A DNA stretch of 64,000 nucleotides from an uncultured Pseudomonadales bacterium (GTDB lineage: Bacteria > Pseudomonadota > Gammaproteobacteria > Pseudomonadales > Azotimanducaceae): positions 3,348,001-3,412,000 of the forward strand of contig OY282447.1 in NCBI GenBank assembly GCA_958296165.1. Direction: 5' to 3'. The notes under the pieces were generated by a model. The model made no database searches and was not told the DNA's origin. It was given only the letters and a program-made list of their open reading frames with translations. The position numbers were made by a program, and so were the translations under genes. Positions 1 to 64,000 of the stretch are shown here, piece after piece. The first letter of the stretch is position 1, and the number at the start of each line of letters is the position of its first letter.

Positions 1-2
1 TC

Positions 3-323
3 ATCGTCATCAACACCGCGCGCGGCCCCATCATCGACTTGGACGCGCTGCACGACGCCATGCGCGACGACACCGTGCTGGCCGCCGGCCTCGATGTGCT
101 GCCGGACGAACCCGCCAACCTGAACGCGCCGCTCATCGCCGCGTGGCACAGCAACGAGGAATGGATCAAGCACCGGCTTGTGGTCACCCCGCATTCGGCG
201 TTCTTCACGCCGGAGAGCGTGCGCGACATACGAGCGTTTGCGGCCCGCACGGCGGCGCGCTACCTGCGCGAAGGGCGGCTGGCGAATTGCGTGAACGAAC
301 AACACCTGGCCGATAGGCGGTGA
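3..323 (+). CDS. D-isomer-specific 2-hydroxyacid dehydrogenase, C-terminal part (truncated by window edge)
   Basis: Only the last 106 codons are inside the window; reading frame 3 is open from the first base. It begins IVINTARGPIIDLDAL, the conserved strand and helix of the NAD-binding domain in D-2-hydroxyacid dehydrogenases. The catalytic-domain segment GLDVLPDEP follows, then VVTPHSAFFTPES with the conserved histidine of the acid-base pair. The spacing and the insert NEEWIKHRL recall the C-terminal-binding-protein-like branch of the family. Such enzymes reduce 2-keto acids or oxidise D-2-hydroxy acids with NAD(P)H in the cytoplasm; the substrate cannot be read from this fragment. It converges on the TonB receptor gene, with only 7 bp between stop codons. 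Confidence 0.9.
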   Translation: MVINTARGPIIDLDALHDAMRDDTVLAAGLDVLPDEPANLNAPLIAAWHSNEEWIKHRLVVTPHSAFFTPESVRDIRAFAARTAARYLREGRLANCVNEQHLADRR

Positions 324-330
324 CGGCGCT

Positions 331-3057
331 TCAATCGAACGTAGCGCCGATGTGGACGTAGTAGAGGCGCCCCTGCCAAGGCACGATTGAATCGCGCCGG
401 TACACCATGCCGCAGCAGGTCTCGTGCAAGGCTTGCGCCGGATAGTTGTCGAACAGGTTCTGGATGCCGAGCTTGAGCGGGTAGCGGCCTCGAAGGATCC
501 AGCCCGCCTCCGCATCGATCATCACTTCGCGCCCGAACGATTGGATGTCCTCGAGCAGCGCAGTCTTCGCGTTCTTGTGTTTTCCGAACACCCGCGCGCG
601 CAGCATGGCGTCGAATGCACCGACGGCATGGCGGGCGGTCACCACGCCGCGCATCGCCGGCATGCCGTTTTCAATGTCGAACTTGGATTCGGCGTTTATG
701 AATCGGCCGCGATCCAGCATTCGCGTTGCGTTGAAGTTGAAGGCCGCTTGCAACGACGCGCCAGCGAGCCAGCCGTCGAATTGCCAAGTTGCCACCACAT
801 CCACGCCGCGCGTCTCGGTGCGCACGTCGTTGGTGAAGAAACGCACTTGCGCGATGTCGTTGGCGCCTGGCACGCCCAATGCGGCCAAGCGCTCGGCTTG
901 CGCCGGGCCAACTTGAAACTGCGACGACAGCGTGATGCGGTCGTCGAGGCGGATGCGGTAGTGGTCCACCGTCACCGTCATGCGCCGCAACGTCGCGGTG
1001 AGGCCGGCGGTAAAGGACTGTGAACGCTCGGCGTCCAGCGGCTCTGCACCGAACAAGCCGGCGGCGGGATGCGTGGCTGGAAACAGGCCCTCCGCCACGG
1101 GAGTGCCGTCGGCGCCAATGCGGGTGGACACGTTGGCGGTGGAAATCTGCCCCGGCGTCGGGGCGCGGAAGCCCGTTCCGAACGCCATGCGCGCGTTCAC
1201 ACGCTCCGTAACGCGGTAGCGCGTGGCCAACTTCCAGATCACCACGTCGCCGAAATCGTCGAAGCGCTCGAAACGCAATGCGGCGCTCGCCAGCCACTTG
1301 GCAGTTGCGTCCGCTTCCATATCCAAGTAAGCGGCGTAGCTGCGTCGATCCACCGAGGACGCGAACGCCGGCGGATAGCCCGGAAAGCCGTTCGAGCCAA
1401 TGGGCACGGCGTTGTTGACCGGATCGCCAGTCGGACAGAGCGCGCCCACGGCCTCGAAGCCTGGGATTCGACACTCGACGACAATCAAGTCGTCGTGCGG
1501 GTCTGCGTCCACTTCCGCCGCGGTGATTTCCAAATTGAACGGATCGGCGCTCGCAAAGGGGCCGATCTCGTATGACTTCAGATCGCCTTCCTCAACACGA
1601 TAGCCCTCGTTGCGATGTTCCAAGCCGAAGGCGATGTTCAGCGGGCTGGCCAGCTGCACAGGCACAGACCAAACGAAGTCCACGTTGACGGCGAGCTCGT
1701 CGTTGACGAGGTTGCCGGGATGGAAGGCGGTGGGCGTTTCGGGCCCCAGCGAAGGATTGAGCGTGTTCTCGATGTCGTAGCGAATCGTATTCTTGCCGTA
1801 GGTAGCCGAGACTTCGGCGGTGAGGCCGTTGCCGCGCTCGTGGCGCAGGCCGCCGTGGAAGGCGTAGTCCGTCACGGCGCCGTGGAACTGAGGCGTGAAA
1901 CCGGACGGATACAGGTGCTCGCGCGGATCGTAGATCGAACCGTCGGCCAACCGCAGCGGCTTCAGTTGGCTCACTCCGGGACGGCGGTAGAAAAAGCCGC
2001 CGGTTTGGTCTTTCGTGGAATAAGTGACGAAACCGTCCAACTCCGTATTGGCAGTGAGCGGCAAGGCGGCATTGGCGACGAACATGGTCTGTTGGCGCTC
2101 CAGCCGGCCCCAAATCTGCGCCGGGCTGGCGAACGGGCGGCTGCCGCCGATGCTGTGGTAGTTGTCCGCGTAGCGCGTATCGAGATCGTCCGGCACGCCG
2201 TCGCTGCTGGGCAGAACTTGCGTTGCCTGTCCGCTCGGCGCGTAGGTATAGGTGAATGCGTCGGGGCCGTAGTAGGTCACGCCGTCTACGCTGAGCCGAC
2301 TTTGCGTTGCTTGCAGCGGGGTGATGCCAGAGCCGCCGATGGGCAGGTCGTATGGTTCGGAGCGGCTGGTGGGCGCCGCGTGCGAAACGTGGGCGCTTAG
2401 GTTCAGGAATCCGCCCTTGCCGGGCGGCCCGATGGGGAATCCGACATTCGCCTCCAAAGCGGCTTCCTCGCCATCGCCTTGCTGGTAGCCGCCGAGCCGA
2501 GTGCGCACGTCGAAACCAGAGGCATCCTCGCGCAGCTTGAAGTTGAGCACGCCGGCAATGGCATCCGAACCGTACTGCGCCGCCGCGCCGTCGCGCAGCA
2601 CTTCGACCGACTCGATGGCGATGGCCGGCAAGCCGCCGATGTCCACGCCGTGCGGCCCAAATGCGCCCAAGCGCAGCACGGCGCCCCGGTGCCGCCGCTT
2701 GCCATCGAGCAACACCAGCGCGTGGTGCGAATCCAAGCCGCGCAGATTGATCGGCCGAATGAACGAGGCGCCGTCGGAAATCGGCTGCCGGTCGACGTTG
2801 AACGACGGCACGATGGTCTTCACCACGTCCACCAGATCCGAAGAGTGGACGCTGGCGATGTCTTCTGGCCCGAACACGTCCACCGGCACGGCCGAATCTG
2901 CCGCCGTGCGCGGTTGGCTGCGCGTGCCGATGGTGACAACTACTTCGTCGGCGAGATCATCCAAGTTCGCGTTCTGTTCGGCGTCCTCGGCGGCAACCGT
3001 TGCGGTTGTGGCGCCAAGCACGATGGCGAGGAACGGCGTTGGCGTCCTCATGGTCAT
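331..3057 (-). CDS. TonB-dependent outer-membrane receptor
   Basis: A 908-residue outer-membrane receptor that would import a ligand using TonB energy. The N-terminus MTMRTPTPFLAIVLG followed by an Ala-rich stretch looks like a signal peptide. A TonB-box-like DEVVVTIGTR is next, then a plug domain containing LRGLDSHHALVLLDGKR and VEVLRDGAAAQYGSDAIAGV, and a long beta-barrel ending in YVHIGATFD. An open frame continues far upstream, but that extension is Arg/Pro-rich antisense of the neighbouring gene. I chose the ATG at 3057 because it overlaps the stop of the upstream phytanoyl-CoA dioxygenase-like gene as ATGA, suggesting translational coupling. The ligand is not evident. The vitamin- or siderophore-receptor-like plug and the PhyH neighbour suggest uptake of an organic nutrient or iron complex, which is inference. 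Confidence 0.92.
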   Translation of the reverse strand: MTMRTPTPFLAIVLGATTATVAAEDAEQNANLDDLADEVVVTIGTRSQPRTAADSAVPVDVFGPEDIASVHSSDLVDVVKTIVPSFNVDRQPISDGASFIRPINLRGLDSHHALVLLDGKRRHRGAVLRLGAFGPHGVDIGGLPAIAIESVEVLRDGAAAQYGSDAIAGVLNFKLREDASGFDVRTRLGGYQQGDGEEAALEANVGFPIGPPGKGGFLNLSAHVSHAAPTSRSEPYDLPIGGSGITPLQATQSRLSVDGVTYYGPDAFTYTYAPSGQATQVLPSSDGVPDDLDTRYADNYHSIGGSRPFASPAQIWGRLERQQTMFVANAALPLTANTELDGFVTYSTKDQTGGFFYRRPGVSQLKPLRLADGSIYDPREHLYPSGFTPQFHGAVTDYAFHGGLRHERGNGLTAEVSATYGKNTIRYDIENTLNPSLGPETPTAFHPGNLVNDELAVNVDFVWSVPVQLASPLNIAFGLEHRNEGYRVEEGDLKSYEIGPFASADPFNLEITAAEVDADPHDDLIVVECRIPGFEAVGALCPTGDPVNNAVPIGSNGFPGYPPAFASSVDRRSYAAYLDMEADATAKWLASAALRFERFDDFGDVVIWKLATRYRVTERVNARMAFGTGFRAPTPGQISTANVSTRIGADGTPVAEGLFPATHPAAGLFGAEPLDAERSQSFTAGLTATLRRMTVTVDHYRIRLDDRITLSSQFQVGPAQAERLAALGVPGANDIAQVRFFTNDVRTETRGVDVVATWQFDGWLAGASLQAAFNFNATRMLDRGRFINAESKFDIENGMPAMRGVVTARHAVGAFDAMLRARVFGKHKNAKTALLEDIQSFGREVMIDAEAGWILRGRYPLKLGIQNLFDNYPAQALHETCCGMVYRRDSIVPWQGRLYYVHIGATFD

Positions 3058-3850
3058 GCATCCCGAACGGCTCTGTGGCCGGTGTCGCCGACCGCTCGCA
3101 CATGCGGCCCGGCCTGCCAATCCTGTTCCGGCGCTCGGCAGCGCATCGCCGCATAGTGGACGGAGATGGCGCGGCGACAGTGCGCGGTGCGGTTGCGGCC
3201 GGAGCCGTGTACCAGCAAGGGGTGGAAGAACAGCGTGTCGCCTGGCTGCATTTCGACATGCACGCGCTCGCTTCGGTCGACTTCTTCGATGCCGTAGAAG
3301 CCGCGATTGACGTATTCCCAATCCGGGTCGCCGTGGTTGCGGAGCGGCCCTTGGTGGGAACCGGGAAGCACGGCCAGGCAGCCAGCCGCGCGGCTGCACG
3401 GAGAGAGCGCCGTCCATGCGGCGACGATGCCGTCCGCCGGGCGCAGGCGGAAATAGCGCAAGTCCTGATGCAGGGGATGGCGGCCGTCCACGCCGGGCGG
3501 CTTGTTGAAGACGTTGCTGACGATCACCCGCAGCGAATCGGGCGCGGCCTCCCCCACCAGCTGCGCGGCGACCGCCGCCATGCTCGGCTCGCAGGCGTAT
3601 TGCCACAGCACCGGATCCGTTACGAAATTGAGCAGCTTGTTGATGGCATGCACGGGGGTTGCCGGCTGCGCCGCGCCCTTTGCCACCATCACGTCGCGCA
3701 TCAACACCATCTCGTCGGGAACTGCGGCGCGGCCTCCACGAGGTCGAGAAAGCGCTGCTCGTAGCGCTGCTGCCGTTCGGGGTCGATCAGGCGCGGCACC
3801 AGCACGTAGCCGTCGCGCCGAAACCCACGCAGCTGTTCGTCCGTCAACAT
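3054..3850 (-). pseudogene. Phytanoyl-CoA dioxygenase (PhyH) family gene with a 1-nt frameshift
   Basis: PhyH proteins are Fe(II)/2-oxoglutarate oxygenases that hydroxylate acyl-CoAs or small molecules. The N-terminal part starts at the ATG at 3850 (MLTDEQLRGFRRDGYVLVP) and runs about 44 codons. The remainder lies in another frame and carries the iron ligands HPLHQD, the 2-oxoglutarate region and a C-terminal LLVHGSGRNR. Adding one C in the coding-strand run at 3717-3719 (TTCCC to TTCCCC) joins the halves as QFPDEM. This could be a sequencing error or a genuine inactivating deletion. The start overlaps the DUF72 stop by 7 nt and the stop overlaps the TonB receptor start, so the three genes form an operon. 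Intact length would be about 265 residues, usual for the family. Confidence 0.8.
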
Positions 3851-4542
3851 GCGAGTTCGAGGAACCGCTTGGCGAGCGTGGCACCCGCGCCGGCGTCCTC
3901 GTGCTTGAAAAACGCAAAGCCACGGGTTGCCGAGGTTGCTGCGGCACGCTGCTGCCAGCGCGTCAATTCAGCATCTTCGTAGCCGGGCTTGCGCAGGCGG
4001 AAGTAGAGCCAGTCGGTGGTGCTGTGGAAGTCCGGCAATGCCAGCTTGCCGTCTTCCGAGACGCAAATCGCGGCGCCGTGCTTGGCGAGCAGGTCGGCGA
4101 TCTCGGCGTCGAACCAGGACGCATGGCGAAACTCCCAGGCCGCCGGGAGAGCTTTCGGCCAAAGGTTCAGAAAGGTCTCCAAGCGCAAGGCATCCTTGCG
4201 CAGGAACGGCGGCAGCTGAAAGAGCACGCAGCCGAGCTTGTCCCCCAAGCGCTCCAAGCTCTGCGCCAAAAAGCCGGCCGTATCCGCGCAGTCTTCCAGC
4301 TTCGCGATGTGGGTGATGCGGCGAGACGCCTTGATGGCGAACCGGAAGTGCGCCGGCACGGCGTCGCGCCAATCTTCCAGCACGTTTGGGCGCGGCATTC
4401 GATAGAACGTGTTGTTGATTTCCACTGCCGGCAACTGCGCCGAGTAGTACGGCAACATGCCCGCCGCCTTGATATCGGACGGGTAGAAACGGCCCTTCCA
4501 CTCCTTGTAGCTATAGCCACTGGTGCCGGCCAGCCATTGCAC
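3844..4542 (-). CDS. DUF72 (YecE-like) family protein
   Basis: A 232-residue TIM-barrel-like protein of the DUF72/YecE family. Family-typical features are the opening AGTSGYSYKEWKGRFYP, the segment VEINNTFYRMP, RFAIKASRRITH, LFQLPPF and EFRHASW, and near the end WLYFRLRKPGY. The molecular function of the family is not established; I assign none. The start is uncertain: the frame stays open upstream to 4767, but similarity to the family begins at the GTG at 4542 (VQWLAGTSGY). The downstream PhyH gene starts within its last codons. The 193 bp between this start and the ATPase gene upstream show no convincing gene. Confidence 0.85.
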   Translation of the reverse strand: MQWLAGTSGYSYKEWKGRFYPSDIKAAGMLPYYSAQLPAVEINNTFYRMPRPNVLEDWRDAVPAHFRFAIKASRRITHIAKLEDCADTAGFLAQSLERLGDKLGCVLFQLPPFLRKDALRLETFLNLWPKALPAAWEFRHASWFDAEIADLLAKHGAAICVSEDGKLALPDFHSTTDWLYFRLRKPGYEDAELTRWQQRAAATSATRGFAFFKHEDAGAGATLAKRFLELAC

Positions 4543-4735
4543 GCGCTTGACTCCGTTAGGAACTGCTGGCGGTGCTCGCTCCGCCAAGAAACAAACGGCG
4601 GAACCAGCGGACGAAGGGCTTGGACTCAGCCTTCTCTGGATCCAGAACGCGGTGATGGACTGCCACAGCGCAGTGCTCAGCCAAGGTAAACAATGCGTGC
4701 CCTTCGACAAGCGGTTTCTTCGGACGAACGCGCAT

Positions 4736-5875
4736 TCACCGCACCTCCAAGCCTCGTTCGGCGGCAACGACTATGGCGTCGCCACTGATTGCTACGGCTT
4801 GCTTCCTGTGTTGCTCAATGCGCTGAATGGTGACCGCTTCAGTTGGTGCCGCGTCCGCCTTCACCACTGCTGCGAGACTCTCATAGCAATCGCGGCTGTG
4901 GGTTGTCGCGAACACCTGAACCGACAGTGCAGCAGCCTGTTCACAAACTAACCGCCACATGTTCTCCATCACAGCGTAGTGCAAACCTGCACCGATTTCG
5001 TCAACGAGTAGAAAACCGCCTTTGGCTTTGGCCAGCATCAGCGCGAGGCCGAGCATTCGCCACATGCCCTCACCGGTGCTGCCAATCGGCATCCGTTCCT
5101 GGACGTCTCGGAGTTTCACGAAAATGCCGGCAGGGCCTTCTCGTACATAGGGGCCGCGTGGCCGGTCAACCGCGCCCACCCCGCTCGCGCACACCACGGC
5201 GGCGACGCGTTCTATTCTCGGCTCCAGAATGCGCAGCGCGCATGTGACGAGCTCCTCATTCTCGGTGAGCACTACATCGCCTAGGAGCCGTGCGACGTCA
5301 GTCGCCGTCATTCCATTGCCGTCAAAGAACCGCGCACCATGACTTGGGCTGACGACCAAAGGAGAGCACGTCAGCATTGACCCGTCGACGGTCAACGGCA
5401 CATCGAAATCGTCGTTGGCTGCCGAGCATCGCGCCTGCAACAGCCGCGATTCGGCACCTTGCCTGAGATCGCTGTCTGCGAAGGGATGATGGTCGCCTGT
5501 CGCGCCTCCGTTCCGAGAGTTTCGGACACACAACCTTAACTCGTCGCACGCGGGTTGCCGCGCTGTCGATTGCGGTGCGCAATGGCTGGCCGCCAAGATC
5601 ACCTCGCCGGCCATGTTGCGGTCCGCAAATAGATGGGACAGTTCCAAGGCATAGGTGGGGTGCTGTTCGCCGTCGGGCAGTGCGTGCCATTCACCCCTCC
5701 GAAAGGCGATGTCGGAGAGCACGGAGGGCGTAGCGGAGGAAAGGAGCTGTACGCACTCCAAGATGGAAGTCTTGCCGCAGTTGTTGGCGCCAACCAAGAG
5801 ATTGACTCGCCCCAGCCCTTCCATGCGGAAGTCCTCAAGGCCGCGAAAGCCGCGAATGCGTATCGACGAGTACAA
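4736..5875 (-). CDS. RecF/OLD-like AAA-family ATPase (stand-alone)
   Basis: A 379-residue ABC/SMC-type ATP-binding protein of the AAA_15/AAA_21 kind. It opens IRIRGFRGLEDFRMEGL, with a Walker A GANNCGKT near residue 33. It later has a signature-like SIGSTGEGMWRMLGLAL region, a Walker B LLVDEIGAGLH and the downstream VFATTHSRDC. There is no TOPRIM domain, so it is not a full OLD nuclease. Start: TTG at 5873-5875, 8 nt after the DUF2628 stop and preceded by TAGGAAG, which acts as the ribosome-binding site; no ATG gives a sensible N-terminus. Proteins of this family often act in phage defence with a nuclease partner, but no partner gene is adjacent here. Function therefore remains open. Confidence 0.85.
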   Translation of the reverse strand: MYSSIRIRGFRGLEDFRMEGLGRVNLLVGANNCGKTSILECVQLLSSATPSVLSDIAFRRGEWHALPDGEQHPTYALELSHLFADRNMAGEVILAASHCAPQSTARQPACDELRLCVRNSRNGGATGDHHPFADSDLRQGAESRLLQARCSAANDDFDVPLTVDGSMLTCSPLVVSPSHGARFFDGNGMTATDVARLLGDVVLTENEELVTCALRILEPRIERVAAVVCASGVGAVDRPRGPYVREGPAGIFVKLRDVQERMPIGSTGEGMWRMLGLALMLAKAKGGFLLVDEIGAGLHYAVMENMWRLVCEQAAALSVQVFATTHSRDCYESLAAVVKADAAPTEAVTIQRIEQHRKQAVAISGDAIVVAAERGLEVR

Positions 5876-5883
5876 GGTACTTC

Positions 5884-6426
5884 CTAGGAGCTGCTGGTGG
5901 TGCTCGCACCGCCTTGCGGCGGCGACGGCTCGGTCAATGTGGGCACGGCGATCAGCCACAGCAACATGAGCCCCGCGAAGGCCAGCAGCGGGAAGTGGAT
6001 GTTCGGGCGGCAGGCGGCGGCCAATACCCGCATTTGCCGGGCGCGGTCCTGCGGCGCGCGCCGCCGCATCGCTTCGACGTGCAGGCGCACCCACTCGTAG
6101 TAGAACGCGTTGGCGTGCAGCGGGATGTAGACGCCGTACAGGCCGATCGAGAAGACCACCAGCAGGAACGCGGCCAGATTCGGCAAGCCGGCGACGCCGA
6201 TCTGCACGGCCAGCACGGCCATCAGTATGGAGGCTGCGGTGAGTCCGCCGGCCCAGCGAAACTGCCGCCGATAGAGAAACCACAGTACGCCCAGGAAGAA
6301 AGCGGCCCAGTTCCAGGACTTCGGCGCATGGCCCCGCTTGTCCGCGCGCAGGAAGTAGGGCACGTAGAAGTCTGCGCGACGTCCAACGGCGGCGGCGTAC
6401 AAGGGGCCTAGCTGTTGTTCTGCCAT
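5884..6426 (-). CDS. DUF2628 family inner-membrane protein
   Basis: A 180-residue membrane protein. After a soluble N-terminus comes the family hallmark SWNWAAFFLGVLWFLYRR, then hydrophobic segments at roughly residues 60-80, 82-102 and 145-165. The tail is Ser/Thr-rich. DUF2628 proteins have no assigned biochemical role; they are small inner-membrane proteins usually found beside unrelated genes. The ATG at 6426 lies 19 nt from the srkA stop, so it probably belongs to the same transcript as srkA upstream and the ATPase downstream. Confidence 0.85.
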   Translation of the reverse strand: MAEQQLGPLYAAAVGRRADFYVPYFLRADKRGHAPKSWNWAAFFLGVLWFLYRRQFRWAGGLTAASILMAVLAVQIGVAGLPNLAAFLLVVFSIGLYGVYIPLHANAFYYEWVRLHVEAMRRRAPQDRARQMRVLAAACRPNIHFPLLAFAGLMLLWLIAVPTLTEPSPPQGGASTTSSS

Positions 6427-6445
6427 AGAACGCGATTGTACGCGG

Positions 6446-7417
6446 TTAGAGTGGCAACGGCGGCTCGTCCAAGGCCGACAGTTGCTCCTTGAGGGCCAAG
6501 ATGTGGTTGCTCCAATAGCGCGTTTCGGCGAAGGTGGGGAACGCTGCCGGAAAGGCCGGGTCTTGCCAACGACGGCCGATCCAAGCCGCGTGGTGCATGA
6601 TGCGCAGCGTCCGCAACGGCTCGATGAGGCGTGTCTGGCGGGCGTCGAAGTCGTGGAAATCCTCGTATGCTGTAACCAGCGTGTCGAGCTGGCGCGCGCG
6701 GTCTTCCCGCTCGCCGGCCAGCAGCATCCATAGATCTTGCATCGGCGGGCCGGTCATGGCGTCGTCGAAATCCACGAAGTTGGGGGCGTCGTATCGCCAC
6801 AGCAGGTTGCCTAGGTGGCAATCGCCGTGGATGCGGATGGCGTCGGGCAGCGCCTCGAACACGGGCGCGATGCGCTCTATCAACTGCATGGCAACGGCTC
6901 GGTAGGCGTCTCGGAGTTCATCGGCGATGAACGAGCTGGCGAGCAGGAACTCGGCAGAATCGTTGCCGAACTCCGCCACGCTCATGCGGCGGCGGTGGCG
7001 AAACGGCTGCGCGGCACCGACGGCGTGCATCCGCCCGAGGGCATGGCCAAGGATGCGCAGCACGGCGGGGTCTTCCACGTTGGGCACTCGTCCTGCCTCG
7101 CGCTGAAACACGGCGTAGCGGAAGTCGGCGTGCTTGAACAGGGTAGTGCCGTCGCGTTCGATAGGCGCTGCACATGGCAGCTCGGCCTCGCACAGTTCGC
7201 GAATGAACGCGTGTTCTTCCGAGATGGCCGCATCGCTCCAACGGTTGGGACGGTAGAACTTGGCGATCACCGGCTCGTCGTCCTCGAGGGCGAACTGGTA
7301 GACGCGGTTCTCGTAGCTGTTGAGGGCCAGGAACGCGCCGTCGGTGCGAAAGCCAGCGGCGTCCATGGCGTTCAGCATGGTGTCCGGCGTCAATGCGTCG
7401 TAGGGCCTGCTAGACAT
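6446..7417 (-). CDS. srkA: Stress response serine/threonine kinase SrkA (YihE)
   Basis: A 323-residue APH-fold protein kinase. Family landmarks are LNSYENRVYQFALEDDEPVIAKFYRP (nucleotide-binding lobe, Lys in AKFY), the catalytic-loop segment IRIHGDCHLGNLLW (Asp and Asn), and NFVDFDDAMTGPPMQDLWMLL (metal-binding Asp). SrkA homologues phosphorylate Ser/Thr and counter envelope-stress-induced death; in Enterobacteria the gene precedes dsbA. Here the ATG lies within the last codons of modC (8-nt overlap), so expression is probably coupled to the molybdate transporter operon. The length matches the family. Confidence 0.93.
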   Translation of the reverse strand: MSSRPYDALTPDTMLNAMDAAGFRTDGAFLALNSYENRVYQFALEDDEPVIAKFYRPNRWSDAAISEEHAFIRELCEAELPCAAPIERDGTTLFKHADFRYAVFQREAGRVPNVEDPAVLRILGHALGRMHAVGAAQPFRHRRRMSVAEFGNDSAEFLLASSFIADELRDAYRAVAMQLIERIAPVFEALPDAIRIHGDCHLGNLLWRYDAPNFVDFDDAMTGPPMQDLWMLLAGEREDRARQLDTLVTAYEDFHDFDARQTRLIEPLRTLRIMHHAAWIGRRWQDPAFPAAFPTFAETRYWSNHILALKEQLSALDEPPLPL

Positions 7418-8498
7418 CGCCGGTGCGCACCGCCACGGACTTGATCAACGCTTGCACTCGAACGCCCGCAGCCAGCCCCAGCTCGTCCACCGAGCGGTGC
7501 GTGATGCGCGCCAACAAACACTCGGCTTCGCCTTGGTCTGCGTCGCAGCGGACGCGCGCAAGCACCGAATCGCCGCGCTCGCGCAGCGCTTCGATCTCGC
7601 CATCGACGCGGTTGAGGATGCTCACGTGGTGGACGCTGGAGGTGGACAAGCTGACGTCTCGAGCCGGGATGAAAAGCGCGATCTCGGGCCCTGCGGCCGA
7701 AAGGTCGCCCGGCACATACAGCTTCGCGTCGCCGAAGGCGAGTTCGGAGAGGCGGTAGCGGGCGTCGAAGGCTTGAAATCGGCAGTGAATCACCGCGCCT
7801 GGATCGTCGCCCGACAGCGGCTCGGCGAAGGAAGTGGAGAATGCGCTCACGGAGTCGACGAGCGCGACCTGGCCATCGGCCGCCAGCAATACTTGGTCTG
7901 CCACGGCCAACACCTCCGGCAGCGAGTGGGACACATACACTATCGGCACCGCATGGCGCTGGCAAAGGCCGTGCAGGTACGGCGCGATCTCGCGCCGCGA
8001 TTGCGCGTCTAGAGCAGACATGGGTTCGTCGAACAGCCACAGCTTGGCGGGCGCAAGCAAAGCGCGGCCGAGCGCCACGCGCTGGCGTTGGCCGCCGGAG
8101 AGCTGATGCGGGTAGAGGGCTAGGAGCGGCGCCAAATCCAGCGCTGCCACCACTTCGTCGAACGCCAGCCGCGTGCCTTCTCGTTTGCCGGCATGGACGG
8201 CGAACTCCAGATTGCGGCGCGCGTTCAAGTGGGGAAACAGGCGCGGCTCCTGGAACACCGTCGATACGCTGCGGGCGTGTGCTGGCATGGCGCGTTGCCG
8301 GGGTGCCTGCCAGCGTTCGCCATCCACTTCGACGAGCGCCGGCGCATCCGGCTCGAAGCCGGCAACCAAACGCAGCCATGTGGATTTGCCAGCGCCGGAT
8401 GCGCCCACCAGCGCAGCGACTCCCTCCAACGCCAGATCCAAATCCGCACGCAGCGCGAAACTGCCGCGCACCACTTCGCCTCGGACGCGCAGTTGCAT
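7410..8498 (-). CDS. modC: Molybdate ABC transporter ATP-binding protein ModC
   Basis: A 362-residue ATPase that powers molybdate (or tungstate) import. It has a Walker A GASGAGKST near residue 33, a Q-loop in VFQEPRLFPHLNARRN, the ABC signature LSGGQRQRVALGRALL, a Walker B LWLFDEPMSALD and the switch histidine in VYVSHSLPEV. The last third matches the MOP/TOBE oxyanion-binding domain seen in ModC (VARVRCD... HRSVDELGLAAGVRVQALIKSVAV). The start ATG directly abuts the modB stop. Gene order modA-modB-modC is classical. Confidence 0.96.
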   Translation of the reverse strand: MQLRVRGEVVRGSFALRADLDLALEGVAALVGASGAGKSTWLRLVAGFEPDAPALVEVDGERWQAPRQRAMPAHARSVSTVFQEPRLFPHLNARRNLEFAVHAGKREGTRLAFDEVVAALDLAPLLALYPHQLSGGQRQRVALGRALLAPAKLWLFDEPMSALDAQSRREIAPYLHGLCQRHAVPIVYVSHSLPEVLAVADQVLLAADGQVALVDSVSAFSTSFAEPLSGDDPGAVIHCRFQAFDARYRLSELAFGDAKLYVPGDLSAAGPEIALFIPARDVSLSTSSVHHVSILNRVDGEIEALRERGDSVLARVRCDADQGEAECLLARITHRSVDELGLAAGVRVQALIKSVAVRTGDV

Positions 8499-9164
8499 CT
8501 ACGGGCGCAACCAGCGATACGTGAAAGTCAGCACCAAGAGCGAGAACGCCAGCAAGCCGCCGGCGATGGCGTGTGCCCCCGCGTAGTCCAGCGTTTCCAC
8601 GCGGTCGAACAACGCAATGGAGAGGACGCGGGTTTCGCCGGGAATGTTGCCGCCTATCATCAACACGATGCCGAACTCGCCCACGGTGTGGGCGAAACCG
8701 AGCACGGCGGCGGCAACGAGCGCTTTGCGGTGCAGTGGCAACACCAAGCGCAGGAAGCGCGGCATCGGGGCCGTGCCCAGGCTGGCGGCAGCTTCGAGCA
8801 GCTGCGCATCGGTGCCGCGAAACGCCGACGTCAGCGGCCCGGTGACGAATGGCAGTGAGTAGATCATGGAACCCAGCACCAAGCCGGCGAACGTAAACGC
8901 CAAAGGTGCGCCGAAGATGGCGTCGGCCAGCCCGCCGAGCGGCCCGCTGCGCGCCATCGCGATCAGCAGATAGAAGCCCATCACGGTCGGCGGCAGCACC
9001 AGCGGCAGCGCCGTGAGCGCCTCGACGGGCGCCCGCCACTTCGATCTCGTGCGCGCGATCCACCAGGCCAGCGGCGGCGCCAGCACGAGCAGGATGGCAG
9101 TGGTGGCGAGCGCCAGCAGCGCCGTCACCCAAGCGGCTTCGAGAACGTCGGCGCCAGCGGGCAC
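8499..9164 (-). CDS. modB: Molybdate ABC transporter permease ModB
   Basis: A 221-residue integral membrane permease with about five or six hydrophobic segments. The binding-protein-dependent transport motif, which docks onto ModC, is the EAAASLGTAPMPRFLRLVLP region, and the family motif LPLVLPPTVMGFYLL is present. GTG at 9164 is the most likely start: it lies 1 nt after the modA stop (9166-9168) and gives a normal length. The open frame continues further upstream, but there it is a shadow of modA. Confidence 0.95.
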   Translation of the reverse strand: MPAGADVLEAAWVTALLALATTAILLVLAPPLAWWIARTRSKWRAPVEALTALPLVLPPTVMGFYLLIAMARSGPLGGLADAIFGAPLAFTFAGLVLGSMIYSLPFVTGPLTSAFRGTDAQLLEAAASLGTAPMPRFLRLVLPLHRKALVAAAVLGFAHTVGEFGIVLMIGGNIPGETRVLSIALFDRVETLDYAGAHAIAGGLLAFSLLVLTFTYRWLRP

Positions 9165-9165
9165 G

Positions 9166-9885
9166 CTAGCGGTAACCCGCTGCTTGGATGCGCGCCTGCG
9201 CATCGGCGCTGGCGAGGTATGCGAGCAGAGCGCCGGCGGCGTCCTCGTTGCCGCCTCGTATCGCCACCGCAACCTGCTCGATGGGTGCGTAGAGGTCGTC
9301 TGGAACGACCCAGTAGCGCTGCGCGGGCGTCTGCTGTGCCAACGTTTGCGCCAATGCCACGAAGGCGCCGTCCACCGCACCGCGCGCGGCAAAGTGGAAC
9401 GCTTGCGCCACGTTCATCCCCAGCACCCGTCGCGGCGCCGCGTCGAGCGCCTGCAACGTCTCGTTTGCGGCGCGCCCATACGGTGCCGTGGCGGGATTGG
9501 CGAGCGCAACGCGCCTCTGCGCAGTCAACCAAGCCGGGCCGGGCGATCCTGCGTTGACGAGCAGCACGAGTCGCCCTTGCGCATAGACAAACGTGCCGTA
9601 GGCCCGACCTTGGTCGACGAGCGCTTGCGGCCGAGCGCGATCGGCGGAAAGGAAGACATCGAACGGCCGGCCTTGGACAATGTGCGCGTAGAGCAAGCCG
9701 GACGACCCATAGGTGGGCGTCAACTCGCCGTCGTAATGCGCCGCCAACTCTGCAAAGGCCGCTTGGAAGTTGGCGGCGACAGCCACCTTCAACGGCGCTG
9801 CGGATGCGAGCGCGGAGACCACCGCCAATGCGGCAACCAGCGCCGTGTGCGGTCTACAGACCAGCCTGACAATGCGGCCACGCAT
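9166..9885 (-). CDS. modA: Molybdate ABC transporter substrate-binding protein ModA
   Basis: A periplasmic binding protein of about 239 residues. A signal peptide (MRGRIVRLVCRPHTALVAA...ALASA) precedes the mature start APLKVAVAANFQAAF. YGSSGLLYAHIVQGRPFDVFLSADRARP is the typical oxyanion-binding region, and VALANPATAPYGRAANETLQ is also conserved. The start is uncertain: ATG 9885 gives a compact signal peptide, but in-frame ATGs at 9939 and 9963 are possible and none has a strong Shine-Dalgarno. It is first in modABC. A divergent histidine phosphatase gene starts about 170 bp away, and the promoter must lie in that gap. Confidence 0.92.
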   Translation of the reverse strand: MRGRIVRLVCRPHTALVAALAVVSALASAAPLKVAVAANFQAAFAELAAHYDGELTPTYGSSGLLYAHIVQGRPFDVFLSADRARPQALVDQGRAYGTFVYAQGRLVLLVNAGSPGPAWLTAQRRVALANPATAPYGRAANETLQALDAAPRRVLGMNVAQAFHFAARGAVDGAFVALAQTLAQQTPAQRYWVVPDDLYAPIEQVAVAIRGGNEDAAGALLAYLASADAQARIQAAGYR

Positions 9886-10052
9886 GTCGCGGCCGGAGGG
9901 TCGGATTGCAGCACGACACCGCAGTGCATGGATCCTCATTCGCTCAAAGCGCCGCCGCAACATGACAAGATGATACGCATGTGTACGCCGGCTCTGTCCA
10001 TCGCCGTGCGGTTATCATGCGCCGTCGCTCATGCTTCTACGGCGGGGGGCCG

Positions 10053-10769
10053 GTGGCAACGTCGCAGCTCTATCTCATCCGACATGGCCAATCCTCGAAC
10101 AACGCATTAGCCGATCAACGCCAGCGCACGGCCGATCCAGGTCTCACGCATAGCGGCCATGCCCAAGCGCAGCGCGTTGCCCGGCATCTCAAGGAGCAGG
10201 CGGACAAGACCGATTTGCGCGATGGGCGCAGCGGCGTCGTGGGGCACGGCATCGAGCGGTTGTATTGCAGCGCGATGCTGCGCACGTTGCAGACCGCGCA
10301 ACCCATCGGCGCGGCGCTCGGCCTCGCGCCGGAAGTTTGGCTAGACGTTCACGAGAGCGGCGGCATCTGGCTGGACAGCCGGGACGGACGCGGCCCGATC
10401 GGCCATGCCGGCGTGCGCCGATCCGAGCTGGCGGCGCGGTTCCCAGGCTTTCGGGTGCCGGATGCGGTCACGGAATCCGGCTGGTGGAACCGACCGTTCG
10501 AGCGACAGGAGCAGATGGTCGCCCGTGCCGCACGGGTCGCCGACGCCATCCGCAGCCGCCTCGCGCAAGCGGAAGGAAGGTCGGCAATCGTCAGCCACGG
10601 CACTTTTCTGAACATGCTCATCGCCCACTTGACGGCTGGCGGGCCGGTGGCCGGCGTATTCTTCAGCAATCACAACACGGCCATCAGCCGGCTGGACTTC
10701 GACGATGGCCGCGTGATGCTGAGGTACTTGAACCGCATCGACCACCTGCCGCCGGAGCTAGTGACCTAG
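10053..10769 (+). CDS. Histidine phosphatase superfamily (phosphoglycerate-mutase-like) protein
   Basis: A 238-residue protein beginning TSQLYLIRHGQSSNN, whose RHG motif carries the phospho-accepting histidine. RLYCSAMLRTLQTAQPI (second Arg) and RSAIVSHGTFLNML (second catalytic His) complete the active site. These enzymes hydrolyse or transfer phosphate on varied small molecules; the substrate is unknown. The frame is open back to 9981, but GTG 10053 lies just before the conserved strand and 6 nt behind a G-rich ribosome-binding site (GGCGGGGGG). Two upstream starts remain possible. It is convergent with the antitoxin-like gene, with 50 bp between them. Confidence 0.88.
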   Translation: MATSQLYLIRHGQSSNNALADQRQRTADPGLTHSGHAQAQRVARHLKEQADKTDLRDGRSGVVGHGIERLYCSAMLRTLQTAQPIGAALGLAPEVWLDVHESGGIWLDSRDGRGPIGHAGVRRSELAARFPGFRVPDAVTESGWWNRPFERQEQMVARAARVADAIRSRLAQAEGRSAIVSHGTFLNMLIAHLTAGGPVAGVFFSNHNTAISRLDFDDGRVMLRYLNRIDHLPPELVT

Positions 10770-10819
10770 CGAGGACCGGCGTAGAGTTCGATTGGCTCAC
10801 CCGGGGTCGAATCCAGCCC

Positions 10820-11167
10820 TCATGGCGGGCTACTTTCGAGCCATTTATCAAGAGTCGCCAGATCTTCGCGTACCGTGTTTGCTCCGCGCACCACTGGTAT
10901 GCCAAGCCGCGAAATATGACCGATGAACTCTGCCGTCGTCTGTCCCGAGAACTCCGCCGCACGACCGAGCGATAGGCTCTCATCCTTGTAGAGCGCCGTC
11001 GCCAAGGCCAAGCGGATGCCTGGTTCGGAGAGCAACGAGTCATCGCTAAGATGCACAAGCAGCGCTTCGGGCTGTCGGCGGTTCAGGACCATCACCGGCT
11101 GCTCCCGCGCGTCTCGAAGCGCTGCGGACGGATTGTTCTGCAATTGGCGGACGCTGACGGCTTTCAC
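10820..11167 (-). CDS. Phd/YefM-like antitoxin fused to a UPF0175-type domain
   Basis: A 115-residue protein. Residues 1-40 (MKAVSVRQLQNNPSAALRDA followed by MVLNRRQPEALLVHL) fit the Phd/YefM antitoxin DNA-binding fold. The second half (IRLALATALYKDESLSLGRA and the AAEFSGQTTAEFIGHISRLGIPVV helix pair) matches the UPF0175 family, which usually precedes a PIN-like toxin gene. No toxin gene lies downstream: the next 50 bp end at the opposing phosphatase gene. It is therefore either an orphan antitoxin or a stand-alone regulator. Its ATG at 11167 has a 157-bp divergent gap to the AlbA_2 gene. Confidence 0.8.
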   Translation of the reverse strand: MKAVSVRQLQNNPSAALRDAREQPVMVLNRRQPEALLVHLSDDSLLSEPGIRLALATALYKDESLSLGRAAEFSGQTTAEFIGHISRLGIPVVRGANTVREDLATLDKWLESSPP

Positions 11168-11324
11168 TCGTATTCCAACGAGGCTTCGGATAAGACGTAG
11201 GCGCGGACCTTACACCACCTCCCATGGTCGTATTAGCGCGCCATGAAGTCTCTGCTATCGTGCTGGCTGCAACCGACGACCGACAGCGTCAACGCTGCTT
11301 CATGTCGGGGAACGATAGGTAAGG

Positions 11325-12542
11325 ATGAACACGCGCTACTCCCATCCCGATCTTGAGGCCCTGCTGGCGGACGCCGAGTCGGACTTGGTGGAGCGCAAGG
11401 AGTCGTTGCGGGGCGACGCGCCGCGAACCATTCGCCAGGCCGTCTGCGCGTTCGCGAACGACTTGCCGGATCATCGTCGCCAGGGCGTGATCTTCGTTGG
11501 CGTCGACGACTCGGGGCGGCCGACCGGGCTCGCGATTACGGATGAGCTGCTTCGCCAGCTCGCCGATATGAAGTCCGATGGCAACATCCTTCCGCCGCCT
11601 ACGCTAACGGTGGGCAAGGAGCTGATGCAGGGCCAGGCGGTGGCGGTGGTCACGGTGCAGCCATCCGATTCGCCGCCTGTTCGACACCGCGGCACAACGT
11701 GGGTTCGGGTGGGGCCGCGGCGCGCCGTCGCCAGCGTGCAAGACGAACGCATACTCAACGAAAAGCGCCGCTACCGGGATCCGCACTTCGATGCCCAACC
11801 GGTGCCGGGTGCGCAGCTCGGCGACTTGCTGGTCGGTCGTTTCAACGACGAATACCTCCCCGCCGCCATCGACCCCGATGCGCTCGCGGCCAACGACAGG
11901 ACGATTGAGGAACGGCTTGCGGCGGCGAAGATGATCCTCTCCGCTGCGGACCCGGTGCCCACGGTGGCCGGCATTCTTGCGTTGGGCAGGCGGCCGGTCG
12001 ATCACCTGCCGGGCGCGTATGTGCAGTTTCTGCGCATCGGCGGCACCGAGTGGGGCGGCGACGTACAGGACGAAGCGCGTTGCGAAGGGCCGATTGGCGA
12101 TCAGATACGGCGCTTGGACGACAAGCTCATCGGCCACAATCGGGTAGCGGTCGACTTCACCTCCGCGCCCGTGGAGATCCGACGGCCAACGTACCCCCTG
12201 GGGGCCCTGCAACAGCTGACCCGCAACGCCGTGATGCATCGCGCCTACGAAGGCACGAATGCTCCGGTGCGCGTGTACTGGTTCGACGATCGCGTCGAGA
12301 TCATGAGCCCGGGCGGCCCCTACGGCGTCGTTACGGTCGAGACGTTCGGGCGGCCCGATGCCGTCGACTATCGCAACCCGATTGTCGCCGAGGCGATGCG
12401 CGTGCTGGGTCTGGTGCAGCGCTATGGCGTAGGCATTGCCACGGCGCGGCGCGCGCTGCGCGACAACGCACAGCCAGAGCCGGAGTTCGAGGTGCGCGCC
12501 GAACTGGTGCGCTGCACGGTTCGGGCGGGCGCTCGGCAGTAG
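11325..12542 (+). CDS. AlbA_2 (Schlafen-like) domain ATP-binding protein / putative transcriptional regulator
   Basis: A 405-residue protein. The N-terminal AlbA_2 domain has ESDLVERKESL, then AVCAFANDLPD and GVIFVGVDDSGRPTGL, the typical E-K and G-V-D-D strands. The middle contains TVAGILALGRRPVDHLPGAYVQFLR, and the C-terminal half a GHKL-like HATPase_c_4 region with QLTRNAVMHRAYEG and VEIMSPGGPYG. Proteins of this architecture are annotated as DNA-binding regulators or predicted helicases and are frequent in accessory regions; their target is not known. The ATG is preceded by GGTAAGG. It converges on the carboxyltransferase gene, with 17 bp between stops. Confidence 0.85.
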   Translation: MNTRYSHPDLEALLADAESDLVERKESLRGDAPRTIRQAVCAFANDLPDHRRQGVIFVGVDDSGRPTGLAITDELLRQLADMKSDGNILPPPTLTVGKELMQGQAVAVVTVQPSDSPPVRHRGTTWVRVGPRRAVASVQDERILNEKRRYRDPHFDAQPVPGAQLGDLLVGRFNDEYLPAAIDPDALAANDRTIEERLAAAKMILSAADPVPTVAGILALGRRPVDHLPGAYVQFLRIGGTEWGGDVQDEARCEGPIGDQIRRLDDKLIGHNRVAVDFTSAPVEIRRPTYPLGALQQLTRNAVMHRAYEGTNAPVRVYWFDDRVEIMSPGGPYGVVTVETFGRPDAVDYRNPIVAEAMRVLGLVQRYGVGIATARRALRDNAQPEPEFEVRAELVRCTVRAGARQ

Positions 12543-12559
12543 CCGTTGGAGCTTGTCGC

Positions 12560-14110
12560 TTACGGCATGTAAGGCGTCGGGCTTGGCCCAAGCTGCGATT
12601 CCAGCATCGGCTGCGCCATGCGCACGAACTCGCACACCAGCGGGCGCGTTTCGCGGGGATCGATGATGTCCTCGATGTTGAACGCCTCGGCGGTGCGGAA
12701 CGGCGACGACAGCGCTTCCAGGCGCGCTTCGATTTCCGCCTGCTTGGCGTCGGGGTCGTCGGATTCGGCGATGATGCGGCGATAGGCCGCAGAGACGCCG
12801 CCCGAGATGTGCATCGAACCCCAATGGCCGGAAGGCCATGCGACGCGCTTGAACATGCCGCTCGGCCGGTCGTGGCACTGGCCGGCCACGCCATAGAGCT
12901 GGCGGATGATGATGGAAATCCACGGCATGCGCGTGCGCAGCGTGGCGCACAGCATCTTCGCGCCGGCGCGGACGATGCCTTGGCGCTGCTGCTCCGGCCC
13001 CACCATGAAGCCCGGTTCATCGGCCAAGTAGACCATGGGCAGGTGGAAGGTGTCGCACAGCTGCAGGAAGCGGATGACTTTGGTGCCGGCCGCCACGTCC
13101 ATGGAGCCGCCTAGGCGCTTGGGGTTGTTGATCATCACGCCCACCGGATAGCCGTGTACGCGGGCCAGCCCGACGATGCGCGAGCGGCCGTAGAAGGGCG
13201 TGATCTCGAAGAACGAATCGCGATCGACGATGGCGTTCAGAATCTTGTAGGCGTCGTACAGACGGCGTTTTTCGCGCGGGATGGCGGAAAGCAGATAGTC
13301 GTCCTTGCGTTCGGGATCGTCGCCCGTGTCCACACGCGGCGGCATGCGATAGACGCTGTCCGGCAGGTAGCTCAAGAACCGCTTGATCATGTCGAGGGCT
13401 TCCTGCTCGCCGTCGGCCAGATTGTCGATCACGCCGCTGTCGAACACCTGGCTGCGTTCGTCGCCGAGGTCTTCCTTGGTGATGTCGAGCCCCAGCGCCG
13501 CCTTCACCACCGGCGGGCCGCCGGGAAACACCTGGCTGATGCCCTTCACCATCACGTTGAAGTGCGCAAGGCAGGAATCCACCGCTGGCAGCCCGGCCAC
13601 GGAGCCGAGCACTGCTGCCACCACGGGCACTTGGCAAAGCAAATCCTGCACGCCCGGCGTGACTGGATTGGTGGGAATGTAGGTGCGGCCGATCTGCTCG
13701 AACGTCTTCACGCTGCCGCCGGTGGCGTCTAGCAGGCGCACGTAGGGCAGCCGCCAATCGAGCGCCATCTGCTGCGAATGGCCGCCCTTGTTGCCGATCG
13801 AGGCGTCCGAAGCGCCGCCACGCACCGTGAAGTCGCCGCCGGTGAGCACGGCCTTGCGACCGTTGATGTCGGCCAGGCCGATGATCATGTTGGAGGGGCG
13901 CACATGCACCAGCTCGTTGCCGTCGTAGGTTGCGGCGCCGGCAAGCTGGCCGATCTCCTGGAACGAGCCTGGATCCGCCAGCATGTCGATTCGTTCGCGC
14001 ACGGTGAGCTTGCCGCGCCGCCGCTGCTCGGCGATGCCGGCTTCGCCGCCCATCTGCTCGGCGAACTCCCGCCGTCGCTTGAGTTCGTCTATTTCGCCCT
14101 GCCAGACCAT
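12560..14110 (-). CDS. Acyl-CoA carboxylase carboxyltransferase (beta) subunit
   Basis: A 516-residue biotin-dependent carboxyltransferase of the PccB/AccD5/MmdA type. It would transfer CO2 from carboxybiotin to an acyl-CoA such as propionyl- or geranyl-CoA. RRRGKLTVRERIDMLADPGSF is the family N-terminus. The oxyanion holes are suggested by GGDFTVRGGASDASIGNKGG in the first crotonase half and GSMDVAAGTKVIRFLQL in the second, with PMVYLADEPGFMVG following. ATG 14110 is chosen, with AAGGGA upstream; an in-frame TTG lies at 14128. No alpha (biotin carboxylase) subunit is adjacent, so the partner must be encoded elsewhere. The exact acyl-CoA cannot be told. Confidence 0.93.
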   Translation of the reverse strand: MVWQGEIDELKRRREFAEQMGGEAGIAEQRRRGKLTVRERIDMLADPGSFQEIGQLAGAATYDGNELVHVRPSNMIIGLADINGRKAVLTGGDFTVRGGASDASIGNKGGHSQQMALDWRLPYVRLLDATGGSVKTFEQIGRTYIPTNPVTPGVQDLLCQVPVVAAVLGSVAGLPAVDSCLAHFNVMVKGISQVFPGGPPVVKAALGLDITKEDLGDERSQVFDSGVIDNLADGEQEALDMIKRFLSYLPDSVYRMPPRVDTGDDPERKDDYLLSAIPREKRRLYDAYKILNAIVDRDSFFEITPFYGRSRIVGLARVHGYPVGVMINNPKRLGGSMDVAAGTKVIRFLQLCDTFHLPMVYLADEPGFMVGPEQQRQGIVRAGAKMLCATLRTRMPWISIIIRQLYGVAGQCHDRPSGMFKRVAWPSGHWGSMHISGGVSAAYRRIIAESDDPDAKQAEIEARLEALSSPFRTAEAFNIEDIIDPRETRPLVCEFVRMAQPMLESQLGPSPTPYMP

Positions 14111-14256
14111 TCGTTTCCCTTGCGTCAAAGGAGGTCAGCGGAGCTTACAGGCCGTGTGGCGCAAGAGCCAAGGGCGAGCCGAGCGGGCGGCCGCTAGCGT
14201 TGAGGCATGTTCTCAACTGACGTCGTTGCAACCGCTAGCAGCGCAAAGACATTAGG

Positions 14257-14808
14257 ATGGCTAGCGTGCAACGGGAAAAGGCCGCCATGTTGGGGATCGT
14301 CGCGGCGTGCTGGGGGGCGGCCGGCTTGGTGGCGCTGCTCGGCTACGCAATCTTCCGTCTCACCGGCATCGTGGTCGACGGATTAGAGGAAACTTGGCGC
14401 TGGCATCACATCGCCGTGGCTGGCGCCAATGCGGCGTTCATGGCGTGGTCGGAGGGCTATCGCGGCTTCCAGCTACGCTTCTCGCCGCGCTCGGCCGCAC
14501 GTGTGAAGTGGCTGGCGCAGCACGCTAGCGCGGCGCAGGCGCTGTTGGCGCCGCTCTTCGTGATGGGCTACTTCGGCACTACGCGCCGGCGCATGATCGG
14601 CGTCTACCTGCTTACGGGCTTCATCCTCGTCGCCATCGTGGCGATCCACTCGCTGGCGCAGCCGTGGCGGGCTGCCTTGGATGTCGGGGTGGTAGTGGGC
14701 CTGGCCTGGGGCCTGGCGAGTTTCGTCGTCGCTCTGTGGCGAGCGCTCACTACGGCTGGCTTCGCTGTGTCTGCGGAGGTGTCGGACGCGCCGAAGTCAA
14801 CGCACTAG
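14257..14808 (+). CDS. Small integral membrane protein, unrecognised
   Basis: A 183-residue protein with four predicted membrane segments: residues about 12-38 (IVAACWGAAGLVALLGYAIF), 45-62, 92-105 plus 112-132 (MIGVYLLTGFILVAIVAI), and 140-165. I do not recognise the family. The motif WSEGYRGFQLRFSPR between segments is the most distinctive stretch. The start could be ATG 14257 or GTG 14269, the latter with AGGATGGC just upstream. Its stop codon lies inside the first copy of a 12-bp tandem repeat that separates it from the convergent moxR gene. Confidence 0.6.
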   Translation: MASVQREKAAMLGIVAACWGAAGLVALLGYAIFRLTGIVVDGLEETWRWHHIAVAGANAAFMAWSEGYRGFQLRFSPRSAARVKWLAQHASAAQALLAPLFVMGYFGTTRRRMIGVYLLTGFILVAIVAIHSLAQPWRAALDVGVVVGLAWGLASFVVALWRALTTAGFAVSAEVSDAPKSTH

Positions 14809-14856
14809 TCAACGCACTAGTCAACGCACTAGTCAACGCACTAGTTAACGCACCAA
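14797..14856. repeat. 12-bp tandem repeat between convergent stop codons
   Basis: Four perfect copies of TCAACGCACTAG (14797-14808, 14809-14820, 14821-14832, 14833-14844) are followed by a diverged fifth copy starting TTAACGCACCA. The first copy supplies the last codons and TAG stop of the membrane protein. The fifth carries the TAA stop of moxR on the other strand. Because the unit is a multiple of three and contains TAG, each copy repeats the plus-strand stop. The ACTAGT core is palindromic. Confidence 0.95.
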
Positions 14857-15846
14857 TTCGGCGATGATGTCGTCTGTCGATACGCCGTCCGATTCCGCCA
14901 AGTAGTTGAGCTGTAAGCGGTGGCGCAGCACCGGACCGACCAGCGCGTGCACGTCTGCGCGGGTCACGTGATAGCGGCCGGCCAGGAGGGCGCGGGCGCG
15001 AGCGCCGATGCCCAGCGTGATAGCCGCCCGAACGCTGGCCCCGTAGCGCAGATACTTGCGCACTTGCGGCGGCGCAGCGGCGGCGTCCGGGCGTGTGGCC
15101 CGCACTAGATCCACCGCGTAACGCGTGACTGCGTCTGCCATCGGCACCTCGCGCACCAAGCCTTGAAAGGCGAGGATGGCGTTGGCGTTGGTGCAGGCGG
15201 CCACATCCTCAAGGACGATTCCATGCACGTTGCGTTGCACAACGGCCGCTTCCTCGTCCGCGTCTAGATAGTCCAGCACCACGTTGAACACGAAGCGATC
15301 CAGCTGCGCCTCCGGCAACGGATAGGTGCCCTCCAGCTCTATCGGATTCTGCGTCGCCAGCACTACAAACGGAGCGTCGAGCGAGTGCGTCTTGCCGCGG
15401 GCGGTAACGCGCTGCTCTTGCATCGCTTCGAGCAGCGCGGCTTGCGTCTTCGGCGGCGTTCGGTTGATCTCGTCGGCCAGCAGCACCTGCGTAAAGATGG
15501 GCCCCGGCTCGAAGCGCCAGCGGCGGCTGCCGGAAGCGGGATCCTCATCGAGGATGTCGGTGCCGGTGACGTCTGCGGGCATCAGATCCGGCGTGAACTG
15601 GATGCGCTTGAAGTCGAGCCCCAAGGCATGCGCGAGGCTGCGCACCATCAACGTCTTGGCGGTGCCCGGCAGTCCGGTGACCAAACAGTGGCCGCCGATC
15701 AGCACTGCTGTCAGCAATTCGTCGATCACGGCCTCTTGGCCGACCACGATGCGGCCAACGGCCGCCTTGATGGCGGCGGTGGTGTCTCGGAACTCGGCTA
15801 CCAGCGCTTCGGTGTGCTCGGAGATGAGCTCGACAGGGTCGGTCAT
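14845..15846 (-). CDS. MoxR-family AAA+ ATPase
   Basis: A 333-residue AAA+ chaperone-like ATPase. Walker A is GLPGTAKT near residue 57; Walker B and the following helix are VLLADEINRTPPKTQAALLEAM; sensor 1 is VLATQNPIELEGTYPLPEAQLDRF, the MoxR hallmark. MoxR proteins act with VWA-domain partners in maturation of envelope or metallo-enzymes. Here it is the last gene of a cluster with a VWA membrane protein, a C13-like protein and a TPR metallopeptidase. Its ATG overlaps the end of the TPR gene (ATGA-type junction). The DUF58 gene that normally sits beside moxR is absent. Confidence 0.93.
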   Translation of the reverse strand: MTDPVELISEHTEALVAEFRDTTAAIKAAVGRIVVGQEAVIDELLTAVLIGGHCLVTGLPGTAKTLMVRSLAHALGLDFKRIQFTPDLMPADVTGTDILDEDPASGSRRWRFEPGPIFTQVLLADEINRTPPKTQAALLEAMQEQRVTARGKTHSLDAPFVVLATQNPIELEGTYPLPEAQLDRFVFNVVLDYLDADEEAAVVQRNVHGIVLEDVAACTNANAILAFQGLVREVPMADAVTRYAVDLVRATRPDAAAAPPQVRKYLRYGASVRAAITLGIGARARALLAGRYHVTRADVHALVGPVLRHRLQLNYLAESDGVSTDDIIAELVR

Positions 15847-18092
15847 GGAGTGTCTCCCGGCCGGTTTGGCGGATCTCCAAGGCCGGTTTCATTAGTTTTG
15901 CCCATCTCCAACAGCATCGCAAGCGCAGCGGCGAAGCGGGGCGCGATCTCCAACGCCTGCAAGAGGTGGCGGCGAGCGTCGCCAACATTGCCGACGCTGT
16001 GCTCCGCCCGCGCCATGCGATAGTGGGCGCCGGCTTTGTCGTGCGGTTGCAGGGAAACGTAGGCGGCGTATTCGGCCAGCGCTTCTTCGGCGCGGCTGGC
16101 AGCCAGCAGGCTGTCGCCGAGGCGGGCGCGGCGGTCGGCGTGCAGGGGAGAGACCAACGCCAGCGCTTGCTGCACCTCGAGGGCTTCGGCGGCGCGGTTC
16201 GCTTCCATGAGCCAGTCCGCCAGTCGCGTTAGCGGCGTAGTCGTGCGCCCGCCGGCGCGCCAATAGGTTGTGAGGGCATCGATGGCGGCGCTGCGGTCGC
16301 CGAGCTGGCTCTCGGCTTCGGCGAGCAGCGGATAGGGGCTCTGTGCGTCGACGAAGTGCGGATAGCTGGAGACGGCGAGGCGGGCGGCGTCGGCTGCAGC
16401 GTTCCAGTTGCCGGCGGCGGCGGCTTCGTGTGCCTGCGCCAGTGCGGTTTGGAACGCGGCGGGGTCGATGCCGGCGAGGCGGACGTGAAGATAGTCGGCG
16501 AACTCGGCATCCAGAGTCGCGGGCTCGATCCCGAGCGCATGCCGGATGGCGGTTGCGGTGTCCGCTCCGTCGCGGTAGGAAACAAGCATGGCCGCTAGCG
16601 CCTGGTGGCCGTGGGCGCTGGCGATGTATTCGCACAGCAAGCCCGACTGCACGTAGGAAACGCTCACCTGGCCGTTGTAGCTTGGACGGATAAAGCCTTC
16701 ATCCAGCGCATCCACCGGCAGCAGCCGCGCTTCCCGGTAGGCTTTGATGAACGCCAACGGCACGGCGCGCTCGCCTTCGTCGAGAGCGAAGCGGCTGGGG
16801 CCCGTTTGCCACTCTTCCAGCACCGAGACGCCTTCGCTGAACCAGCGCGACACGCGGTTGTCGGTGGCGCCGAGAGTGACCACGTGGGCAACTTCGTGCC
16901 ATAGGGCGCTGGCCCAGTCGAAGCCTTCGTCGACGCTGCGGGCGGAGGGGCTGTCCATCACCACCACGTCGCCGAACGTCGCCCCGAGGATGCCGATGCC
17001 GGGCAGGCCGGACGTGCGCACGGCGAAATCTTCGTGACGCGGATAGAGCTCGACTACCACGGGGCCCGGGACGCGGAATCCGTAGCGTGAGCCGAACACG
17101 CGCACGCCCTCCGCCACCAAACGGCGCACATAGGGAGCTAGCGCCTCGGTCTGCGTCGGATCGGTGCGCAGGATCAGGCCCTCGTCCGCAAGCAGGTGCC
17201 AGTCGTCGTCCAAGAGGCGCAGCGTGTTCGACACTTCGGCGTTGTAGGGTGCGCCGCGGTGCGCGAGCTGGAGGGCGCGGCGGGCGTCGTCGAAGCGGTT
17301 GACGCGCAACAGGTTCAGGCCGAGCGTGGCGCGTGCGCTCCACAGCTGCGGATGCAGTGCAACGGCCCGTTCCAGCTGCGCGACGGCTTGTCGGTAGCGG
17401 CGCGTGATCACGTAGAAGTAGGCGGTGGTCTCGTAGATCTCGCCGTAGCTTGCGTGCAGCTCGCCTACGCGCTCTTCCCAAGGGCTGGGGGCGCGATCGG
17501 CCAAGTGGTCGATGGCCGCGGCGAGCGACATCGCCTGCAGCCGCACGTCCACGTTCTCCGCTTCGAGCGGGCCGGCCAGCAACGCCTGAGCGCGGTCGCT
17601 CTCGCCCACCTCCAGCGCCAAGCGGGCGAGCAGCACATGCGCGGTCGGGTTGTTCGGCTCTATCTCCAGCACTCGCCGGGCCAGCGTTTCGGCGCGCCGG
17701 TCGAAGCGGCCCAAAGCGTTCTTGGCCTGTCCCAAGAAGGCGCCGACGTGCTGCGGGTCGATGGCCAGCGCTTCCTCGAACAGCGCTTCGGCGTCGGCCG
17801 CTTGGTGAACGGCGAGGAACAGTTCGCCGCGCCGCACGCGGATGGCGGCGTCGTCGGCGTTGGCGCGGGCAGCCGCGTGAAAGGCGCGATTGGCGACTTC
17901 AATCGCGCCGAGCGACCATGCCGCTTCGGCGCGCACCGCGGCGCTTGGGTCAACCATCAGCGCCTGGTAGCAGGCATTGGAGGAGGCACGGTCGCTGCGC
18001 TCGAGGGCGCGGCAGTTCTCTAGCGGTGCGTGGACGTCCGCCGTGGTCGGCGATGCCAAGAGCAGTGCGGCGAGGGCGGCGACATGCCTCAT
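15843..18092 (-). CDS. TPR-repeat protein with a gluzincin (MA-like) metallopeptidase domain
   Basis: A 749-residue exported protein with the signal peptide MRHVAALAALLLASPTTADV. Residues about 25-300 are Ala-rich tetratricopeptide repeats (EALFEEALAIDPQHVGAFLGQA is one clear unit). A zinc-peptidase domain follows, with HEVAH at residues 399-403 and a downstream third ligand candidate in WFSEGVSVLEEW. More TPR-like helices occupy the C-terminus. It is predicted to be periplasmic. The ATG overlaps the stop of the C13-like gene (ATGA) and its stop overlaps moxR, so it is translationally coupled in the cluster. Homologous peptidase-TPR proteins are found near MoxR genes; the substrate is unknown. 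Confidence 0.85.
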   Translation of the reverse strand: MRHVAALAALLLASPTTADVHAPLENCRALERSDRASSNACYQALMVDPSAAVRAEAAWSLGAIEVANRAFHAAARANADDAAIRVRRGELFLAVHQAADAEALFEEALAIDPQHVGAFLGQAKNALGRFDRRAETLARRVLEIEPNNPTAHVLLARLALEVGESDRAQALLAGPLEAENVDVRLQAMSLAAAIDHLADRAPSPWEERVGELHASYGEIYETTAYFYVITRRYRQAVAQLERAVALHPQLWSARATLGLNLLRVNRFDDARRALQLAHRGAPYNAEVSNTLRLLDDDWHLLADEGLILRTDPTQTEALAPYVRRLVAEGVRVFGSRYGFRVPGPVVVELYPRHEDFAVRTSGLPGIGILGATFGDVVVMDSPSARSVDEGFDWASALWHEVAHVVTLGATDNRVSRWFSEGVSVLEEWQTGPSRFALDEGERAVPLAFIKAYREARLLPVDALDEGFIRPSYNGQVSVSYVQSGLLCEYIASAHGHQALAAMLVSYRDGADTATAIRHALGIEPATLDAEFADYLHVRLAGIDPAAFQTALAQAHEAAAAGNWNAAADAARLAVSSYPHFVDAQSPYPLLAEAESQLGDRSAAIDALTTYWRAGGRTTTPLTRLADWLMEANRAAEALEVQQALALVSPLHADRRARLGDSLLAASRAEEALAEYAAYVSLQPHDKAGAHYRMARAEHSVGNVGDARRHLLQALEIAPRFAAALAMLLEMGKTNETGLGDPPNRPGDTP

Positions 18093-19024
18093 TCGTCGTC
18101 CTCGCTGCTGCGCTCATTTGCCTCGTGGCGGCCCTGCAGCTGTCGTTCTACTTGCGCGAGTTCCAGCAGCAGTTCCTGCAGACGAGCGAAGTAGTCGTCC
18201 TCGTCGAGGGTCGTCTTCTGGCTCTTCAGGCGCTCGACCTCGTCGCTCAATGCGTCGCTGCGCTCAACCAGCGCTGCGAGCGCGGGGTCGAGCGCCCGCC
18301 GTGTGTCTCGGCCGCTCAACAGCGCCAACGTGGCGTTCGCTTTTGGGCCTTCGCGGCGCGCATGCTCGGTGGCGATGCGGCCTTCGCTCTGATAGCGCCC
18401 CGCCACCGCTTGGGCCGCGAAGTCGAACGCTTCCTCGGCCGAGATGCGCTGATCCTTGTCCACGTCCGCGCTGGCGCTGGCGAGCGCCTGCGTCCAGTAG
18501 TGGCCGAACAGCACGGCATTGCGCTCTCGGCCGTCCCGCGTCGCGGCCAAGACCGTTGCGTTTGCCGTCTGCAGGGCGTCGATGGCGGCGCCGCTGGCGC
18601 TGGTCGCCAAGATCAATACCTTGCGCGCCGGCACGGCGGCCAGCCAGGCCGCCAAGTCGTCCGCGGTGGAGTCCGGGCCTGGTATGTTGAAGCGGTAGTG
18701 CTCTTCGTCCCAGCTGCCGTGGCCGATGAGCTGGACGATGGCGAGATCCTCCGCGTCGGCTTTGCCCGCGATGTCTCGAAGCGCGTCTTGGATCGCTTCG
18801 GCACGTGCGTCGTCGCCGTGCAGGAGGGTCACCGTGGCGCCGCTTTGCTCGGCATGGTCGGCCGCCGCTCGGGCATTGCTGGCGAACGCTTCGGCGTAGG
18901 CCGGCTCGCCGCCGAGCCCGGCCACCACCAGCATGTAGACCTCGCCGCTTGCCGTTGCCGACCAACCGGCTAGCGCAAGGATCAGATACCGCCCCAGTAC
19001 CGGCGCAGCGACCATTCGACGCAT
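18089..19024 (-). CDS. Caspase-like C13-type protein, probably catalytically altered
   Basis: A 311-residue protein with an N-terminal hydrophobic export signal (VLGRYLILALAGWSATASG). A peptidase C13-like core contains IVQLIGHGSWDEEHYRF, the catalytic histidine being His102. The second strand ends ILATSASGAAI at residues 139-147, where C13 peptidases carry the nucleophile Cys; here the candidate positions are Ser142 or Ser144. A DVDKDQRISAEEAF segment looks like a single EF-hand loop. The C-terminus is an Arg/Glu-rich coiled coil. The start ATG 19024 lies inside the end of the VWA gene (43-nt overlap), with an alternative ATG at 19015. It probably works with the VWA, TPR and MoxR proteins at the envelope. 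Confidence 0.78.
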   Translation of the reverse strand: MRRMVAAPVLGRYLILALAGWSATASGEVYMLVVAGLGGEPAYAEAFASNARAAADHAEQSGATVTLLHGDDARAEAIQDALRDIAGKADAEDLAIVQLIGHGSWDEEHYRFNIPGPDSTADDLAAWLAAVPARKVLILATSASGAAIDALQTANATVLAATRDGRERNAVLFGHYWTQALASASADVDKDQRISAEEAFDFAAQAVAGRYQSEGRIATEHARREGPKANATLALLSGRDTRRALDPALAALVERSDALSDEVERLKSQKTTLDEDDYFARLQELLLELAQVERQLQGRHEANERSSEDDE

Positions 19025-21252
19025 TTCAAAAGCACTAACAGTAGAAACAGAAAAGGCATGTCCCACAGCGGCAGGCGTTGCCGTTCGCGAATGCCGGCGC
19101 CGCTGTAGGCAATGGCTTCTGCCAAGCCGGCCAGGTCGTCCGGCCGCCAAAGCCGGCCTCCCGTGGCTTCGGCGATGCGGCGGAGCAGCGATTCGTTCAA
19201 AGCCGCGTCGAATGATTCCACATTTGCGCTGCCGATGCGCGCCATCGTCGTCGTGGTCTGTACCGGACCAAGCTGGTCCGGCAAGCGTGCGGCCATGTCC
19301 ACACGGTAGATGCCGTCTTGTTCTGCGGCGATGGTCCTGCCGAAGACGCCGTCGGCGCCGACTCCCTCCAACGAGGTCTCGAACGTCTCGCCGCTGGCCG
19401 CAGTCACGCGCGCCGTCACGTTGGCGCCGACGATCGGCTGGAAACGGGCGTCCTTCAACGTTACGCGCATGTCCAGCGCCGTGCCTCGTGCAGCTACCGC
19501 TACGCGCCGTTGCGGCTGCGCCGCGGCGGCCAGATGCCGAATGAGCTGCCGCCAGAACAGAGAGTGCCGATCGTCATCCGGCAAGGTGCGCATGCGCCAG
19601 CGCCAAGTGGACGCGGTCGCCAGCACTGCGCTGCTGCCGAACCCGTAGGGCTGCGTGACCAATAGCGGCGCAAGTCCTCTTTCGCCGCCATTTCCGCCTC
19701 CACTCCCACCGCGAGCTTGCAGCAACACGGTGGCGCCTGGCTTGAGTGCGCCGAGGCGCTGCAAATCGGCCAGCTTCGGCAGCGTCTGCCAGCGCGGCAG
19801 GCCGTCTCCAGCCACGCCGCCGAGGTGGGTGAAGCCGAGTGCCAGCCCGGCTGGCGTGGGTTCGGCGGCGTATTCGCCACTCGCATAGGCCGGAGCCTCG
19901 TCCGCGCTGCGCTCCAATGCCACCGGCAGTGCTTGGGCCAGGGGCTTCACGTCCCAGCCTCCCGCCGTGAGCGCTTGCCGACCCGCCAACGCCAGCACAC
20001 TGCCGCCGCGCTCGGCCACGAAGGCCTCGAGCCACCGATGCTGCGTTTCGTCGAGTGCGGACGCCGGCAAGCTGCCGAGAATCAGCAACTGGTAGCTGTA
20101 CAGCGCTTCGCGGGTGGCGGGAAAGCCGTTGCGCAATTCGTCCGCGTGGGCCACGCCCTGGCGGTAGCTCTTGCGGGGCGTGGTGCGCAGCCAGGTGAGC
20201 AGATCGATGGCGTCGTCCTCCGCCACTGCGCGGCGAATGAACTTGAACTCCCAGCGCGGCTCGCCCTCCACGTACAACACGCGGTAGCGCGACTCGGCCA
20301 CTTCCAGGAGCCGCGTGCGGCTGTTGTTGGCCGGCAGCGGATCGTCGTGCGATGCGACGAGTTCCACCGCTATTTCCTTCAGACCAGCAGTGCCGCTCGG
20401 AAAAGCGATGTCCTTGTGGACGATGGGAGTGGCCGGGTCCAGTTCTATGGTCTCGGCGGCCAGCACCGCTTCGCCATCGCGCACGCGCACTTGCACTTCG
20501 CCGCCACTGGCGTGATGGATGGCCAGCCGTGCGCGCACCTGCGTATTCGGCGCCGCCAGCCGCGGCACCGTCAACGTCCGCAACTCGACATCGCCATCGA
20601 TGCGAGCGGGTCCGATGGCCACCGGATGGACGGGCACGGCAGCAGCAGCGAGGGCTTCGAGGTCGACGTCGCTGGCGCTGTTGTCGGCGCCATCGGTGAG
20701 CACGACCACCGCCGCTAGTGCGGATTGGTCGTGGTGCGCGGCGAGGTCGGTGAGCGCATCCAGCAAGCGCGTGTTGCTTCCGTCGGCATCCACCGCGTCC
20801 ACGGCGCCTGCCGCGTCGGCTGGCAGGCGCCGCAAGCCGTTGTCGAATCCGAACAGCGCAACGTCGACGTTGCCGGCGGCTGTTTCAATGGCGTCGCCGA
20901 GCAAACGCTTGGCGGCGGCCAGCCGCGTTTCGCCGCCGTTTGCTGCCGGCAGCGCCATGCTGGCGGAGGTGTCGAGCAGCACGGCCACGGTATTCACGCC
21001 CGCAGCCAGGCGCATGATCTCCAGCGCCGGCGCGGCGATCAGGACAAGCACGAGAGCGGCGGCGGCGAATTGCAGGCCGTGGATGGTCATCCGCCGCGCC
21101 AACGACCAGCGCGCAAGGCGCCGAGCGAACGCAATGCCCAGCGCCAGCAGCAGGCCGGCCGCCAGCCACCAGACCGCGCCGAGCCCTGCGAACACCAGAT
21201 CGCCGTACACGAAGGTTCGCAGCGAGTACTTGAACAGCCACTCCCAACCCAT
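18982..21252 (-). CDS. VWA-domain membrane protein with glutamine-amidotransferase-like domain
   Basis: A 756-residue inner-membrane protein. Two hydrophobic segments (about residues 22-42 and 58-80) precede a VWA domain with the MIDAS motif DTSASM at residues 94-99 and VVVLTDGADN further on. A beta-rich region follows, then a class I amidotransferase-like fold (RVLYVEGEPRWEFKFIRRA, later LLILGSLPASAL) and a C-terminal membrane helix (DMPFLFLLLVLLKCVEW). Such proteins pair with MoxR ATPases and DUF58 proteins. It starts 11 nt after the FAD oxidoreductase stop, so it appears to be in the same transcript as the heme genes upstream. Confidence 0.88.
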   Translation of the reverse strand: MGWEWLFKYSLRTFVYGDLVFAGLGAVWWLAAGLLLALGIAFARRLARWSLARRMTIHGLQFAAAALVLVLIAAPALEIMRLAAGVNTVAVLLDTSASMALPAANGGETRLAAAKRLLGDAIETAAGNVDVALFGFDNGLRRLPADAAGAVDAVDADGSNTRLLDALTDLAAHHDQSALAAVVVLTDGADNSASDVDLEALAAAAVPVHPVAIGPARIDGDVELRTLTVPRLAAPNTQVRARLAIHHASGGEVQVRVRDGEAVLAAETIELDPATPIVHKDIAFPSGTAGLKEIAVELVASHDDPLPANNSRTRLLEVAESRYRVLYVEGEPRWEFKFIRRAVAEDDAIDLLTWLRTTPRKSYRQGVAHADELRNGFPATREALYSYQLLILGSLPASALDETQHRWLEAFVAERGGSVLALAGRQALTAGGWDVKPLAQALPVALERSADEAPAYASGEYAAEPTPAGLALGFTHLGGVAGDGLPRWQTLPKLADLQRLGALKPGATVLLQARGGSGGGNGGERGLAPLLVTQPYGFGSSAVLATASTWRWRMRTLPDDDRHSLFWRQLIRHLAAAAQPQRRVAVAARGTALDMRVTLKDARFQPIVGANVTARVTAASGETFETSLEGVGADGVFGRTIAAEQDGIYRVDMAARLPDQLGPVQTTTTMARIGSANVESFDAALNESLLRRIAEATGGRLWRPDDLAGLAEAIAYSGAGIRERQRLPLWDMPFLFLLLVLLKCVEWSLRRYWGGI

Positions 21253-21263
21253 CGCTCGCGCCG

Positions 21264-22622
21264 TCAGGCCAGTGCCTCGCGGGCAGCGCGCTCACCCGAC
21301 TCCATCGCCCCTTCCATGCCTCGATTGGCTTGCGCCAAGTGCTCGCCGGCAAAATGAATCCGTCCGTGCGGCGCTGCCATTGCGGAAGCAAGACGCCGCA
21401 CTTGGCCGGGGCGGAAATACGCCCAGCCGCCGCCGGCGAACGCATCCGCGCCCCAACTGTTGCGGCCGACGTATTCGATCTGCCCTCGCGCGGCCGGGCG
21501 CACGGCTTCGATCTCGCTGATGACGATCTGCGCTGCTCGCCGCTCGCCCAGCGCGTCCAGCCGCTCGGCGTTCGGCCCCATCGCCCAAGCCGTCAGACCC
21601 GTCACGGCGGCAGGGTCTTCGCCGCGGCGATTGGCCACCACCATGCCAGCCGTGCCGTCCGTGAACATGCTGGGGCTGTAGCCGTCGCTGTTCCAGTATG
21701 CGGAGCGACAGGCAAAGTACAGCTGCGTCATGGGCTGATAGGGCAGTGTGGCCACGGCCTCTGCTTGGCGGCCGGTGAGCGGCGGATCGATCGCGACATG
21801 CCGCAAGGCGCTGAACGGCAACGCGCAGATGACGCGGTCGGCCCACCATACCGTGCCGTCCGCGCAATGCACCGCGGCTTCGTGCCGGCGGTCTTCGATG
21901 CGCAAGACCGTCGTGTTCAGGCGTACCTGCCGGTGCAAGGTGCGCGCCATCGCTTCCGGTATGCGCTGCACGCCGTCGCGGACCGTGTAGCCGACGATCC
22001 CGGGCGGAGTTTGCCGCCGCTGTGCCGCGGAAAACGCCGCTCTGGCAAGCAGCATGAGAGCCGAGATGTCGTCGGCGTTGCGGCCGTAGCTCGAGTTCAG
22101 GTTGTAGCCGAGTTCCACTGCGGCGTCGCCGAGCTGCAGATCGCGCAGCCACTCGCGCATGGAGATGTCGTGGCCGGCGTGTTGCGGGTGCAGCCATTCG
22201 TCTGATTGCGCCATGGGGCAGTGGCGGGCGGCGAGCGTGCGGGCGAAGGTCCAAGGCATCAACGCTCTGTCTCGTTCGGGGAACGGGTTGGCTGGATGCG
22301 ACGGCCAGGCGGACTGGCGGACGAGCTCACCCTTGAGCACCAGCTCTTGTTCGCGGAAGAAGGAGAGCATCGGCGTCGCGTCTATGAGCGGCACGCCGAA
22401 TCGTTCGGCAGCGCCGATCACGGCGCGATAGCCGCCGCCGATGGTCGTGCCGCCAGCTTCCTCCACGCCGTCGCCGCGATCGAGCGACCGCACTCTGCCG
22501 CCCACTTGAGCCTTGGCTTCGAGCACCAGCACATCCGCGCCCTGCTCCTGCAGCCGCCGCGCCGCCGCCAAGCCGGCGAAGCCGGCGCCGACTACCAGGA
22601 CCGCGGTGTGCGGGTGCCTCAC
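21264..22622 (-). CDS. FAD-dependent oxidoreductase, flavin amine oxidase family
   Basis: A 452-residue flavoprotein. The N-terminal dinucleotide fold is VLVVGAGFAGLAAARRLQEQ, followed by the GG motif AKAQVGGRVRS; the C-terminal FAD contact is GRIHFAGEHLAQANRGMEGAMESGERAA. This is the amine oxidase/HemY superfamily. By sequence it looks like a generic flavin monoamine oxidase. However, it directly abuts ferrochelatase (GTG start at 22622, ferrochelatase stop at 22623) within hemE-hemQ-hemH. It therefore occupies the position of the coproporphyrinogen oxidase CgoX/HemY and could serve as it; that role is inference. Confidence 0.85.
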   Translation of the reverse strand: MRHPHTAVLVVGAGFAGLAAARRLQEQGADVLVLEAKAQVGGRVRSLDRGDGVEEAGGTTIGGGYRAVIGAAERFGVPLIDATPMLSFFREQELVLKGELVRQSAWPSHPANPFPERDRALMPWTFARTLAARHCPMAQSDEWLHPQHAGHDISMREWLRDLQLGDAAVELGYNLNSSYGRNADDISALMLLARAAFSAAQRRQTPPGIVGYTVRDGVQRIPEAMARTLHRQVRLNTTVLRIEDRRHEAAVHCADGTVWWADRVICALPFSALRHVAIDPPLTGRQAEAVATLPYQPMTQLYFACRSAYWNSDGYSPSMFTDGTAGMVVANRRGEDPAAVTGLTAWAMGPNAERLDALGERRAAQIVISEIEAVRPAARGQIEYVGRNSWGADAFAGGGWAYFRPGQVRRLASAMAAPHGRIHFAGEHLAQANRGMEGAMESGERAAREALA

Positions 22623-23702
22623 TTAGGGCGAGCCGGCGGCCGTGCCTGGCGTGCCGCACAAGGCCGGCAAAGGGGCGCCTGGCCGACCGGGCAGGCAGCA
22701 GTCCGTCGGGCAGAAGTCGTGGCCTGGGCCTAGTCCGCCGGTGTGCGGACGGCTTGGATTCGCCGCCATGCGCTCGGCGATGAGATCGACCACCATCTGC
22801 ACGTAGGCGGGATGGGTGCCGACCGTCTCGGCGCGGGTCATGTCGAGGCCGAGTTGCTTTGCGTTGCCGGCGGCGACGCGATCGAGATCCCACACGACCT
22901 CCATGTGGTCGCAAACGAAGCCGATCGGCGCCACCACCACCCCGGGCTGGCGGGCTCCGCGCTGCTTGCGACGGCGGATTTCCCGCAACGCCTCGGCGAC
23001 CGTCGGTTCGAGCCACGCGCCGCCAACGGCGCCTTCGCTCTGGTAGGCGAGCAGCCAATCGAAGCCGCCGAGCCGTTTGGCGACGGTGTCGCAGGCGTCG
23101 CGCAGCTGGGCTTCGTAGGCGCAACAGGCCGCCATGGCCAGCGGCAGGCTGTGCGCGGTGAACAGCACGGGCACGTCGCCGGCGATGTTCAGCGCGTCCT
23201 GCACTCGGTCGGCCATCGCTGTGATGAAACCGGGGTGGTTCCATGCCTGGCGCAGCTTGTCGATGCGCGGAGCGTTGGCCGCCGCCTGCGCAGCTCGATG
23301 CAGGTCTTCGCGGTACTGGCGGCAGCCGCTGTAGGAACTGAACGTGCTGGCGACGTAGGCGATGGCGTTGCGCACGCCTTCCGCCGCCATCAGCCGCACG
23401 GTGTCGGCAAGAAACGGATGCCAATTGCGGTTGCCCCAGTAAACGGGCAAATCGAGATCTGCGCTGCGCAGGCTCTTCTCGAGCCATGCGATGAACGCTC
23501 GCGTGTGGCCGTTGATGGGGCTCACGCCGCCGAAGTGAGCGTAGCGTTCGGCGACGCGCGCCTTCGCGGCGGCCGGTATCGGACGCCCGCGCAGCACGTT
23601 GTCCAGAAAGGGCATCACGTCGTCCGCACCTTCGGGGCCGCCGAAGGAGACCACCAAGACGGCGTCGTAGCTGCGCTCTTGATCGTCGAACCGCTCCTGC
23701 AT
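22623..23702 (-). CDS. hemH: Ferrochelatase (possible coproporphyrin ferrochelatase, CpfC-like)
   Basis: A 359-residue enzyme inserting Fe(II) into a porphyrin. Family landmarks are AVLVVSFGGPEGADDVMPFLDNV, FGGVSPINGHT, the metal-site VLFTAHSLPLAM (conserved His), the late VVAPIGFVCDHMEVVWDLD (conserved Glu) and CPTDCC near the C-terminus. ATG 23702 overlaps the HemQ stop as TGATG, so I prefer it over the TTG-type extension. The CPTDCC...LC tail gives three or four clustered cysteines, like the [2Fe-2S]-binding C-terminus of actinobacterial ferrochelatases. Its neighbour HemQ suggests that the substrate may be coproporphyrin III instead of protoporphyrin IX. Confidence 0.92.
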   Translation of the reverse strand: MQERFDDQERSYDAVLVVSFGGPEGADDVMPFLDNVLRGRPIPAAAKARVAERYAHFGGVSPINGHTRAFIAWLEKSLRSADLDLPVYWGNRNWHPFLADTVRLMAAEGVRNAIAYVASTFSSYSGCRQYREDLHRAAQAAANAPRIDKLRQAWNHPGFITAMADRVQDALNIAGDVPVLFTAHSLPLAMAACCAYEAQLRDACDTVAKRLGGFDWLLAYQSEGAVGGAWLEPTVAEALREIRRRKQRGARQPGVVVAPIGFVCDHMEVVWDLDRVAAGNAKQLGLDMTRAETVGTHPAYVQMVVDLIAERMAANPSRPHTGGLGPGHDFCPTDCCLPGRPGAPLPALCGTPGTAAGSP

Positions 23703-24415
23703 CAATCGTCCTGTGGGCTCTGCCACACCGCGCGCCCGATGAAGAACGGCCCCAGCCGGCTCAAGTACTGCGACGTTTGCTCCGTGCCGCGCATGGTTTG
23801 CACCAGTATCGACAGCGGATGCAGCTCCTCACCCAAGAGGCCGATGACGAAGTCGTTGTCTGAGGTATCCAAGCCGTGGCAGGCGAGGCGCACGTCCGCG
23901 GCTAGCCCGGCTGCGCCGAAGCGCCGGCCGATGCTGCCGTGCTCCGCCAATATCTCGCGCTGCCGCTCGGCGGGCAGCCGATAGAACGCCTTGCTGCGTT
24001 GCAGCGGATACCAGATCGCCCAGGGCAGCGCCGGGTCCAGAACCCTCGACCTCGGACGCTCGAACAGAACGTGCTGCAAGTCCGCTTCGTAGCCGATCGA
24101 GTAGGTGCGGCCGAGCATGTCGAACTCTGGCTTGTGCGTCATGTTCTTGAACAACGAGCCATCGAGGACGTCGCGGAGCGCGGTGACGAAGTGGGCAGGA
24201 TCTTCCGCCAGCGCCGCCACGCCTATGCCGCTGGGGTCGTGTACGTCGGCATAGACGGCAGCCTGGATGCCGGCGCCGGCAATCACGTCGACGGCCGCCG
24301 ACAGAGCCGGGCAATCGCCGAACGCCGTGAACTTCATGAACAGGCGCCGATCCATGCTGATGGGCTTGCCGTCCTTGCGGCCCTTCTCGCTGATGTCCAG
24401 CTTTCTTTCGGTCAC
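23702..24415 (-). CDS. HemQ-like coproheme decarboxylase (chlorite-dismutase family)
   Basis: A 237-residue protein of the chlorite dismutase superfamily. In the C-terminal half are WAIWYPLQRSKAFYRLP (the substrate-contacting Tyr and Lys region of HemQ), LAEHG, and DVRLACHGLDTSDNDFVIGL with the likely proximal heme ligand His. VQTMRGTEQTSQYLSRLGPFFIG closes the domain. In the coproporphyrin-dependent pathway this enzyme converts coproheme to heme b with peroxide. The start is GTG 24415, 9 nt behind GAGGGG and 13 nt after the hemE stop. Its place between hemE and hemH supports HemQ/ChdC over chlorite detoxification. Confidence 0.88.
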   Translation of the reverse strand: MTERKLDISEKGRKDGKPISMDRRLFMKFTAFGDCPALSAAVDVIAGAGIQAAVYADVHDPSGIGVAALAEDPAHFVTALRDVLDGSLFKNMTHKPEFDMLGRTYSIGYEADLQHVLFERPRSRVLDPALPWAIWYPLQRSKAFYRLPAERQREILAEHGSIGRRFGAAGLAADVRLACHGLDTSDNDFVIGLLGEELHPLSILVQTMRGTEQTSQYLSRLGPFFIGRAVWQSPQDD

Positions 24416-24428
24416 CGTGACGCGCCCC

Positions 24429-25442
24429 TCAAGCACTGCCATGCACCGCCTGCACCAGCGCTTCGACGCTGGCAATCGGCGTTTTCGGCAGGATGCCGTG
24501 ACCCAAGTTGACGATGTGGCCGCGGCTGTCGGTGCGCCGCAGCAGCTCCTGCGCTGCCGTTCGAGTCGCGCCGGGGCCGGCCAGCAGGATGGCGGGATCG
24601 ATGTTGCCCTGCACAACGCGACCGGGGTGGCGGCGTTGCAGCTCCGCCAAGTCCAGCCGCCAGTCGACGCCGAGCACTTCCGCCGGCAGCGCGGCGTAGG
24701 CGTCCACTAGATGCGGGGCGTTTTGCAGGAACAGGATGCGAGGCAGACCGGCTTGGCCGACTGCATCGAGCAGGTCGACCAGATGGGGCCGTATCAGACG
24801 CTGCCAGTCGGCCAGCGACAGGGCGCCTGCCCAAGAATCGAATATCTGCACGGCGTCCGCTCCGGCTCGGCCTTGCGCGATCACATAGCTCGCCATCGCC
24901 TCCGAGAGTTTGGCGAGCAGAGCGCCGAGCGCTGCCGGTTCCTTGGCGGCGAAGGCGCGCAAGGTGGGGAAGCCGGCGACGCCGCGGCCCTCCACGAGGT
25001 ACGCGGCGAGAGTCCACGGCGCGCCGCAGAAGCCGAGCACGGCAACATCGTTGCCAAGCTGCGCCCGAACGCGCTGCAGGGTGGCGAGCACTGCCGGGCC
25101 CAATGCCTCGGCGTCGACTTCGGGCAGCGCGTCCACGTCCGCGCGGCTGCGGATGGGCGTGGCGAGCACGGGGCCCGGGTCGAAGTCGAAATCCACGCCC
25201 AGCGCAGGCATCGGGCTCATGATGTCCGCAAAGACGATGGCGGCATCCAACGCAAAGCGCTGCAGCGGCAGCAGCGTCGCCTCGGCGGCGAGTTGCGGCG
25301 ACCGCATCAGCTCCTTGAACGTGTGTTCGCGGCGCATGCGCTGGTATTCCGGCAAGTAGCGACCGGCCTGGCGCATCACCCACAGCGGGCGCCGTGGCAG
25401 GTCTTCGCATCGGATCGCCCGCAGCAGCAAGCCGTCAGTCAC
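24429..25442 (-). CDS. hemE: Uroporphyrinogen decarboxylase
   Basis: A 337-residue enzyme removing four carboxyls from uroporphyrinogen III to give coproporphyrinogen III. Signature regions are the substrate-binding PLWVMRQAGRYLPEYQ and AIVFADIMSPMPALGVDFDF with the catalytic Asp. GFCGAPWTLAAYLVEG, QIFDSWAGAL and NIDPAILL follow, and HIVNLGHGILPKTP closes the protein. The ATG lies 8 nt inside the end of the response regulator gene. It heads the heme segment of the operon. Confidence 0.96.
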   Translation of the reverse strand: MTDGLLLRAIRCEDLPRRPLWVMRQAGRYLPEYQRMRREHTFKELMRSPQLAAEATLLPLQRFALDAAIVFADIMSPMPALGVDFDFDPGPVLATPIRSRADVDALPEVDAEALGPAVLATLQRVRAQLGNDVAVLGFCGAPWTLAAYLVEGRGVAGFPTLRAFAAKEPAALGALLAKLSEAMASYVIAQGRAGADAVQIFDSWAGALSLADWQRLIRPHLVDLLDAVGQAGLPRILFLQNAPHLVDAYAALPAEVLGVDWRLDLAELQRRHPGRVVQGNIDPAILLAGPGATRTAAQELLRRTDSRGHIVNLGHGILPKTPIASVEALVQAVHGSA

Positions 25443-26139
25443 TTGCCGCCTCCCGTGTGAAGCGATAGCCCACGCCGCGCACGGTGTGCAGGTGGCGCGG
25501 TGCGTCTGCGTCGCGCTCGAAGCGCTTGCGCAGACGGACGATGAAGTTGTCGATCGTGCGCGTCGACGGGAACACGTCGAAGCCCCATACGTTGTCCAGA
25601 ATCTCCTCCCGACCTACCACGCTGCCGGCTTGGTCGGCTAGCGCCTTGAGAATCATGGCTTCTTTGTGCGTCAGGGCGTGGCTCGCGCCGTCCCAGGAAC
25701 GCGCTTGGTAGGTTTCGAAGTCTACTTCGTTGCCGCCGAAGCAGAGCGTCTTGTGCGCTTGGCCATACCAGGCGCTGCGGCGCAGGATGGCTTGAATGCG
25801 CAGCAGCAGTTCGCGCAGGTGGAACGGCTTGGCCATGTAGTCGTCGCCGCCCGCTTCGAGGCCGCGGATGCGATCTGCGGCGTCGCCCTTCACGGTGAGG
25901 AACAGCACCGGCGTCTGGCAGCCGCGGCCGCGCAGTTCGCGGCACACGGCCAGGCCGTCCATCGCCGGCATGTTCACGTCTAGGACGATCAGGTCGAAGG
26001 ACGTGTCGAGAGCCTTCCTCAAACCCTCGGCGCCGTCGTGGGCGGCTTGCGCACGATAGCCCTCCGCTGCCAAGTTCTCGCGGATCCCGGCTGCCAGGCG
26101 GGCTTCGTCGTCCACCACGAGAATGTGCGCCGCGTTCAC
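25435..26139 (-). CDS. OmpR/PhoB-family DNA-binding response regulator
   Basis: A 234-residue regulator. The receiver domain begins HILVVDDEARLA; the phospho-acceptor Asp is in DLIVLDVNMPAMDG; the conserved Lys is in MAKPFHLRELLLR. The C-terminal winged helix contains LTHKEAMILKALADQAGSVV and TRTIDNFIVRLRKRFE, then VRGVGYRF. GTG 26139 overlaps the kinase stop (GTGA), fixing the start. It is encoded directly upstream of and overlapping hemE, so it may regulate heme or envelope genes of its own operon; the target is not visible. Confidence 0.93.
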   Translation of the reverse strand: MNAAHILVVDDEARLAAGIRENLAAEGYRAQAAHDGAEGLRKALDTSFDLIVLDVNMPAMDGLAVCRELRGRGCQTPVLFLTVKGDAADRIRGLEAGGDDYMAKPFHLRELLLRIQAILRRSAWYGQAHKTLCFGGNEVDFETYQARSWDGASHALTHKEAMILKALADQAGSVVGREEILDNVWGFDVFPSTRTIDNFIVRLRKRFERDADAPRHLHTVRGVGYRFTREAASD

Positions 26140-27239
26140 GAGGGCGCCGGCCAGGTCAACGTCACGCTGGCGCCTTGGCCCGGCCCGCCGCTGTGCGCCG
26201 TGACGCTGCCGCCGGAGAGCGCCATGAGCCGGGCGACGATGTACAGACCCAAGCCGGTGCCGGGCATATGTTCTTGGCCAGCACGATAGAACTTGTCGAA
26301 TATGCGCGCCGCATCCTTGCGCGGAAAGCCGATGCCGTCGTCGTCGACGGTAACCGTGACGGCCTTGCCGCGGCGTTCGGCGCACACGCGGATGGCACTG
26401 CCTTTGCCGGCGACGCACGCCTTCAGAGCGTTGTCGAGCAGGTTGCGGAGCACGGTTTCGATCACTTCGGCATCGCCGTCCAGCCCAATGCCCTCGGCAA
26501 CCGTGCTGTCGATGTGGACGCCGCGTCCGGCGGCTTCGTCCGCAATCCGTGCGCACGCGGCGGCCACCAGTGCGGCCAGCGGCAGCGCTTCGCGGCGCAC
26601 TTCCAGCCGTCCTTCCTCAATGCGCGCCGTGTCGAGCAGGTTGTCGACCATGCCGAGCAGCCGGTCGCCGTCTTCGAGCAGGCGCTGGCCCAAGCGCCGG
26701 CTGTTGGCGTCGGCGGTGCGCAATGTGAGCGTCTCGGCGGCAAGGCGCATGCTCGCCAAGGGGCTCTTGAACTCGTGCGAGACCGCGGCAAGAAAGTCCT
26801 GCTGACGGCGGCGCAGTTGCGCGTCGTGGCGGATGGCGCCGGTGAGCACGGCCATGCCGCCGAGCAGCACAAGCAGAAAGAAGCCCCCCTCCCAAGCGTA
26901 GCGGTTGATGCGGGAGGACACTTCCGCGGCCAAATCGGCGCGGGCTTCCGGGCGCACGGACGCCTGCGCCGCGTCGATGCGCAGGTGCGGCATCAGTTGG
27001 TTGAATTGATCGTCGAGGGGTGCGCTATCGATGGCGTCCGGCAGGGTCGCGAGCACCGTCGTCACGGCCTTGGCGTCCGCCTCGAACAGCGCCGCCACCT
27101 GGTCGCGATAGCCGTGCGCCAAGTTCACCTGATCGGCTATCCACCACGCGACCTGCGCGATGGACGCGGCGAGCACCACTAGGAAGCCGATCTGCAATGC
27201 CTTCGACGCGTTGCCGCTGTGGATCATGCCCATTCTCAT
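26136..27239 (-). CDS. Sensor histidine kinase (HisKA/HATPase)
   Basis: A 367-residue kinase. The first membrane helix is ALQIGFLVVLAASIAQVAWW (about residues 14-34), a periplasmic loop of roughly 105 residues follows, and the second helix is FFLLVLLGGMAVLTGAI. The H-box is AAVSHEFKSPLASMRLAAETL, the N-box NLLDNALKA, the G1 box VDDDGIGFPRK and the G2 box GTGLGLYIVARL. There is no HAMP domain; the helix runs directly into the dimerisation domain. ATG 27239 sits 8 nt behind AGGAGG. The ribosome-binding site lies between two copies of an 11-bp sequence, CAAGTGGCCTC-like. It is the first gene of the ten-gene minus-strand operon. Confidence 0.92.
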   Translation of the reverse strand: MRMGMIHSGNASKALQIGFLVVLAASIAQVAWWIADQVNLAHGYRDQVAALFEADAKAVTTVLATLPDAIDSAPLDDQFNQLMPHLRIDAAQASVRPEARADLAAEVSSRINRYAWEGGFFLLVLLGGMAVLTGAIRHDAQLRRRQQDFLAAVSHEFKSPLASMRLAAETLTLRTADANSRRLGQRLLEDGDRLLGMVDNLLDTARIEEGRLEVRREALPLAALVAAACARIADEAAGRGVHIDSTVAEGIGLDGDAEVIETVLRNLLDNALKACVAGKGSAIRVCAERRGKAVTVTVDDDGIGFPRKDAARIFDKFYRAGQEHMPGTGLGLYIVARLMALSGGSVTAHSGGPGQGASVTLTWPAPS

Positions 27240-27475
27240 GCAAGTGGCCTCCTGCAAGTGGCCGGCGAGGTGCCACGACCGTCGGTCCAACCCGTCTAGC
27301 TTACCTGTGATTCGATCCGCTCGCGCCGCTCGGCACCGCGTTGCGCCGCATGGCACTTGCCGCCGTGCGTCGAGTCGACCGCGCATTTGCTATGATTCTT
27401 GGCGTCGATTGGGCGGAGCTACAGATCGCGCTGCATGTGCGCGTTGGCGATCGAGACAGGAGCTATGACTATCCG

Positions 27476-28612
27476 ATGACAGCGCCGGTGACGACGCAAG
27501 CGGCCTTGGCCGGGCTGAAGGTGCTCGATGTGGCCGGCACGATTGCCAGCGGCTATTGCGGCAAGCTGTTCGCGGACCACGGTGCGCAAGTCGTCAACGT
27601 CGAGCCGCCGGACGGCGGCTTTGCCACACGGCGCGAGCCGCCCTTCATCGCAGCCGCTGCAGCGCCGGAAGACAGCGCCCTGCACGCCTACCTGAACACC
27701 AACAAGGCGAGCGTAGCGCTGGATGTGGACGCCGAGCCAACGGGTTTGCAGGCGTTGGCCGCGGACGCGTCCGTGGTGCTCGACGACGGCCGCTTCGATG
27801 CGGGAACGTTCGCTGCCGCGGCGCCCGACGTGGTCGTCGCCACCATTACGTGGTTCGGGCGCAGCGGCCCGTACGCTGCGTTTCAAGGCACCCACGGCGT
27901 GTGTTGGGCCTTGGCCGGCATGATACGCAACGTCGGCCCCGCCGAAGGGCCGCCGCTGGTTGCGTCCGGCTGCGCTGCCGAGATCGTCGGCGGCCTCACC
28001 GCCTTCATCGGCACGCTCGGCCAAGTGCTTGCGCGGGAGATGGGCAACGCCAGCGGGCCGGTGCGGCTCGACACCAGCATCTTCGAGGCCAATCTCTGTT
28101 TCTCTGAGCCGGGCGGCGTTGGCGGCTACCGCAGTGGTCGGCGCGGTCGGCGCTTGGGCGTGAATCGTTTCGCGCCGACGTATCCCTTGGGCGTATACGC
28201 TTGCGCGGACGGTTGGCTGGGCGTTACCGCGCTCACTCCCAGCCAGTGGAAGAGCTTCTGCACTCTGCTCGGCATGGATGAACATGCCGATACGCCGCAA
28301 TACCAAACAGCGATCGGGCGACTGTACGATTACGACGTGTTGGAGCCGATCATCAAGCGCCAGGTGCGCAATCGCAGTGCTGCGCAACTGGTACGACGCG
28401 GGCAGGACATGCGCATTCCGCTAGCGCCGGTGCCGACGATGGAGGAGCTCTTCACGACGGATCAGTACGTCGCTCGTGGCGCATTCGCGCAAGTGGCGGC
28501 CGCGGATGCCGTCTTCCCGGCCCCCGCCACGCCCTTTCGCCTGTTCGCGACGCCCGCGCTCGTCGGCGGCCAGTCGCCGCGCTTGGGCGAGCATCAGGAG
28601 CTCGTTCAGTGA
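27476..28612 (+). CDS. Family III (CaiB/BaiF) CoA transferase
   Basis: A 378-residue formyl-CoA-transferase-like enzyme that moves CoA between acids through an aspartyl-CoA intermediate. It opens LAGLKVLDVAGTIASGYCGKLFADHGAQVVNVEPP, the family N-terminus. The catalytic Asp is in VRLDTSIFEANL. The start is ATG 27476, with CAGGAGC 13 nt upstream. The frame is open to 27341, and a TATGAT -10-like hexamer at 27391 lies within that stretch, arguing against the longer form. Its stop overlaps the next gene's GTG start. It is the first of three tandem CoA transferase genes, probably one operon for acyl-CoA metabolism. Confidence 0.92.
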   Translation: MTAPVTTQAALAGLKVLDVAGTIASGYCGKLFADHGAQVVNVEPPDGGFATRREPPFIAAAAAPEDSALHAYLNTNKASVALDVDAEPTGLQALAADASVVLDDGRFDAGTFAAAAPDVVVATITWFGRSGPYAAFQGTHGVCWALAGMIRNVGPAEGPPLVASGCAAEIVGGLTAFIGTLGQVLAREMGNASGPVRLDTSIFEANLCFSEPGGVGGYRSGRRGRRLGVNRFAPTYPLGVYACADGWLGVTALTPSQWKSFCTLLGMDEHADTPQYQTAIGRLYDYDVLEPIIKRQVRNRSAAQLVRRGQDMRIPLAPVPTMEELFTTDQYVARGAFAQVAAADAVFPAPATPFRLFATPALVGGQSPRLGEHQELVQ

Positions 28613-29832
28613 GCCGGCCGCGCCTGTTGAAAGGAGTGCGCGTGGTGGACCTTTCCATGGGCTGGGCCGGGCCGCTGGCGGCGCGGCATCTGGTCGACAT
28701 GGGGGCGGACGTCATCAAGGTGGAGGGCTGCGTGCGCTTCGACTGGTGGCGCGGCTGGGAAGCCACACAGGAGTGGATCGACGACGGCGGCGCGGAGAAG
28801 AATCCGGCCTTCAACACCGTCAATCGCAACAAGCGCGCCATCACGCTGGATCTGTCCTCGCCCGTTGGCAGCGATCTGCTGAAACGCCTGGTGGCGATTT
28901 CGGATGTGGTGGTGGAGAACTACTCCGCTGGCGTGCTGCCCAAGCTCGGCTTGAGCTACGACGCGCTCAAAGCCGTGAACCCGGCGCTGGTGATGATCTC
29001 CATGCCGGCTTTCGGCATCGATGGCCCTTGGCGGGGCTACCGCGCCTACGGCTCCACGGTGGAGCAGGCATCCGGGCTGCCGCATCTTTCCGGCACTGCC
29101 GACGCCCCGCCGACCATGGTGCATGTCGCCCTCGGCGACTCGGTGGGCGGCTTGAACGGCGCCGCGGCGCTGCTCACGGCGCTGCGCCACAAGCGTCGCA
29201 CGGGGCAGGGGCAGTACATGGACCTCTCGCAGTCGCAGTGCCTGTTTCCGCTTGGCATCGAAGGCATTCTCACGCAGTCCGCCGCCGGCGAGACGCCGCC
29301 GCGGCTCGGCAACCGTTCGCTGCGCTTTGCGCCGCACGGCGTGTATCCGTGCGCCGGCGAGGACGAGTGGATCGTCATTCAAGTGCGCAGCGAGCGGCAG
29401 TGGCAGGCGCTTGCCGAGTTGGCGGAGATCGAAGGGTTCGGCGACTGCGCCGACCGATTGGAGCGGGTCGACGAACTCGACCGCGCCCTCGCCGCCTTTA
29501 CGGCCGAGCAGGTGGCTGAACTGCTGACGGCTACACTGCAGGCTGCCGGCATTCCCGCCGGCCACGCAGCCAGCGGCTTGGAACTCGGCCTCGATCCGCA
29601 TTTGGCGGCGCGCGGTTTCTGGCAGCTGATGGAACGCCCCTATGTGGGCGAAATCCCGCACCCGGCACCACCTTATCGAGTCGGCGAGAGGCCGTTCGAC
29701 ATCGACTCGCCGGCGCCGACGCTTGGCCAGCACAACCGCGAGGTGCTGGGCGAACTGCTTGGCCTGAGCGATGCGGACATCGACGACCTAGAGCGCCAAG
29801 GCATCATTGGCGACAAGCCGCGGCTGCCGTGA
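28609..29832 (+). CDS. Family III (CaiB/BaiF) CoA transferase
   Basis: A 407-residue CoA transferase. It opens LLKGVRVVDLSMGWAGPLAARHLVDMGADVIKVE; the catalytic Asp is in YMDLSQSQCLFPL; DAPPTMVHVALGDSVGGLNGAAALL is typical of the interlocked-dimer family. GTG 28609 overlaps the stop of the previous transferase as GTGA. It is a full-length member with no oddities. Substrate acids cannot be inferred from sequence; three copies in a row suggest that different acyl groups or a hetero-oligomer are handled. Confidence 0.93.
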   Translation: MSRPRLLKGVRVVDLSMGWAGPLAARHLVDMGADVIKVEGCVRFDWWRGWEATQEWIDDGGAEKNPAFNTVNRNKRAITLDLSSPVGSDLLKRLVAISDVVVENYSAGVLPKLGLSYDALKAVNPALVMISMPAFGIDGPWRGYRAYGSTVEQASGLPHLSGTADAPPTMVHVALGDSVGGLNGAAALLTALRHKRRTGQGQYMDLSQSQCLFPLGIEGILTQSAAGETPPRLGNRSLRFAPHGVYPCAGEDEWIVIQVRSERQWQALAELAEIEGFGDCADRLERVDELDRALAAFTAEQVAELLTATLQAAGIPAGHAASGLELGLDPHLAARGFWQLMERPYVGEIPHPAPPYRVGERPFDIDSPAPTLGQHNREVLGELLGLSDADIDDLERQGIIGDKPRLP

Positions 29833-29845
29833 CGCCGACGGGGCA

Positions 29846-32170
29846 ATGAAACAGCCGCTGGCGGACATCCGCGTCATCGACGCGACCTCGCGCTGGGGCG
29901 AGCTGGCAGGGCGAACGCTCGCCGAGCTCGGCGCGCAAGTCTTCAAGTTCGAGGGGCCGAGCGGATGCGACTCGGCGCGCGTGGGGCCTTTCCACCACGA
30001 CGCATCTCTCTATCGGGCCTGCGTTCAGGCCGGCAAGAAGAGCGTCAAGAGCGTCGCCGAAACGGACGTGGCGCGCCATTTGGCGGACGCGGACGTATTC
30101 ATCGAGTCCGGCTTCTCGCGCGACTACTGCCGCGAGTTTCCACGCCTGGTGCATGTGTCCATCTCGCCGTTCGGCAGCACGGGGCCGATGGCGGCAGCGC
30201 CGGCTGCGGAAGTGACCGTCGAGGCGGCCGGCGGGTTGACGAACCTGCAAGGAGACCCCGACCGCCCGCCCACGCCGACGGGCGCGATGCCGCAAGCGGC
30301 GTTCCATGCCGGCGTCCAGGCCGCCGCGGACGCGATGATCGCCCTCTACGAGCGGGACCGCAGCGGGCGCGGCCAGCACTTGGACGTGTCTGCCCAGGCC
30401 TGCGTGGTGTGGACGCTCATGAACGCCACCGGCTATCCCCCCAACACTGGCGCAAATCCTCCCTCGACGAGCGAGTTTCGCGGCCAATCGCCGCCGTCGG
30501 CGGCGCAACGGCTGCGCCTGCCCGGCATCGTCGACTGCAAGGACGGCCGCGCTCAAGTGCGCTTTCAGATGCGCCACATCGGCGAACGCACCTTCGATGC
30601 GCTGCTGCGTTGGGTGGAAGCGTCGACTGCGACCGTGCCGGACGCCGTGCGGGGCATGGATTTGACGCACTGGATGGCCGACCTGCGCGCCGGCAGCTTG
30701 GATTTGCAGGCGGCTCAGCAGGCCGCCGACCTGATCGTCGCGTTGCTGGCGACGAAGACCAAGCAGGAAATCCAGTCCTATTCCGCTGCGCACGGACTCA
30801 CCTTGGCGGCCATCCACACGGTGGCGGATCTGCTCGCCGACCCGCATCTGGCCGCCCGCGACTTCTGGGTGCGGCAGGGCGCCTATACCTATGCCGGCCC
30901 GTTTGCGCGGCTTTCCCGCACGCCGTTGTCGGTCGACCGCCGCATGCAGCAGATCGGGGCATCCGAACCGCCGCCGCCGCGCCAGCGCCGCCAAGTTGCG
31001 CCTGCGCAGCCGCCGCCCGCCGCGCCATTCGAAGGGCTGCGCGTGGCCGATTTCAGCTGGGTCGGCGTGGGGCCGATGATCGGCAAGGCACTGGCCGACC
31101 ACGGCGCCACCGTGGTGCGCATCGAGTCGCCGGATCGCCTCGACTTGCTGCGCACGGCGCCGCCGTTCAAAGACGGTCAGCCAGGCCCGGATCGCTCGCA
31201 GTTCATGGCCAATTTCAACACTTCCAAGCTCGGCATGACGATTGACCTGAAGAACCAGGAGGGTTGCCGGCTAGCCCGCCGCATGGCGGATTGGGCCGAT
31301 GTGGTACTGGAGAGCTATTCGCCCGGCACCATGGCCCGCTTCGGCTTGGACTGGGCAACGCTCTGCGCCGACCGAGACGACTTGGTGATGCTCTCCACGT
31401 CCATGCGTGGCCAAACCGGCCCGCAGCGCCGCTATGCCGGCTTCGGCGGCCAAGGCGCGGCCATCGCCGGCCTATTCGAGCTGGTCGGCTGGCCGGATCG
31501 CGCGCCGAGCGGCCCGTGGGGCGCCTACACCGACTTCATCAGCCCGCGCTACGGCATCAGCGCATTGGTGGCGGCGCTGCTGCACCGGCGCCGCACCGGC
31601 GCAGGCCAGTACATCGACTTGGCGCAGATAGAGTGCGGCATCCGCTTCTTGGAGCCGTTGATCTTGGACTATGCGGCCAATGGCAACGTCGCCACGCGCA
31701 TGGGCCAGGAATCGCCGCAGCTGTGCGTCCACGGCGTCTATCAATGCGCTGGCCAGCATCGCTATCTGGCCGTTGGCGTGGAGAGCACCGCAGAACGCGC
31801 TGCGTTCGTCTCCATGTTCGGCAGCGAAGGTGGCGATCTGGCCGCTTGGTGCCGCAGCCGCGATGCGTTCGAGGCGGCGGCGACGTTGCGCGACGCCGGC
31901 GTGCCGGCGTATGCGGTGCTGCGCCCCAGCGACCTCTACGACGACCCCCAGCTTGCGCATCGTGGCTTCTTTGTAACCTTGGATCATCCCGTGATGGGGC
32001 CGACGCCCTACGATGGCCCAGCCACCATCTTCTCCCGCACGCCAGCCCGGCTGCGAACGCCAGCGCCGTGCCTTGGCCAGCATAACGAGCAAGTAGTGCG
32101 GGAACTGCTCGGCGCGGACGCCGCCGAACACGAACGGCTGCGTGCGGCAGGCGCGTTCGGCAGCCGCTGA
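29846..32170 (+). CDS. Two-domain (fused) family III CoA transferase
   Basis: A 774-residue protein made of two complete CaiB/BaiF domains, each about 380 residues. Domain 1 opens LADIRVIDATSRWGELAGRTLAELGAQVFKFEG, with its catalytic-region Asp in HLDVSAQAC. Domain 2 starts near residue 388 (FEGLRVADFSWVGVGPMIGKALADHGATVVRIE), with its Asp in YIDLAQIECGIRF. A proline-rich linker (APAQPPPAAPFEG-like) joins them. Domain 1 departs more from the family N-terminal motif than domain 2. Family III enzymes act as interlocked dimers, so the fusion could form a one-chain pseudo-dimer. The start ATG 29846 has GGGG upstream and lies 13 nt after the previous stop. Confidence 0.9.
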   Translation: MKQPLADIRVIDATSRWGELAGRTLAELGAQVFKFEGPSGCDSARVGPFHHDASLYRACVQAGKKSVKSVAETDVARHLADADVFIESGFSRDYCREFPRLVHVSISPFGSTGPMAAAPAAEVTVEAAGGLTNLQGDPDRPPTPTGAMPQAAFHAGVQAAADAMIALYERDRSGRGQHLDVSAQACVVWTLMNATGYPPNTGANPPSTSEFRGQSPPSAAQRLRLPGIVDCKDGRAQVRFQMRHIGERTFDALLRWVEASTATVPDAVRGMDLTHWMADLRAGSLDLQAAQQAADLIVALLATKTKQEIQSYSAAHGLTLAAIHTVADLLADPHLAARDFWVRQGAYTYAGPFARLSRTPLSVDRRMQQIGASEPPPPRQRRQVAPAQPPPAAPFEGLRVADFSWVGVGPMIGKALADHGATVVRIESPDRLDLLRTAPPFKDGQPGPDRSQFMANFNTSKLGMTIDLKNQEGCRLARRMADWADVVLESYSPGTMARFGLDWATLCADRDDLVMLSTSMRGQTGPQRRYAGFGGQGAAIAGLFELVGWPDRAPSGPWGAYTDFISPRYGISALVAALLHRRRTGAGQYIDLAQIECGIRFLEPLILDYAANGNVATRMGQESPQLCVHGVYQCAGQHRYLAVGVESTAERAAFVSMFGSEGGDLAAWCRSRDAFEAAATLRDAGVPAYAVLRPSDLYDDPQLAHRGFFVTLDHPVMGPTPYDGPATIFSRTPARLRTPAPCLGQHNEQVVRELLGADAAEHERLRAAGAFGSR

Positions 32171-32247
32171 TGGCGCGCCCGGTGCGACTCGAACGCACGG
32201 CCTTTGGCTCCGGAGGCCAACGCTCTATCCGACTGAGCTACGGGCGC
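32171..32247 (-). tRNA. tRNA-Arg(CCG)
   Basis: A 77-nt tRNA on the minus strand with encoded CCA. The acceptor arms GCGCCCG and CGGGCGC pair fully, the D-loop is AGTCGGATA, the anticodon stem TTGGC/GCCAA encloses CTCCGGA, and the T-arm is GTGCG-TTCGAGT-CGCAC. The anticodon CCG reads the Arg codon CGG. On the same strand just upstream, TGCTATCGT looks like an extended -10 element. The gene sits between the CoA transferase operon and the amidohydrolase. Confidence 0.97.
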
Positions 32248-32320
32248 TTGCGCGGAGTACGATAGCAGAAGCAGCGGCGCTCGGCGGCCGCATCGTCGAT
32301 CCAGTGGGGAGGAATCGCCA

Positions 32321-33487
32321 ATGAAACCGATTTCAGCGGATTCGCACGTCGTGGAGGGTCGCGCCGTCTTCACCGGCCTAGCGCAACGCTTCGGCGACGA
32401 AGCGCCTCGCATCATGGACGTAGGCGATCAAGTCGACGCCATCGTGGTGCCGGCGCGGGGAATGCGAGGCGTCAGCGTGGCGCGCATGGGCATGGCGGCG
32501 ACGCGGCTGGCTCGCAACGAGCCGCTCGATCGCAAGCGTGGCCGCAAGCCGGACGTCGCGCACATGCAGGCGCCGGAGCTGGTGGCGCTGTTCAACAAGG
32601 GCTATGCCGGCATGCGGCGCGGCTTGGTGGACGGCGCCCACCGCTACGAGGACCAGGACGTGGACGGCCTTGCGGCCGAGTTCCTCTATCCCGGCTTCTT
32701 CGGCATGTTCAGCTTCGAGAACACAGCCCTGCTTGTTGCCTTGCAGAAGAACTACAACGATTGGCTCTACGACTATACCGCCGCTTCGAAGGGTCGCTTG
32801 TTCGGCTTGCCCGCGCTTCCCATTCAAGACCCTGAAGCCGCCACGGCAGAGATCGACCGCGTTATCAAGATGGGCTTCAAGGGCGCCTGCATACCCTGCA
32901 CTTCGCCGGCGCACCGGCCCTACTTCGACGACGCCTACGAGCCGGTGTGGGCGCGCGCCGAGGAAGCTGGACTGCCGCTCTCCATGCATGTGGGCACCAA
33001 CGCCTACGTGCCGCCGGAGAGGCGAAGCCGCCCGTGGCGAGCCGATGCCATCGCCGACTACGCCGCCAGCCAAGGCACGGTGCAGCGCACCATCGTCGAG
33101 TTCATGTGCCGCGGCGTATGTGATCGCCATCCGCATCTGAAGATCGTCGTCGCCGAGTTCAATGCCGGCTGGATCGCGCACTGGCTGGACCGTGTGGATC
33201 AAGGGCTGCAGCGGGAACGTCGCAACATGGATGAGCCGTTCACCGGCGCACCGCCGCAGGAGGTCTGGCGCCGGCAGTTCTATGCCACCATCGAAGACGA
33301 CCGGCCGGCGCTGGCGACGCGCGAGTTCATTGGCGTGGACAATCTCATGTGGGGATCGGACTACCCGCACACGGACTCGACATGGCCCTGCTCCGTTGCG
33401 GTATTGGACGAACTGTTCGAGCATGTTCCAGACGAGGATCGCGCCAAGATTACGCGAGCCAACGTGAAGGCTCTTTACGGCATCTAG
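32321..33487 (+). CDS. Amidohydrolase-2 family metal-dependent hydrolase
   Basis: A 388-residue TIM-barrel protein of the amidohydrolase 2 family (ACMSD/LigY-like). It opens ISADSHVVEG, where most members have D-x-H. Further landmarks are MGFKGACIPCTSPAHRPYFDD, LPLSMHVGTNAY (metal His), HPHLKIVVAEFNAGWIAHWLDR and LMWGSDYPHTDSTWP (metal Asp). These enzymes hydrolyse or decarboxylate aromatic or acyl substrates. The ATG 32321 has GGGGAGGAATC upstream, a strong ribosome-binding site. moeA follows 20 nt downstream on the same strand. Confidence 0.9.
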   Translation: MKPISADSHVVEGRAVFTGLAQRFGDEAPRIMDVGDQVDAIVVPARGMRGVSVARMGMAATRLARNEPLDRKRGRKPDVAHMQAPELVALFNKGYAGMRRGLVDGAHRYEDQDVDGLAAEFLYPGFFGMFSFENTALLVALQKNYNDWLYDYTAASKGRLFGLPALPIQDPEAATAEIDRVIKMGFKGACIPCTSPAHRPYFDDAYEPVWARAEEAGLPLSMHVGTNAYVPPERRSRPWRADAIADYAASQGTVQRTIVEFMCRGVCDRHPHLKIVVAEFNAGWIAHWLDRVDQGLQRERRNMDEPFTGAPPQEVWRRQFYATIEDDRPALATREFIGVDNLMWGSDYPHTDSTWPCSVAVLDELFEHVPDEDRAKITRANVKALYGI

Positions 33488-33507
33488 CGTGCCGCTTCGC
33501 GAATGAC

Positions 33508-34839
33508 ATGGAATCGCGCGCATCGGAACCTGAGCAACACGACCGGCGTTCGGCGCCGCTGCTGAACGTAGACCTAGCCTTTCGCAAGCTCACTGAAATC
33601 GTACGGCCCGTGGCCGATTACGAGGATGTCGGTTTGGCGCACGCCATCGGCCGAGTGACGGCGGCGGACATTGCGGCGCGCATCGATTTGCCGCCGTTCG
33701 ACAGCTCCGCCATGGATGGCTATGCCGTGGATGCGACCGGCCTGCATGGCGCATCGCGGCCGCAGCTTGTGGTGATCGACCAGAGCACCGCCGGCCATCC
33801 GGCGCGGCGAGCGTTGAGTGCCGGCAACACGATCCGCGTGTTTACCGGCGCAGTCATGCCGGCTGGCGCGAATGCCGTGGCGTTGCAGGAAGACGTGGTT
33901 CGCGAGGGCGACACGGTGACACTCACAACGCCGGTCCGCATCGGCCAGCATGTGCGCCGCCAAGGCAGCGACATTGGCCAAGGCGACGCGATGTGTCGAG
34001 CCGGCAAGAAGCTATCTGCCTACGACCTAAGCTGGCTTGCCGCTTGCGGCATCGCCACAGTGCGTGTTGCGCGGCGCATCCGCGTTGCCGTTTTCTCTAC
34101 TGGAGACGAATTGGCGTCGGCCGGCGATGTGTTGAAGGCCGGCCAAATCTACGATTCCAATCGTTTCGCCTTGAAATCCCTGCTGCGCGAGAAGGCGGTG
34201 CAGGTGATCGATCTCGGTTGTTTGCCCGACGATCGGACCAGCATCCGCACCGCTTTGCTGGCGGCATCTGCGCAAGCGGACTTGGTCCTCACCAGCGGTG
34301 GCGTCTCGGTGGGCGATGCCGATTTCGTGAAAGACGTGGTAGCGGAGATTGGCGCGATAGAGTTCTGGAAAATCGCCCTTAAACCAGGCAAGCCGCTGGC
34401 CGTGGGAAGCATCGGAGATGCGTTGTTTTTCGGCTTGCCGGGCAATCCAGTGTCTACCATCGTCACCTACTTATTGTTCGTGGCGCCGGCGGTCGATCTG
34501 CTTGCCGGAGATGAGCCGATGCCGCCTATGGCATTGCCGGCGATGCTCCTGGCGCCAATGCAACACGCCAAGGGACGTCGGGAATATGTGCGCGGTGCGG
34601 CAAAGGTCGAAGGCGGACGATTGGTGGTGAGCGTTACAGGCGATCAAGGCTCCAATCGTCTCGCCACCTTCGCCAATGCGAACTGCCTCGTGGAAATCAG
34701 CGAAGACGTGGCCAACCTGCGCCCTGGCGATGCCGTGTCGATCATCTTGCTGGCCGGCGAGGGCGCCCATCTCTTAAGGGAAACACGGGAAACACAGGAA
34801 GCACCAGCGGCACCCGACCCCGCCCAAAGAAGGGTCTAG
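33508..34839 (+). CDS. moeA: Molybdopterin molybdenumtransferase MoeA
   Basis: A 443-residue enzyme that inserts molybdate into adenylated molybdopterin. Landmarks are PPFDSSAMDGYAVDA, IRVFTGAVMPAGANAVALQED, VRRQGSDIGQGD, and the central MoCF fold with VAVFSTGDELAS, GQIYDSNRFAL and TSGGVSVGDADFVKD. KPGKPLAVG, FGLPGNPVS and the C-terminal domain IV complete it. The start ATG 33508 is chosen over an open upstream extension that overlaps the amidohydrolase. Together with modABC at 7.4-9.9 kb it indicates that the organism makes molybdoenzymes. Confidence 0.96.
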   Translation: MESRASEPEQHDRRSAPLLNVDLAFRKLTEIVRPVADYEDVGLAHAIGRVTAADIAARIDLPPFDSSAMDGYAVDATGLHGASRPQLVVIDQSTAGHPARRALSAGNTIRVFTGAVMPAGANAVALQEDVVREGDTVTLTTPVRIGQHVRRQGSDIGQGDAMCRAGKKLSAYDLSWLAACGIATVRVARRIRVAVFSTGDELASAGDVLKAGQIYDSNRFALKSLLREKAVQVIDLGCLPDDRTSIRTALLAASAQADLVLTSGGVSVGDADFVKDVVAEIGAIEFWKIALKPGKPLAVGSIGDALFFGLPGNPVSTIVTYLLFVAPAVDLLAGDEPMPPMALPAMLLAPMQHAKGRREYVRGAAKVEGGRLVVSVTGDQGSNRLATFANANCLVEISEDVANLRPGDAVSIILLAGEGAHLLRETRETQEAPAAPDPAQRRV

Positions 34840-34849
34840 AGCAGAGCAA

Positions 34850-34872
34850 CACCCACCCAATCTGAGTGGGTG
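34850..34872. terminator. Inverted repeat between convergent genes, possible terminator
   Basis: CACCCAC (34850-34856) pairs perfectly with GTGGGTG (34866-34872) around a 9-nt loop, 11 nt after the moeA stop. It lies between moeA and the convergent AT-hook gene. No T-run follows on either strand (plus: CGCGAAAATC), so it may pause or protect the 3' end more than act as a classical intrinsic terminator. Confidence 0.5.
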
Positions 34873-34929
34873 CGCGAAAATCTTTGCAAACGACGCGGTC
34901 GCGTAGAGCGGCGCTTCGTTTGTGGTTGC

Positions 34930-35661
34930 CTAGCCGGCCGCTTGCGCCCGCTTGGCCCTGCGCTTGCGCTTCTTGCGCGGCTTCGGTTGCAGCGATTCCT
35001 GCGCAGCCTGCACGCGTTCTTCGTACTCCTTGTGCAATCCTGCTATGCGCTGCTCCGCAACGCGCTTGCGCTCCTTCGACTTCCTGCCTTCCGTGCGAAC
35101 CAGCTTGGCGTGCTCGCTGGCCCGGAACTTACCCACGGCCCGTTCGAGCTTGGTCTGGATGCGCTCGTTGGCTAGCGCCTCCGCCTGCTCGATGCGTACA
35201 TTGACGTTGCCGACGCGCGCGTCTAGCAGATCGCGTGCCTTGAGTTCCGTCACGCGCGCCTTGGCCTCTCGCACGGTTGCGCGAGCTTTGACGAGGCGGT
35301 CGGAAACGCGCTGGACCTTTGTGCGCGCTTTCTTGGCGTTGGTTTTGTCTACTTTGGCACCGGTTTGGCGGGCCTTGTCGCGAGCGTCGTTGGCGGCGGC
35401 TTGCGCAGTTGCCAGTGCTTCACGATCCTTCTTGAGGCTGGCAATCGCCCTGTCGGCTGCGCTAGCGGCGCGCGTCGTCGCTGGCGAAACTGGAACGCGC
35501 CTGCCGTCCGTTTCCGAAACAGCCTTCCTCTTCGGCTTTGCCGCCGGCTTCTTAGCCGGCCGGCCCGCTTTCTTAGCGGCTGCCGCTTTCGGCGGTCGGC
35601 CGCGCTTCTTGGGCGGAGCAGCTTCAGCCGCTTGGCTAGTGGTGGATTTCTTCCTCGGCAC
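34930..35661 (-). CDS. Lys/Arg/Ala-rich DNA-binding protein with AT-hook motifs
   Basis: A 243-residue basic protein. Residues 1-50 contain two AT-hook-like cores, KKRGRPPK and KKAGRPAKK, followed by KPAAKPKRK. The middle is a long Ala/Glu/Lys/Arg coiled coil with no globular signature, and the C-terminus ends KPRKKRKRRAKRAQ. It resembles histone-like regulators of the AlgP type or other nucleoid proteins, but I cannot name an orthologue. GTG 35661, 6 nt behind GAGGG, gives a compact start; a TTG at 35679 is the alternative. adk lies 59 nt upstream on the same strand. Confidence 0.75.
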   Translation of the reverse strand: MPRKKSTTSQAAEAAPPKKRGRPPKAAAAKKAGRPAKKPAAKPKRKAVSETDGRRVPVSPATTRAASAADRAIASLKKDREALATAQAAANDARDKARQTGAKVDKTNAKKARTKVQRVSDRLVKARATVREAKARVTELKARDLLDARVGNVNVRIEQAEALANERIQTKLERAVGKFRASEHAKLVRTEGRKSKERKRVAEQRIAGLHKEYEERVQAAQESLQPKPRKKRKRRAKRAQAAG

Positions 35662-35720
35662 GTATTCCCTCGTAAGCAATGAAGATTGCTGCCCGATAAT
35701 ATCGGTTTTGCTCCCGATGT

Positions 35721-36404
35721 CTAGTGCGGATTGTTGCTTTTTTGCGCGGCGCTGCTGCTGTCTTCGAGTGCTCTGACGATGTCGTTGCGCACATTGTCCA
35801 AGCTATTGCCGCCGTCTATCGCGGTGTAGGCGATGCTCTTCGATGCAGCGAGATTTCGATAGAAGGAGATCAACGGACGTGTATGTTCACGATACACGCG
35901 CAACCTGTCGCGCACTGTCGATTCTTCGTCGTCGGCGCGCTGCACGAGCGGATCGCCTGTGTGATCGTCGAATCCCTGGCGCTGCGGTGGGTCGTGTTCG
36001 ATGTGGTATGTTCGCCCGCTTGCTGTGTGAACACGTCGTCCCGATAGGCGCCTTACTACCACATCATCCGGCACGCTGATTTCCAATACATGGTCGACGG
36101 TGATTCCTGCGTCGGACAACGCCTCGGCTTGGCCAAGCGTGCGCGGAAAGCCGTCGAATAGGAAACCGTTGCCGCAATCGTCTTGGGCAATGCGGGCTCT
36201 GACTAGATCGACGACGGTGCCATCGTCGACAAGGTCGCCGCGGTCGACGATGGCCTGCACTTTGCGGCCCAGAGGCGTGCCGGCAGAGATCGCCGCGCGC
36301 AGCATGTCGCCGGTCGAAATCTGGACGATTGCGAAGCGTTCGCAGATGGATGCCGCCTGTGTGCCTTTGCCCGCTCCCGGCGGCCCAATCAAGATCAACT
36401 TCAT
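35721..36404 (-). CDS. adk: Adenylate kinase
   Basis: A 227-residue enzyme for ATP + AMP to 2 ADP. Walker A is LILIGPPGAGKGTQA; the AMP site is ISTGDMLRAAISAGTPLG; GFLFDGFPRTLGQAEAL carries the conserved Asp and Arg. The LID region is GRRVHTASGRTYHIEHDPPQ with no cysteine zinc site, as in most Gram-negative long-form kinases. The ATG follows an A/G-rich ribosome-binding site (GGGGACGT). It lies 48 nt downstream of the relA stop on the same strand. Confidence 0.97.
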   Translation of the reverse strand: MKLILIGPPGAGKGTQAASICERFAIVQISTGDMLRAAISAGTPLGRKVQAIVDRGDLVDDGTVVDLVRARIAQDDCGNGFLFDGFPRTLGQAEALSDAGITVDHVLEISVPDDVVVRRLSGRRVHTASGRTYHIEHDPPQRQGFDDHTGDPLVQRADDEESTVRDRLRVYREHTRPLISFYRNLAASKSIAYTAIDGGNSLDNVRNDIVRALEDSSSAAQKSNNPH

Positions 36405-36452
36405 ATACGTCCCCCTGTGCCTATGCTCGGCCTGCGCCCTCGCTGCACATCG

Positions 36453-38507
36453 TCAGGCGTGCGTGCGCCGGACGTCGACCACGTCTGCAATGGCGCGGAT
36501 GTCCGCTTCGGCGCGAAGCAGCTGGGCGATGTCGGTCGCGTCGGTAATGTGGAGCTGCAATGAAATCGTCGCGCTCTCGCCGGGCACGTCTGCGCGTGCG
36601 TTGGCCGCCACGACGGAGATGGACGCCGCCGCTACGGCCGCCATGATGTCACGCAGCAACCCGTCGCGGTCGCGGCCGCGTACGGTCAAGCCCTGCAAAT
36701 AGCCGCTTGTTTCTTGCGCCTGACTAGGCAGCGCGGAGACGCGATCATGCTCGGCAGACTGGGTCGCGCGATCGGGCGGAGCATCTGCACGAGCACGCGC
36801 TCGCAATAGCGGCACTAGATCGGTCGTCAATTGATCGCCGACGCCCACCGCAAGCAGCAGTTCGTCCTCGGAGTCGTAGCCGGCAAGCCGCGCCAACGCA
36901 GTGAAGTCCGGCATTTCGGTTGGCGCCGAGCTGCCGGCGTTTGAGAGCTGTGCCAGTGTTTCCGTTAGCAATGCGCGGCCAGCGCCGATATTGGATTCCG
37001 CAACTTGGCCGCGGAACCAAGATTGGATCTTCGATCTCGCCCGGGAAGTGTTGACGTAGCCGAGCGCAGGATTCAGCCACTCGCGTCTCGGCTGTGCGGT
37101 TTGGCCGGTTTCGATCTCCACGCACTCGCCAGTGGCCAAGCGTCTATTGAGAGGTACGCTGCGACCGTCCACGCGAGCGGCAAGGCAGCGGTGGCCGATT
37201 TCGGTGTGAATTCGGTAGGCGAAGTCCACGGGCGTCGCATTCGGCGCCAAGTCCAGCACATGACCTTGGGGCGTCGTCACGAATATCCTGCCTTGCGTAG
37301 CAAAAACGCCGTCGTGAGACATCTCCATGCCGTTGGCGGCACCGTAGGCTGGCGCTCGGTCGCCTTGTCGATGCCGTTCTTCGTGCCATTCCAGAACGCT
37401 GCGCAGCCAGTCCATCTTCTGCGATTGCAGTGCGCCGGAGACGGTGCCTGCTTCGTCCTTGTACGCCCAGTGCGCGCAAACGCCAAGCTCTGCCTCTTCG
37501 TGCATTGCGTGCGTTCTGATCTGCACCTCCAAGGTCTTGCCGGCCGGGCCGATGACCGCGGTGTGAATGGACCGATAGCCGTTTTCCTTGGGGTTGGCGA
37601 TGTAGTCGTCGAACTCAGTGGGGATGTGGGGCCACGAAGTATGCACCACCCCCATCACTCGATAGCAGGCGTCGACTTGGTCCACCAGCACTCGTACCGC
37701 CTGCACGTCGCGCACCTGCGAGAAATCGATGGCCTTGTGGTTCATCTTTTTCCAGATGCTGTAGATGTTCTTGGCTCTGCCATGCACTTCCGCCTTGATG
37801 TCGGCTGCGGACAAGCGGAACTCAAGATCTTGGCGAATCGCCTCTACTTGCCGTTCCCGCCCCTCGCGGCGGCCGTCGAGCTTGGCGACGATCTGGCTGT
37901 AGTCCTTGGGATAGAGATAGCGGAACGCCAGATCTTCAAGGGACCACTTCAATTGCCAGATGCCGAGGCGGCCAGCGAGCGGTGCGAAGAACTCCATCGC
38001 TTCGCGCGCGGCAACATGGCGCTCGGCCCGGTCGCCGTTCCTCGCATGGCGCAGCGCCACGATTCGTTCTGCCAGTTTGATCACCGCCACGCGCGGGTCG
38101 TCGATCAACGCTATCAACAAATGCCGAACATTGTCCGTTTGGCTCTTGGCTTCGCTCGACAGCACCGCAGAGTCGTTGAGCGCCAGCACGTTGATGTCCG
38201 ATAGACGCCGCACGGCGGCAATCAAGGCGGAGACCTCGTCGGGCAGTTTGCTCGGCATGACGTCGCCGCGCTGAACGGCGAAGAAGGCCATGCCGGCCAT
38301 GACCGTTACGATGTCCATCTTGAACTGCAACAGCAGTTCTACGAGTTGCAGGCCCGGTTTGCGAGATTCGTGGCAGGCGATGAGATTGAAGACGCCCACG
38401 GCGGTCTTGCGGCTGACGGAAGAAAACCTCGACGCTTCGTCGAGCCAGATGTCGATGTCCGGCTCGCCATTGGCCATGCGTGGCAGATCAGCGCGGAAAT
38501 CAGCCAC
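36453..38507 (-). CDS. relA: (p)ppGpp synthetase, RelA class
   Basis: A 684-residue long RSH protein. The N-terminal hydrolase-like domain lacks the HDxxED metal motif, so it is probably hydrolase-dead. The synthetase domain has GRAKNIYSIWKKMNHKAIDF, VRDVQAVRVLVD and the acidic EFDDYIANPKENGYRSIHT, the E-x-D-D pattern of monofunctional RelA (SpoT has R-x-K-D). A TGS domain (FVTTPQGHVLDLAPNATPVDFAY) and C-terminal ACT domain (LQGLTVRGRDRDGLLRDIM) follow. I chose GTG 38507, 9 nt behind GAGG; a TTG at 38522 overlaps the recO stop. It probably responds to amino-acid starvation on the ribosome. Confidence 0.93.
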   Translation of the reverse strand: MADFRADLPRMANGEPDIDIWLDEASRFSSVSRKTAVGVFNLIACHESRKPGLQLVELLLQFKMDIVTVMAGMAFFAVQRGDVMPSKLPDEVSALIAAVRRLSDINVLALNDSAVLSSEAKSQTDNVRHLLIALIDDPRVAVIKLAERIVALRHARNGDRAERHVAAREAMEFFAPLAGRLGIWQLKWSLEDLAFRYLYPKDYSQIVAKLDGRREGRERQVEAIRQDLEFRLSAADIKAEVHGRAKNIYSIWKKMNHKAIDFSQVRDVQAVRVLVDQVDACYRVMGVVHTSWPHIPTEFDDYIANPKENGYRSIHTAVIGPAGKTLEVQIRTHAMHEEAELGVCAHWAYKDEAGTVSGALQSQKMDWLRSVLEWHEERHRQGDRAPAYGAANGMEMSHDGVFATQGRIFVTTPQGHVLDLAPNATPVDFAYRIHTEIGHRCLAARVDGRSVPLNRRLATGECVEIETGQTAQPRREWLNPALGYVNTSRARSKIQSWFRGQVAESNIGAGRALLTETLAQLSNAGSSAPTEMPDFTALARLAGYDSEDELLLAVGVGDQLTTDLVPLLRARARADAPPDRATQSAEHDRVSALPSQAQETSGYLQGLTVRGRDRDGLLRDIMAAVAAASISVVAANARADVPGESATISLQLHITDATDIAQLLRAEADIRAIADVVDVRRTHA

Positions 38508-38518
38508 TGCCGGAGTCC

Positions 38519-39265
38519 TCAAGCGAGGCGCACACGCGCCGCGAACAGGCTGCGCGTGGTTAGTCGGCGCCCGTCCAAACGCAGTTCCAAAGCACGCCGA
38601 AAGACGCGCTTGGCGGCTTGACGAACGGTACGGTCGCGATAGTCGCCGGTGCCTATCGCCGAGATTTGCCAGCCGTTTAGCACAAGCGGTGCGTGGCGCT
38701 GCGCGCCGGCGCGTTGGTGGCCGCTGGCGGGGCCGCTCGGGAGTTCGTGAAATCCCTCGCCTATGACCACGCCATAGGCTTTGTCGCCAACGATCGGTGC
38801 GCCGCTGTTCACATCGACATCGAACGCCAAGCCGTAGCCGAGCTCATCGAGCAGGCGTCGCTCGAAGGTGCGCAGGATCGGTTCCAAATCGCCGCCAGCG
38901 CCCAGTGCGGTGAGCGCTTGGCCATATTGGTCGAACAGCGCGGCCGCCGGTTCCTCGTGGCTCAAGGTTTTCACCAGCAGCTCGTTTAGGTACAGCCCCG
39001 CGAACAACGCGTCGCCGCTGAGTTGCTTTGGCGACACCGCTTCGCAACGCAGCACGTTGACCATTTGGCCGCGTCCGCGCCAAGAGGCAGCGACTTGTGT
39101 GAATGGCTCGATGTGATGGTGCCCGCGACGGCCGCCTTTGACGCCGCGCACTACGCCGCTGACGCGCCCGAAGTCGAACGTGAGCAGCTCGACGATAGCG
39201 CTGGTTTCTCGAAACGCGCGCCGGTGCAGGACGTACGCAGGTTGGCGCTCGGCAGGCCGCACCAT
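38519..39265 (-). CDS. recO: DNA repair protein RecO
   Basis: A 248-residue recombination mediator that loads RecA with RecR. It opens ERQPAYVLHRRAFRETSAIVELLTFDFGRVSGVVRGVKG, an OB-fold family N-terminus, and has the helical RLLDELGYGLAFD region near residue 130. No zinc cysteines are seen, as in Gram-negative RecO. The ATG at 39265 lies 2 nt after the era stop; the upstream in-frame extension is a shadow. The order rnc-era-recO is the usual proteobacterial arrangement. Confidence 0.92.
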   Translation of the reverse strand: MVRPAERQPAYVLHRRAFRETSAIVELLTFDFGRVSGVVRGVKGGRRGHHHIEPFTQVAASWRGRGQMVNVLRCEAVSPKQLSGDALFAGLYLNELLVKTLSHEEPAAALFDQYGQALTALGAGGDLEPILRTFERRLLDELGYGLAFDVDVNSGAPIVGDKAYGVVIGEGFHELPSGPASGHQRAGAQRHAPLVLNGWQISAIGTGDYRDRTVRQAAKRVFRRALELRLDGRRLTTRSLFAARVRLA

Positions 39266-39267
39266 GG

Positions 39268-40161
39268 CTAGCGATATCCCAACCGTTGCATGGCTCTCTC
39301 GCGGTCGCTCCAGCGCGGGACGACCTTCACCCACAGGCGTAGCCTGGCCTTGCGGTCGATGAGCATTTCGATGTCCTTGCGGGCCTCTGCGCCAATAGAC
39401 CGAAGCATCGCCCCGCGTTTGCCGATGGCGATGCGCTTCTGCGTGTCGCGCTCGACGTATATTACCGCATGCACTTCGGTGCAGTCCGCGCCGGCGATCA
39501 CCTCTTCGACGGTCACCGCGGTTTGGTGGGGCAGCTCCGCGCCGAGTCGGCGCACCACCTTTTCGCGCACGATCTCGGCGAGCAGGAACGGCAGCGGACG
39601 ATCGGTCGCTTGCTCGGCCGCGAATAGATGCTCGCCGCGCGGCAGATGCCGTGCGACCGTATCCGCCAAGTCGTCGAGCGCCATATTCTTGAGCGCCGAC
39701 ACCGGCACGATTGCGGCGAAATCGTGCTTGCCTCGCACGGCGTCGATGAGCGGCAGCAGGCGTTCCTTCGGGTGCAGCCGGTCGATCTTATTGATGGCGC
39801 AGATGCATGGCGCGCCGGCGTCTTCGATGTGGCGTCGCACCATGTCGTCACCATCCTGCCAGCCACGCGCATCGATCAACATGACGACTAGATCCACGCC
39901 GGCGAGCGAGCCTAGCGCTTGGCCGACCATGTAGCGGTTCAGGGCCCGGCCTTGGGGCTTGTGAATGCCGGGGGTGTCGACGAAGACGAGCTGCGCGGCA
40001 CCGTGGTTGTGTATGCCGATCAGCGCGTGGCGGGTAGTCTGCGGCTTGCGCGAGGTGATGGAGAGCTTGCGCCCGAGCAGGTGGTTCAAGAGCGTCGATT
40101 TGCCGACGTTGGGACGCCCGGCAAGGGCCACGTAGCCGCAACGCGGCTGCTTGTCAATCAT
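39268..40161 (-). CDS. era: GTPase Era
   Basis: A 297-residue GTPase for 30S subunit and 16S rRNA 3'-end maturation. G1 is GRPNVGKST; G2 includes the ITSRKPQTTRH loop; G3 is FVDTPGIHKP; G4 is INKIDRL; G5 is VSALK. The C-terminal KH domain has VEEVIAGADCTEVHAVIYVERDTQK and IGKRGAMLRSIGAEARKDIE. ATG 40161 overlaps the rnc stop by 8 nt; the long upstream extension is rnc read out of frame. Confidence 0.96.
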   Translation of the reverse strand: MIDKQPRCGYVALAGRPNVGKSTLLNHLLGRKLSITSRKPQTTRHALIGIHNHGAAQLVFVDTPGIHKPQGRALNRYMVGQALGSLAGVDLVVMLIDARGWQDGDDMVRRHIEDAGAPCICAINKIDRLHPKERLLPLIDAVRGKHDFAAIVPVSALKNMALDDLADTVARHLPRGEHLFAAEQATDRPLPFLLAEIVREKVVRRLGAELPHQTAVTVEEVIAGADCTEVHAVIYVERDTQKRIAIGKRGAMLRSIGAEARKDIEMLIDRKARLRLWVKVVPRWSDRERAMQRLGYR

Positions 40162-40843
40162 GCTGTGCAAGCTGGCGCAGCACGGCTGCCGCGGCTGCTT
40201 TTTCGGCCTCGCGGCGGCTCTTGCCACGGCCCTTTGCGGCAACGCCCAGACTGTCCGCGCTGCAATCAACCGTGAAGACCGGCGCATGCGGCTTGCCGGT
40301 TGTACCGACGACTTCGTAGCGCGGCAGCGCCAAACCGTCGGCTTGGAGAGTTTCCTGCAGGCGCGTCTTGGGATCCTTCAAGTCTGTTTTTTCGACGGCG
40401 GCGAGCCGGGCGCTGAACAGCGCTCGCACGACGTTGACAGCGGCGTCGAGCCCGCCGTCGCAGACGACGGCGCCGAGCACCGCCTCGAAGGCATCCGCCA
40501 GGATGGAGGTCCGATGCGCGCCGCCGGTGCGCCGTTCGCTGCTGCTCAGATGCAGGAACAGGCCGAGCTCGAGCTGCCGCGCCACGTCAGCCAGGGTGGC
40601 GGCGTTGACGAGCTTGGCGCGCATGAGCGTGAGCTGCTGTTCCGAAGCGGCCGGCATGGCGTCGAACAGCAGCTGCGCGACGATGTAGCCGAGCGCGGCG
40701 TCGCCAAGGAACTCGAAGCGCTCGAAGTTGTCGGTGCCGAAGCTCTTGTGCGTCAGCGCCAAGTGCAGCAGTTGCGGCGATGTGAATCTATAGCCCAAGC
40801 GCTGCTCTAGCTTGGCGGCGGCTTGGGGCTGTTCAGCGCTCAA
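40154..40843 (-). CDS. rnc: Ribonuclease III
   Basis: A 229-residue dsRNA endonuclease. The catalytic signature appears as [22 protein letters not shown], with the second acidic cluster in [20 protein letters not shown]. The C-terminal dsRBD spans about residues 150-226 ([23 protein letters not shown], then [23 protein letters not shown]). TTG 40843 is the start, inside the last codons of lepA (11-nt overlap). The leader-peptidase gene lepB, usually between lepA and rnc in gammaproteobacteria, is missing here. Confidence 0.95.
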
Positions 40844-42632
40844 TTCTTAGTGCCGCCAGGAACGCGTCCTGCGGTATCTCCACGCGACCGAATTGTTTCA
40901 TGCGCTTTTTGCCTTGCTTCTGCTTCTCGAGTAGCTTCTTCTTGCGTGTAACGTCGCCGCCATAGCACTTCGCCGTGACGTTCTTGCGCAGCGCTTTGAC
41001 CGTTTGACGAGCCACGATTTGACCGCCGATGGCGGCTTGCAGCGCAACGTCGAACATCTGCCGAGGAATCACCTTTTTCATGGCTTTTATCAAGTCCCTG
41101 CCGCGGCCTTCGGCATGTTCGCGATGCACGATGATCGCCAATGCGTCCACTCGGTCGCCGTTGACGAGGACATCGAGCCGCACCAACGGGGCGGCGTCGA
41201 AACGGGCGAAACCGTAGTCCAAAGACGCGAATCCGCGGCTGACGGATTTCAAGCGGTCGAAGAAATCCAGCACGACTTCCGCCAACGGGATTTCGTAGTC
41301 TATCGACACTTGGCCGCCGCTGAACTGCATGCCTTTTTGGATGCCGCGTCGATCGACGCACAACCCGATCACGTTGCCGACGTAGTCCTGCGGCGTAAGG
41401 ATGTTCACGGCCGCGACGGGCTCGCGCATTTGTGCGATGGCGTCCGGCGGCGGGAGTTGCGAAGGATTGTCGATTCGCACCGTGTCGCCATTGCGCAAGG
41501 CCACTTCGTAGACGACCGTAGGCGCGGAGGTAATCAGATCCAAGCCGTACTCGCGTTCCAAGCGCTCTTGGACGATTTCCATGTGCAGCATGCCAAGAAA
41601 GCCGCAACGAAAGCCGAAGCCCAAGGCTTCCGAGGTTTCCGGTTCGTAGAACAGCGAAGCGTCGTTCAGAGTGAGTTTGGCGAGCGCGTCGCGGAAGTTC
41701 TCGAAGTCTTGCGAATTGACGGGGAACATGCCGGCATAGACTTGCGGCTTAACCGTCTCGAAGCCGGGCACGGGCGGCGTGTTCGGATGCTTCGCATCTA
41801 AGAGCGTATCGCCCACCGGAGCACCGCGAATGTCCTTGATGCCCGCTACCACGTAACCGACCTCGCCAGCGCAAAGGGCGGCGCGGCGCTCGCGTTTGGG
41901 CGTGAAAACGCCCACTTCGTCGACCGTGTGGGCGCGGCCAACAGACTTGGCGACGATTCTTTCGCCAGCCGCAAGCTGGCCGTCAAAGACGCGCACCAAC
42001 GAGACTATGCCCAAGTAGTTGTCGAACCAAGAGTCGACGATCAGCGCCTTGAAGGGCGCTTCGGGATCGCCTTGCGGGGCGGGGATGTCGGTGATGAGCG
42101 CTTCCAGCAACTCCGCGACGCCTTCGCCAGTCTTCGCGCTGACAGCCGCAATGTCGTCGGCGGCGATGCCGATGATGTTCTCGATCTCCGCGCAAACGCG
42201 CGGCGGGTCGGCTTGCGGCAAGTCGATTTTGTTCAGCACCGGCAGGACTTCGAGCCCCTGCTCGATCGCGGTATAGCAGTTCGCCACCGACTGCGCTTCC
42301 ACGCCCTGGGCGGCGTCCACCACCAGCAATGCGCCCTCGCAAGCGGCCAGCGAACGGGACACCTCGTAGCCGAAATCCACATGTCCGGGCGTGTCGATGA
42401 AGTTCAGGCGATAGGTTTTGCCGCAACGGGCGCGATACGACAAGGTGACGCTCTGCGCCTTGATGGTGATGCCGCGTTCGCGCTCGATGTCCATGGAGTC
42501 GAGCACTTGCTCTGCCATTTCGCGTTCGCTCAAGCCCTCGCAGGACTGAATGAAGCGATCGGACAACGTCGACTTGCCGTGATCGATGTGGGCGATGATC
42601 GAAAAGTTCCGGATGTGGTCGATGCTTGGCAT
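40833..42632 (-). CDS. lepA: Elongation factor 4 (LepA)
   Basis: A 599-residue ribosomal back-translocase GTPase. G1 is [10 protein letters not shown]2/G3 are [14 protein letters not shown] and [14 protein letters not shown], and G4 is [11 protein letters not shown]. The LepA-specific C-terminal segment includes [20 protein letters not shown]-like [14 protein letters not shown] and [22 protein letters not shown]. Start is ATG 42632; an in-frame TTG immediately precedes it. The length matches the family exactly. Confidence 0.97.
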
Positions 42633-42727
42633 CAAGTTTGCCGATCAAGTTTGTCGATAGCGCCGCGACTTGAGGCGACCATTCTACAGAGTTCGACTGT
42701 TGCCGCTTTGGCCAGCCGATGATGCGG

Positions 42728-43168
42728 TTAGTCGATGCGAATGCGAACGACTTCTGAATCGCACTCCACCGCCAGCGGACGCCCGTCGCGTGGCCATGCG
42801 CAGCGGATTGCCGCCATCGCCGCGATCGCGCCGAGCGGCGCGACTGCAATCAGCCAGTCGGGCCAAGCCATCGTCTCGCCGAGCGAGGCCGCCGCCAGTG
42901 CGACTGCCAGCGGAGTGCCGAATACGCCGAGCGCCCTCAATGTGAAACGGCGAGCCCCCGCAACGACTTCCACCGGCAGCCCGTTCGCCACGCCTAGGTC
43001 GGCGTTCAGGAAGATGCGCGGCCGGGCGAACAAGGCCAGGCCGCAGACGCCTTTGCAGCCGCGGCACGAAGCAGCGTCGAGTTGCACGCGCTGTTGTCCT
43101 GCCGCGCCATCGGTCACGCCTCGCCAAATCAGCCGGGCCGGCGCCGCGGCCGTCTCCGCGCCGCTCAT
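42728..43168 (-). CDS. rseC: RseC/MucC-family sigma-E regulatory protein
   Basis: A 146-residue inner-membrane protein. The N-terminal part ends with the cysteine motif CRGCKGVCGLALF (C-x2-C-x3-C). Two membrane helices follow (about residues 75-95, LRALGVFGTPLAVALAAASLG, and 100-120). RseC/MucC proteins modulate the RseA-sigma-E pathway and related redox systems. ATG 43168 overlaps the rseB stop as ATGA; the upstream open frame is antisense-like. Fourth gene of rpoE-rseA-rseB-rseC, 95 nt before lepA. Confidence 0.87.
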   Translation of the reverse strand: MSGAETAAAPARLIWRGVTDGAAGQQRVQLDAASCRGCKGVCGLALFARPRIFLNADLGVANGLPVEVVAGARRFTLRALGVFGTPLAVALAAASLGETMAWPDWLIAVAPLGAIAAMAAIRCAWPRDGRPLAVECDSEVVRIRID

Positions 43169-44322
43169 GGCTGCGGCTGGAAGACGCCGGCTGCGACGCG
43201 GCGCGCCGTTGCCACCGGCACTTCGCCGACCACTGTTACCAAGTGGTCGCCATCGTCGGCAGCCGTCGAGTGAGTCAACACCACCGTGCCGCCACTGCGT
43301 GTGACCACGGTGCCTGCGCCAGCTTCCGGCATGGCTTCGATGAACACCGAAAACGCCGCCAAGCCGTCGCTGAACACCAGTGTGTTGAGGCGGCCGGCTT
43401 GGTCGGGCGACTGCCGGACCGCAGCGCTGGTCAGTTGGAAGCCAGGCGGAACCCAACGCGCCTGCCAGCTTGGCGCAGCCGCGGCGGTGCTGGGGGGCTC
43501 GGAGAGACGGCGCACCACCGCGCCTTCAATGGATGGCTGCAAATCGCCGTCGGCGACGTCCGCGCCGGTGCGGAGCGACGTGAACTGGAATATCTCCAGA
43601 TCCGCGCCTTCGGAATCTTTCAGCTCGGAGCGCAGCAACAGGCCGGTCTCTTCATCCACCCAGAGCCGATAGCCAAAGCGGTCTTGATGGCGGGGCGTGA
43701 CGCTAAGGCGCACCGCCGGCCGCGCCGCCACTCGGTGGCGACCGCTGAGGCGGACTTGGTAGATGTCGCTCATTTGGTCGTAGCGGCGCCCGAACACGCG
43801 ATCGTAGGGGCTCGCCGGGGCCGTGCCTCCGAAGGCCAGCAGCTCGTCGCCGGATTGCAGCATGTAGGTGACCTCATCGCCGACGCGGAGGATCTCCCTA
43901 GGCGGCCCGTCGAGATGCACGATGCGTTCTCGTTCCACGCCGTCCACCACTTTGTGTACTACCCGGAACGTCGCCAGCCGAGTGACTGTGCGGTAGCCGA
44001 CGCCGAAACCCAGCGTGCGCCGCTCCCTACGTGCGAACGACGCGCCGGGGCGGCCTGCTTCCGGCAGGGCCGCGCCGATCTCTGCATTGTCATCTCGGCC
44101 CGACTGCGTGAACGAGAACTGCTGAGCGCGGTTGACGGTGTAGTAGCTGAACACGCCGTCGTAGTCGAGTTCGCGGAAGGCCGCATCCATCGCTTCCAGC
44201 CACTGCTGCGCCGTGCTGCTGGCCGCTGGCTGGGCTGTTGCGGCCACGGCACACGTCGCGCCCACGATTGCCGCCAGCGCTGGACGGCGGGCAATACGAG
44301 CCAGTGGCGCGCGCAAGGTCAC
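43165..44322 (-). CDS. rseB: Sigma-E regulatory protein RseB/MucB
   Basis: A 385-residue periplasmic protein. A signal peptide (RRPALAAIVGATCAVAATAQPA) precedes the LolA-like N-domain: AQQWLEAMDAAFRELDYDGVFSY, then RERIVHLDGPPREILRVGDEVTYML. The C-domain has FQLTSAAVRQSP and a late VFSDGLAAFSVFIE, both typical. RseB protects RseA from proteolysis until lipopolysaccharide or unfolded porins appear. GTG 44322 overlaps the rseA stop as GTGA. Confidence 0.94.
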   Translation of the reverse strand: MTLRAPLARIARRPALAAIVGATCAVAATAQPAASSTAQQWLEAMDAAFRELDYDGVFSYYTVNRAQQFSFTQSGRDDNAEIGAALPEAGRPGASFARRERRTLGFGVGYRTVTRLATFRVVHKVVDGVERERIVHLDGPPREILRVGDEVTYMLQSGDELLAFGGTAPASPYDRVFGRRYDQMSDIYQVRLSGRHRVAARPAVRLSVTPRHQDRFGYRLWVDEETGLLLRSELKDSEGADLEIFQFTSLRTGADVADGDLQPSIEGAVVRRLSEPPSTAAAAPSWQARWVPPGFQLTSAAVRQSPDQAGRLNTLVFSDGLAAFSVFIEAMPEAGAGTVVTRSGGTVVLTHSTAADDGDHLVTVVGEVPVATARRVAAGVFQPQP

Positions 44323-44900
44323 CGCCGATCGTTGCCGGCGACGGGCCTAGGAGTGGGCATGGCCAAGCGGTCGTCTTGCGTGGTCAAGACCTTGGCGAAG
44401 GGCAGCGCCACTGGGCGCGCGGCGACGGCGGTGTGCTGGGCATGTTGGAGCAGATAGCTGTTGGCGCGCAGCAGGTCTTGCTCCGACGGCACTTGGGAGA
44501 GGCCGCGCGGCGGCGTCGCTGCGCCCGCTAGCGTGCCGACTGGCGCTTGCGCGGCAGGCTCGCCATCCGGAGCGCCGAAGTACACCACAACCATCAGCGC
44601 CGCGGCGGCCGCCACTGCTGCACCGGTGAGCGGACCGAGCCAACGTCGGCGCCGCCGCGCCGCATCGTCCGTCGTGCTTGCCGGCACGGCTTCGGCCAGC
44701 CACGGCCGGCTGGAATCGTAATGCCGGCTGGCACCTTCACTACGGATCACGCTACGAATCAGGTGCAGCCGCGCCCACTTGCCGCCAAGGTCGGCGTCGT
44801 CACGCACGGCGTTCAGCACCCGGCGCAGTTCTAGTTCCTGCGCCTCGCCATCCACGGCGGCGGACAGCGATTCGTGCAACGACTGAGTAGACTGCGACAT
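44319..44900 (-). CDS. rseA: Anti-sigma-E factor RseA
   Basis: A 193-residue single-pass anti-sigma factor. The cytoplasmic N-domain LHESLSAAVDGEAQELELRRVL binds the sigma factor; a membrane helix is LTGAAVAAAAALMVVVYFG (about residues 91-110); the periplasmic tail is Pro/Ala-rich. ATG 44900 is preferred because GGAG lies 8 nt upstream; ATG 44906, which overlaps the rpoE stop, is the alternative. Regulated proteolysis of this protein would release RpoE. Confidence 0.92.
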   Translation of the reverse strand: MSQSTQSLHESLSAAVDGEAQELELRRVLNAVRDDADLGGKWARLHLIRSVIRSEGASRHYDSSRPWLAEAVPASTTDDAARRRRRWLGPLTGAAVAAAAALMVVVYFGAPDGEPAAQAPVGTLAGAATPPRGLSQVPSEQDLLRANSYLLQHAQHTAVAARPVALPFAKVLTTQDDRLAMPTPRPVAGNDRR

Positions 44901-44902
44901 GT

Positions 44903-45502
44903 TCATTTCTCCGTTCGAGACTTGCCGTATTGATCCACGAGCGGCCGAATACGTTGGTCGACCGCTTCCCTTGCCCGGAATATCCGCGAGCGCACGGTGC
45001 CTACAGGGCAGTCCATTATCTCCGCGATTTCCGCGTAGCTTAGACCATCGAACTCCCTAAGAGTTAGCGCCGATCGCAGATCTCCCGGCAACGCGGTGAT
45101 GGCGGCTGCTACGGCCTCGCGCAGCTCGTCCTGACGGAGCGCCCCTTCGGGGTCGTCTTCGTCCTTGAGCGCTTCCGCGATGTTGCCGAGGTCCGCATCG
45201 TCCGCGTCGATGTCCACGCTCGGCGGGCGGCGGCTGCGCGACGCCAGATGGTTCTTGGCCGTGTTGACCGCGATGCGATACAGCCATGTGTAGAAAGCAC
45301 TCTCGCCGCGGAACCGAGGCAGGGCGCGATATGCCTTGATGAACGCCTCCTGGGCGACGTCGTCCACGTCCTCGGGGGCATTCACATAGCGGCTCACCAA
45401 GCCATGTACCTTGTGCCGGTAGCGGAGGAACAGCAGGTCGAACGCGGCGTGATCGCCGGCTTGCACTCGCCGCACTAGCTCCTTGTCCGTATCCGCGCTC
45501 AA
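44903..45502 (-). CDS. rpoE: RNA polymerase sigma-E factor
   Basis: A 199-residue ECF sigma factor. Region 2 is DKELVRRVQAGDHAAFDLLFLRYRHKVHGLVSRYV with DVDDVAQEAFIKAYRALPRFRGESAFYTWLYRIAVNTAKNHL; region 4 is LREFDGLSYAEIAEIMDCPVGTVRSRIFRAREAV. TTG 45502 gives the normal N-terminus; the frame is open to 45586, but that stretch lies in the divergent promoter gap with pyrH. It directs the envelope-stress regulon and commonly activates its own operon. Confidence 0.95.
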   Translation of the reverse strand: MSADTDKELVRRVQAGDHAAFDLLFLRYRHKVHGLVSRYVNAPEDVDDVAQEAFIKAYRALPRFRGESAFYTWLYRIAVNTAKNHLASRSRRPPSVDIDADDADLGNIAEALKDEDDPEGALRQDELREAVAAAITALPGDLRSALTLREFDGLSYAEIAEIMDCPVGTVRSRIFRAREAVDQRIRPLVDQYGKSRTEK

Positions 45503-45609
45503 GCTGTACTCTCGACTGAAAGGAATGACCCCGCCCGCGCGCATTATCGCAATGGCGCGGACGATCTGCGAAGGTCGATGCGGCAAGGCACGAACCTACT
45601 GGATATGGC

Positions 45610-46338
45610 ATGGAAGAGGACAGCACGCGCCGCCGCGTGGTTCTAAAGCTCTCTGGCGAAGCCTTGGGCGGCGAAGCTGGCGTTGGCATCGTCCCGCATG
45701 TGCTCACCGGTCTGGCCGCTGAAGTGGCCTCTGCAGCCGCTGACGTCGAGTTGGCGCTGGTGATCGGCGGCGGCAATCTGGTGCGCGGAACCGCCCTGGC
45801 CGGGGCCAGCCTCGACCGCGTGACAGCCGACCAAATGGGCATGCTGGCAACGATCGTCAACGCGCTCGCCTTTCGGGACGCGCTGCTAGGGCAGGGCGTG
45901 GCGGCCGAGATTCTTTCGTCGCACGCCATCGCCTCGGTCGCCGAGGGCTACTCGGCTGCGGCGGCGCGGCGGCAACTTGCCGCTGGCACCGTGGTGCTGC
46001 TGGCCGGCGGCACCGGCAATCCGCTCTTCACTACGGACACCGCCGCTTGCCTGCGCGGCATCGAGTTGGGCGCGGACCTAGTGGTGAAGGCAACCAAGGT
46101 GGACGGCGTATACAGCGCCGATCCCACCACCAACCCGGACGCCAAGCGCTTCAAGGAGCTCAGCTACGCAATGGTGTTGGAGAAGCGGCTGCGGGTAATG
46201 GATCTCACCGCCATCACGCTGTGCGAAGAGCACGAACTGCCCGTAGTGGTGTGCGACATTGCCCGCGCTGGCACGTTGACGAAGGCGGTTGGCGGTGCCA
46301 AGGTTGGCACCCGCATCGCTGGCGGACGCAGCCCATGA
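45610..46338 (+). CDS. pyrH: Uridylate kinase (UMP kinase)
   Basis: A 242-residue amino-acid-kinase-fold enzyme making UDP from UMP. Landmarks: RRVVLKLSGEALGG, LALVIGGGNLVRGTAL, TADQMGMLATIVNALAF, VVLLAGGTGNPLFTTDTAA and ADLVVKATKVDGVYSADP. It is divergent from rpoE with about 107 bp between starts, which must hold both promoters; I see no clear operator. The usual rpsB-tsf genes do not precede it. Its stop overlaps the frr start. Confidence 0.97.
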   Translation: MEEDSTRRRVVLKLSGEALGGEAGVGIVPHVLTGLAAEVASAAADVELALVIGGGNLVRGTALAGASLDRVTADQMGMLATIVNALAFRDALLGQGVAAEILSSHAIASVAEGYSAAAARRQLAAGTVVLLAGGTGNPLFTTDTAACLRGIELGADLVVKATKVDGVYSADPTTNPDAKRFKELSYAMVLEKRLRVMDLTAITLCEEHELPVVVCDIARAGTLTKAVGGAKVGTRIAGGRSP

Positions 46339-46892
46339 TCGAAGAAATCAAACAGGATGCCGCCGAGCGCATGGACAAGTCCCTGCAGGCGCTCGGCGTG
46401 GCGTTCTCGAGAATCCGCACCGGGCGGGCCAATCCAGCCATTCTCGATGGAGTGGAAGTGGATTACTACGGCAGTTCCACGCCGCTCAAGCAGGTCGCCA
46501 GCATCACCGTGGAAGACGCACGCAGCCTAGTCATCTCGCCTTGGGAGAAGCGCTTGGTGCCGGCCATCGAGAAAGCCATCCTGAAGAGCGATTTGGGCCT
46601 CACGCCGGCCAGTACCAGCGACATCGTGCGTCTGCCGCTGCCCCCACTCACCGAGCAAAACCGCCGCGACCTGATCCGTCAAGCGCGCCAAGAGACCGAG
46701 AACACGCGTGTCGCGATCCGCAACATCCGCCGCGAGGCCATTGCCGACCTGCGCGAGCTGGTGCGCGAAAAGGAAGCCACCGAGGACGACGGCAGGCGCA
46801 GCGAAGACGACATGCAGAAACTCACCGATTCGCACATCAAGCGCGCCGATGCAACGTTGGCGGAGAAGGAAACGGATCTCTTGGAGATATGA
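46335..46892 (+). CDS. frr: Ribosome recycling factor
   Basis: A 185-residue factor that, with EF-G, splits post-termination ribosomes. Landmarks: the N-terminal IEEIKQDAAERMDKSLQALGVAFSRIRTGRANPAIL, DYYGSSTPLKQVASITVED, LPLPPLTEQNRRDLIRQAR and the helix-rich C-terminus. ATG 46335 overlaps the pyrH stop (ATGA). The uppS and cdsA genes that usually follow are replaced by an intron-containing tRNA gene. Confidence 0.97.
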   Translation: MIEEIKQDAAERMDKSLQALGVAFSRIRTGRANPAILDGVEVDYYGSSTPLKQVASITVEDARSLVISPWEKRLVPAIEKAILKSDLGLTPASTSDIVRLPLPPLTEQNRRDLIRQARQETENTRVAIRNIRREAIADLRELVREKEATEDDGRRSEDDMQKLTDSHIKRADATLAEKETDLLEI

Positions 46893-46913
46893 CCTTTGAG
46901 CGTTGCGAGACGC

Positions 46914-46919
46914 TACAAT
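46914..46919 (+). promoter_or_regulatory. Probable -10 box of the tRNA-Ile(CAU) gene
   Basis: TACAAT lies 12 nt before the tRNA 5' end and matches the consensus -10 at five of six positions. GACCTT at 46891-46896 has 17-nt spacing but is a poor -35. The proximity to the mature 5' end suggests a very short leader. Confidence 0.5.
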
Positions 46920-46931
46920 GATTCGTGCTAA

Positions 46932-47318
46932 GGGCCTATAGCTCAGTTGGTTAGAGCAGTGGACTCATCGAACGGGCTCGCAAGAGCTCGACAACGGTGC
47001 GCTGGCGTCGAGAGGCGCCAGGCTGAACGGGATGAACTCAGGGGAACCGTCGGGCCGACCATTCGGCCGGCTACCACGGCAATCCTGAGCCAAGCCGGCG
47101 GTACACCGCCGGAAGGTGCAGAGACTACCTGAGGACTGGCGCAGCTTGAGCGGTAAGCGCCGAGCGTCCTTAATGACAGGCTTAGAGCGTCCCGCACCCG
47201 CATGTCGCCGACCGGCTAGTGCTCGGCGGCGCGGGTGGTGAGATAGTCCACGCCCGGCGGAAACGCCGGGGCTACGTGAATCCATTGGTCCCAGGTTCGA
47301 GTCCTGGTGGGCCCACCA
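46932..47318 (+). tRNA. tRNA-Ile(CAU), split by a group I intron
   Basis: The 5' exon is 46932-46968 (GGGCCTA acceptor arm, D-arm, and anticodon arm up to CTCAT). The 3' exon is 47279-47318 (AATCCAT, T-arm with GGTTCGAGTCC, acceptor TGGGCCC, A, then encoded CCA). Joined, they give a 77-nt cloverleaf with fully paired stems and anticodon CAU. The body matches proteobacterial tRNA-Ile2, whose C34 becomes lysidine to read AUA, more than the initiator or elongator tRNA-Met. It lies 39 nt after frr. Without removal of the 310-nt insert, no functional tRNA can form. Confidence 0.93.
46969..47278 (+). ncRNA. Group I self-splicing intron in the tRNA-Ile(CAU) anticodon loop
   Basis: A 310-nt insertion between anticodon position 36 and base 37. 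The 5' exon ends in U (T46968) and the intron ends in G (47278), as group I splicing requires. P1: exon CAU plus intron C pairs with GGTG at 46996-46999, capped by a GGGCTC-GCAA-GAGCTC hairpin (46974-46989). P2: CTGGCG (47002-47007) with CGCCAG (47016-47021). CTCAGG (47037-47042) pairs with CCTGAG (47084-47089) in the conserved P/Q elements. P7: GACTA (47123-47127) with TAGTC (47244-47248). P9: CCCGGCG-GAAA-CGCCGGG (47253-47270). There is no homing-endonuclease ORF. The position and small size recall the Azoarcus tRNA-Ile intron. Confidence 0.92.
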
Positions 47319-47532
47319 AACGCGAACGGCGAGCCGTCGCGGCGGTTCGCAATACCGCATGGCGGCAAGGGCTGGCGCGGGAGATCGTCCGACGCTGACT
47401 TAGCCATGCGGCGATACCCTGCCACTACGCAGCAAGCTGCAATCAATATGTTAGACAGATTGGAGGCAAAAGGATCGTGGGAGGACGCCACAACGGAAAA
47501 CGCCGATGGCGAACAAGCGCCACACGCGGCGC

Positions 47533-47579
47533 TGCCATCGGTTAAAGTGACGCCAAAATCCACGGAGCCTGATCCATGA
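47533..47579 (+). promoter_or_regulatory. Leader shared with the AhpD-like gene (copy 1)
   Basis: The 47 bases ending at the ATGA of the glutathione transferase have the same length and closely similar 5' half as 48432-48478, which end at the ATGA of the AhpD-like gene. The best-conserved part is TGCCATCGGTTA(A/G)AGT, followed in both by a TCCACGG box near the ribosome-binding site. It could be a shared promoter or operator with a TTA(A/G)AGT core. The 257 bp between the tRNA and this gene otherwise show nothing I can support. Confidence 0.45.
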
Positions 47580-48340
47580 TCGACGCCTATTACTGGCCGA
47601 CGCCGAACGGCTGGAAACTCTCCATCATGCTTGAGGAGTGTGAACTCGATTACCGCATTGTGCCGGTGGACATCGGCGGCGGTGGGCAGTTCACGCCGGA
47701 GTTCCTGCGCATCTCGCCGAACAACCGCATGCCGGCGATCGTTGACCACGAGCCGTTGGGCGGCGGCGAGCCGCTGGCGCTGTTCGAGAGCGGCGCGATT
47801 CTCGAATACCTGGCCGAGAAGACCGGCAAGTTCTTGCCGCGCGCGCCGCGGCAACGCTACCGGACGCTGCAATGGCTGCATTGGCAGATGGCGAACCTCG
47901 GGCCGATGATGGGCAACGCCAACCACTTCAAGAACTACGGCAAGAACCTCACCGACGATCCCAAGCAGCTGGAATACGGCACCAAGCGCTTCGTCGGCGA
48001 GGTGGATCGGCTCTCCGGCGTGATGGACGCGCAGCTCTCCGCCAACGAGTATCTGGCCGGCGACGCATACACGATCGCCGACATCATCAGCTGGCCGTGG
48101 GCATTCCTCATCCGTCGCGTAGTGGATGAAGGCGCTTGGGAGAAGTTCCCGAACCTGCACCGCTGGGTGTATCAGGTAGGCGGCCGGCCGGCGGTGGACA
48201 AGGGCCGCAGAGTAGGCCAGGAGCTGGGCAGCCGCGAGCGCACCGACGAAGAGGAAAAGGCGCGCCGAGAACTGCTGTTCAACCAAACCAACGACAAGGT
48301 GCGGGCAGCCCGGGAAGCAGCGGCCCAGGCAGCTTCGTAG
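47576..48340 (+). CDS. Glutathione S-transferase family protein (YghU/YfcG-like)
   Basis: A 254-residue cytosolic GST. The thioredoxin-like N-domain is IDAYYWPTPNGWKLSIMLEEC with NRMPAIVDHEP (cis-Pro) and LALFESGAILEYLAEKTGKFLP. The C-domain has WQMANLGPMMGNANHFKNYG, a nu-class-like motif, and EYLAGDAYTIADIISWPW, the N-capping box. Nu-class enzymes act as disulfide reductases or peroxidases. The Lys/Glu-rich tail after residue 225 is an extra helix. It shares a leader sequence with the AhpD-like peroxidase gene downstream, hinting at co-regulation in thiol or peroxide metabolism. Confidence 0.9.
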   Translation: MIDAYYWPTPNGWKLSIMLEECELDYRIVPVDIGGGGQFTPEFLRISPNNRMPAIVDHEPLGGGEPLALFESGAILEYLAEKTGKFLPRAPRQRYRTLQWLHWQMANLGPMMGNANHFKNYGKNLTDDPKQLEYGTKRFVGEVDRLSGVMDAQLSANEYLAGDAYTIADIISWPWAFLIRRVVDEGAWEKFPNLHRWVYQVGGRPAVDKGRRVGQELGSRERTDEEEKARRELLFNQTNDKVRAAREAAAQAAS

Positions 48341-48431
48341 CCGCGCCTGCATCTGCGCGCCAACGGCGCGGTGCCCGGCGGCTGAACCTGCCGATGGCGG
48401 ATCGCCGGCCGAGCCACTAGTGGGATAGCAG

Positions 48432-48478
48432 TGCCATCGGTTAGAGTTGCGACCGTTCCACGGGGAGCCATGCCATGA
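48432..48478 (+). promoter_or_regulatory. Leader shared with the glutathione transferase gene (copy 2)
   Basis: This is the second copy of the 47-base leader, here with the GGGGAGCC ribosome-binding site. Seventeen of the first 20 bases match copy 1 at 47533, and both copies end at the start codon. Confidence 0.45.
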
Positions 48479-49560
48479 CCGACATTTCCGCGCCCAAGCC
48501 AACCGAGGTCAGCACCGCGTTGGCAGTGCGTGATGACGTATCGGCTGCCCACGCCGCAACGTTGCGCCGGTTCGCCGAGCCAGGCGGCTGGTGGAGCGCG
48601 GCCGATCGCCTAGCCATCGTCCGGGAAGCGCGCTCGGCGCCAGCCTGTCGGCTCTGTGCGCAGCAAGCGGCAGCGCTCTCTCCGGGTGCGGTGCAGGGCG
48701 AACACGACAACTCCGGCGTCCTGCCACCCGTCGCCATCGAAGCCATCCACCGCATCCGCAACGATTCCGGCCGCCTCACACGCCGTTGGTTCGACGACCT
48801 GATCGACATGGGCCTGCAACCGCAATCCTATGCGGAGCTCGTGAGCATCGTCGCCAGCGCGGTGATCGTCGATACGTTCGCGCAAGGCATCGGCGCGGAC
48901 ATGCCGGATTTGCCCGATGCGGAACCGGGCATGCCGTCGTTCGAGACCTCGCCAGATGTTGTAGACGCCGGGGCCTATCTGCCGATCGCGGCCACCGGCC
49001 GCGCCAACATCCTACGTTCCCTCGGCCTGGTGCCGAGTGCGTCGCGGCTGTTCTTCGAGACCTTCAGCCGCTCTTACTACATCCAGCCCGACGTGCGCTT
49101 TGCCATCGGCCGCCGCCAAGTGGAACTCGTCGCCTCGCGCGTCTCCGCCGTCAACCAGTGCTTTTACTGAACAACGTCGCACGCAGTGGCGCTCCGTGAG
49201 AGCAGCACGAAGTCTGGCCAAGCGGCCGATCTGCAAATCGTCACCGGAGCGCTGGACGGAGACGGGCGAGACGGAAACGTGCCGAGCGGCGGATTGTTGG
49301 CTGCGCTGGCGGAAGCCGTCGCGCGCTGGCACTGGCCGGAAGTCGCCGAGCTGCGCGAAGAGAGCGTGCAGCGGCTAGGCCCAGAGCAGACCTGCGACGC
49401 CATCCTGGTTGCCGCCGGCTTCAACGGCATCACTCGGGTCGCGGACGCCATCGGCATCCGCTTGGATCAACGGACCGCCGCTGCGTCGGTGGCGTTGCGC
49501 GCCGAAATCGGCATCGATGCATTCGCGCCGGCGCAGAAGTGGGCAAGCGGCGGCGCATAG
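48475..49560 (+). CDS. AhpD-like (carboxymuconolactone-decarboxylase-fold) peroxidase-related protein, candidate selenoprotein with in-frame TGA
   Basis: The frame from ATG 48475 reaches TGA at 49168-49170 (codon 232) and then stays open to TAG 49558-49560. Reading through gives 361 residues. At the TGA the sequence is ELVASRVSAVNQCFY-[TGA]-TTSHA. In AhpD the catalytic pattern is E-x11-C-x2-C-x3-H. Here E217, C229, the TGA codon 232 and H236 fit exactly, with TGA at the nucleophilic second Cys. The part after the TGA (LLAALAEAVARWHWPEV, then AAGFNGITRVADAIGIRLD) is typical of the C-terminal half of the same family, so this is one gene. A hairpin suitable as a SECIS follows. The alternative is a chance nonsense mutation or base error. 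The thiolase-like gene starts 12 nt downstream. Confidence 0.8.
49180..49198 (+). promoter_or_regulatory. Candidate bacterial SECIS hairpin
   Basis: CACG (49180-49183) pairs with CGTG (49195-49198). After a C-C mismatch, AGT pairs with GCT (one G-U pair) around the loop GGC (49188-49190). The loop begins with GG and lies 17 nt after the TGA. Bacterial SECIS elements are expected within about 16-37 nt, with a G among the first two loop bases. The stem is short, and no folding calculation was done. Confidence 0.4.
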
Positions 49561-49572
49561 CCGGACTAGCGG

Positions 49573-51048
49573 ATGCAGCAAGGCCCACTGACCCCGGTGC
49601 TCATCGGGGTTGCCCAACTCGAACAACGCCACGCAGATCCGGCCGCCGGCGTTGGCGACGAACCGCTTGACATGATGGCCGCGGCGGTGCGCGCAGCGGC
49701 TATGGATGCCGAGTGTCCAGCGCTCTTGCGGGCGGTGGATTCGGTACGCGTGATCCGCGGCATGTGGCAGTACCAGGATCCGGCCAAGGCGATTGCCGAG
49801 GCGATCGGCAGCCCGAACGCCGAGACCGGCATATCCATGTGGGGCGGCAACTCCGTGCAATCCGTGCTCAGCGCGTCGGCATTGGAAATCCAACGCGGTC
49901 AGCGGCGCGTCGTGGTGTTGACTGGCGCCGAGTGTGGCCGCACGCAAGCCAAGGCGCGTCGAGCAGGCGTCGAACTGCAATGGCGCACTGCACCCGGTAC
50001 GCCGGATCGCCGTTTCGGCGAGGAACTGAAAATGCGCCACCGCATCGAGGCGCAGCGCGGCATCGCGCAGCCCATACAGATGTATCCCATCTTCGAGAAC
50101 GCCATCCGCTACGCCCGCGAGGAGACGCTCTCGGCGCATATGGAACGTGTCTCCGAGCTGTGGGCGGGGTTCAGCCGCGTCGCTGCCGACAATCCGCACG
50201 CGTGGATCCGCGACGCCAAGACGGCGCAGGAAGTCCGCACGCCGAGCGCGTTCAACCGGCCGGTCTCCTTTCCCTATCCGAAGCTGATGAACTCGAACAG
50301 CAACGTCGATCAGGCTGCCGCCTTGATCCTGTGTTCAACCGCCACGGCGCGGCAACTAGGCGTTCCGGCGCGCAAGTGGATCTTCCCGTGGGCGTCTACC
50401 GAGGCGCACGACACCTACGCCGTATCGAACCGCGACAGTCTGCACCGCTCGCCGGCCATCCGCATCGCCGGTGCGCGCTGCTTAGAACTCGCGCAAGTGG
50501 CGGTGGACGACGTCGACCATGTCGATCTCTACAGCTGCTTCCCCTCCGCAGTCCAGGTTGCCGCCGCCGAACTCGGCCTTGGCGAGGAACGCCCGCTCAC
50601 CGTCACAGGCGGCCTCACGTTCGGCGGCGGCCCGTTGAACAACTACGTGATGCACGCCATCGCCCGCATGGCCGAAATCCTGCGCGAGCGGCCGGGCGAG
50701 GTCGGTTTGGTTACCAGCAACGGCGGATTCATCACCAAACATGCCTTCGGCGTGTATTCCTCGGCGCCGCCCAAGGGCGGCTTCCGGCACGACGAGCCGC
50801 AGGCCGCGGTGGACGCCACGCCCACACGGGAAGTAGCGCCGGAATACGCAGGGCCGGTGCGGATCGAATCCTATACCGTGATGTACGACGCCGATGGCCC
50901 GAGCGTGGGCCTGGCCGCTTGCCGTGCGCAGGACGGTCGTCGCACATGGGGCAACACGGCAGATCGGAGTGTGCTTCAAGCCATGATCTCGGAGGAGTTC
51001 TGCGGTCGCCCAGCCACCCTGCGCGAGAGCGGCGCATTGGCGTTCTAA
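49573..51048 (+). CDS. Thiolase-like (SCP2/acetyl-CoA acetyltransferase family) protein
   Basis: A 491-residue protein of the thiolase superfamily with an atypical active site. The N-domain has TPVLIGVAQLEQR, then the region SMWGGNSVQSVLSASALEI where thiolases usually place the nucleophilic Cys, here apparently lacking it. The C-domain has VDHVDLYSCFPSAVQVAAAELGL, TVTGGLTFGGGPLNNY and LVTSNGGFITKHAFGVYS (His region). A C-terminal OB-like extension follows. Such proteins may be non-condensing or use other acyl-CoAs. It is 12 nt behind the AhpD-like gene and probably co-transcribed with it. Confidence 0.82.
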   Translation: MQQGPLTPVLIGVAQLEQRHADPAAGVGDEPLDMMAAAVRAAAMDAECPALLRAVDSVRVIRGMWQYQDPAKAIAEAIGSPNAETGISMWGGNSVQSVLSASALEIQRGQRRVVVLTGAECGRTQAKARRAGVELQWRTAPGTPDRRFGEELKMRHRIEAQRGIAQPIQMYPIFENAIRYAREETLSAHMERVSELWAGFSRVAADNPHAWIRDAKTAQEVRTPSAFNRPVSFPYPKLMNSNSNVDQAAALILCSTATARQLGVPARKWIFPWASTEAHDTYAVSNRDSLHRSPAIRIAGARCLELAQVAVDDVDHVDLYSCFPSAVQVAAAELGLGEERPLTVTGGLTFGGGPLNNYVMHAIARMAEILRERPGEVGLVTSNGGFITKHAFGVYSSAPPKGGFRHDEPQAAVDATPTREVAPEYAGPVRIESYTVMYDADGPSVGLAACRAQDGRRTWGNTADRSVLQAMISEEFCGRPATLRESGALAF

Positions 51049-51060
51049 CCCGCCAAGCGG

Positions 51061-52686
51061 CTACGGGCCTCCGCGCCCCTTCGCTCCGAGCGCGATCAGA
51101 TCCAGCACGTCTTGTCTAGTCAATACGCCGATCAGTCGCTGGGTGTCGCGTTCCACCACGGGCAGGGCCGATAGCGAGCTCTCATTCATGCGCTGCAAGG
51201 CATCTTCGATGGGCTCGTCGGGCCAACTCACAGGCGTCTCGCGCCGCATCACTTTCTCCAAAGGCGTCTGCGCCCACGACTCTTTGGGCAGGTAGCGCAG
51301 CCTGCTGAGCGAAACGACACCCGCCGCCTCGCCGTTCTCCTTCACCACATAGTCGTCTTGGTGGCCGACGATCCACCGATCCGCAAACTCGCGCACGGAA
51401 ATGTCCGGCGTCGGCTGGCGCCGAGCTCGGTCTAGCATGTCGTCGACGACCACGCCGTCCAAGGCGAAGTTGGCGAGGAACTGAGGCACGCTGTCTGACG
51501 TCTCCTCCTCCCGTTTGGCCCTGCTGACGACGTAGCTGAGCACCGGCGGCGTTATCAGAATGTAGCCACACATGATGAGAACCAACAGCGAGAACACATC
51601 GGTGCCGATCACGTCGCTTTCCAAGAGCACCAGCAGCAATGCGATCTCCGCCACGCCCTTGGCCATCAAGCCAGCGCCTAGCGCCAGAGGATTGTCCAGC
51701 CGTGCCGCGTAGGTGCCGACGAAAGCGCCCACGAACTTGCCAGCGAGGGGCACCAACACCAACGCGACGATGGTGGACGTCGGCAAACTGGTGAAAGACA
51801 GGCTGAAATGCAGGCCGGCGGAAGCAAAGAACAGCGGCACGAACAGCCCTTCGCCAACGCTGCGAATGCCGGGCAAGACATCTCGGCGCACTTGGTGAGG
51901 GAGACCGGCCAGTGCCGCCCCGAACAGCAGCGCCCCGAGCGCTCCATGCAAACCGAACTGCTCGGCGGCCTGCACCATCAGAAACAGGCCTCCGAGCGTG
52001 AGTCCGAAAGACAGCTCGGGAGCATCCAAGAAGCGCCGCAGAAGCACGACCACATTGGGAAAGACGTACTTGGACAGGAACCAGGCGGCCACGACGAAGC
52101 CGACCACTTGGGCGATCAGGATCGCACCGCTCTCGACGCTCGGGTGACTAATGTCCTCACGGATCATGAACCCAACCATCAAGAGCGCGATCAGCTCGGC
52201 GATGAAGACGGTGCTGAATATCTCTATGCCCACGCGATCGCGCAGGCGCCCTTCGTCGGCGAGCACTTTGGCCACCAGACCGAGGCTGGACAGGGCCAGC
52301 ACCCCGGCTACGGCCATGGAGTCCGAGAAGTCGGGCAGGTCGAGCCCGAAATCGAAGAACAGGTCCGAAGTCACCGCCAGCGCCGTCAGGAAGGACAGCA
52401 GCGCCGAAAGCGAGGCGGCGACAAAGAACCGACCGCGGATCGCCTTCACGAAGCCGGCGATGTCGATCTCTTCGAGGCCGATGACGAAAAAGAATATGAA
52501 GATGCCGATGCCTAACAAGGTGGTGAGATAGGCGCTCGGTTCTATGATGCCCAACACCGGCCCGAGCACGATGCCGGTGGCCGCATAGGCGATAATCGAG
52601 TTCAGCCGCAATCGGTTGAAGAGCCCTTCGGCGAGCTTGCCGACGATGATGAGCAGTCCGATGGCGATAAGCGCGTCGTGCAGCAT
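51061..52686 (-). CDS. Kef-type cation/proton antiporter with CBS domains
   Basis: A 541-residue CPA2 antiporter. About twelve hydrophobic segments occupy residues 1-390, including GIFIFFFVIGLEEID (CPA2 hallmark) and LGAGLMAKGVAEIALLLVLLESDVI. The cytoplasmic C-terminus carries two CBS repeats (VREFADRWIVGHQDDYVVKENGEAAGVVS and LQRMNESSLSALPVVERDTQRLIGVLTRQDVLDLI), which probably sense adenine nucleotides. There is no RCK/TrkA_N domain. It converges on the thiolase-like gene (12 bp). The 157 bp upstream, before the FMO stop, hold nothing recognisable. Confidence 0.9.
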   Translation of the reverse strand: MLHDALIAIGLLIIVGKLAEGLFNRLRLNSIIAYAATGIVLGPVLGIIEPSAYLTTLLGIGIFIFFFVIGLEEIDIAGFVKAIRGRFFVAASLSALLSFLTALAVTSDLFFDFGLDLPDFSDSMAVAGVLALSSLGLVAKVLADEGRLRDRVGIEIFSTVFIAELIALLMVGFMIREDISHPSVESGAILIAQVVGFVVAAWFLSKYVFPNVVVLLRRFLDAPELSFGLTLGGLFLMVQAAEQFGLHGALGALLFGAALAGLPHQVRRDVLPGIRSVGEGLFVPLFFASAGLHFSLSFTSLPTSTIVALVLVPLAGKFVGAFVGTYAARLDNPLALGAGLMAKGVAEIALLLVLLESDVIGTDVFSLLVLIMCGYILITPPVLSYVVSRAKREEETSDSVPQFLANFALDGVVVDDMLDRARRQPTPDISVREFADRWIVGHQDDYVVKENGEAAGVVSLSRLRYLPKESWAQTPLEKVMRRETPVSWPDEPIEDALQRMNESSLSALPVVERDTQRLIGVLTRQDVLDLIALGAKGRGGP

Positions 52687-52843
52687 CGGTATTTTCTCTC
52701 CTCAACCAATGATCCAAGCCGCTCGAATGTACCTACGGCGTGTATTTCGGCGCACATTGGCGGCGCGGATGCCGACGGTGCGAACCATAGCGGAACGGCA
52801 TCGCGCCCAACACCCCAAGCCGCATCGGCAATCGCGACGTTGG

Positions 52844-54106
52844 TCAACGTGATGCCGGCACTGCTTCGCTCGGTGCCCGGCTGGCAAGGGGACGATCTCG
52901 ATAGCCGCCCGGATAGCGCCTCGCGTTGTGGTTGTGCTCGCGCCAGAGCGCCACAAACCACGCCGGTACCGGCTCATCGCCGCACTGCGCCGCCAAGCGG
53001 TTCAGGTAGCTGATCTGGCCGTCGCCGAGCAGGTGGAAGTGACGCGGTGGCATGCCAGCGGCGCTTCGACGGGCAACTTCGGCGTGGTGCTCGCGTTGCC
53101 GAGCGGCGGCGCTCGGCAGCGTGAAGTTGCCGCCGAGATAGCGAGCGAACCAGCGTGCTTGGCGCTGGAACAAGGGAAAGGGCACGATGCGAAACGGCAG
53201 GCCGATGAACGCCAGCGTCGGGTGCGCGTTGGCCAGGAGCTGGCGGTACAAACCCCGCACATGGTTGTCGCGCACTCGCACGAGGGATTCCGCCAAGAAC
53301 GGAAAGGCATAGCGGTAGCCGGTGCAAAACAGGAATGCCTGCACCGCGTTGATGCGTTCGCCGTTGCAGAGCACCACGCAGTCGCCCTCGAACCGCGCCA
53401 CTGGCGGAGTGCGCCGAACACGGTCGCCACTGTGGGCAGAGGCGGCGGAGTGTAGAGATGCAGAGCGGAACGCCCGACCGGCGAGGTAGACGTCGCTCGC
53501 GGTCTGCGCTATTTCGCGGGCGAGGTCGTTGCCCGAAACCGACGAGCCCAAGACCACCACTCGGCATCCCGCGAACGCATCCGGGCGACGGTAGTTGTGG
53601 CTGTGCAATGCTACGCCGGGGAAGCTCTCGAAGCCGGGCAGAGGCGGCACGAACGGCTCGGAGAAGTGGCCGTTGCACACCGCTACCGCATCGAAAGGTT
53701 CGTCGTCGACGCTCCATCGAGGGCTGTTGTACACGGGCTCTATTCGAGCCACGCGGTGGCCGAAGCGAACGTGCCGGACGATGTTGCGGTGTGCCGCGAA
53801 ACGGCGCAGATAGGCCAGCACGTCGGCGTGATGGGGATAGCGTGGCAAACCGGCTGCCGCGAATGGATAGCCGTCGAAGGCCATCAGATCGCGCGGCAGA
53901 TTGACGCGCATGGCTGCGTACAGCGAGCTATGAATACGCTTGCTGGGCTTCTGGCCGAGCGGATCGTCCTCCACCGCGTCTGCGTACACCCAAACGCCGC
54001 CGATCTCCTGCGCCTGCTCGAACACCACCGGCTGAAGGCCAGCCGCGAGCAGTTCGCTGGCTGTGGCGAGGCCGGCGGCGCCGCCGCCGACCACCGCGAC
54101 TTTCAA
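52844..54106 (-). CDS. Flavin-containing monooxygenase family protein
   Basis: A 420-residue flavoprotein monooxygenase. The FAD motif is KVAVVGGGAAGLATASELLAAG; the FMO fingerprint region is FDAVAVCNGHFSEPFVPPLPGFESFPGVALHSHNYR; the NADPH motif is VVVLGSSVSGNDLAREIAQ; FLFCTGYRYAFPFL is the ATG-containing motif equivalent. It would oxygenate a soft nucleophile or act as a Baeyer-Villiger-like enzyme. TTG 54106 overlaps the stop of the kinase-like gene (TTGA). It is probably co-transcribed with that gene. Confidence 0.9.
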   Translation of the reverse strand: MKVAVVGGGAAGLATASELLAAGLQPVVFEQAQEIGGVWVYADAVEDDPLGQKPSKRIHSSLYAAMRVNLPRDLMAFDGYPFAAAGLPRYPHHADVLAYLRRFAAHRNIVRHVRFGHRVARIEPVYNSPRWSVDDEPFDAVAVCNGHFSEPFVPPLPGFESFPGVALHSHNYRRPDAFAGCRVVVLGSSVSGNDLAREIAQTASDVYLAGRAFRSASLHSAASAHSGDRVRRTPPVARFEGDCVVLCNGERINAVQAFLFCTGYRYAFPFLAESLVRVRDNHVRGLYRQLLANAHPTLAFIGLPFRIVPFPLFQRQARWFARYLGGNFTLPSAAARQREHHAEVARRSAAGMPPRHFHLLGDGQISYLNRLAAQCGDEPVPAWFVALWREHNHNARRYPGGYRDRPLASRAPSEAVPASR

Positions 54107-55203
54107 GCCAGCAGACGCTCGGCGTTCGCGATCAGCCTTGGCATCGCGTCGGCGACCGTCTCCATGCGCGGATCCGTGGAGTCGCCCACTTTCCAGCGGT
54201 GGTGTAGCTGCTCGACGACCGTAACCGTCTTCCACAGCGCAAACGCTTCGTACCAGCCGATGCTGGCGAGATCCAAGCCGCTGCGCTCGGCATAGCGCGC
54301 CACCATCTGGCGGCGCGAGGGCAGCCCCATGCGCTCCATGCCGGCATGGCTGAAGCGCTGTTCGTCATCGCCGTCGGCGGGGTCCGGCCAATAGTTCAGC
54401 AGCGTGCCGAGGTCTATTAGCGGGTCGCCCAAGGTCGTCATGTCCCAGTCGAAGAAGGCCGTCACCTTGTCTGGGTCGGTGGGGTTGAACATGCAGTTGT
54501 CGAGCTTCAAATCGTTGTGTACGAACGACACGCGCTGCGGTTCCGGCACACGCGCCTCTAGGCGTTCATGCAGGATCGTCATGGCGGCGTCGTAGCGTGG
54601 GTCGGCGACCAGATCCCAGCGCTGCTTCCAACCGCGCAGTTGCCGCGCCACGAAGCCGTGCGGGCGACCAAGCTGGCCGAGCTCCACGGCCTGTGGGTCC
54701 AAGGCGTGGAACTCCGCCATGCGATCCACCAAGGCCAAGCCGATGCGATGGCCGACGTTGTCGTGCGTGCGCATGGGCTCGGGAATCACGCCGCGAATCA
54801 CCTCGCCGCGGCGCCGCTCCATCACGAAAAAGTCCGCGCCGCCGATGGCGTGATCGGCACAGAACAGATACGCGCGCGGCGCGGCGTCGAACACTCGCCA
54901 CAACCTAGACAGCACGCGGTGTTCACGCTTCATGTCGTGTGCGCCCGGTGCCAACACTCCGAAGGGCGGGCGCCGCAACACCAGCTCGGTGGCGCCGAAA
55001 CGAACGAGATAGGTGAGATTCGCAGAGCCGTTGGGGAACTGGCGCACCTCGAACGGCGCACTCAAATCGGCGGCTTCGGGCGGCAACTGGTCGCGCAGAT
55101 AGCGCTCGACGCGAGGCCAATCGAGTTGCTCGCCGACGCGCACCGGCGCCACTTCGGGCGGTGCATCGTCCGCGAAGGGGTCTACCTGAGCGTCGTCTTG
55201 CAT
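54103..55203 (-). CDS. Phosphotransferase family protein (APH-fold, ACAD10/11-like)
   Basis: A 366-residue kinase-fold protein. Landmarks: FPNGSANLTYLVRFGATELVLRRPPFG (the usual Lys is Arg-rich in this subfamily), SVFVHNDLKLDNCMF-type FVHNDLKLDNCMFNP (catalytic Asp, Asn), and TAFFDWDMTTLGDPLIDLGTLLNYW (metal Asp). Members related to the ACAD10/11 kinase domain phosphorylate 4-hydroxyacyl-CoAs during fatty-acid breakdown, matching the other acyl-CoA genes here; the substrate is inference. ATG 55203 has GAGGGACG upstream. The 288 bp before the DUF222 gene contain a strong plus-strand promoter at 55382. Confidence 0.88.
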   Translation of the reverse strand: MQDDAQVDPFADDAPPEVAPVRVGEQLDWPRVERYLRDQLPPEAADLSAPFEVRQFPNGSANLTYLVRFGATELVLRRPPFGVLAPGAHDMKREHRVLSRLWRVFDAAPRAYLFCADHAIGGADFFVMERRRGEVIRGVIPEPMRTHDNVGHRIGLALVDRMAEFHALDPQAVELGQLGRPHGFVARQLRGWKQRWDLVADPRYDAAMTILHERLEARVPEPQRVSFVHNDLKLDNCMFNPTDPDKVTAFFDWDMTTLGDPLIDLGTLLNYWPDPADGDDEQRFSHAGMERMGLPSRRQMVARYAERSGLDLASIGWYEAFALWKTVTVVEQLHHRWKVGDSTDPRMETVADAMPRLIANAERLLA

Positions 55204-55381
55204 CTCGCTTCGTCCCTCCCTTCCGGCCGCTGGCCCAACATCTTGCAGGCCACGCAGAGCACAAGAATGACGCATGGCGGTGGCGTTGTCACGGCGGACC
55301 CCCGCAGGCCACAAAGCGCTCAACGGCAAATCAACACTCGACAAGCATGGATTATTCGTTGCATTGTTTGTTAATGGGTTG

Positions 55382-55409
55382 TTGACGGGTCCCGTTTACT
55401 GGATATAGT
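55382..55409 (+). promoter_or_regulatory. Sigma-70-type promoter upstream of the DUF222 gene
   Basis: TTGACG (55382-55387) and TATAGT (55404-55409) are separated by 16 bp, close to the consensus. The local A/T content is higher than in the surroundings. The DUF222 start codon lies 83 nt downstream, behind GAGGAG. Confidence 0.7.
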
Positions 55410-55491
55410 AACAGTCATCCAGCGCCACCGAGCATCGACCGCGTTTCGGTTGGCCAGCGGAACCACGCAAGTAGCTCGAGGAGTAAAGAAC

Positions 55492-55944
55492 ATGAACACG
55501 CTCTGTGGAATCGAAAGCCCCCGATCCGTGGCGGACAACTTGATCGACAGTCATCGCGCGATCGCGCGCCACACGGCCCATTTCCTCATCCAGCTGCGCG
55601 AGTTCGACCTGCACCGCGCCTATCGGCAGCCACGCAAGGGCGCCGCCATGTCGCGCAGCACGGCCGAATGGCTGCACAAAACATGCGGCGTCGCACCAGA
55701 CGTAGCCTGCCAGCATCTTCGCGTCGCCTACGCCCTGCTCAATCTGCCAGCCATCGAAGAAGCATTCGAGAACGGCGATCTGTCGTATCGCAAGGTGTGC
55801 GCCGCGAGCCGTTTGGCGACGGCATCGAACGAAGCCGAAGTGCTCGATTCGCTGCGTTCGATGACAGACGAGCAGGCCGAGGAACACTGCGAGCGGCTCA
55901 AACGGGCCGTCGCGGCGGCCATCACAAGCGCTGCGCCACCGTAG
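55492..55944 (+). CDS. DUF222-like protein, short form without HNH nuclease domain
   Basis: A 150-residue protein whose middle (RSTAEWLHKTCGVAPDVACQHLRVAYAL, then AFENGDLSYRKVCAASRLAT) matches the helical DUF222 / 13E12-repeat domain. Full-length members usually continue for another 200-300 residues to a C-terminal HNH nuclease; here the gene stops after the helices (AAAITSAAPP). It may be a truncated remnant or a free regulatory domain. ATG 55492 has GAGGAG 8 nt upstream, and a good promoter lies at 55382, so it is probably expressed. Confidence 0.75.
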   Translation: MNTLCGIESPRSVADNLIDSHRAIARHTAHFLIQLREFDLHRAYRQPRKGAAMSRSTAEWLHKTCGVAPDVACQHLRVAYALLNLPAIEEAFENGDLSYRKVCAASRLATASNEAEVLDSLRSMTDEQAEEHCERLKRAVAAAITSAAPP

Positions 55945-56011
55945 GCCGAACCATGCCGATGCTGTCGCTATACTCGCTCGCCAACGCTCACCTAGAGGAG
56001 TAAAAGAGGCC

Positions 56012-56362
56012 ATGGATCGTATCGTTCTCTATCACAACCCGGCGTGCAGCAAATCGCGCGGCGCACTGGAAATCCTCCGCGAACAGGAAGCCGACTTCGA
56101 GATCGTCGAATACCTAAAGGCGCCTCTAGGCGAGGCCGATCTGCGCCGCGTTCTCTCTTTGATCGACGATGCGCCGGCAGAGCTCGTCCGCAAGGACGCC
56201 AACTTCCGCTCGCTCGGCCTAGCCGCCAAGAACTACGCCACAGAAGATGCGGTGGTGGGCTTGCTGCTCGAACATCCCAAGTTGATGCAGAGGCCGGTTG
56301 TGATGCGTGGCGAACGAGCCGTGATCGCGCGGCCGTCAGAGAAGGTGAAAGAGCTGCTCTAA
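56012..56362 (+). CDS. arsC: Arsenate reductase (ArsC, glutaredoxin-linked type)
   Basis: A 116-residue thioredoxin-fold enzyme. YHNPACSKSRGALEIL contains the catalytic Cys12; the arsenate-binding arginines are likely in VRKDANF (Arg60), LMQRPVVM and RAVIARPSEKV. It reduces arsenate to arsenite with glutathione and glutaredoxin. No arsR, arsB or acr3 is adjacent, so it may be a YffB/ArsC-like housekeeping protein. ATG 56012 follows GAGGAG and AGAGG stretches. Confidence 0.9.
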   Translation: MDRIVLYHNPACSKSRGALEILREQEADFEIVEYLKAPLGEADLRRVLSLIDDAPAELVRKDANFRSLGLAAKNYATEDAVVGLLLEHPKLMQRPVVMRGERAVIARPSEKVKELL

Positions 56363-56402
56363 GCCGGCTGACCGCTCCGCTCGCCGACGCAGTTGGCGTG
56401 GC

Positions 56403-57941
56403 ATGAAACTCGCTGGCCTTGTCGCCACGTCGGCGGCGGTTGCCGAAACACGCAGCCGCAACGCCAAACGGGACGCCGTCGCGGCCTGCCTGCTGGCGCT
56501 TGACCCGGCCGAAGTGGTGGCCGCCGTCCACTACCTTTCAGGTTCGCTGCCGCAAGGCCGCGTGGGCATTGGGCCGGCCTTGCTGCGTCGTTGTGCCACG
56601 GTGCCGGCCGCGGCAGCGCCTGCGCTCGAGATCGCCGGCGTCGATTGCGCGCTTGCCAAGCTAGCCGGCGCCAAGGGCAAGGGCGTCGCAACGGTTCGGC
56701 AAGAGCTTCTGCACACGCTGTTCGCCAGCGCCACGGCGGCCGAGCGGCGCTTTTTGATTCGGCTGCTGCTCGGAGAGCTCCGCCAAGGAGCGTTGGAGGG
56801 CGTTATGGTGGAGGCCATCGCCAAGGCGTGGCAGGTGGCGTCGTCCGAAGTCAGGCGCGCCTTCATGCTCAGCGGCGATCTCGCTGCCACCGCTGGCATT
56901 GCCGCCACGGCTGGCGAAGCGGGGCTGCGGCAAGTTCGGCTGCGCGTGGGCACGGCGCTCAAGCCCATGCTGGCGCAGACTGCCGATGGCTTGGACGACG
57001 TGTTCGAGCGGCTTGGCGCCGCCGGGCAGCCGCTGGCTTTGGACTGGAAGATGGACGGCGCCCGCGTGCAGGTTCACAAGGACGGCGACGACGTGGCCGT
57101 CTTCTCGCGGCGCTTGAACGACGTTTCGGCCAGCGTGCCGGAAGTGGTGGAGGCAGCCCGTGCTATGCCGGCACGAACGCTGGTGCTGGATGGCGAAGCC
57201 ATCGCCTTGGCCGCGAACGGGCGACCCATGCCTTTCCAAACCACCATGCGACGCTTCGGCCGCCGTCAAGAGGTGGAAGCGATGCGGGCGTCGCTGCCGC
57301 TGACCGTGCATTTCTTCGACTGTCTGCACGCCGATGGCGAGGACTTGATTGGCGAATCCTGCACGGCACGTCTGGGCCGGCTGGACGATGTGGTGCCGGC
57401 GCGCAATCTGATGCCTCGCTGCGTTACGGATCAGCCTGCTGCGGCTGCGGCCTTCCTGCGCGACGCGCTGGCCAGCGGCCACGAGGGCGTCATGGCCAAA
57501 CACCCGGATGCGCCATACCAGGCCGGTGGCCGCGGTGCCGCTTGGCTCAAGGTGAAGCACAGCCACACTTTGGACCTCGTGGTGCTGGCCGCGGAGTGGG
57601 GCAGCGGCCGACGCCGCGGTTGGCTTTCCAATCTGCACCTGGGCGCACGGGACGAAGCTACTGGCGGCTTCGTGATGCTCGGCAAGACATTCAAGGGCTT
57701 AACCGATGCGCTGCTCAAGTGGCAAACCGAGGCGTTGCTGGAACTGGCCGTGGCGCGCGCCGGCGCGGTCGTTCACGTCGAACCCAAGCTGATTGTGGAG
57801 ATCGCCTTCAACGACGTGCAGACCAGCCCTCACTATCCCGGCGGAGTGGCTCTGCGGTTCGCTCGAGTGAAACGGTATCGACAAGACAAGACGGCGAGCG
57901 AAGCGGACACCATCGCCACGGTACGCTCCTTGTTGCCGTGA
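56403..57941 (+). CDS. ATP-dependent DNA ligase
   Basis: A 512-residue ligase with an N-terminal DNA-binding domain (about residues 1-190). The adenylation domain has the nucleotidyl Lys in ALDWKMDGARVQVH (motif I, KxDG), LDGEAIAL (III), VHFFDCLHADGED (IIIa), HEGVMAKHP (IV) and AWLKVKHSHTLDLVV (V). An OB domain follows. The architecture matches archaeal and mycobacterial LigB-type enzymes. Bacteria use NAD ligase LigA for replication, so this is likely an accessory repair ligase. Its stop overlaps the truA start. Confidence 0.93.
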   Translation: MKLAGLVATSAAVAETRSRNAKRDAVAACLLALDPAEVVAAVHYLSGSLPQGRVGIGPALLRRCATVPAAAAPALEIAGVDCALAKLAGAKGKGVATVRQELLHTLFASATAAERRFLIRLLLGELRQGALEGVMVEAIAKAWQVASSEVRRAFMLSGDLAATAGIAATAGEAGLRQVRLRVGTALKPMLAQTADGLDDVFERLGAAGQPLALDWKMDGARVQVHKDGDDVAVFSRRLNDVSASVPEVVEAARAMPARTLVLDGEAIALAANGRPMPFQTTMRRFGRRQEVEAMRASLPLTVHFFDCLHADGEDLIGESCTARLGRLDDVVPARNLMPRCVTDQPAAAAAFLRDALASGHEGVMAKHPDAPYQAGGRGAAWLKVKHSHTLDLVVLAAEWGSGRRRGWLSNLHLGARDEATGGFVMLGKTFKGLTDALLKWQTEALLELAVARAGAVVHVEPKLIVEIAFNDVQTSPHYPGGVALRFARVKRYRQDKTASEADTIATVRSLLP

Positions 57942-58738
57942 CCAAGACGGTTAGCGTAGCGCTGGGCGTCGAATACGACGGCGGCGCATTCCACGGATTC
58001 CAACGCCAGCGCCACGTCGCGAGCGTCCAGCAGGCGTTGGAAGAGGCCGTCTCGCGCGTGGCGGACGAGCCGGTACGCGTCATTGCCGCCGGCCGCACGG
58101 ACGCCGGTGTGCATGCCGCGCAACAGGTCGTGAGCTTTGCCACCACGGCGGTGCGGTCCGAGGACGCCTGGCGGCGCGGCATATCCAGCCTGACGCCGCG
58201 AGCGGTCGGCGTTGTTTGGGCACGTGTGCTTGGACACCCATTCAACGCTCGCCACGACGCGCGGTGGCGCCGGTACGTCTACCTGTTCAGCGACGTTGCG
58301 CCGCCGCCGGTCATCCATCGCGGCCTTGTCGCGTGGTCGCGGACATTGGATGCTGGCCGCATGCACGCGGCCGCGCAGTGCCTCGTCGGCGAGCACGACT
58401 TCTCGACCTTTCGCGCCGCCGCGTGCCAATCGAAGTCGCCTTGGCGGCGGCTGCACACCATTCAAGTCGCCCGCGCTGGCGAATACGTGACGATCGACTT
58501 AACCGCCAACGCCTTCCTCCTACACATGGTGCGCAACATCGCCGGAGCGTTGCGCGAAGTCGGCACCGGCAACTTGGCGCCGCAGGCGTTCGCGCAGCTG
58601 TTCGCGCAGCGCGATCGAACTCTCGCCCCGGCCACCGCGCCGCCGCAGGGGCTCTATCTCGTTTGGGTTGGCTACCCGAACTTAGAGCTAACCGCGCGCC
58701 TGCCGCCGCTGCTCCGTGCGACGGACGCGATGGAATAG
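57938..58738 (+). CDS. truA: tRNA pseudouridine(38-40) synthase TruA
   Basis: A 266-residue enzyme modifying the anticodon arm of tRNAs. Landmarks: LGVEYDGGAFHGFQRQRHVASVQQALEEAV, the catalytic Asp in VIAAGRTDAGVHAAQQVVSF, NARHDARWRRYVYLF, EHDFSTFRAAACQSKSPWR and FLLHMVRNIAGALREVG. GTG 57938 overlaps the ligase stop as GTGA; the long open frame upstream is a ligase shadow. The length is normal. Confidence 0.95.
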   Translation: MTKTVSVALGVEYDGGAFHGFQRQRHVASVQQALEEAVSRVADEPVRVIAAGRTDAGVHAAQQVVSFATTAVRSEDAWRRGISSLTPRAVGVVWARVLGHPFNARHDARWRRYVYLFSDVAPPPVIHRGLVAWSRTLDAGRMHAAAQCLVGEHDFSTFRAAACQSKSPWRRLHTIQVARAGEYVTIDLTANAFLLHMVRNIAGALREVGTGNLAPQAFAQLFAQRDRTLAPATAPPQGLYLVWVGYPNLELTARLPPLLRATDAME

Positions 58739-58781
58739 CCGGCTTCGGAGCGCTAGCTCGCGGTACAAACAACAGAAGGCC

Positions 58782-58844
58782 GTCAACCATCTTGTCGCCA
58801 ACAAATCAGTTGACAACAAACTGGTTGACAACAAGATGGTTGAC
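58782..58844. repeat. 14-bp perfect inverted repeat enclosing three 15-bp direct repeats
   Basis: GTCAACCATCTTGT (58782-58795) and ACAAGATGGTTGAC (58831-58844) are perfect reverse complements. Between and including the right arm lie three 15-bp units of the form CAACAAnnnnGTTGA (58799-58813, 58814-58828, 58829-58843). The array follows the truA stop by 43 nt and overlaps the promoter of the ATPase pair. It could be an operator or an RNA hairpin that ends truA transcription. Confidence 0.9.
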
Positions 58845-58853
58845 GTTTAGGAT
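58825..58853 (+). promoter_or_regulatory. Sigma-70-type promoter of the ATPase pair
   Basis: TTGACA (58825-58830) and TAGGAT (58848-58853) are separated by exactly 17 bp. The -35 lies inside the second and third 15-bp repeats, so a repeat-binding protein could control it. The ATPase ATG is 36 nt downstream. Another TTGACA at 58810-58815 lies one repeat unit further up. Confidence 0.65.
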
Positions 58854-58889
58854 GGCTCGACATTCCATTCCAACGGCAAGGCTGTCGAG

Positions 58890-60107
58890 ATGAGATCTCT
58901 AGCCGGCGCGCCAGTAACGGGCGCGGACTTCTTCAACCGGGATGCCGAATTGCGGCTTCTTGACGCCAAGGTGCGCGGCGGCACCCACATTCTGCTCGCC
59001 GGGCAGCGGCGCATGGGCAAGACCAGCGTTGCCGAGGAGCTCGGCAGGCGCCTGCAGGATGACGGCTGAGAGTTTCTCTTTGTGGATGTGGAGGATGCCG
59101 CCTCGCCGCAGGATGTCATCCGGGACATCGCCAAGACGGCCCACGCCGTGGCCGGCGTCTCGTCGCGCCTGGCCACCGCGCTCGGGCGCTGGTTCAAGGA
59201 CAACATCGAGGAATTGAGCGCCCATGAGTTCGGCGTGAAGATGCGCGCTGCTGGCGATTACGCTTGGCGGCAGGGCGAGGCGCTCATCCGTGCCTGCGCC
59301 GATCACGAAACGGGCGTCCTTCTCGTCTTGGACGAGTTGCCCATCTTCCTTTCGCGCTTGCTGGCGCAGGAGGATGGCGCGCGGCAAGCGGGTCTGTTCT
59401 TGCGCTGGCTGCGCAGTCTGCGCCAGCAACACGCCGGCTCGTCCTTCGTGCTGATGGTCTCCGGCAGCATCGGCATGGCGCCGCTGGTCGCCCGCATGGG
59501 CATGCCGGAAAGCATCAACGACCTGTACCCCTTTCGCCTAGGCCCTTGGGATCGCAGCCACAGCACCGAGTGCTTGGGAGACCTTGCGCAGCACGGCGGA
59601 ATCGAAGCCGACGAGGCCGTGTTCGATGCCGTCTACGACGCGCTTGGCCTGGGCATTCCGCACTTCGTCCAATCCTTCTTCGTGCGCTTGCAGGACTTCG
59701 CCGTGATGAACGGCCGCACCGAGTTGACGGCCGACGACGTGCGAGCCGTCTACGCCAGCGAACTGTTGGGGCCGGCCGGCAATGGCGACCTCCTGCACTA
59801 CGAAAACCGCCTCAAGGATTCGCTGGACGAAGACACCTACCGCATAGCCATGGAGATGCAGGCCGAGGCAGCTACCCAAGGCGTCTTCACCGCCGACGCC
59901 CGCCGCAGCCTGGAACGCGCCTATTCGAGCGTGATGCCGGACATCCGCGGCCGTGTCGACGAGGCGCTCGACGTGCTGGTCCACGACGGCCATCTGGAGT
60001 ACACGGAGAACAGCCATCGCTTGCCGTTCCGACTGCTCGCGGATTGGCTGCGGGCGCGGTTCCGCGACCACCATGTGCCGCTTCGGGAACGCGGGAAGCT
60101 GGCGTGA
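58890..60107 (+). CDS. AAA/STAND-type ATPase, interrupted by in-frame TGA
   Basis: The frame from ATG 58890 encodes MRSLAGAPVTGADFFNRDAEL with Walker A GQRRMGKT at residues 38-45, then meets TGA at 59067-59069 (codon 60). It continues without other stops to 60107 (EFLFVDVEDA, then Walker B GVLLVLDELPIF). In related ATPases the residue before the VDVE strand is often aromatic (GW or GY), so TGG-to-TGA is the simplest change. Unlike the AhpD-like gene, this position has no catalytic role. I therefore favour a nonsense mutation or base error over recoding. A GTG at 59082 could start a protein lacking Walker A. The C-terminal half is helical, winged-helix-like. It overlaps the second ATPase as TGATG. 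Confidence 0.75.
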
Positions 60108-61741
60108 TGGCGGCGACAACACCCGTCGTGCGCAAGTTCAACCCCGGCACGTTCCAGTCGGACGCAGAGGTCATCAAGCAGTTCGTCGTCCGCCACCGCG
60201 AGTTCGACATCTTGATGGGCGTTCTGCGCAACAACGCCGGCGAGTCTGCTTGCCAGCACATGCTGGTTGTCGCGCCGCGCGGCCGCGGCAAGACGATGAT
60301 GCTGGCGCGAATCGCCGCCGAACTGCGCACTTGCGAGGAACCGCGCCGGAACTTCCTGCCGGTTCGGTTCATGGAAGAAAGCTACGAAGTGTTCGATTTG
60401 GGAGATTTCTGGCTGGACGCTCTTTTCCATCTGGCTCCGGAAGTAGAGCGGCACGACGCCGAGATGGCCGGGGAATTGCGCGAGGCCCACGCGGAGTTCT
60501 CGCGCCGCTGGCGCGGACGGGACCTTGAAGAGCACGCCCGCGCAGTCGTGCTGGAAACGGCAGCAAGGTTGGGCAAAAAGCTCGTCTTGATGGTGGAGAA
60601 CTGCCAGTCGCTGTTCGACGCCGTGGACGAGCGTTTCGGCTGGGGCTTGCGAAAGACGCTGCAGACGGAACCCAACGTGATCTTCCTCGGCACGGCGACC
60701 GCTCGCATGGCCGCCCTTGACGACGTGCAAGCGCCTTTCTACGAGTTCTTCCGGCCGCTGATGCTGGCGCCGCTGCCGCTCGACGAGTGCAAGGCGCTGT
60801 GGGAGGCGGCGAGCGGCGATGTTAGAACCGAGCGGGAAATCCGCCCCTTGCAGATCCTCACCGGCGGCGACCCGCGCCTGCTGGCCATCATCGCCGGCTT
60901 CGCCCGCCATCGCTCCTTGAACGAACTGCTGCAAGAGCTCGTCTCCCTGATCGACGATCACACCGAGTACTTCCGCTCCCACCTTGAGGGGCTCGGCAAG
61001 ACGGAGCGGCGCGTCTACATCGCGCTGATCGACCTCTGGCGACCGTCGACCACCGCCGAGATCGCGGCCAGGTCAATGCAGGAGATACGCACCGTTTCCT
61101 CGCTGCTCGGACGGCTCGTCAAGCGCGGGGCCGTCGCCTACGAAGGCGCTGGCCAGAAGCGCCTCTACTCAGCGACGCAGCGCCTCTACAGCATCTACTA
61201 CAAGCTCCGCCGCCAGCGCGACGAAGCGGCAGTGGTACACAGCCTGATCCAGTGGATGGTGGCCTCGGCCACCGTCGCCAACAAAGCTGACTTGCCGGTA
61301 CAGCTCAATCGCCCCGAGGACGCGCTATCCGCCATTGAAGCTTTGACAAGCGCTTTCCCCGCCATGCTTGACTCAACGGACATGCAGTGGGTCGAGTGGA
61401 CAAGAGCCCGCGCACTGTTAGCCAGAGGAGAGCGCAAGCTCGCGCTCGATGCGCTGCGTTCGGCCTACGACAACCTGATCGTCGACGAGGAAACGCCCGG
61501 TCACTTGCTTCATCAGGTCCCGGAACTCATCGGCGGCGGCTTGGCGGAAGGCCATCTACTGGATATCCTAACGAGCGATCCACACAAGTGCGCCGCGATG
61601 GCCCCAATCGTTACCGCGCTACGCCAGCGCATCGGCGAAAGCGTGCGCGTTCCCGTGGAAGTGCTTGAGGTCGCGCAGGACTTGGCGACCCACTTGGACG
61701 AGGCAATAGCGCTGGCTAGCGCGCGGATGCCGCCGGCTTGA
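60107..61741 (+). CDS. AAA/STAND-type ATPase with winged-helix region, partner of the preceding ATPase
   Basis: A 544-residue protein. Walker A is APRGRGKTMML near residue 50; the Walker B-like strand is LVLMVENCQSLF; FLGTATARMAAL resembles sensor 1; LQILTGGDPRLLAIIAGF is the conserved post-ATPase helix. A winged helix (STTAEIAARSMQEIRTVSSLLGRLVKRGAV) and then TPR-like helices follow. Two such ATPases in tandem, both of the archaeal-type ATPase class, probably assemble together. No nuclease or protease effector is joined to either. ATG 60107 overlaps the first gene's stop. Function unknown; the accessory context suggests defence or a mobile-element role. Confidence 0.82.
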   Translation: MAATTPVVRKFNPGTFQSDAEVIKQFVVRHREFDILMGVLRNNAGESACQHMLVVAPRGRGKTMMLARIAAELRTCEEPRRNFLPVRFMEESYEVFDLGDFWLDALFHLAPEVERHDAEMAGELREAHAEFSRRWRGRDLEEHARAVVLETAARLGKKLVLMVENCQSLFDAVDERFGWGLRKTLQTEPNVIFLGTATARMAALDDVQAPFYEFFRPLMLAPLPLDECKALWEAASGDVRTEREIRPLQILTGGDPRLLAIIAGFARHRSLNELLQELVSLIDDHTEYFRSHLEGLGKTERRVYIALIDLWRPSTTAEIAARSMQEIRTVSSLLGRLVKRGAVAYEGAGQKRLYSATQRLYSIYYKLRRQRDEAAVVHSLIQWMVASATVANKADLPVQLNRPEDALSAIEALTSAFPAMLDSTDMQWVEWTRARALLARGERKLALDALRSAYDNLIVDEETPGHLLHQVPELIGGGLAEGHLLDILTSDPHKCAAMAPIVTALRQRIGESVRVPVEVLEVAQDLATHLDEAIALASARMPPA

Positions 61742-61839
61742 ACTTCCATCCTCCGATGGTGCGGGGCCGCGCAGGCGAGCCATCCACGCGCTAGCCACTG
61801 GGAAAACCGGATGACGGATCCACAACGTCACGCACGTGT

Positions 61840-62234
61840 TTAGCGTTCCCCGAACCACTTGACGAGATCGTCGAACGAAAGCTGTTTCCGTGCGGCGTTC
61901 AGTATCATGTCCTCCACTTCCTGCTGAATCGACACGTCACTTCTCGAACGTATCAACCGATAGCCGCTTCTCTCGATCAGCAGGTTCAGCAGGATGAGCG
62001 TAGTGCGTTTGTTGCCGTCTGCGAAACCGTGGTTTCCCACCATTGATTCCACAAGGGGCCGCCGCCTTGCGGCCGATGGTGCGGTAGTAGCCGGAGTAGG
62101 GACGCGCGATGGCGGACTATAATCGAACCAAGGTCGATGACGCCCTGCCGGCCGCCGAAGCACAAGGCATGCGGGTGCGCGTCCAGCGCTTCGTCGAGCG
62201 TCAGCCGGTAGTGGCGACGCCTATCGTTGGGCAA
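61840..62234 (-). pseudogene. Death-on-curing (Doc/Fic) family gene, broken by two frameshifts
   Basis: Three frames together make one Doc-like protein. They are YRLTLDEALDAHPHALCFGGRQGVIDLGSI (frame 1), SAIARPYSGYYRTIGRKAAA (frame 2) and LVESMVGNHGFADGNKRTTLILLNLL (frame 3). The last holds the Fic motif HGFADGNKRT (family HxFx(D/E)GNKR). The shifts are one extra base near ATTATAGTCC (about 62120) and one extra C in GGCCCCTTG (about 62054-62060). Intact Doc/Fic proteins transfer phosphate or AMP, for example onto EF-Tu. No antitoxin lies beside it, and it follows the UDG-like gene on the same strand. Confidence 0.75.
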
Positions 62235-63215
62235 GTTGCCTCAGGGCGTTACGGTGTTTGCCGACCGTACGGTCCATGATGGCGCTGGTGTGCGCCGAGT
62301 GGCCTGAGCTTGATCCCGCGGCAGGGCAGTGCCAATCGATGGGGTCGCAACCGCGTGCGGTCAATTCATTGTTGATCCGCCGAAGGGGATTGCCGGAGCG
62401 GAAGAAATATCGCGGAACGGATGGGTGCCCGCTCTCCACGATGCGAAGGTTCTTGTTCGGGACGTCCAGGCGTCTCCCTTTGTCTTTGATCCATGTCCGG
62501 AAGCCTCTCGCCTCGCCGAACAACGCGAAGACGACGAGCCTTCCGCGCGCTTCCTCCACCAACGAGGAAACGATCGCCCGCGTGACTGGACGCCATAGCG
62601 CCCGGTGCCACTTTTGATGTTCATCGATCGCTCGCCACGAGCTCCCTTCACGATTGGGGCGCGTGTCCAACACACTCATGGTCGGAGTGCGGTTGATCCA
62701 GAGTACGCCTTGCCCCGTTAGATTCTCAAACATGGACCGCGCGGGTGGGAGCACGACCTTGCCCTCTTGGAGCCCGCAAAGGAGCTTTCCTCGGCGATCG
62801 CCGAGACCGCTACTGTCCAGCCCAGGCGCCTCGGCATCTGGGCGCAGCGCGGCGGCGGCACAGACCAAACTCAGCAGGCTGCGCGTTACGCGACCGGGCT
62901 CGCTCAAGTCGTCGGTCCACTCTGTCAGGTCGCCTTGCTCGAAAGAGCGACCGGTCGCCCGAATCGGATCGGGGTACGGGTCGTTGCCAAGCATTACGGC
63001 GTTTACGTCGGAAGGATCGATGCCTTCCAACGCATAGAACACACGGCCCCGATTGCGCCGCACCGGTACGATCCGCGCATCTAGATCGAGCGATGCATCG
63101 GGGGGGATGGCGTCGAGTTCGGTGCCACGCCATCGAGCCTTGTGCGCCAAGCCGTCGGAAGGTCGTCCTGCCAATGGCCTAGATAGCGCTTCATTTCGTC
63201 GAGCAACTTGGGCAT
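62221..63215 (-). pseudogene. Uracil-DNA-glycosylase-like protein, frameshifted in a seven-base homopolymer
   Basis: The N-terminal part (MPKLLDEMKRYLGHWQDDLP, ATG 63215) and the remainder lie in different frames. Adding one C to the C7 tract at 63100-63106 (plus-strand G7) joins them into about 331 residues. The body has motifs recalling family 1 UDG: VMLGNDPYPDPIRATGRSFE (UNG motif GQDPYH), GVLWINRTPTMSVL and VESGHPSVPRYFF (UNG HPSPLS). A catalytic Asp is therefore present in DPYP. UDGs excise uracil or modified bases. The frameshift could be a sequencing error. It overlaps the Doc-like remnant. Confidence 0.72.
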
Positions 63216-63235
63216 TGCAGAAATGCTGCGTTCTT

Positions 63236-63991
63236 TCAGGCTGCCGGAGCGGGCGTTGCCCCGAAGGCGGCAAGTACCTCGCACACCCATTCCCGATGCG
63301 GCTTGCCCTGCGGATGGCTGGCGACCACCACGTTAGACCGGCGTTCGCCCACGGGCCAGTGGCCCTTCGCCTGAACGTGGGTGCCGTGTTGGGTGGGGGA
63401 GACGTCACTTTCCGCCAAGAACGGCGCCGCCCAGGCCCAGCCGGTCAAGAACAGCAGGCGGGCGGGCGCGAAGGATTCGATTTCCAGCTTCAACAGCGCC
63501 TTGCAGCCTTCAAACTGTACCTGTTGCAGCCATCCGCTTGGATTGCCGCCCTCGCTGGGTGCCACCTTGTACAAGTTGGACCAAACCAAGTGGGATGGCC
63601 AGTCGGATTCAGTTTCGGTCGCGCACGAATGGACGACGTCCTTGATGACGCGCCAGAACGCGGAGCGTGCGGTGTTGTAACCCCTTTCATTACCCCAGCT
63701 ATCGAGCACCCACTGCATCGGACACTGGTCGTTCTGGACGCTGCCCGCAGCATTGACGAACTGCCGCCGGCGGTCTGGCGAAGACATCTCAATGGGTGAG
63801 ATTTCCTTCCATCCATTGACCGCACGCCCGACGACCATCAGTTCCCCGCGGTAGCGGCGCCCTCGCAAGGCTAAGAAGGCACACAGCGTGTGCGCCTCGG
63901 CTACGGGACGCAGTATCTTCTCGCTGAGAATCTCGTTCTGTTCCATCGAGCGCACCAAGAGGACACCGGCACGGGACCAGCGATCAAACAT
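63236..63991 (-). CDS. Uncharacterised protein with UDG-superfamily-like motifs (start near window edge)
   Basis: A protein of up to 251 residues. ELMVVGRAVNGWKE, VWSNLYKVAPSEGGNPSGW, LLFLTGWAWAAPFLAE and VVVASHPQGKP occur in the order and spacing of UDG-superfamily motifs (a nucleotide-binding G-rich strand, a middle N-containing strand, and a late H-P strand). I do not recognise an exact family, and the similarity is motif-level only. ATG 63991 is 10 bases from the window end, so the true start could lie outside; ATG 63946 is another choice. It lies 21 nt upstream of the UDG-like gene, so the two are probably co-transcribed. Confidence 0.6.
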   Translation of the reverse strand: MFDRWSRAGVLLVRSMEQNEILSEKILRPVAEAHTLCAFLALRGRRYRGELMVVGRAVNGWKEISPIEMSSPDRRRQFVNAAGSVQNDQCPMQWVLDSWGNERGYNTARSAFWRVIKDVVHSCATETESDWPSHLVWSNLYKVAPSEGGNPSGWLQQVQFEGCKALLKLEIESFAPARLLFLTGWAWAAPFLAESDVSPTQHGTHVQAKGHWPVGERRSNVVVASHPQGKPHREWVCEVLAAFGATPAPAA

Positions 63992-64000
63992 CCGCTGGCC

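What the first reader, a model, noticed from the sequence alone, without database searches (positions are those of the whole stretch)
48475..49560. AhpD-like protein with TGA at the catalytic nucleophile: candidate selenoprotein
Seen: the ORF has E217, C229, TGA at codon 232 and His236. This is the AhpD pattern E-x11-C-x2-(C)-x3-H with TGA exactly at the second (peroxidatic-type) Cys. The frame continues 129 codons with family-typical sequence and ends 12 nt before the next gene. Known: selenocysteine replaces catalytic Cys in redox enzymes, and AhpD-like selenoproteins have been reported from sequence surveys. Inference: this gene is recoded; a random stop landing on this one codon is unlikely.
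Basis: partly seen in the sequence, partly recalled or inferred. Interest (0 to 1): 0.92.

Follow-up and report, generated by a model that had tools for sequence, protein, structure and literature searches.

The report
Known AhpD-type selenoprotein gene
The stop-like TGA in this bacterial gene is almost certainly read as the rare amino acid selenocysteine at a redox active site, but this protein family is already catalogued as a selenoprotein, so the finding is correct and ordinary.

Summary
Observation and interpretation both hold. The frame 48475-49560 has one in-frame TGA (49168-49170, codon 232) in VELVASRVSAVNQCFYUTTSH, with E217, C229 and H236 at AhpD-like spacing. The TGA and these three residues are invariant in 28 of 28 aligned sequences: the window's gene and 27 homologues. 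A 200-genome search of the same bacterial family found the protein in 132; the 150 match rows listed (a capped list) all carry a TGA. Downstream lies a SECIS-like hairpin, GCUC-CGUGA-GAGC (49191-49203): over 53 sequences, 211 of 212 cells of its four pairs are paired, one pair covaries, and synonymous bases are restricted. The genome has selA-selB-tRNA-Sec in a row and a SelD. It is not new: the protein scores 383 bits (cut-off 175) against NCBIfam NF041238, AhpD_rel_CFYUT "alkylhydroperoxidase-related (seleno)protein", which a 2026 review equates with "hypothetical protein 1" of the 2005 Sargasso Sea selenoproteome. One extra: a YfcG-like glutathione S-transferase gene lies directly upstream in 10 of 13 relatives of this orthologue, hinting that glutathione recycles the C229-U232 pair. 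The substrate is unknown.

The parts
48475..49560 (+). AhpD-related selenoprotein gene, 361 residues with selenocysteine at 232
   Evidence: Translation with TGA=U; NCBIfam NF041238 383.4 bits, cut-off 175; TGA shared by 28 of 28 aligned sequences, own gene counted
49168..49170 (+). In-frame TGA, codon 232: selenocysteine codon at the second position of the CxxU redox motif
   Evidence: invariant in 28 of 28 aligned sequences
49159..49182 (+). Codons 229-236, C-F-Y-U-T-T-S-H: predicted active site with the redox pair C229/U232 and H236
   Evidence: C229, codon 232 and H236 invariant in 28 of 28; PF02627 CMD match 212-252
49191..49203 (+). SECIS-like hairpin GCUC-[CGUGA]-GAGC, starting 20 nt after the TGA, with an invariant G at 49196 in the loop
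   Evidence: Four pairs paired in 211 of 212 cells over 53 sequences; one pair is C-G in 48 and U-A in 5; synonymous bases restricted; folds alone at -4.7 kcal/mol
48646..48657 (+). Codons 58-61, N-terminal C-x-x-C, a possible second redox pair
   Evidence: Present in 26 of 28 aligned sequences, absent in L016 and L017 (read by eye from the alignment; nearly invariant in the 17-sequence alignment)
47576..48340 (+). Upstream glutathione S-transferase gene, nearest to the YfcG/YghU type (GSH-dependent disulfide-bond oxidoreductases), conserved neighbour
   Evidence: PF02798, PF00043; NF010579 218.6 bits, below its cut-off of 332, so the type is a resemblance (the gene names YfcG/YghU are recalled); directly upstream, same strand, in 10 of 13 relatives of this orthologue

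Best explanation
The gene encodes a selenocysteine-containing member of the AhpD/CMD superfamily (NCBIfam NF041238). UGA 232 is decoded as selenocysteine by SelB and tRNA-Sec, guided by a small hairpin that starts 20 nt downstream. The confidence given is for this identity. For the chemistry (about 0.6): the selenolate U232 attacks an oxidised substrate (a peroxide or a disulfide), forms a selenenylsulfide with C229 and is reduced again by a thiol, with E217 and H236 as the proton relay, as in AhpD. Shown by computation: the conserved UGA, the hairpin, the decoding genes and the family. Inferred: translation through the UGA, the redox chemistry, and glutathione as the reductant. The substrate is unknown.
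For: NF041238 at 383.4 bits against a cut-off of 175. TGA, C229, E217 and H236 invariant in 28 of 28 aligned sequences, own gene counted. In a 200-genome search of the same bacterial family, 132 genomes match; all 150 match rows listed (the list was cut; rows counted by eye) contain a TGA. SECIS-like hairpin: 211 of 212 cells paired in register, against 58 to 125 when slid by 1 to 3 bases. Leu240 is only CTC/CTT, Arg241 only CGG/CGT and Ser243 only AGC/AGT, whereas the other conserved Leu and Arg columns listed use four or more codons and Ser224 three. selA, selB, tRNA-Sec(tca) and selD are present. By sequence, the nearest solved structures are AhpD / peroxidase-related proteins. Related cysteine proteins have Cys at the same place, C-x2-C-x3-H.
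Against: No protein-level evidence was available here. The 48-nt stretch from the UGA does not fold better than shuffles (z +0.70). The pairs below the 4-bp stem are less well or poorly kept (48, 22, 38, 24 and 18 of 53 going outwards), and two of the four stem pairs never vary, so they say nothing. The 53 sequences are related and were picked by the CFY-TGA motif, so they count neither as independent events nor as evidence for the TGA itself. The single-sequence structure model failed (mean pLDDT 35). I saw no demonstrated activity for this family in the passages that I read.
Confidence: 0.96

Rival explanations
1. The TGA is a true stop: the gene is a pseudogene or makes a 231-residue truncated protein, perhaps with a separate downstream ORF from 49186.
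For: A downstream ORF of 124 codons with a GTG start exists at 49186-49560. No proteomics was available.
Against: TGA at the same codon in 28 of 28 aligned sequences; the sequence after it is under the same kind of constraint as before it; a complete selenocysteine system.
Confidence: 0.02
2. The TGA is a sequencing or assembly error for a Cys codon.
For: A Cys codon at this site would give a normal AhpD-type CxxC; related proteins have CFYC or CYYC.
Against: The same TGA in 27 homologues from other genomes, which were chosen without regard to the TGA.
Confidence: 0.005
3. The organism reads TGA as an ordinary sense codon (for example Trp).
For: None found.
Against: Five of nine genes checked in this part of the window, this one included, end in TGA (this one ends in TAG); the protein has a single TGA, and it falls where related cysteine proteins have Cys.
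Confidence: 0.005

Closest known systems
NCBIfam NF041238 AhpD_rel_CFYUT, alkylhydroperoxidase-related (seleno)protein; 'hypothetical protein 1' of the Sargasso Sea selenoproteome (PMC1088965), so equated in the table of the review PMC13188914
   Same: Near full-length match (residues 18-351 to profile 1-356 of 357) and the CFYUT motif; CxxU; a predicted SECIS is also reported for hypothetical protein 1 (figure legend; figure not seen)
   Different: Nothing of substance found. This orthologue has a GST gene directly upstream; 7 of 7 neighbourhoods of more distant homologues (31-46% identical) do not have it
Peroxidase-related enzyme TIGR01926 and solved AhpD-type proteins such as 6k40, 2oyo, 3c1l
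   Same: Same E-x11-C-x2-C-x3-H core in the C-terminal half
   Different: Cysteine instead of selenocysteine in the relatives seen here (L033, L050, L082, L083); these three solved ones are 188-197 residues and match the C-terminal half only; P0001 scores 34 bits against the TIGR01926 cut-off of 81.8
AhpD-like 1 (COG2128) and AhpD-like 2 (pfam02627) selenoproteins of the GOS survey (PMC2398784)
   Same: CxxU in an AhpD/CMD-type domain (table passage)
   Different: The 2005 and 2026 tables list AhpD-like and CMD-type selenoproteins apart from hypothetical protein 1; no sequences of these were compared here
AhpD of Mycobacterium tuberculosis (recalled, not fetched)
   Same: E-x11-C-x2-C-x3-H spacing (recalled)
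   Different: Cys-Cys active site (recalled); the match of P0001 to the AhpD model TIGR00777 is negligible (13.6 bits, cut-off 191.95)

Membership tests
NF041238 AhpD_rel_CFYUT selenoprotein | Score above the curated cut-off over the full length | tested here: met
   383.4 bits against 175, profile 1-356 of 357
NF041238 AhpD_rel_CFYUT selenoprotein | CFYUT motif with in-frame TGA | tested here: met
   CFY-TGA-T at codons 229-233
Bacterial selenoprotein | selA, selB, tRNA-Sec and selD in the genome | tested here: met
   Over cut-off for all four; tRNA-SeC(tca). The SelD is part of a 722-aa oxidoreductase-SelD fusion
Bacterial selenoprotein | SECIS hairpin just downstream of the UGA with a G in a small apical loop | tested here: met
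   Conserved hairpin 49191-49203, loop G invariant in 53 of 53. [quoted passage not shown] Energy alone is not significant for the 48-nt stretch; no SECIS prediction program was run
Bacterial selenoprotein | Selenocysteine present in the protein | not testable with these tools
   Needs mass spectrometry or 75Se labelling
TIGR01926 peroxidase-related enzyme | Score above the cut-off | tested here: not met
   34 bits against 81.8
AhpD proper (TIGR00777) | Score above the cut-off | tested here: not met
   13.6 bits against 191.95
AhpD/CMD superfamily (PF02627) | Score above the gathering cut-off | tested here: met
   24 bits against 23, residues 212-252, narrowly

The most novel reading that the evidence does not exclude
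This selenoprotein and the YfcG-like glutathione S-transferase encoded directly upstream form a two-protein, glutathione-coupled seleno-redox system, with the conserved N-terminal CxxC as a second relay. In this bacterial family the protein appears to be selenocysteine-only (all 150 listed rows carry a TGA), although the 2005 survey counted cysteine homologues of hypothetical protein 1 elsewhere.
Probability: 0.25. Interest if true: 0.35.

Novelty: already known. Interest (0 to 1): 0.15.

Why it matters
It confirms a correct raw-sequence call of recoding and adds a well-supported member, with comparative evidence for the SECIS-like hairpin, to a catalogued selenoprotein family for which I saw no known function. 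The conserved GST neighbour gives a testable lead on its reductant.

Tried and rejected
Rejected: pseudogene or truncation, sequencing error, and TGA as a general sense codon. The fold by energy of 49168-49215 was uninformative. A 51-nt stretch of L011 folded was chosen with rough coordinates and says nothing. The single-sequence AlphaFold model was useless (mean pLDDT 35), so no fold search was made. Genome contigs gave one distant relative (records near the window's genome may be left out there), plasmids none. The thiolase-like gene downstream was found in 0 of 20 fetched neighbourhoods at E 1e-10, although two of these (L092, L093) reach under 1 kb beyond the selenoprotein gene. For 12 of the 20 neighbourhoods I printed the nearest ORFs but did not annotate them. 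My first reading of the loci treated minus-strand loci as plus-strand and was wrong for those; one search replaced it. A class-wide draw gave 1 of 369 genomes, the own genome only. A phylum-wide draw gave the own genome plus two sub-cut-off relatives with Cys at the site, of 398. In one search, 2 of 13 genomes of other families of the order match, both with TGA. So in this sampling the family is rare outside the window's bacterial family.

Full report
Observation. The window frame 48475-49560 translates without a stop except one TGA at codon 232. The distance to the next gene (12 nt) and the 129 codons after the TGA are also right.

Family. Pfam gives PF02627 (CMD/AhpD), 24 bits with a cut-off of 23. 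NCBIfam gives NF041238, AhpD_rel_CFYUT, "alkylhydroperoxidase-related (seleno)protein", 383.4 bits with a cut-off of 175, over nearly the whole profile. The model's name spells the motif seen here. I read passages, not whole papers, of four publications; the other hits I saw only in the listing. PMC1088965 (2005) reports "hypothetical protein 1" with CxxU from Sargasso Sea data; its Table 2 gives 4 selenoproteins and 7 Cys homologues there, and 0 and 5 in complete genomes. PMC13188914 (2026) lists [quoted passage not shown] as NF041238, CxxU. PMC2398784 and PMC1794560 list other AhpD-like selenoprotein families. A full-text search for NF041238 found one paper, and one for CFYUT found none.

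Machinery. The genome is one 5.07 Mb contig. It has selA at 3103141-3104484, selB at 3104496-3106319 and tRNA-Sec at 3106392-3106480, consecutive and on one strand. ARAGORN calls the tRNA SeC with anticodon tca. SelD is the C-terminal part of a 722-residue fusion with a pyridine nucleotide-disulfide oxidoreductase (TIGR03169 416.5 bits, TIGR00476 242.6 bits; TIGR04369 fusion_not_SelD also hits, below its cut-off at 477.6 against 700). PMC2398784 describes Ndh-SelD fusions (passage).

Conservation. Of 38 genomes searched with the protein, the own one included, 25 have a match. I aligned 28 of the 30 loci brought in by that call. L009 is the window's own gene, so there are 27 homologues, a few of them nearly identical to each other (L025-L027). 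The two left out were L032 (a gene split over two matches, which carries CFYU) and L033 (a distant cysteine relative). All 28 have TGA at codon 232, and E217, C229 and H236 are invariant. Four (L010, L017, L019, L020) carry a TAG at the very C-terminal end of the aligned range, where the gene simply ends. In 200 genomes of the same family, own included, 132 have NF041238 above its cut-off; all 150 rows that the tool listed (it cut the list; I counted the rows by eye) contain a TGA. I checked the position of the TGA only in fetched loci: the 28, and further loci by the motif CFY-TGA, which gave 53 distinct sequences in all (28 of the first set, own gene and L032 counted, and 25 new). That motif search selects for the TGA. 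L065 and L078, which it missed, have it too (CFYU and CYYU). Cysteine versions were seen only in L033, L050, L082 and L083; L033 is TIGR01926-type, L082 and L083 fall below the NF041238 cut-off.

Signal downstream. Counted from the T of the TGA as 0, bases 23-26 and 32-35 form GCUC/GAGC around the loop CGUGA in the window (49191-49203). In 53 sequences, 211 of 212 cells of these four pairs are standard pairs, against 58 to 125 of 212 when slid by 1 to 3 bases. One pair is C-G in 48 and U-A in 5 (L023, L054, L060, L062, L076), with no mismatch. The outermost is G-C 43, G-U 8, A-U 1 and A-C 1. The other two never vary. The loop G is invariant. The next pairs outwards are kept in 48, 22, 38, 24 and 18 of 53. 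The codons are restricted in a way the protein does not require: Leu240 CTC 27, CTT 1; Arg241 CGG 14, CGT 13; Ser243 AGC 19, AGT 9, while the conserved Ser224 uses only TCN and the other conserved Arg and Leu columns use four or more codons (28 sequences). The sequences are related, so the counts are not independent events. By energy the 48-nt stretch is unremarkable (z +0.70); the 27-nt piece has z -1.11 and the 15-nt hairpin alone z -2.57.

Neighbourhood. A GST gene (best NF010579, 218.6 bits, below its cut-off of 332) lies directly upstream on the same strand in 10 of 13 fetched neighbourhoods with AhpD identity of about 55% or more; all 10 are of the same genus. In L096 it is on the same strand about 0.8 kb upstream, in L094 nearby on the other strand, and in L095 not found. 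It is absent in 7 of 7 neighbourhoods of more distant homologues. The downstream thiolase-like gene was found in none of the 20.

Mechanism. By analogy with AhpD (spacing and roles recalled), U232 would be the attacking residue, C229 the resolving one, and E217/H236 the proton relay. A profile of 17 of the aligned sequences finds AhpD and peroxidase-related solved structures for the C-terminal half (6k40 E 8.5e-11, 2oyo, 3c1l). The N-terminal half has a CxxC (58-61) in 26 of 28 sequences, and no Pfam match at E 0.1. The reductant and the substrate are not known; glutathione is suggested only by the GST neighbour.

Verdict. Observation confirmed, interpretation supported, family already known.

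Noticed in passing
L105:2062-4230 (genome C1 4406061-4408229): SelD is fused to an N-terminal pyridine nucleotide-disulfide oxidoreductase (722 aa), a reported type of fusion; the fusion model TIGR04369 'fusion_not_SelD' scores 477.6, below its cut-off of 700.
   Followed up: partly
48646-48657: A CxxC pair in the N-terminal half of the selenoprotein (C58, C61), present in 26 of 28 aligned sequences but not in L016 and L017.
   Followed up: partly
47576-48340: A YfcG-like GST gene directly upstream of the selenoprotein is kept in 10 other genomes of the genus, but not beside the 7 more distant homologues examined.
   Followed up: partly
G015 (5 matches), G007, G019 and G023 (3 each): Several related genomes carry three to five copies of this selenoprotein family, each listed with a TGA.
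   Followed up: no
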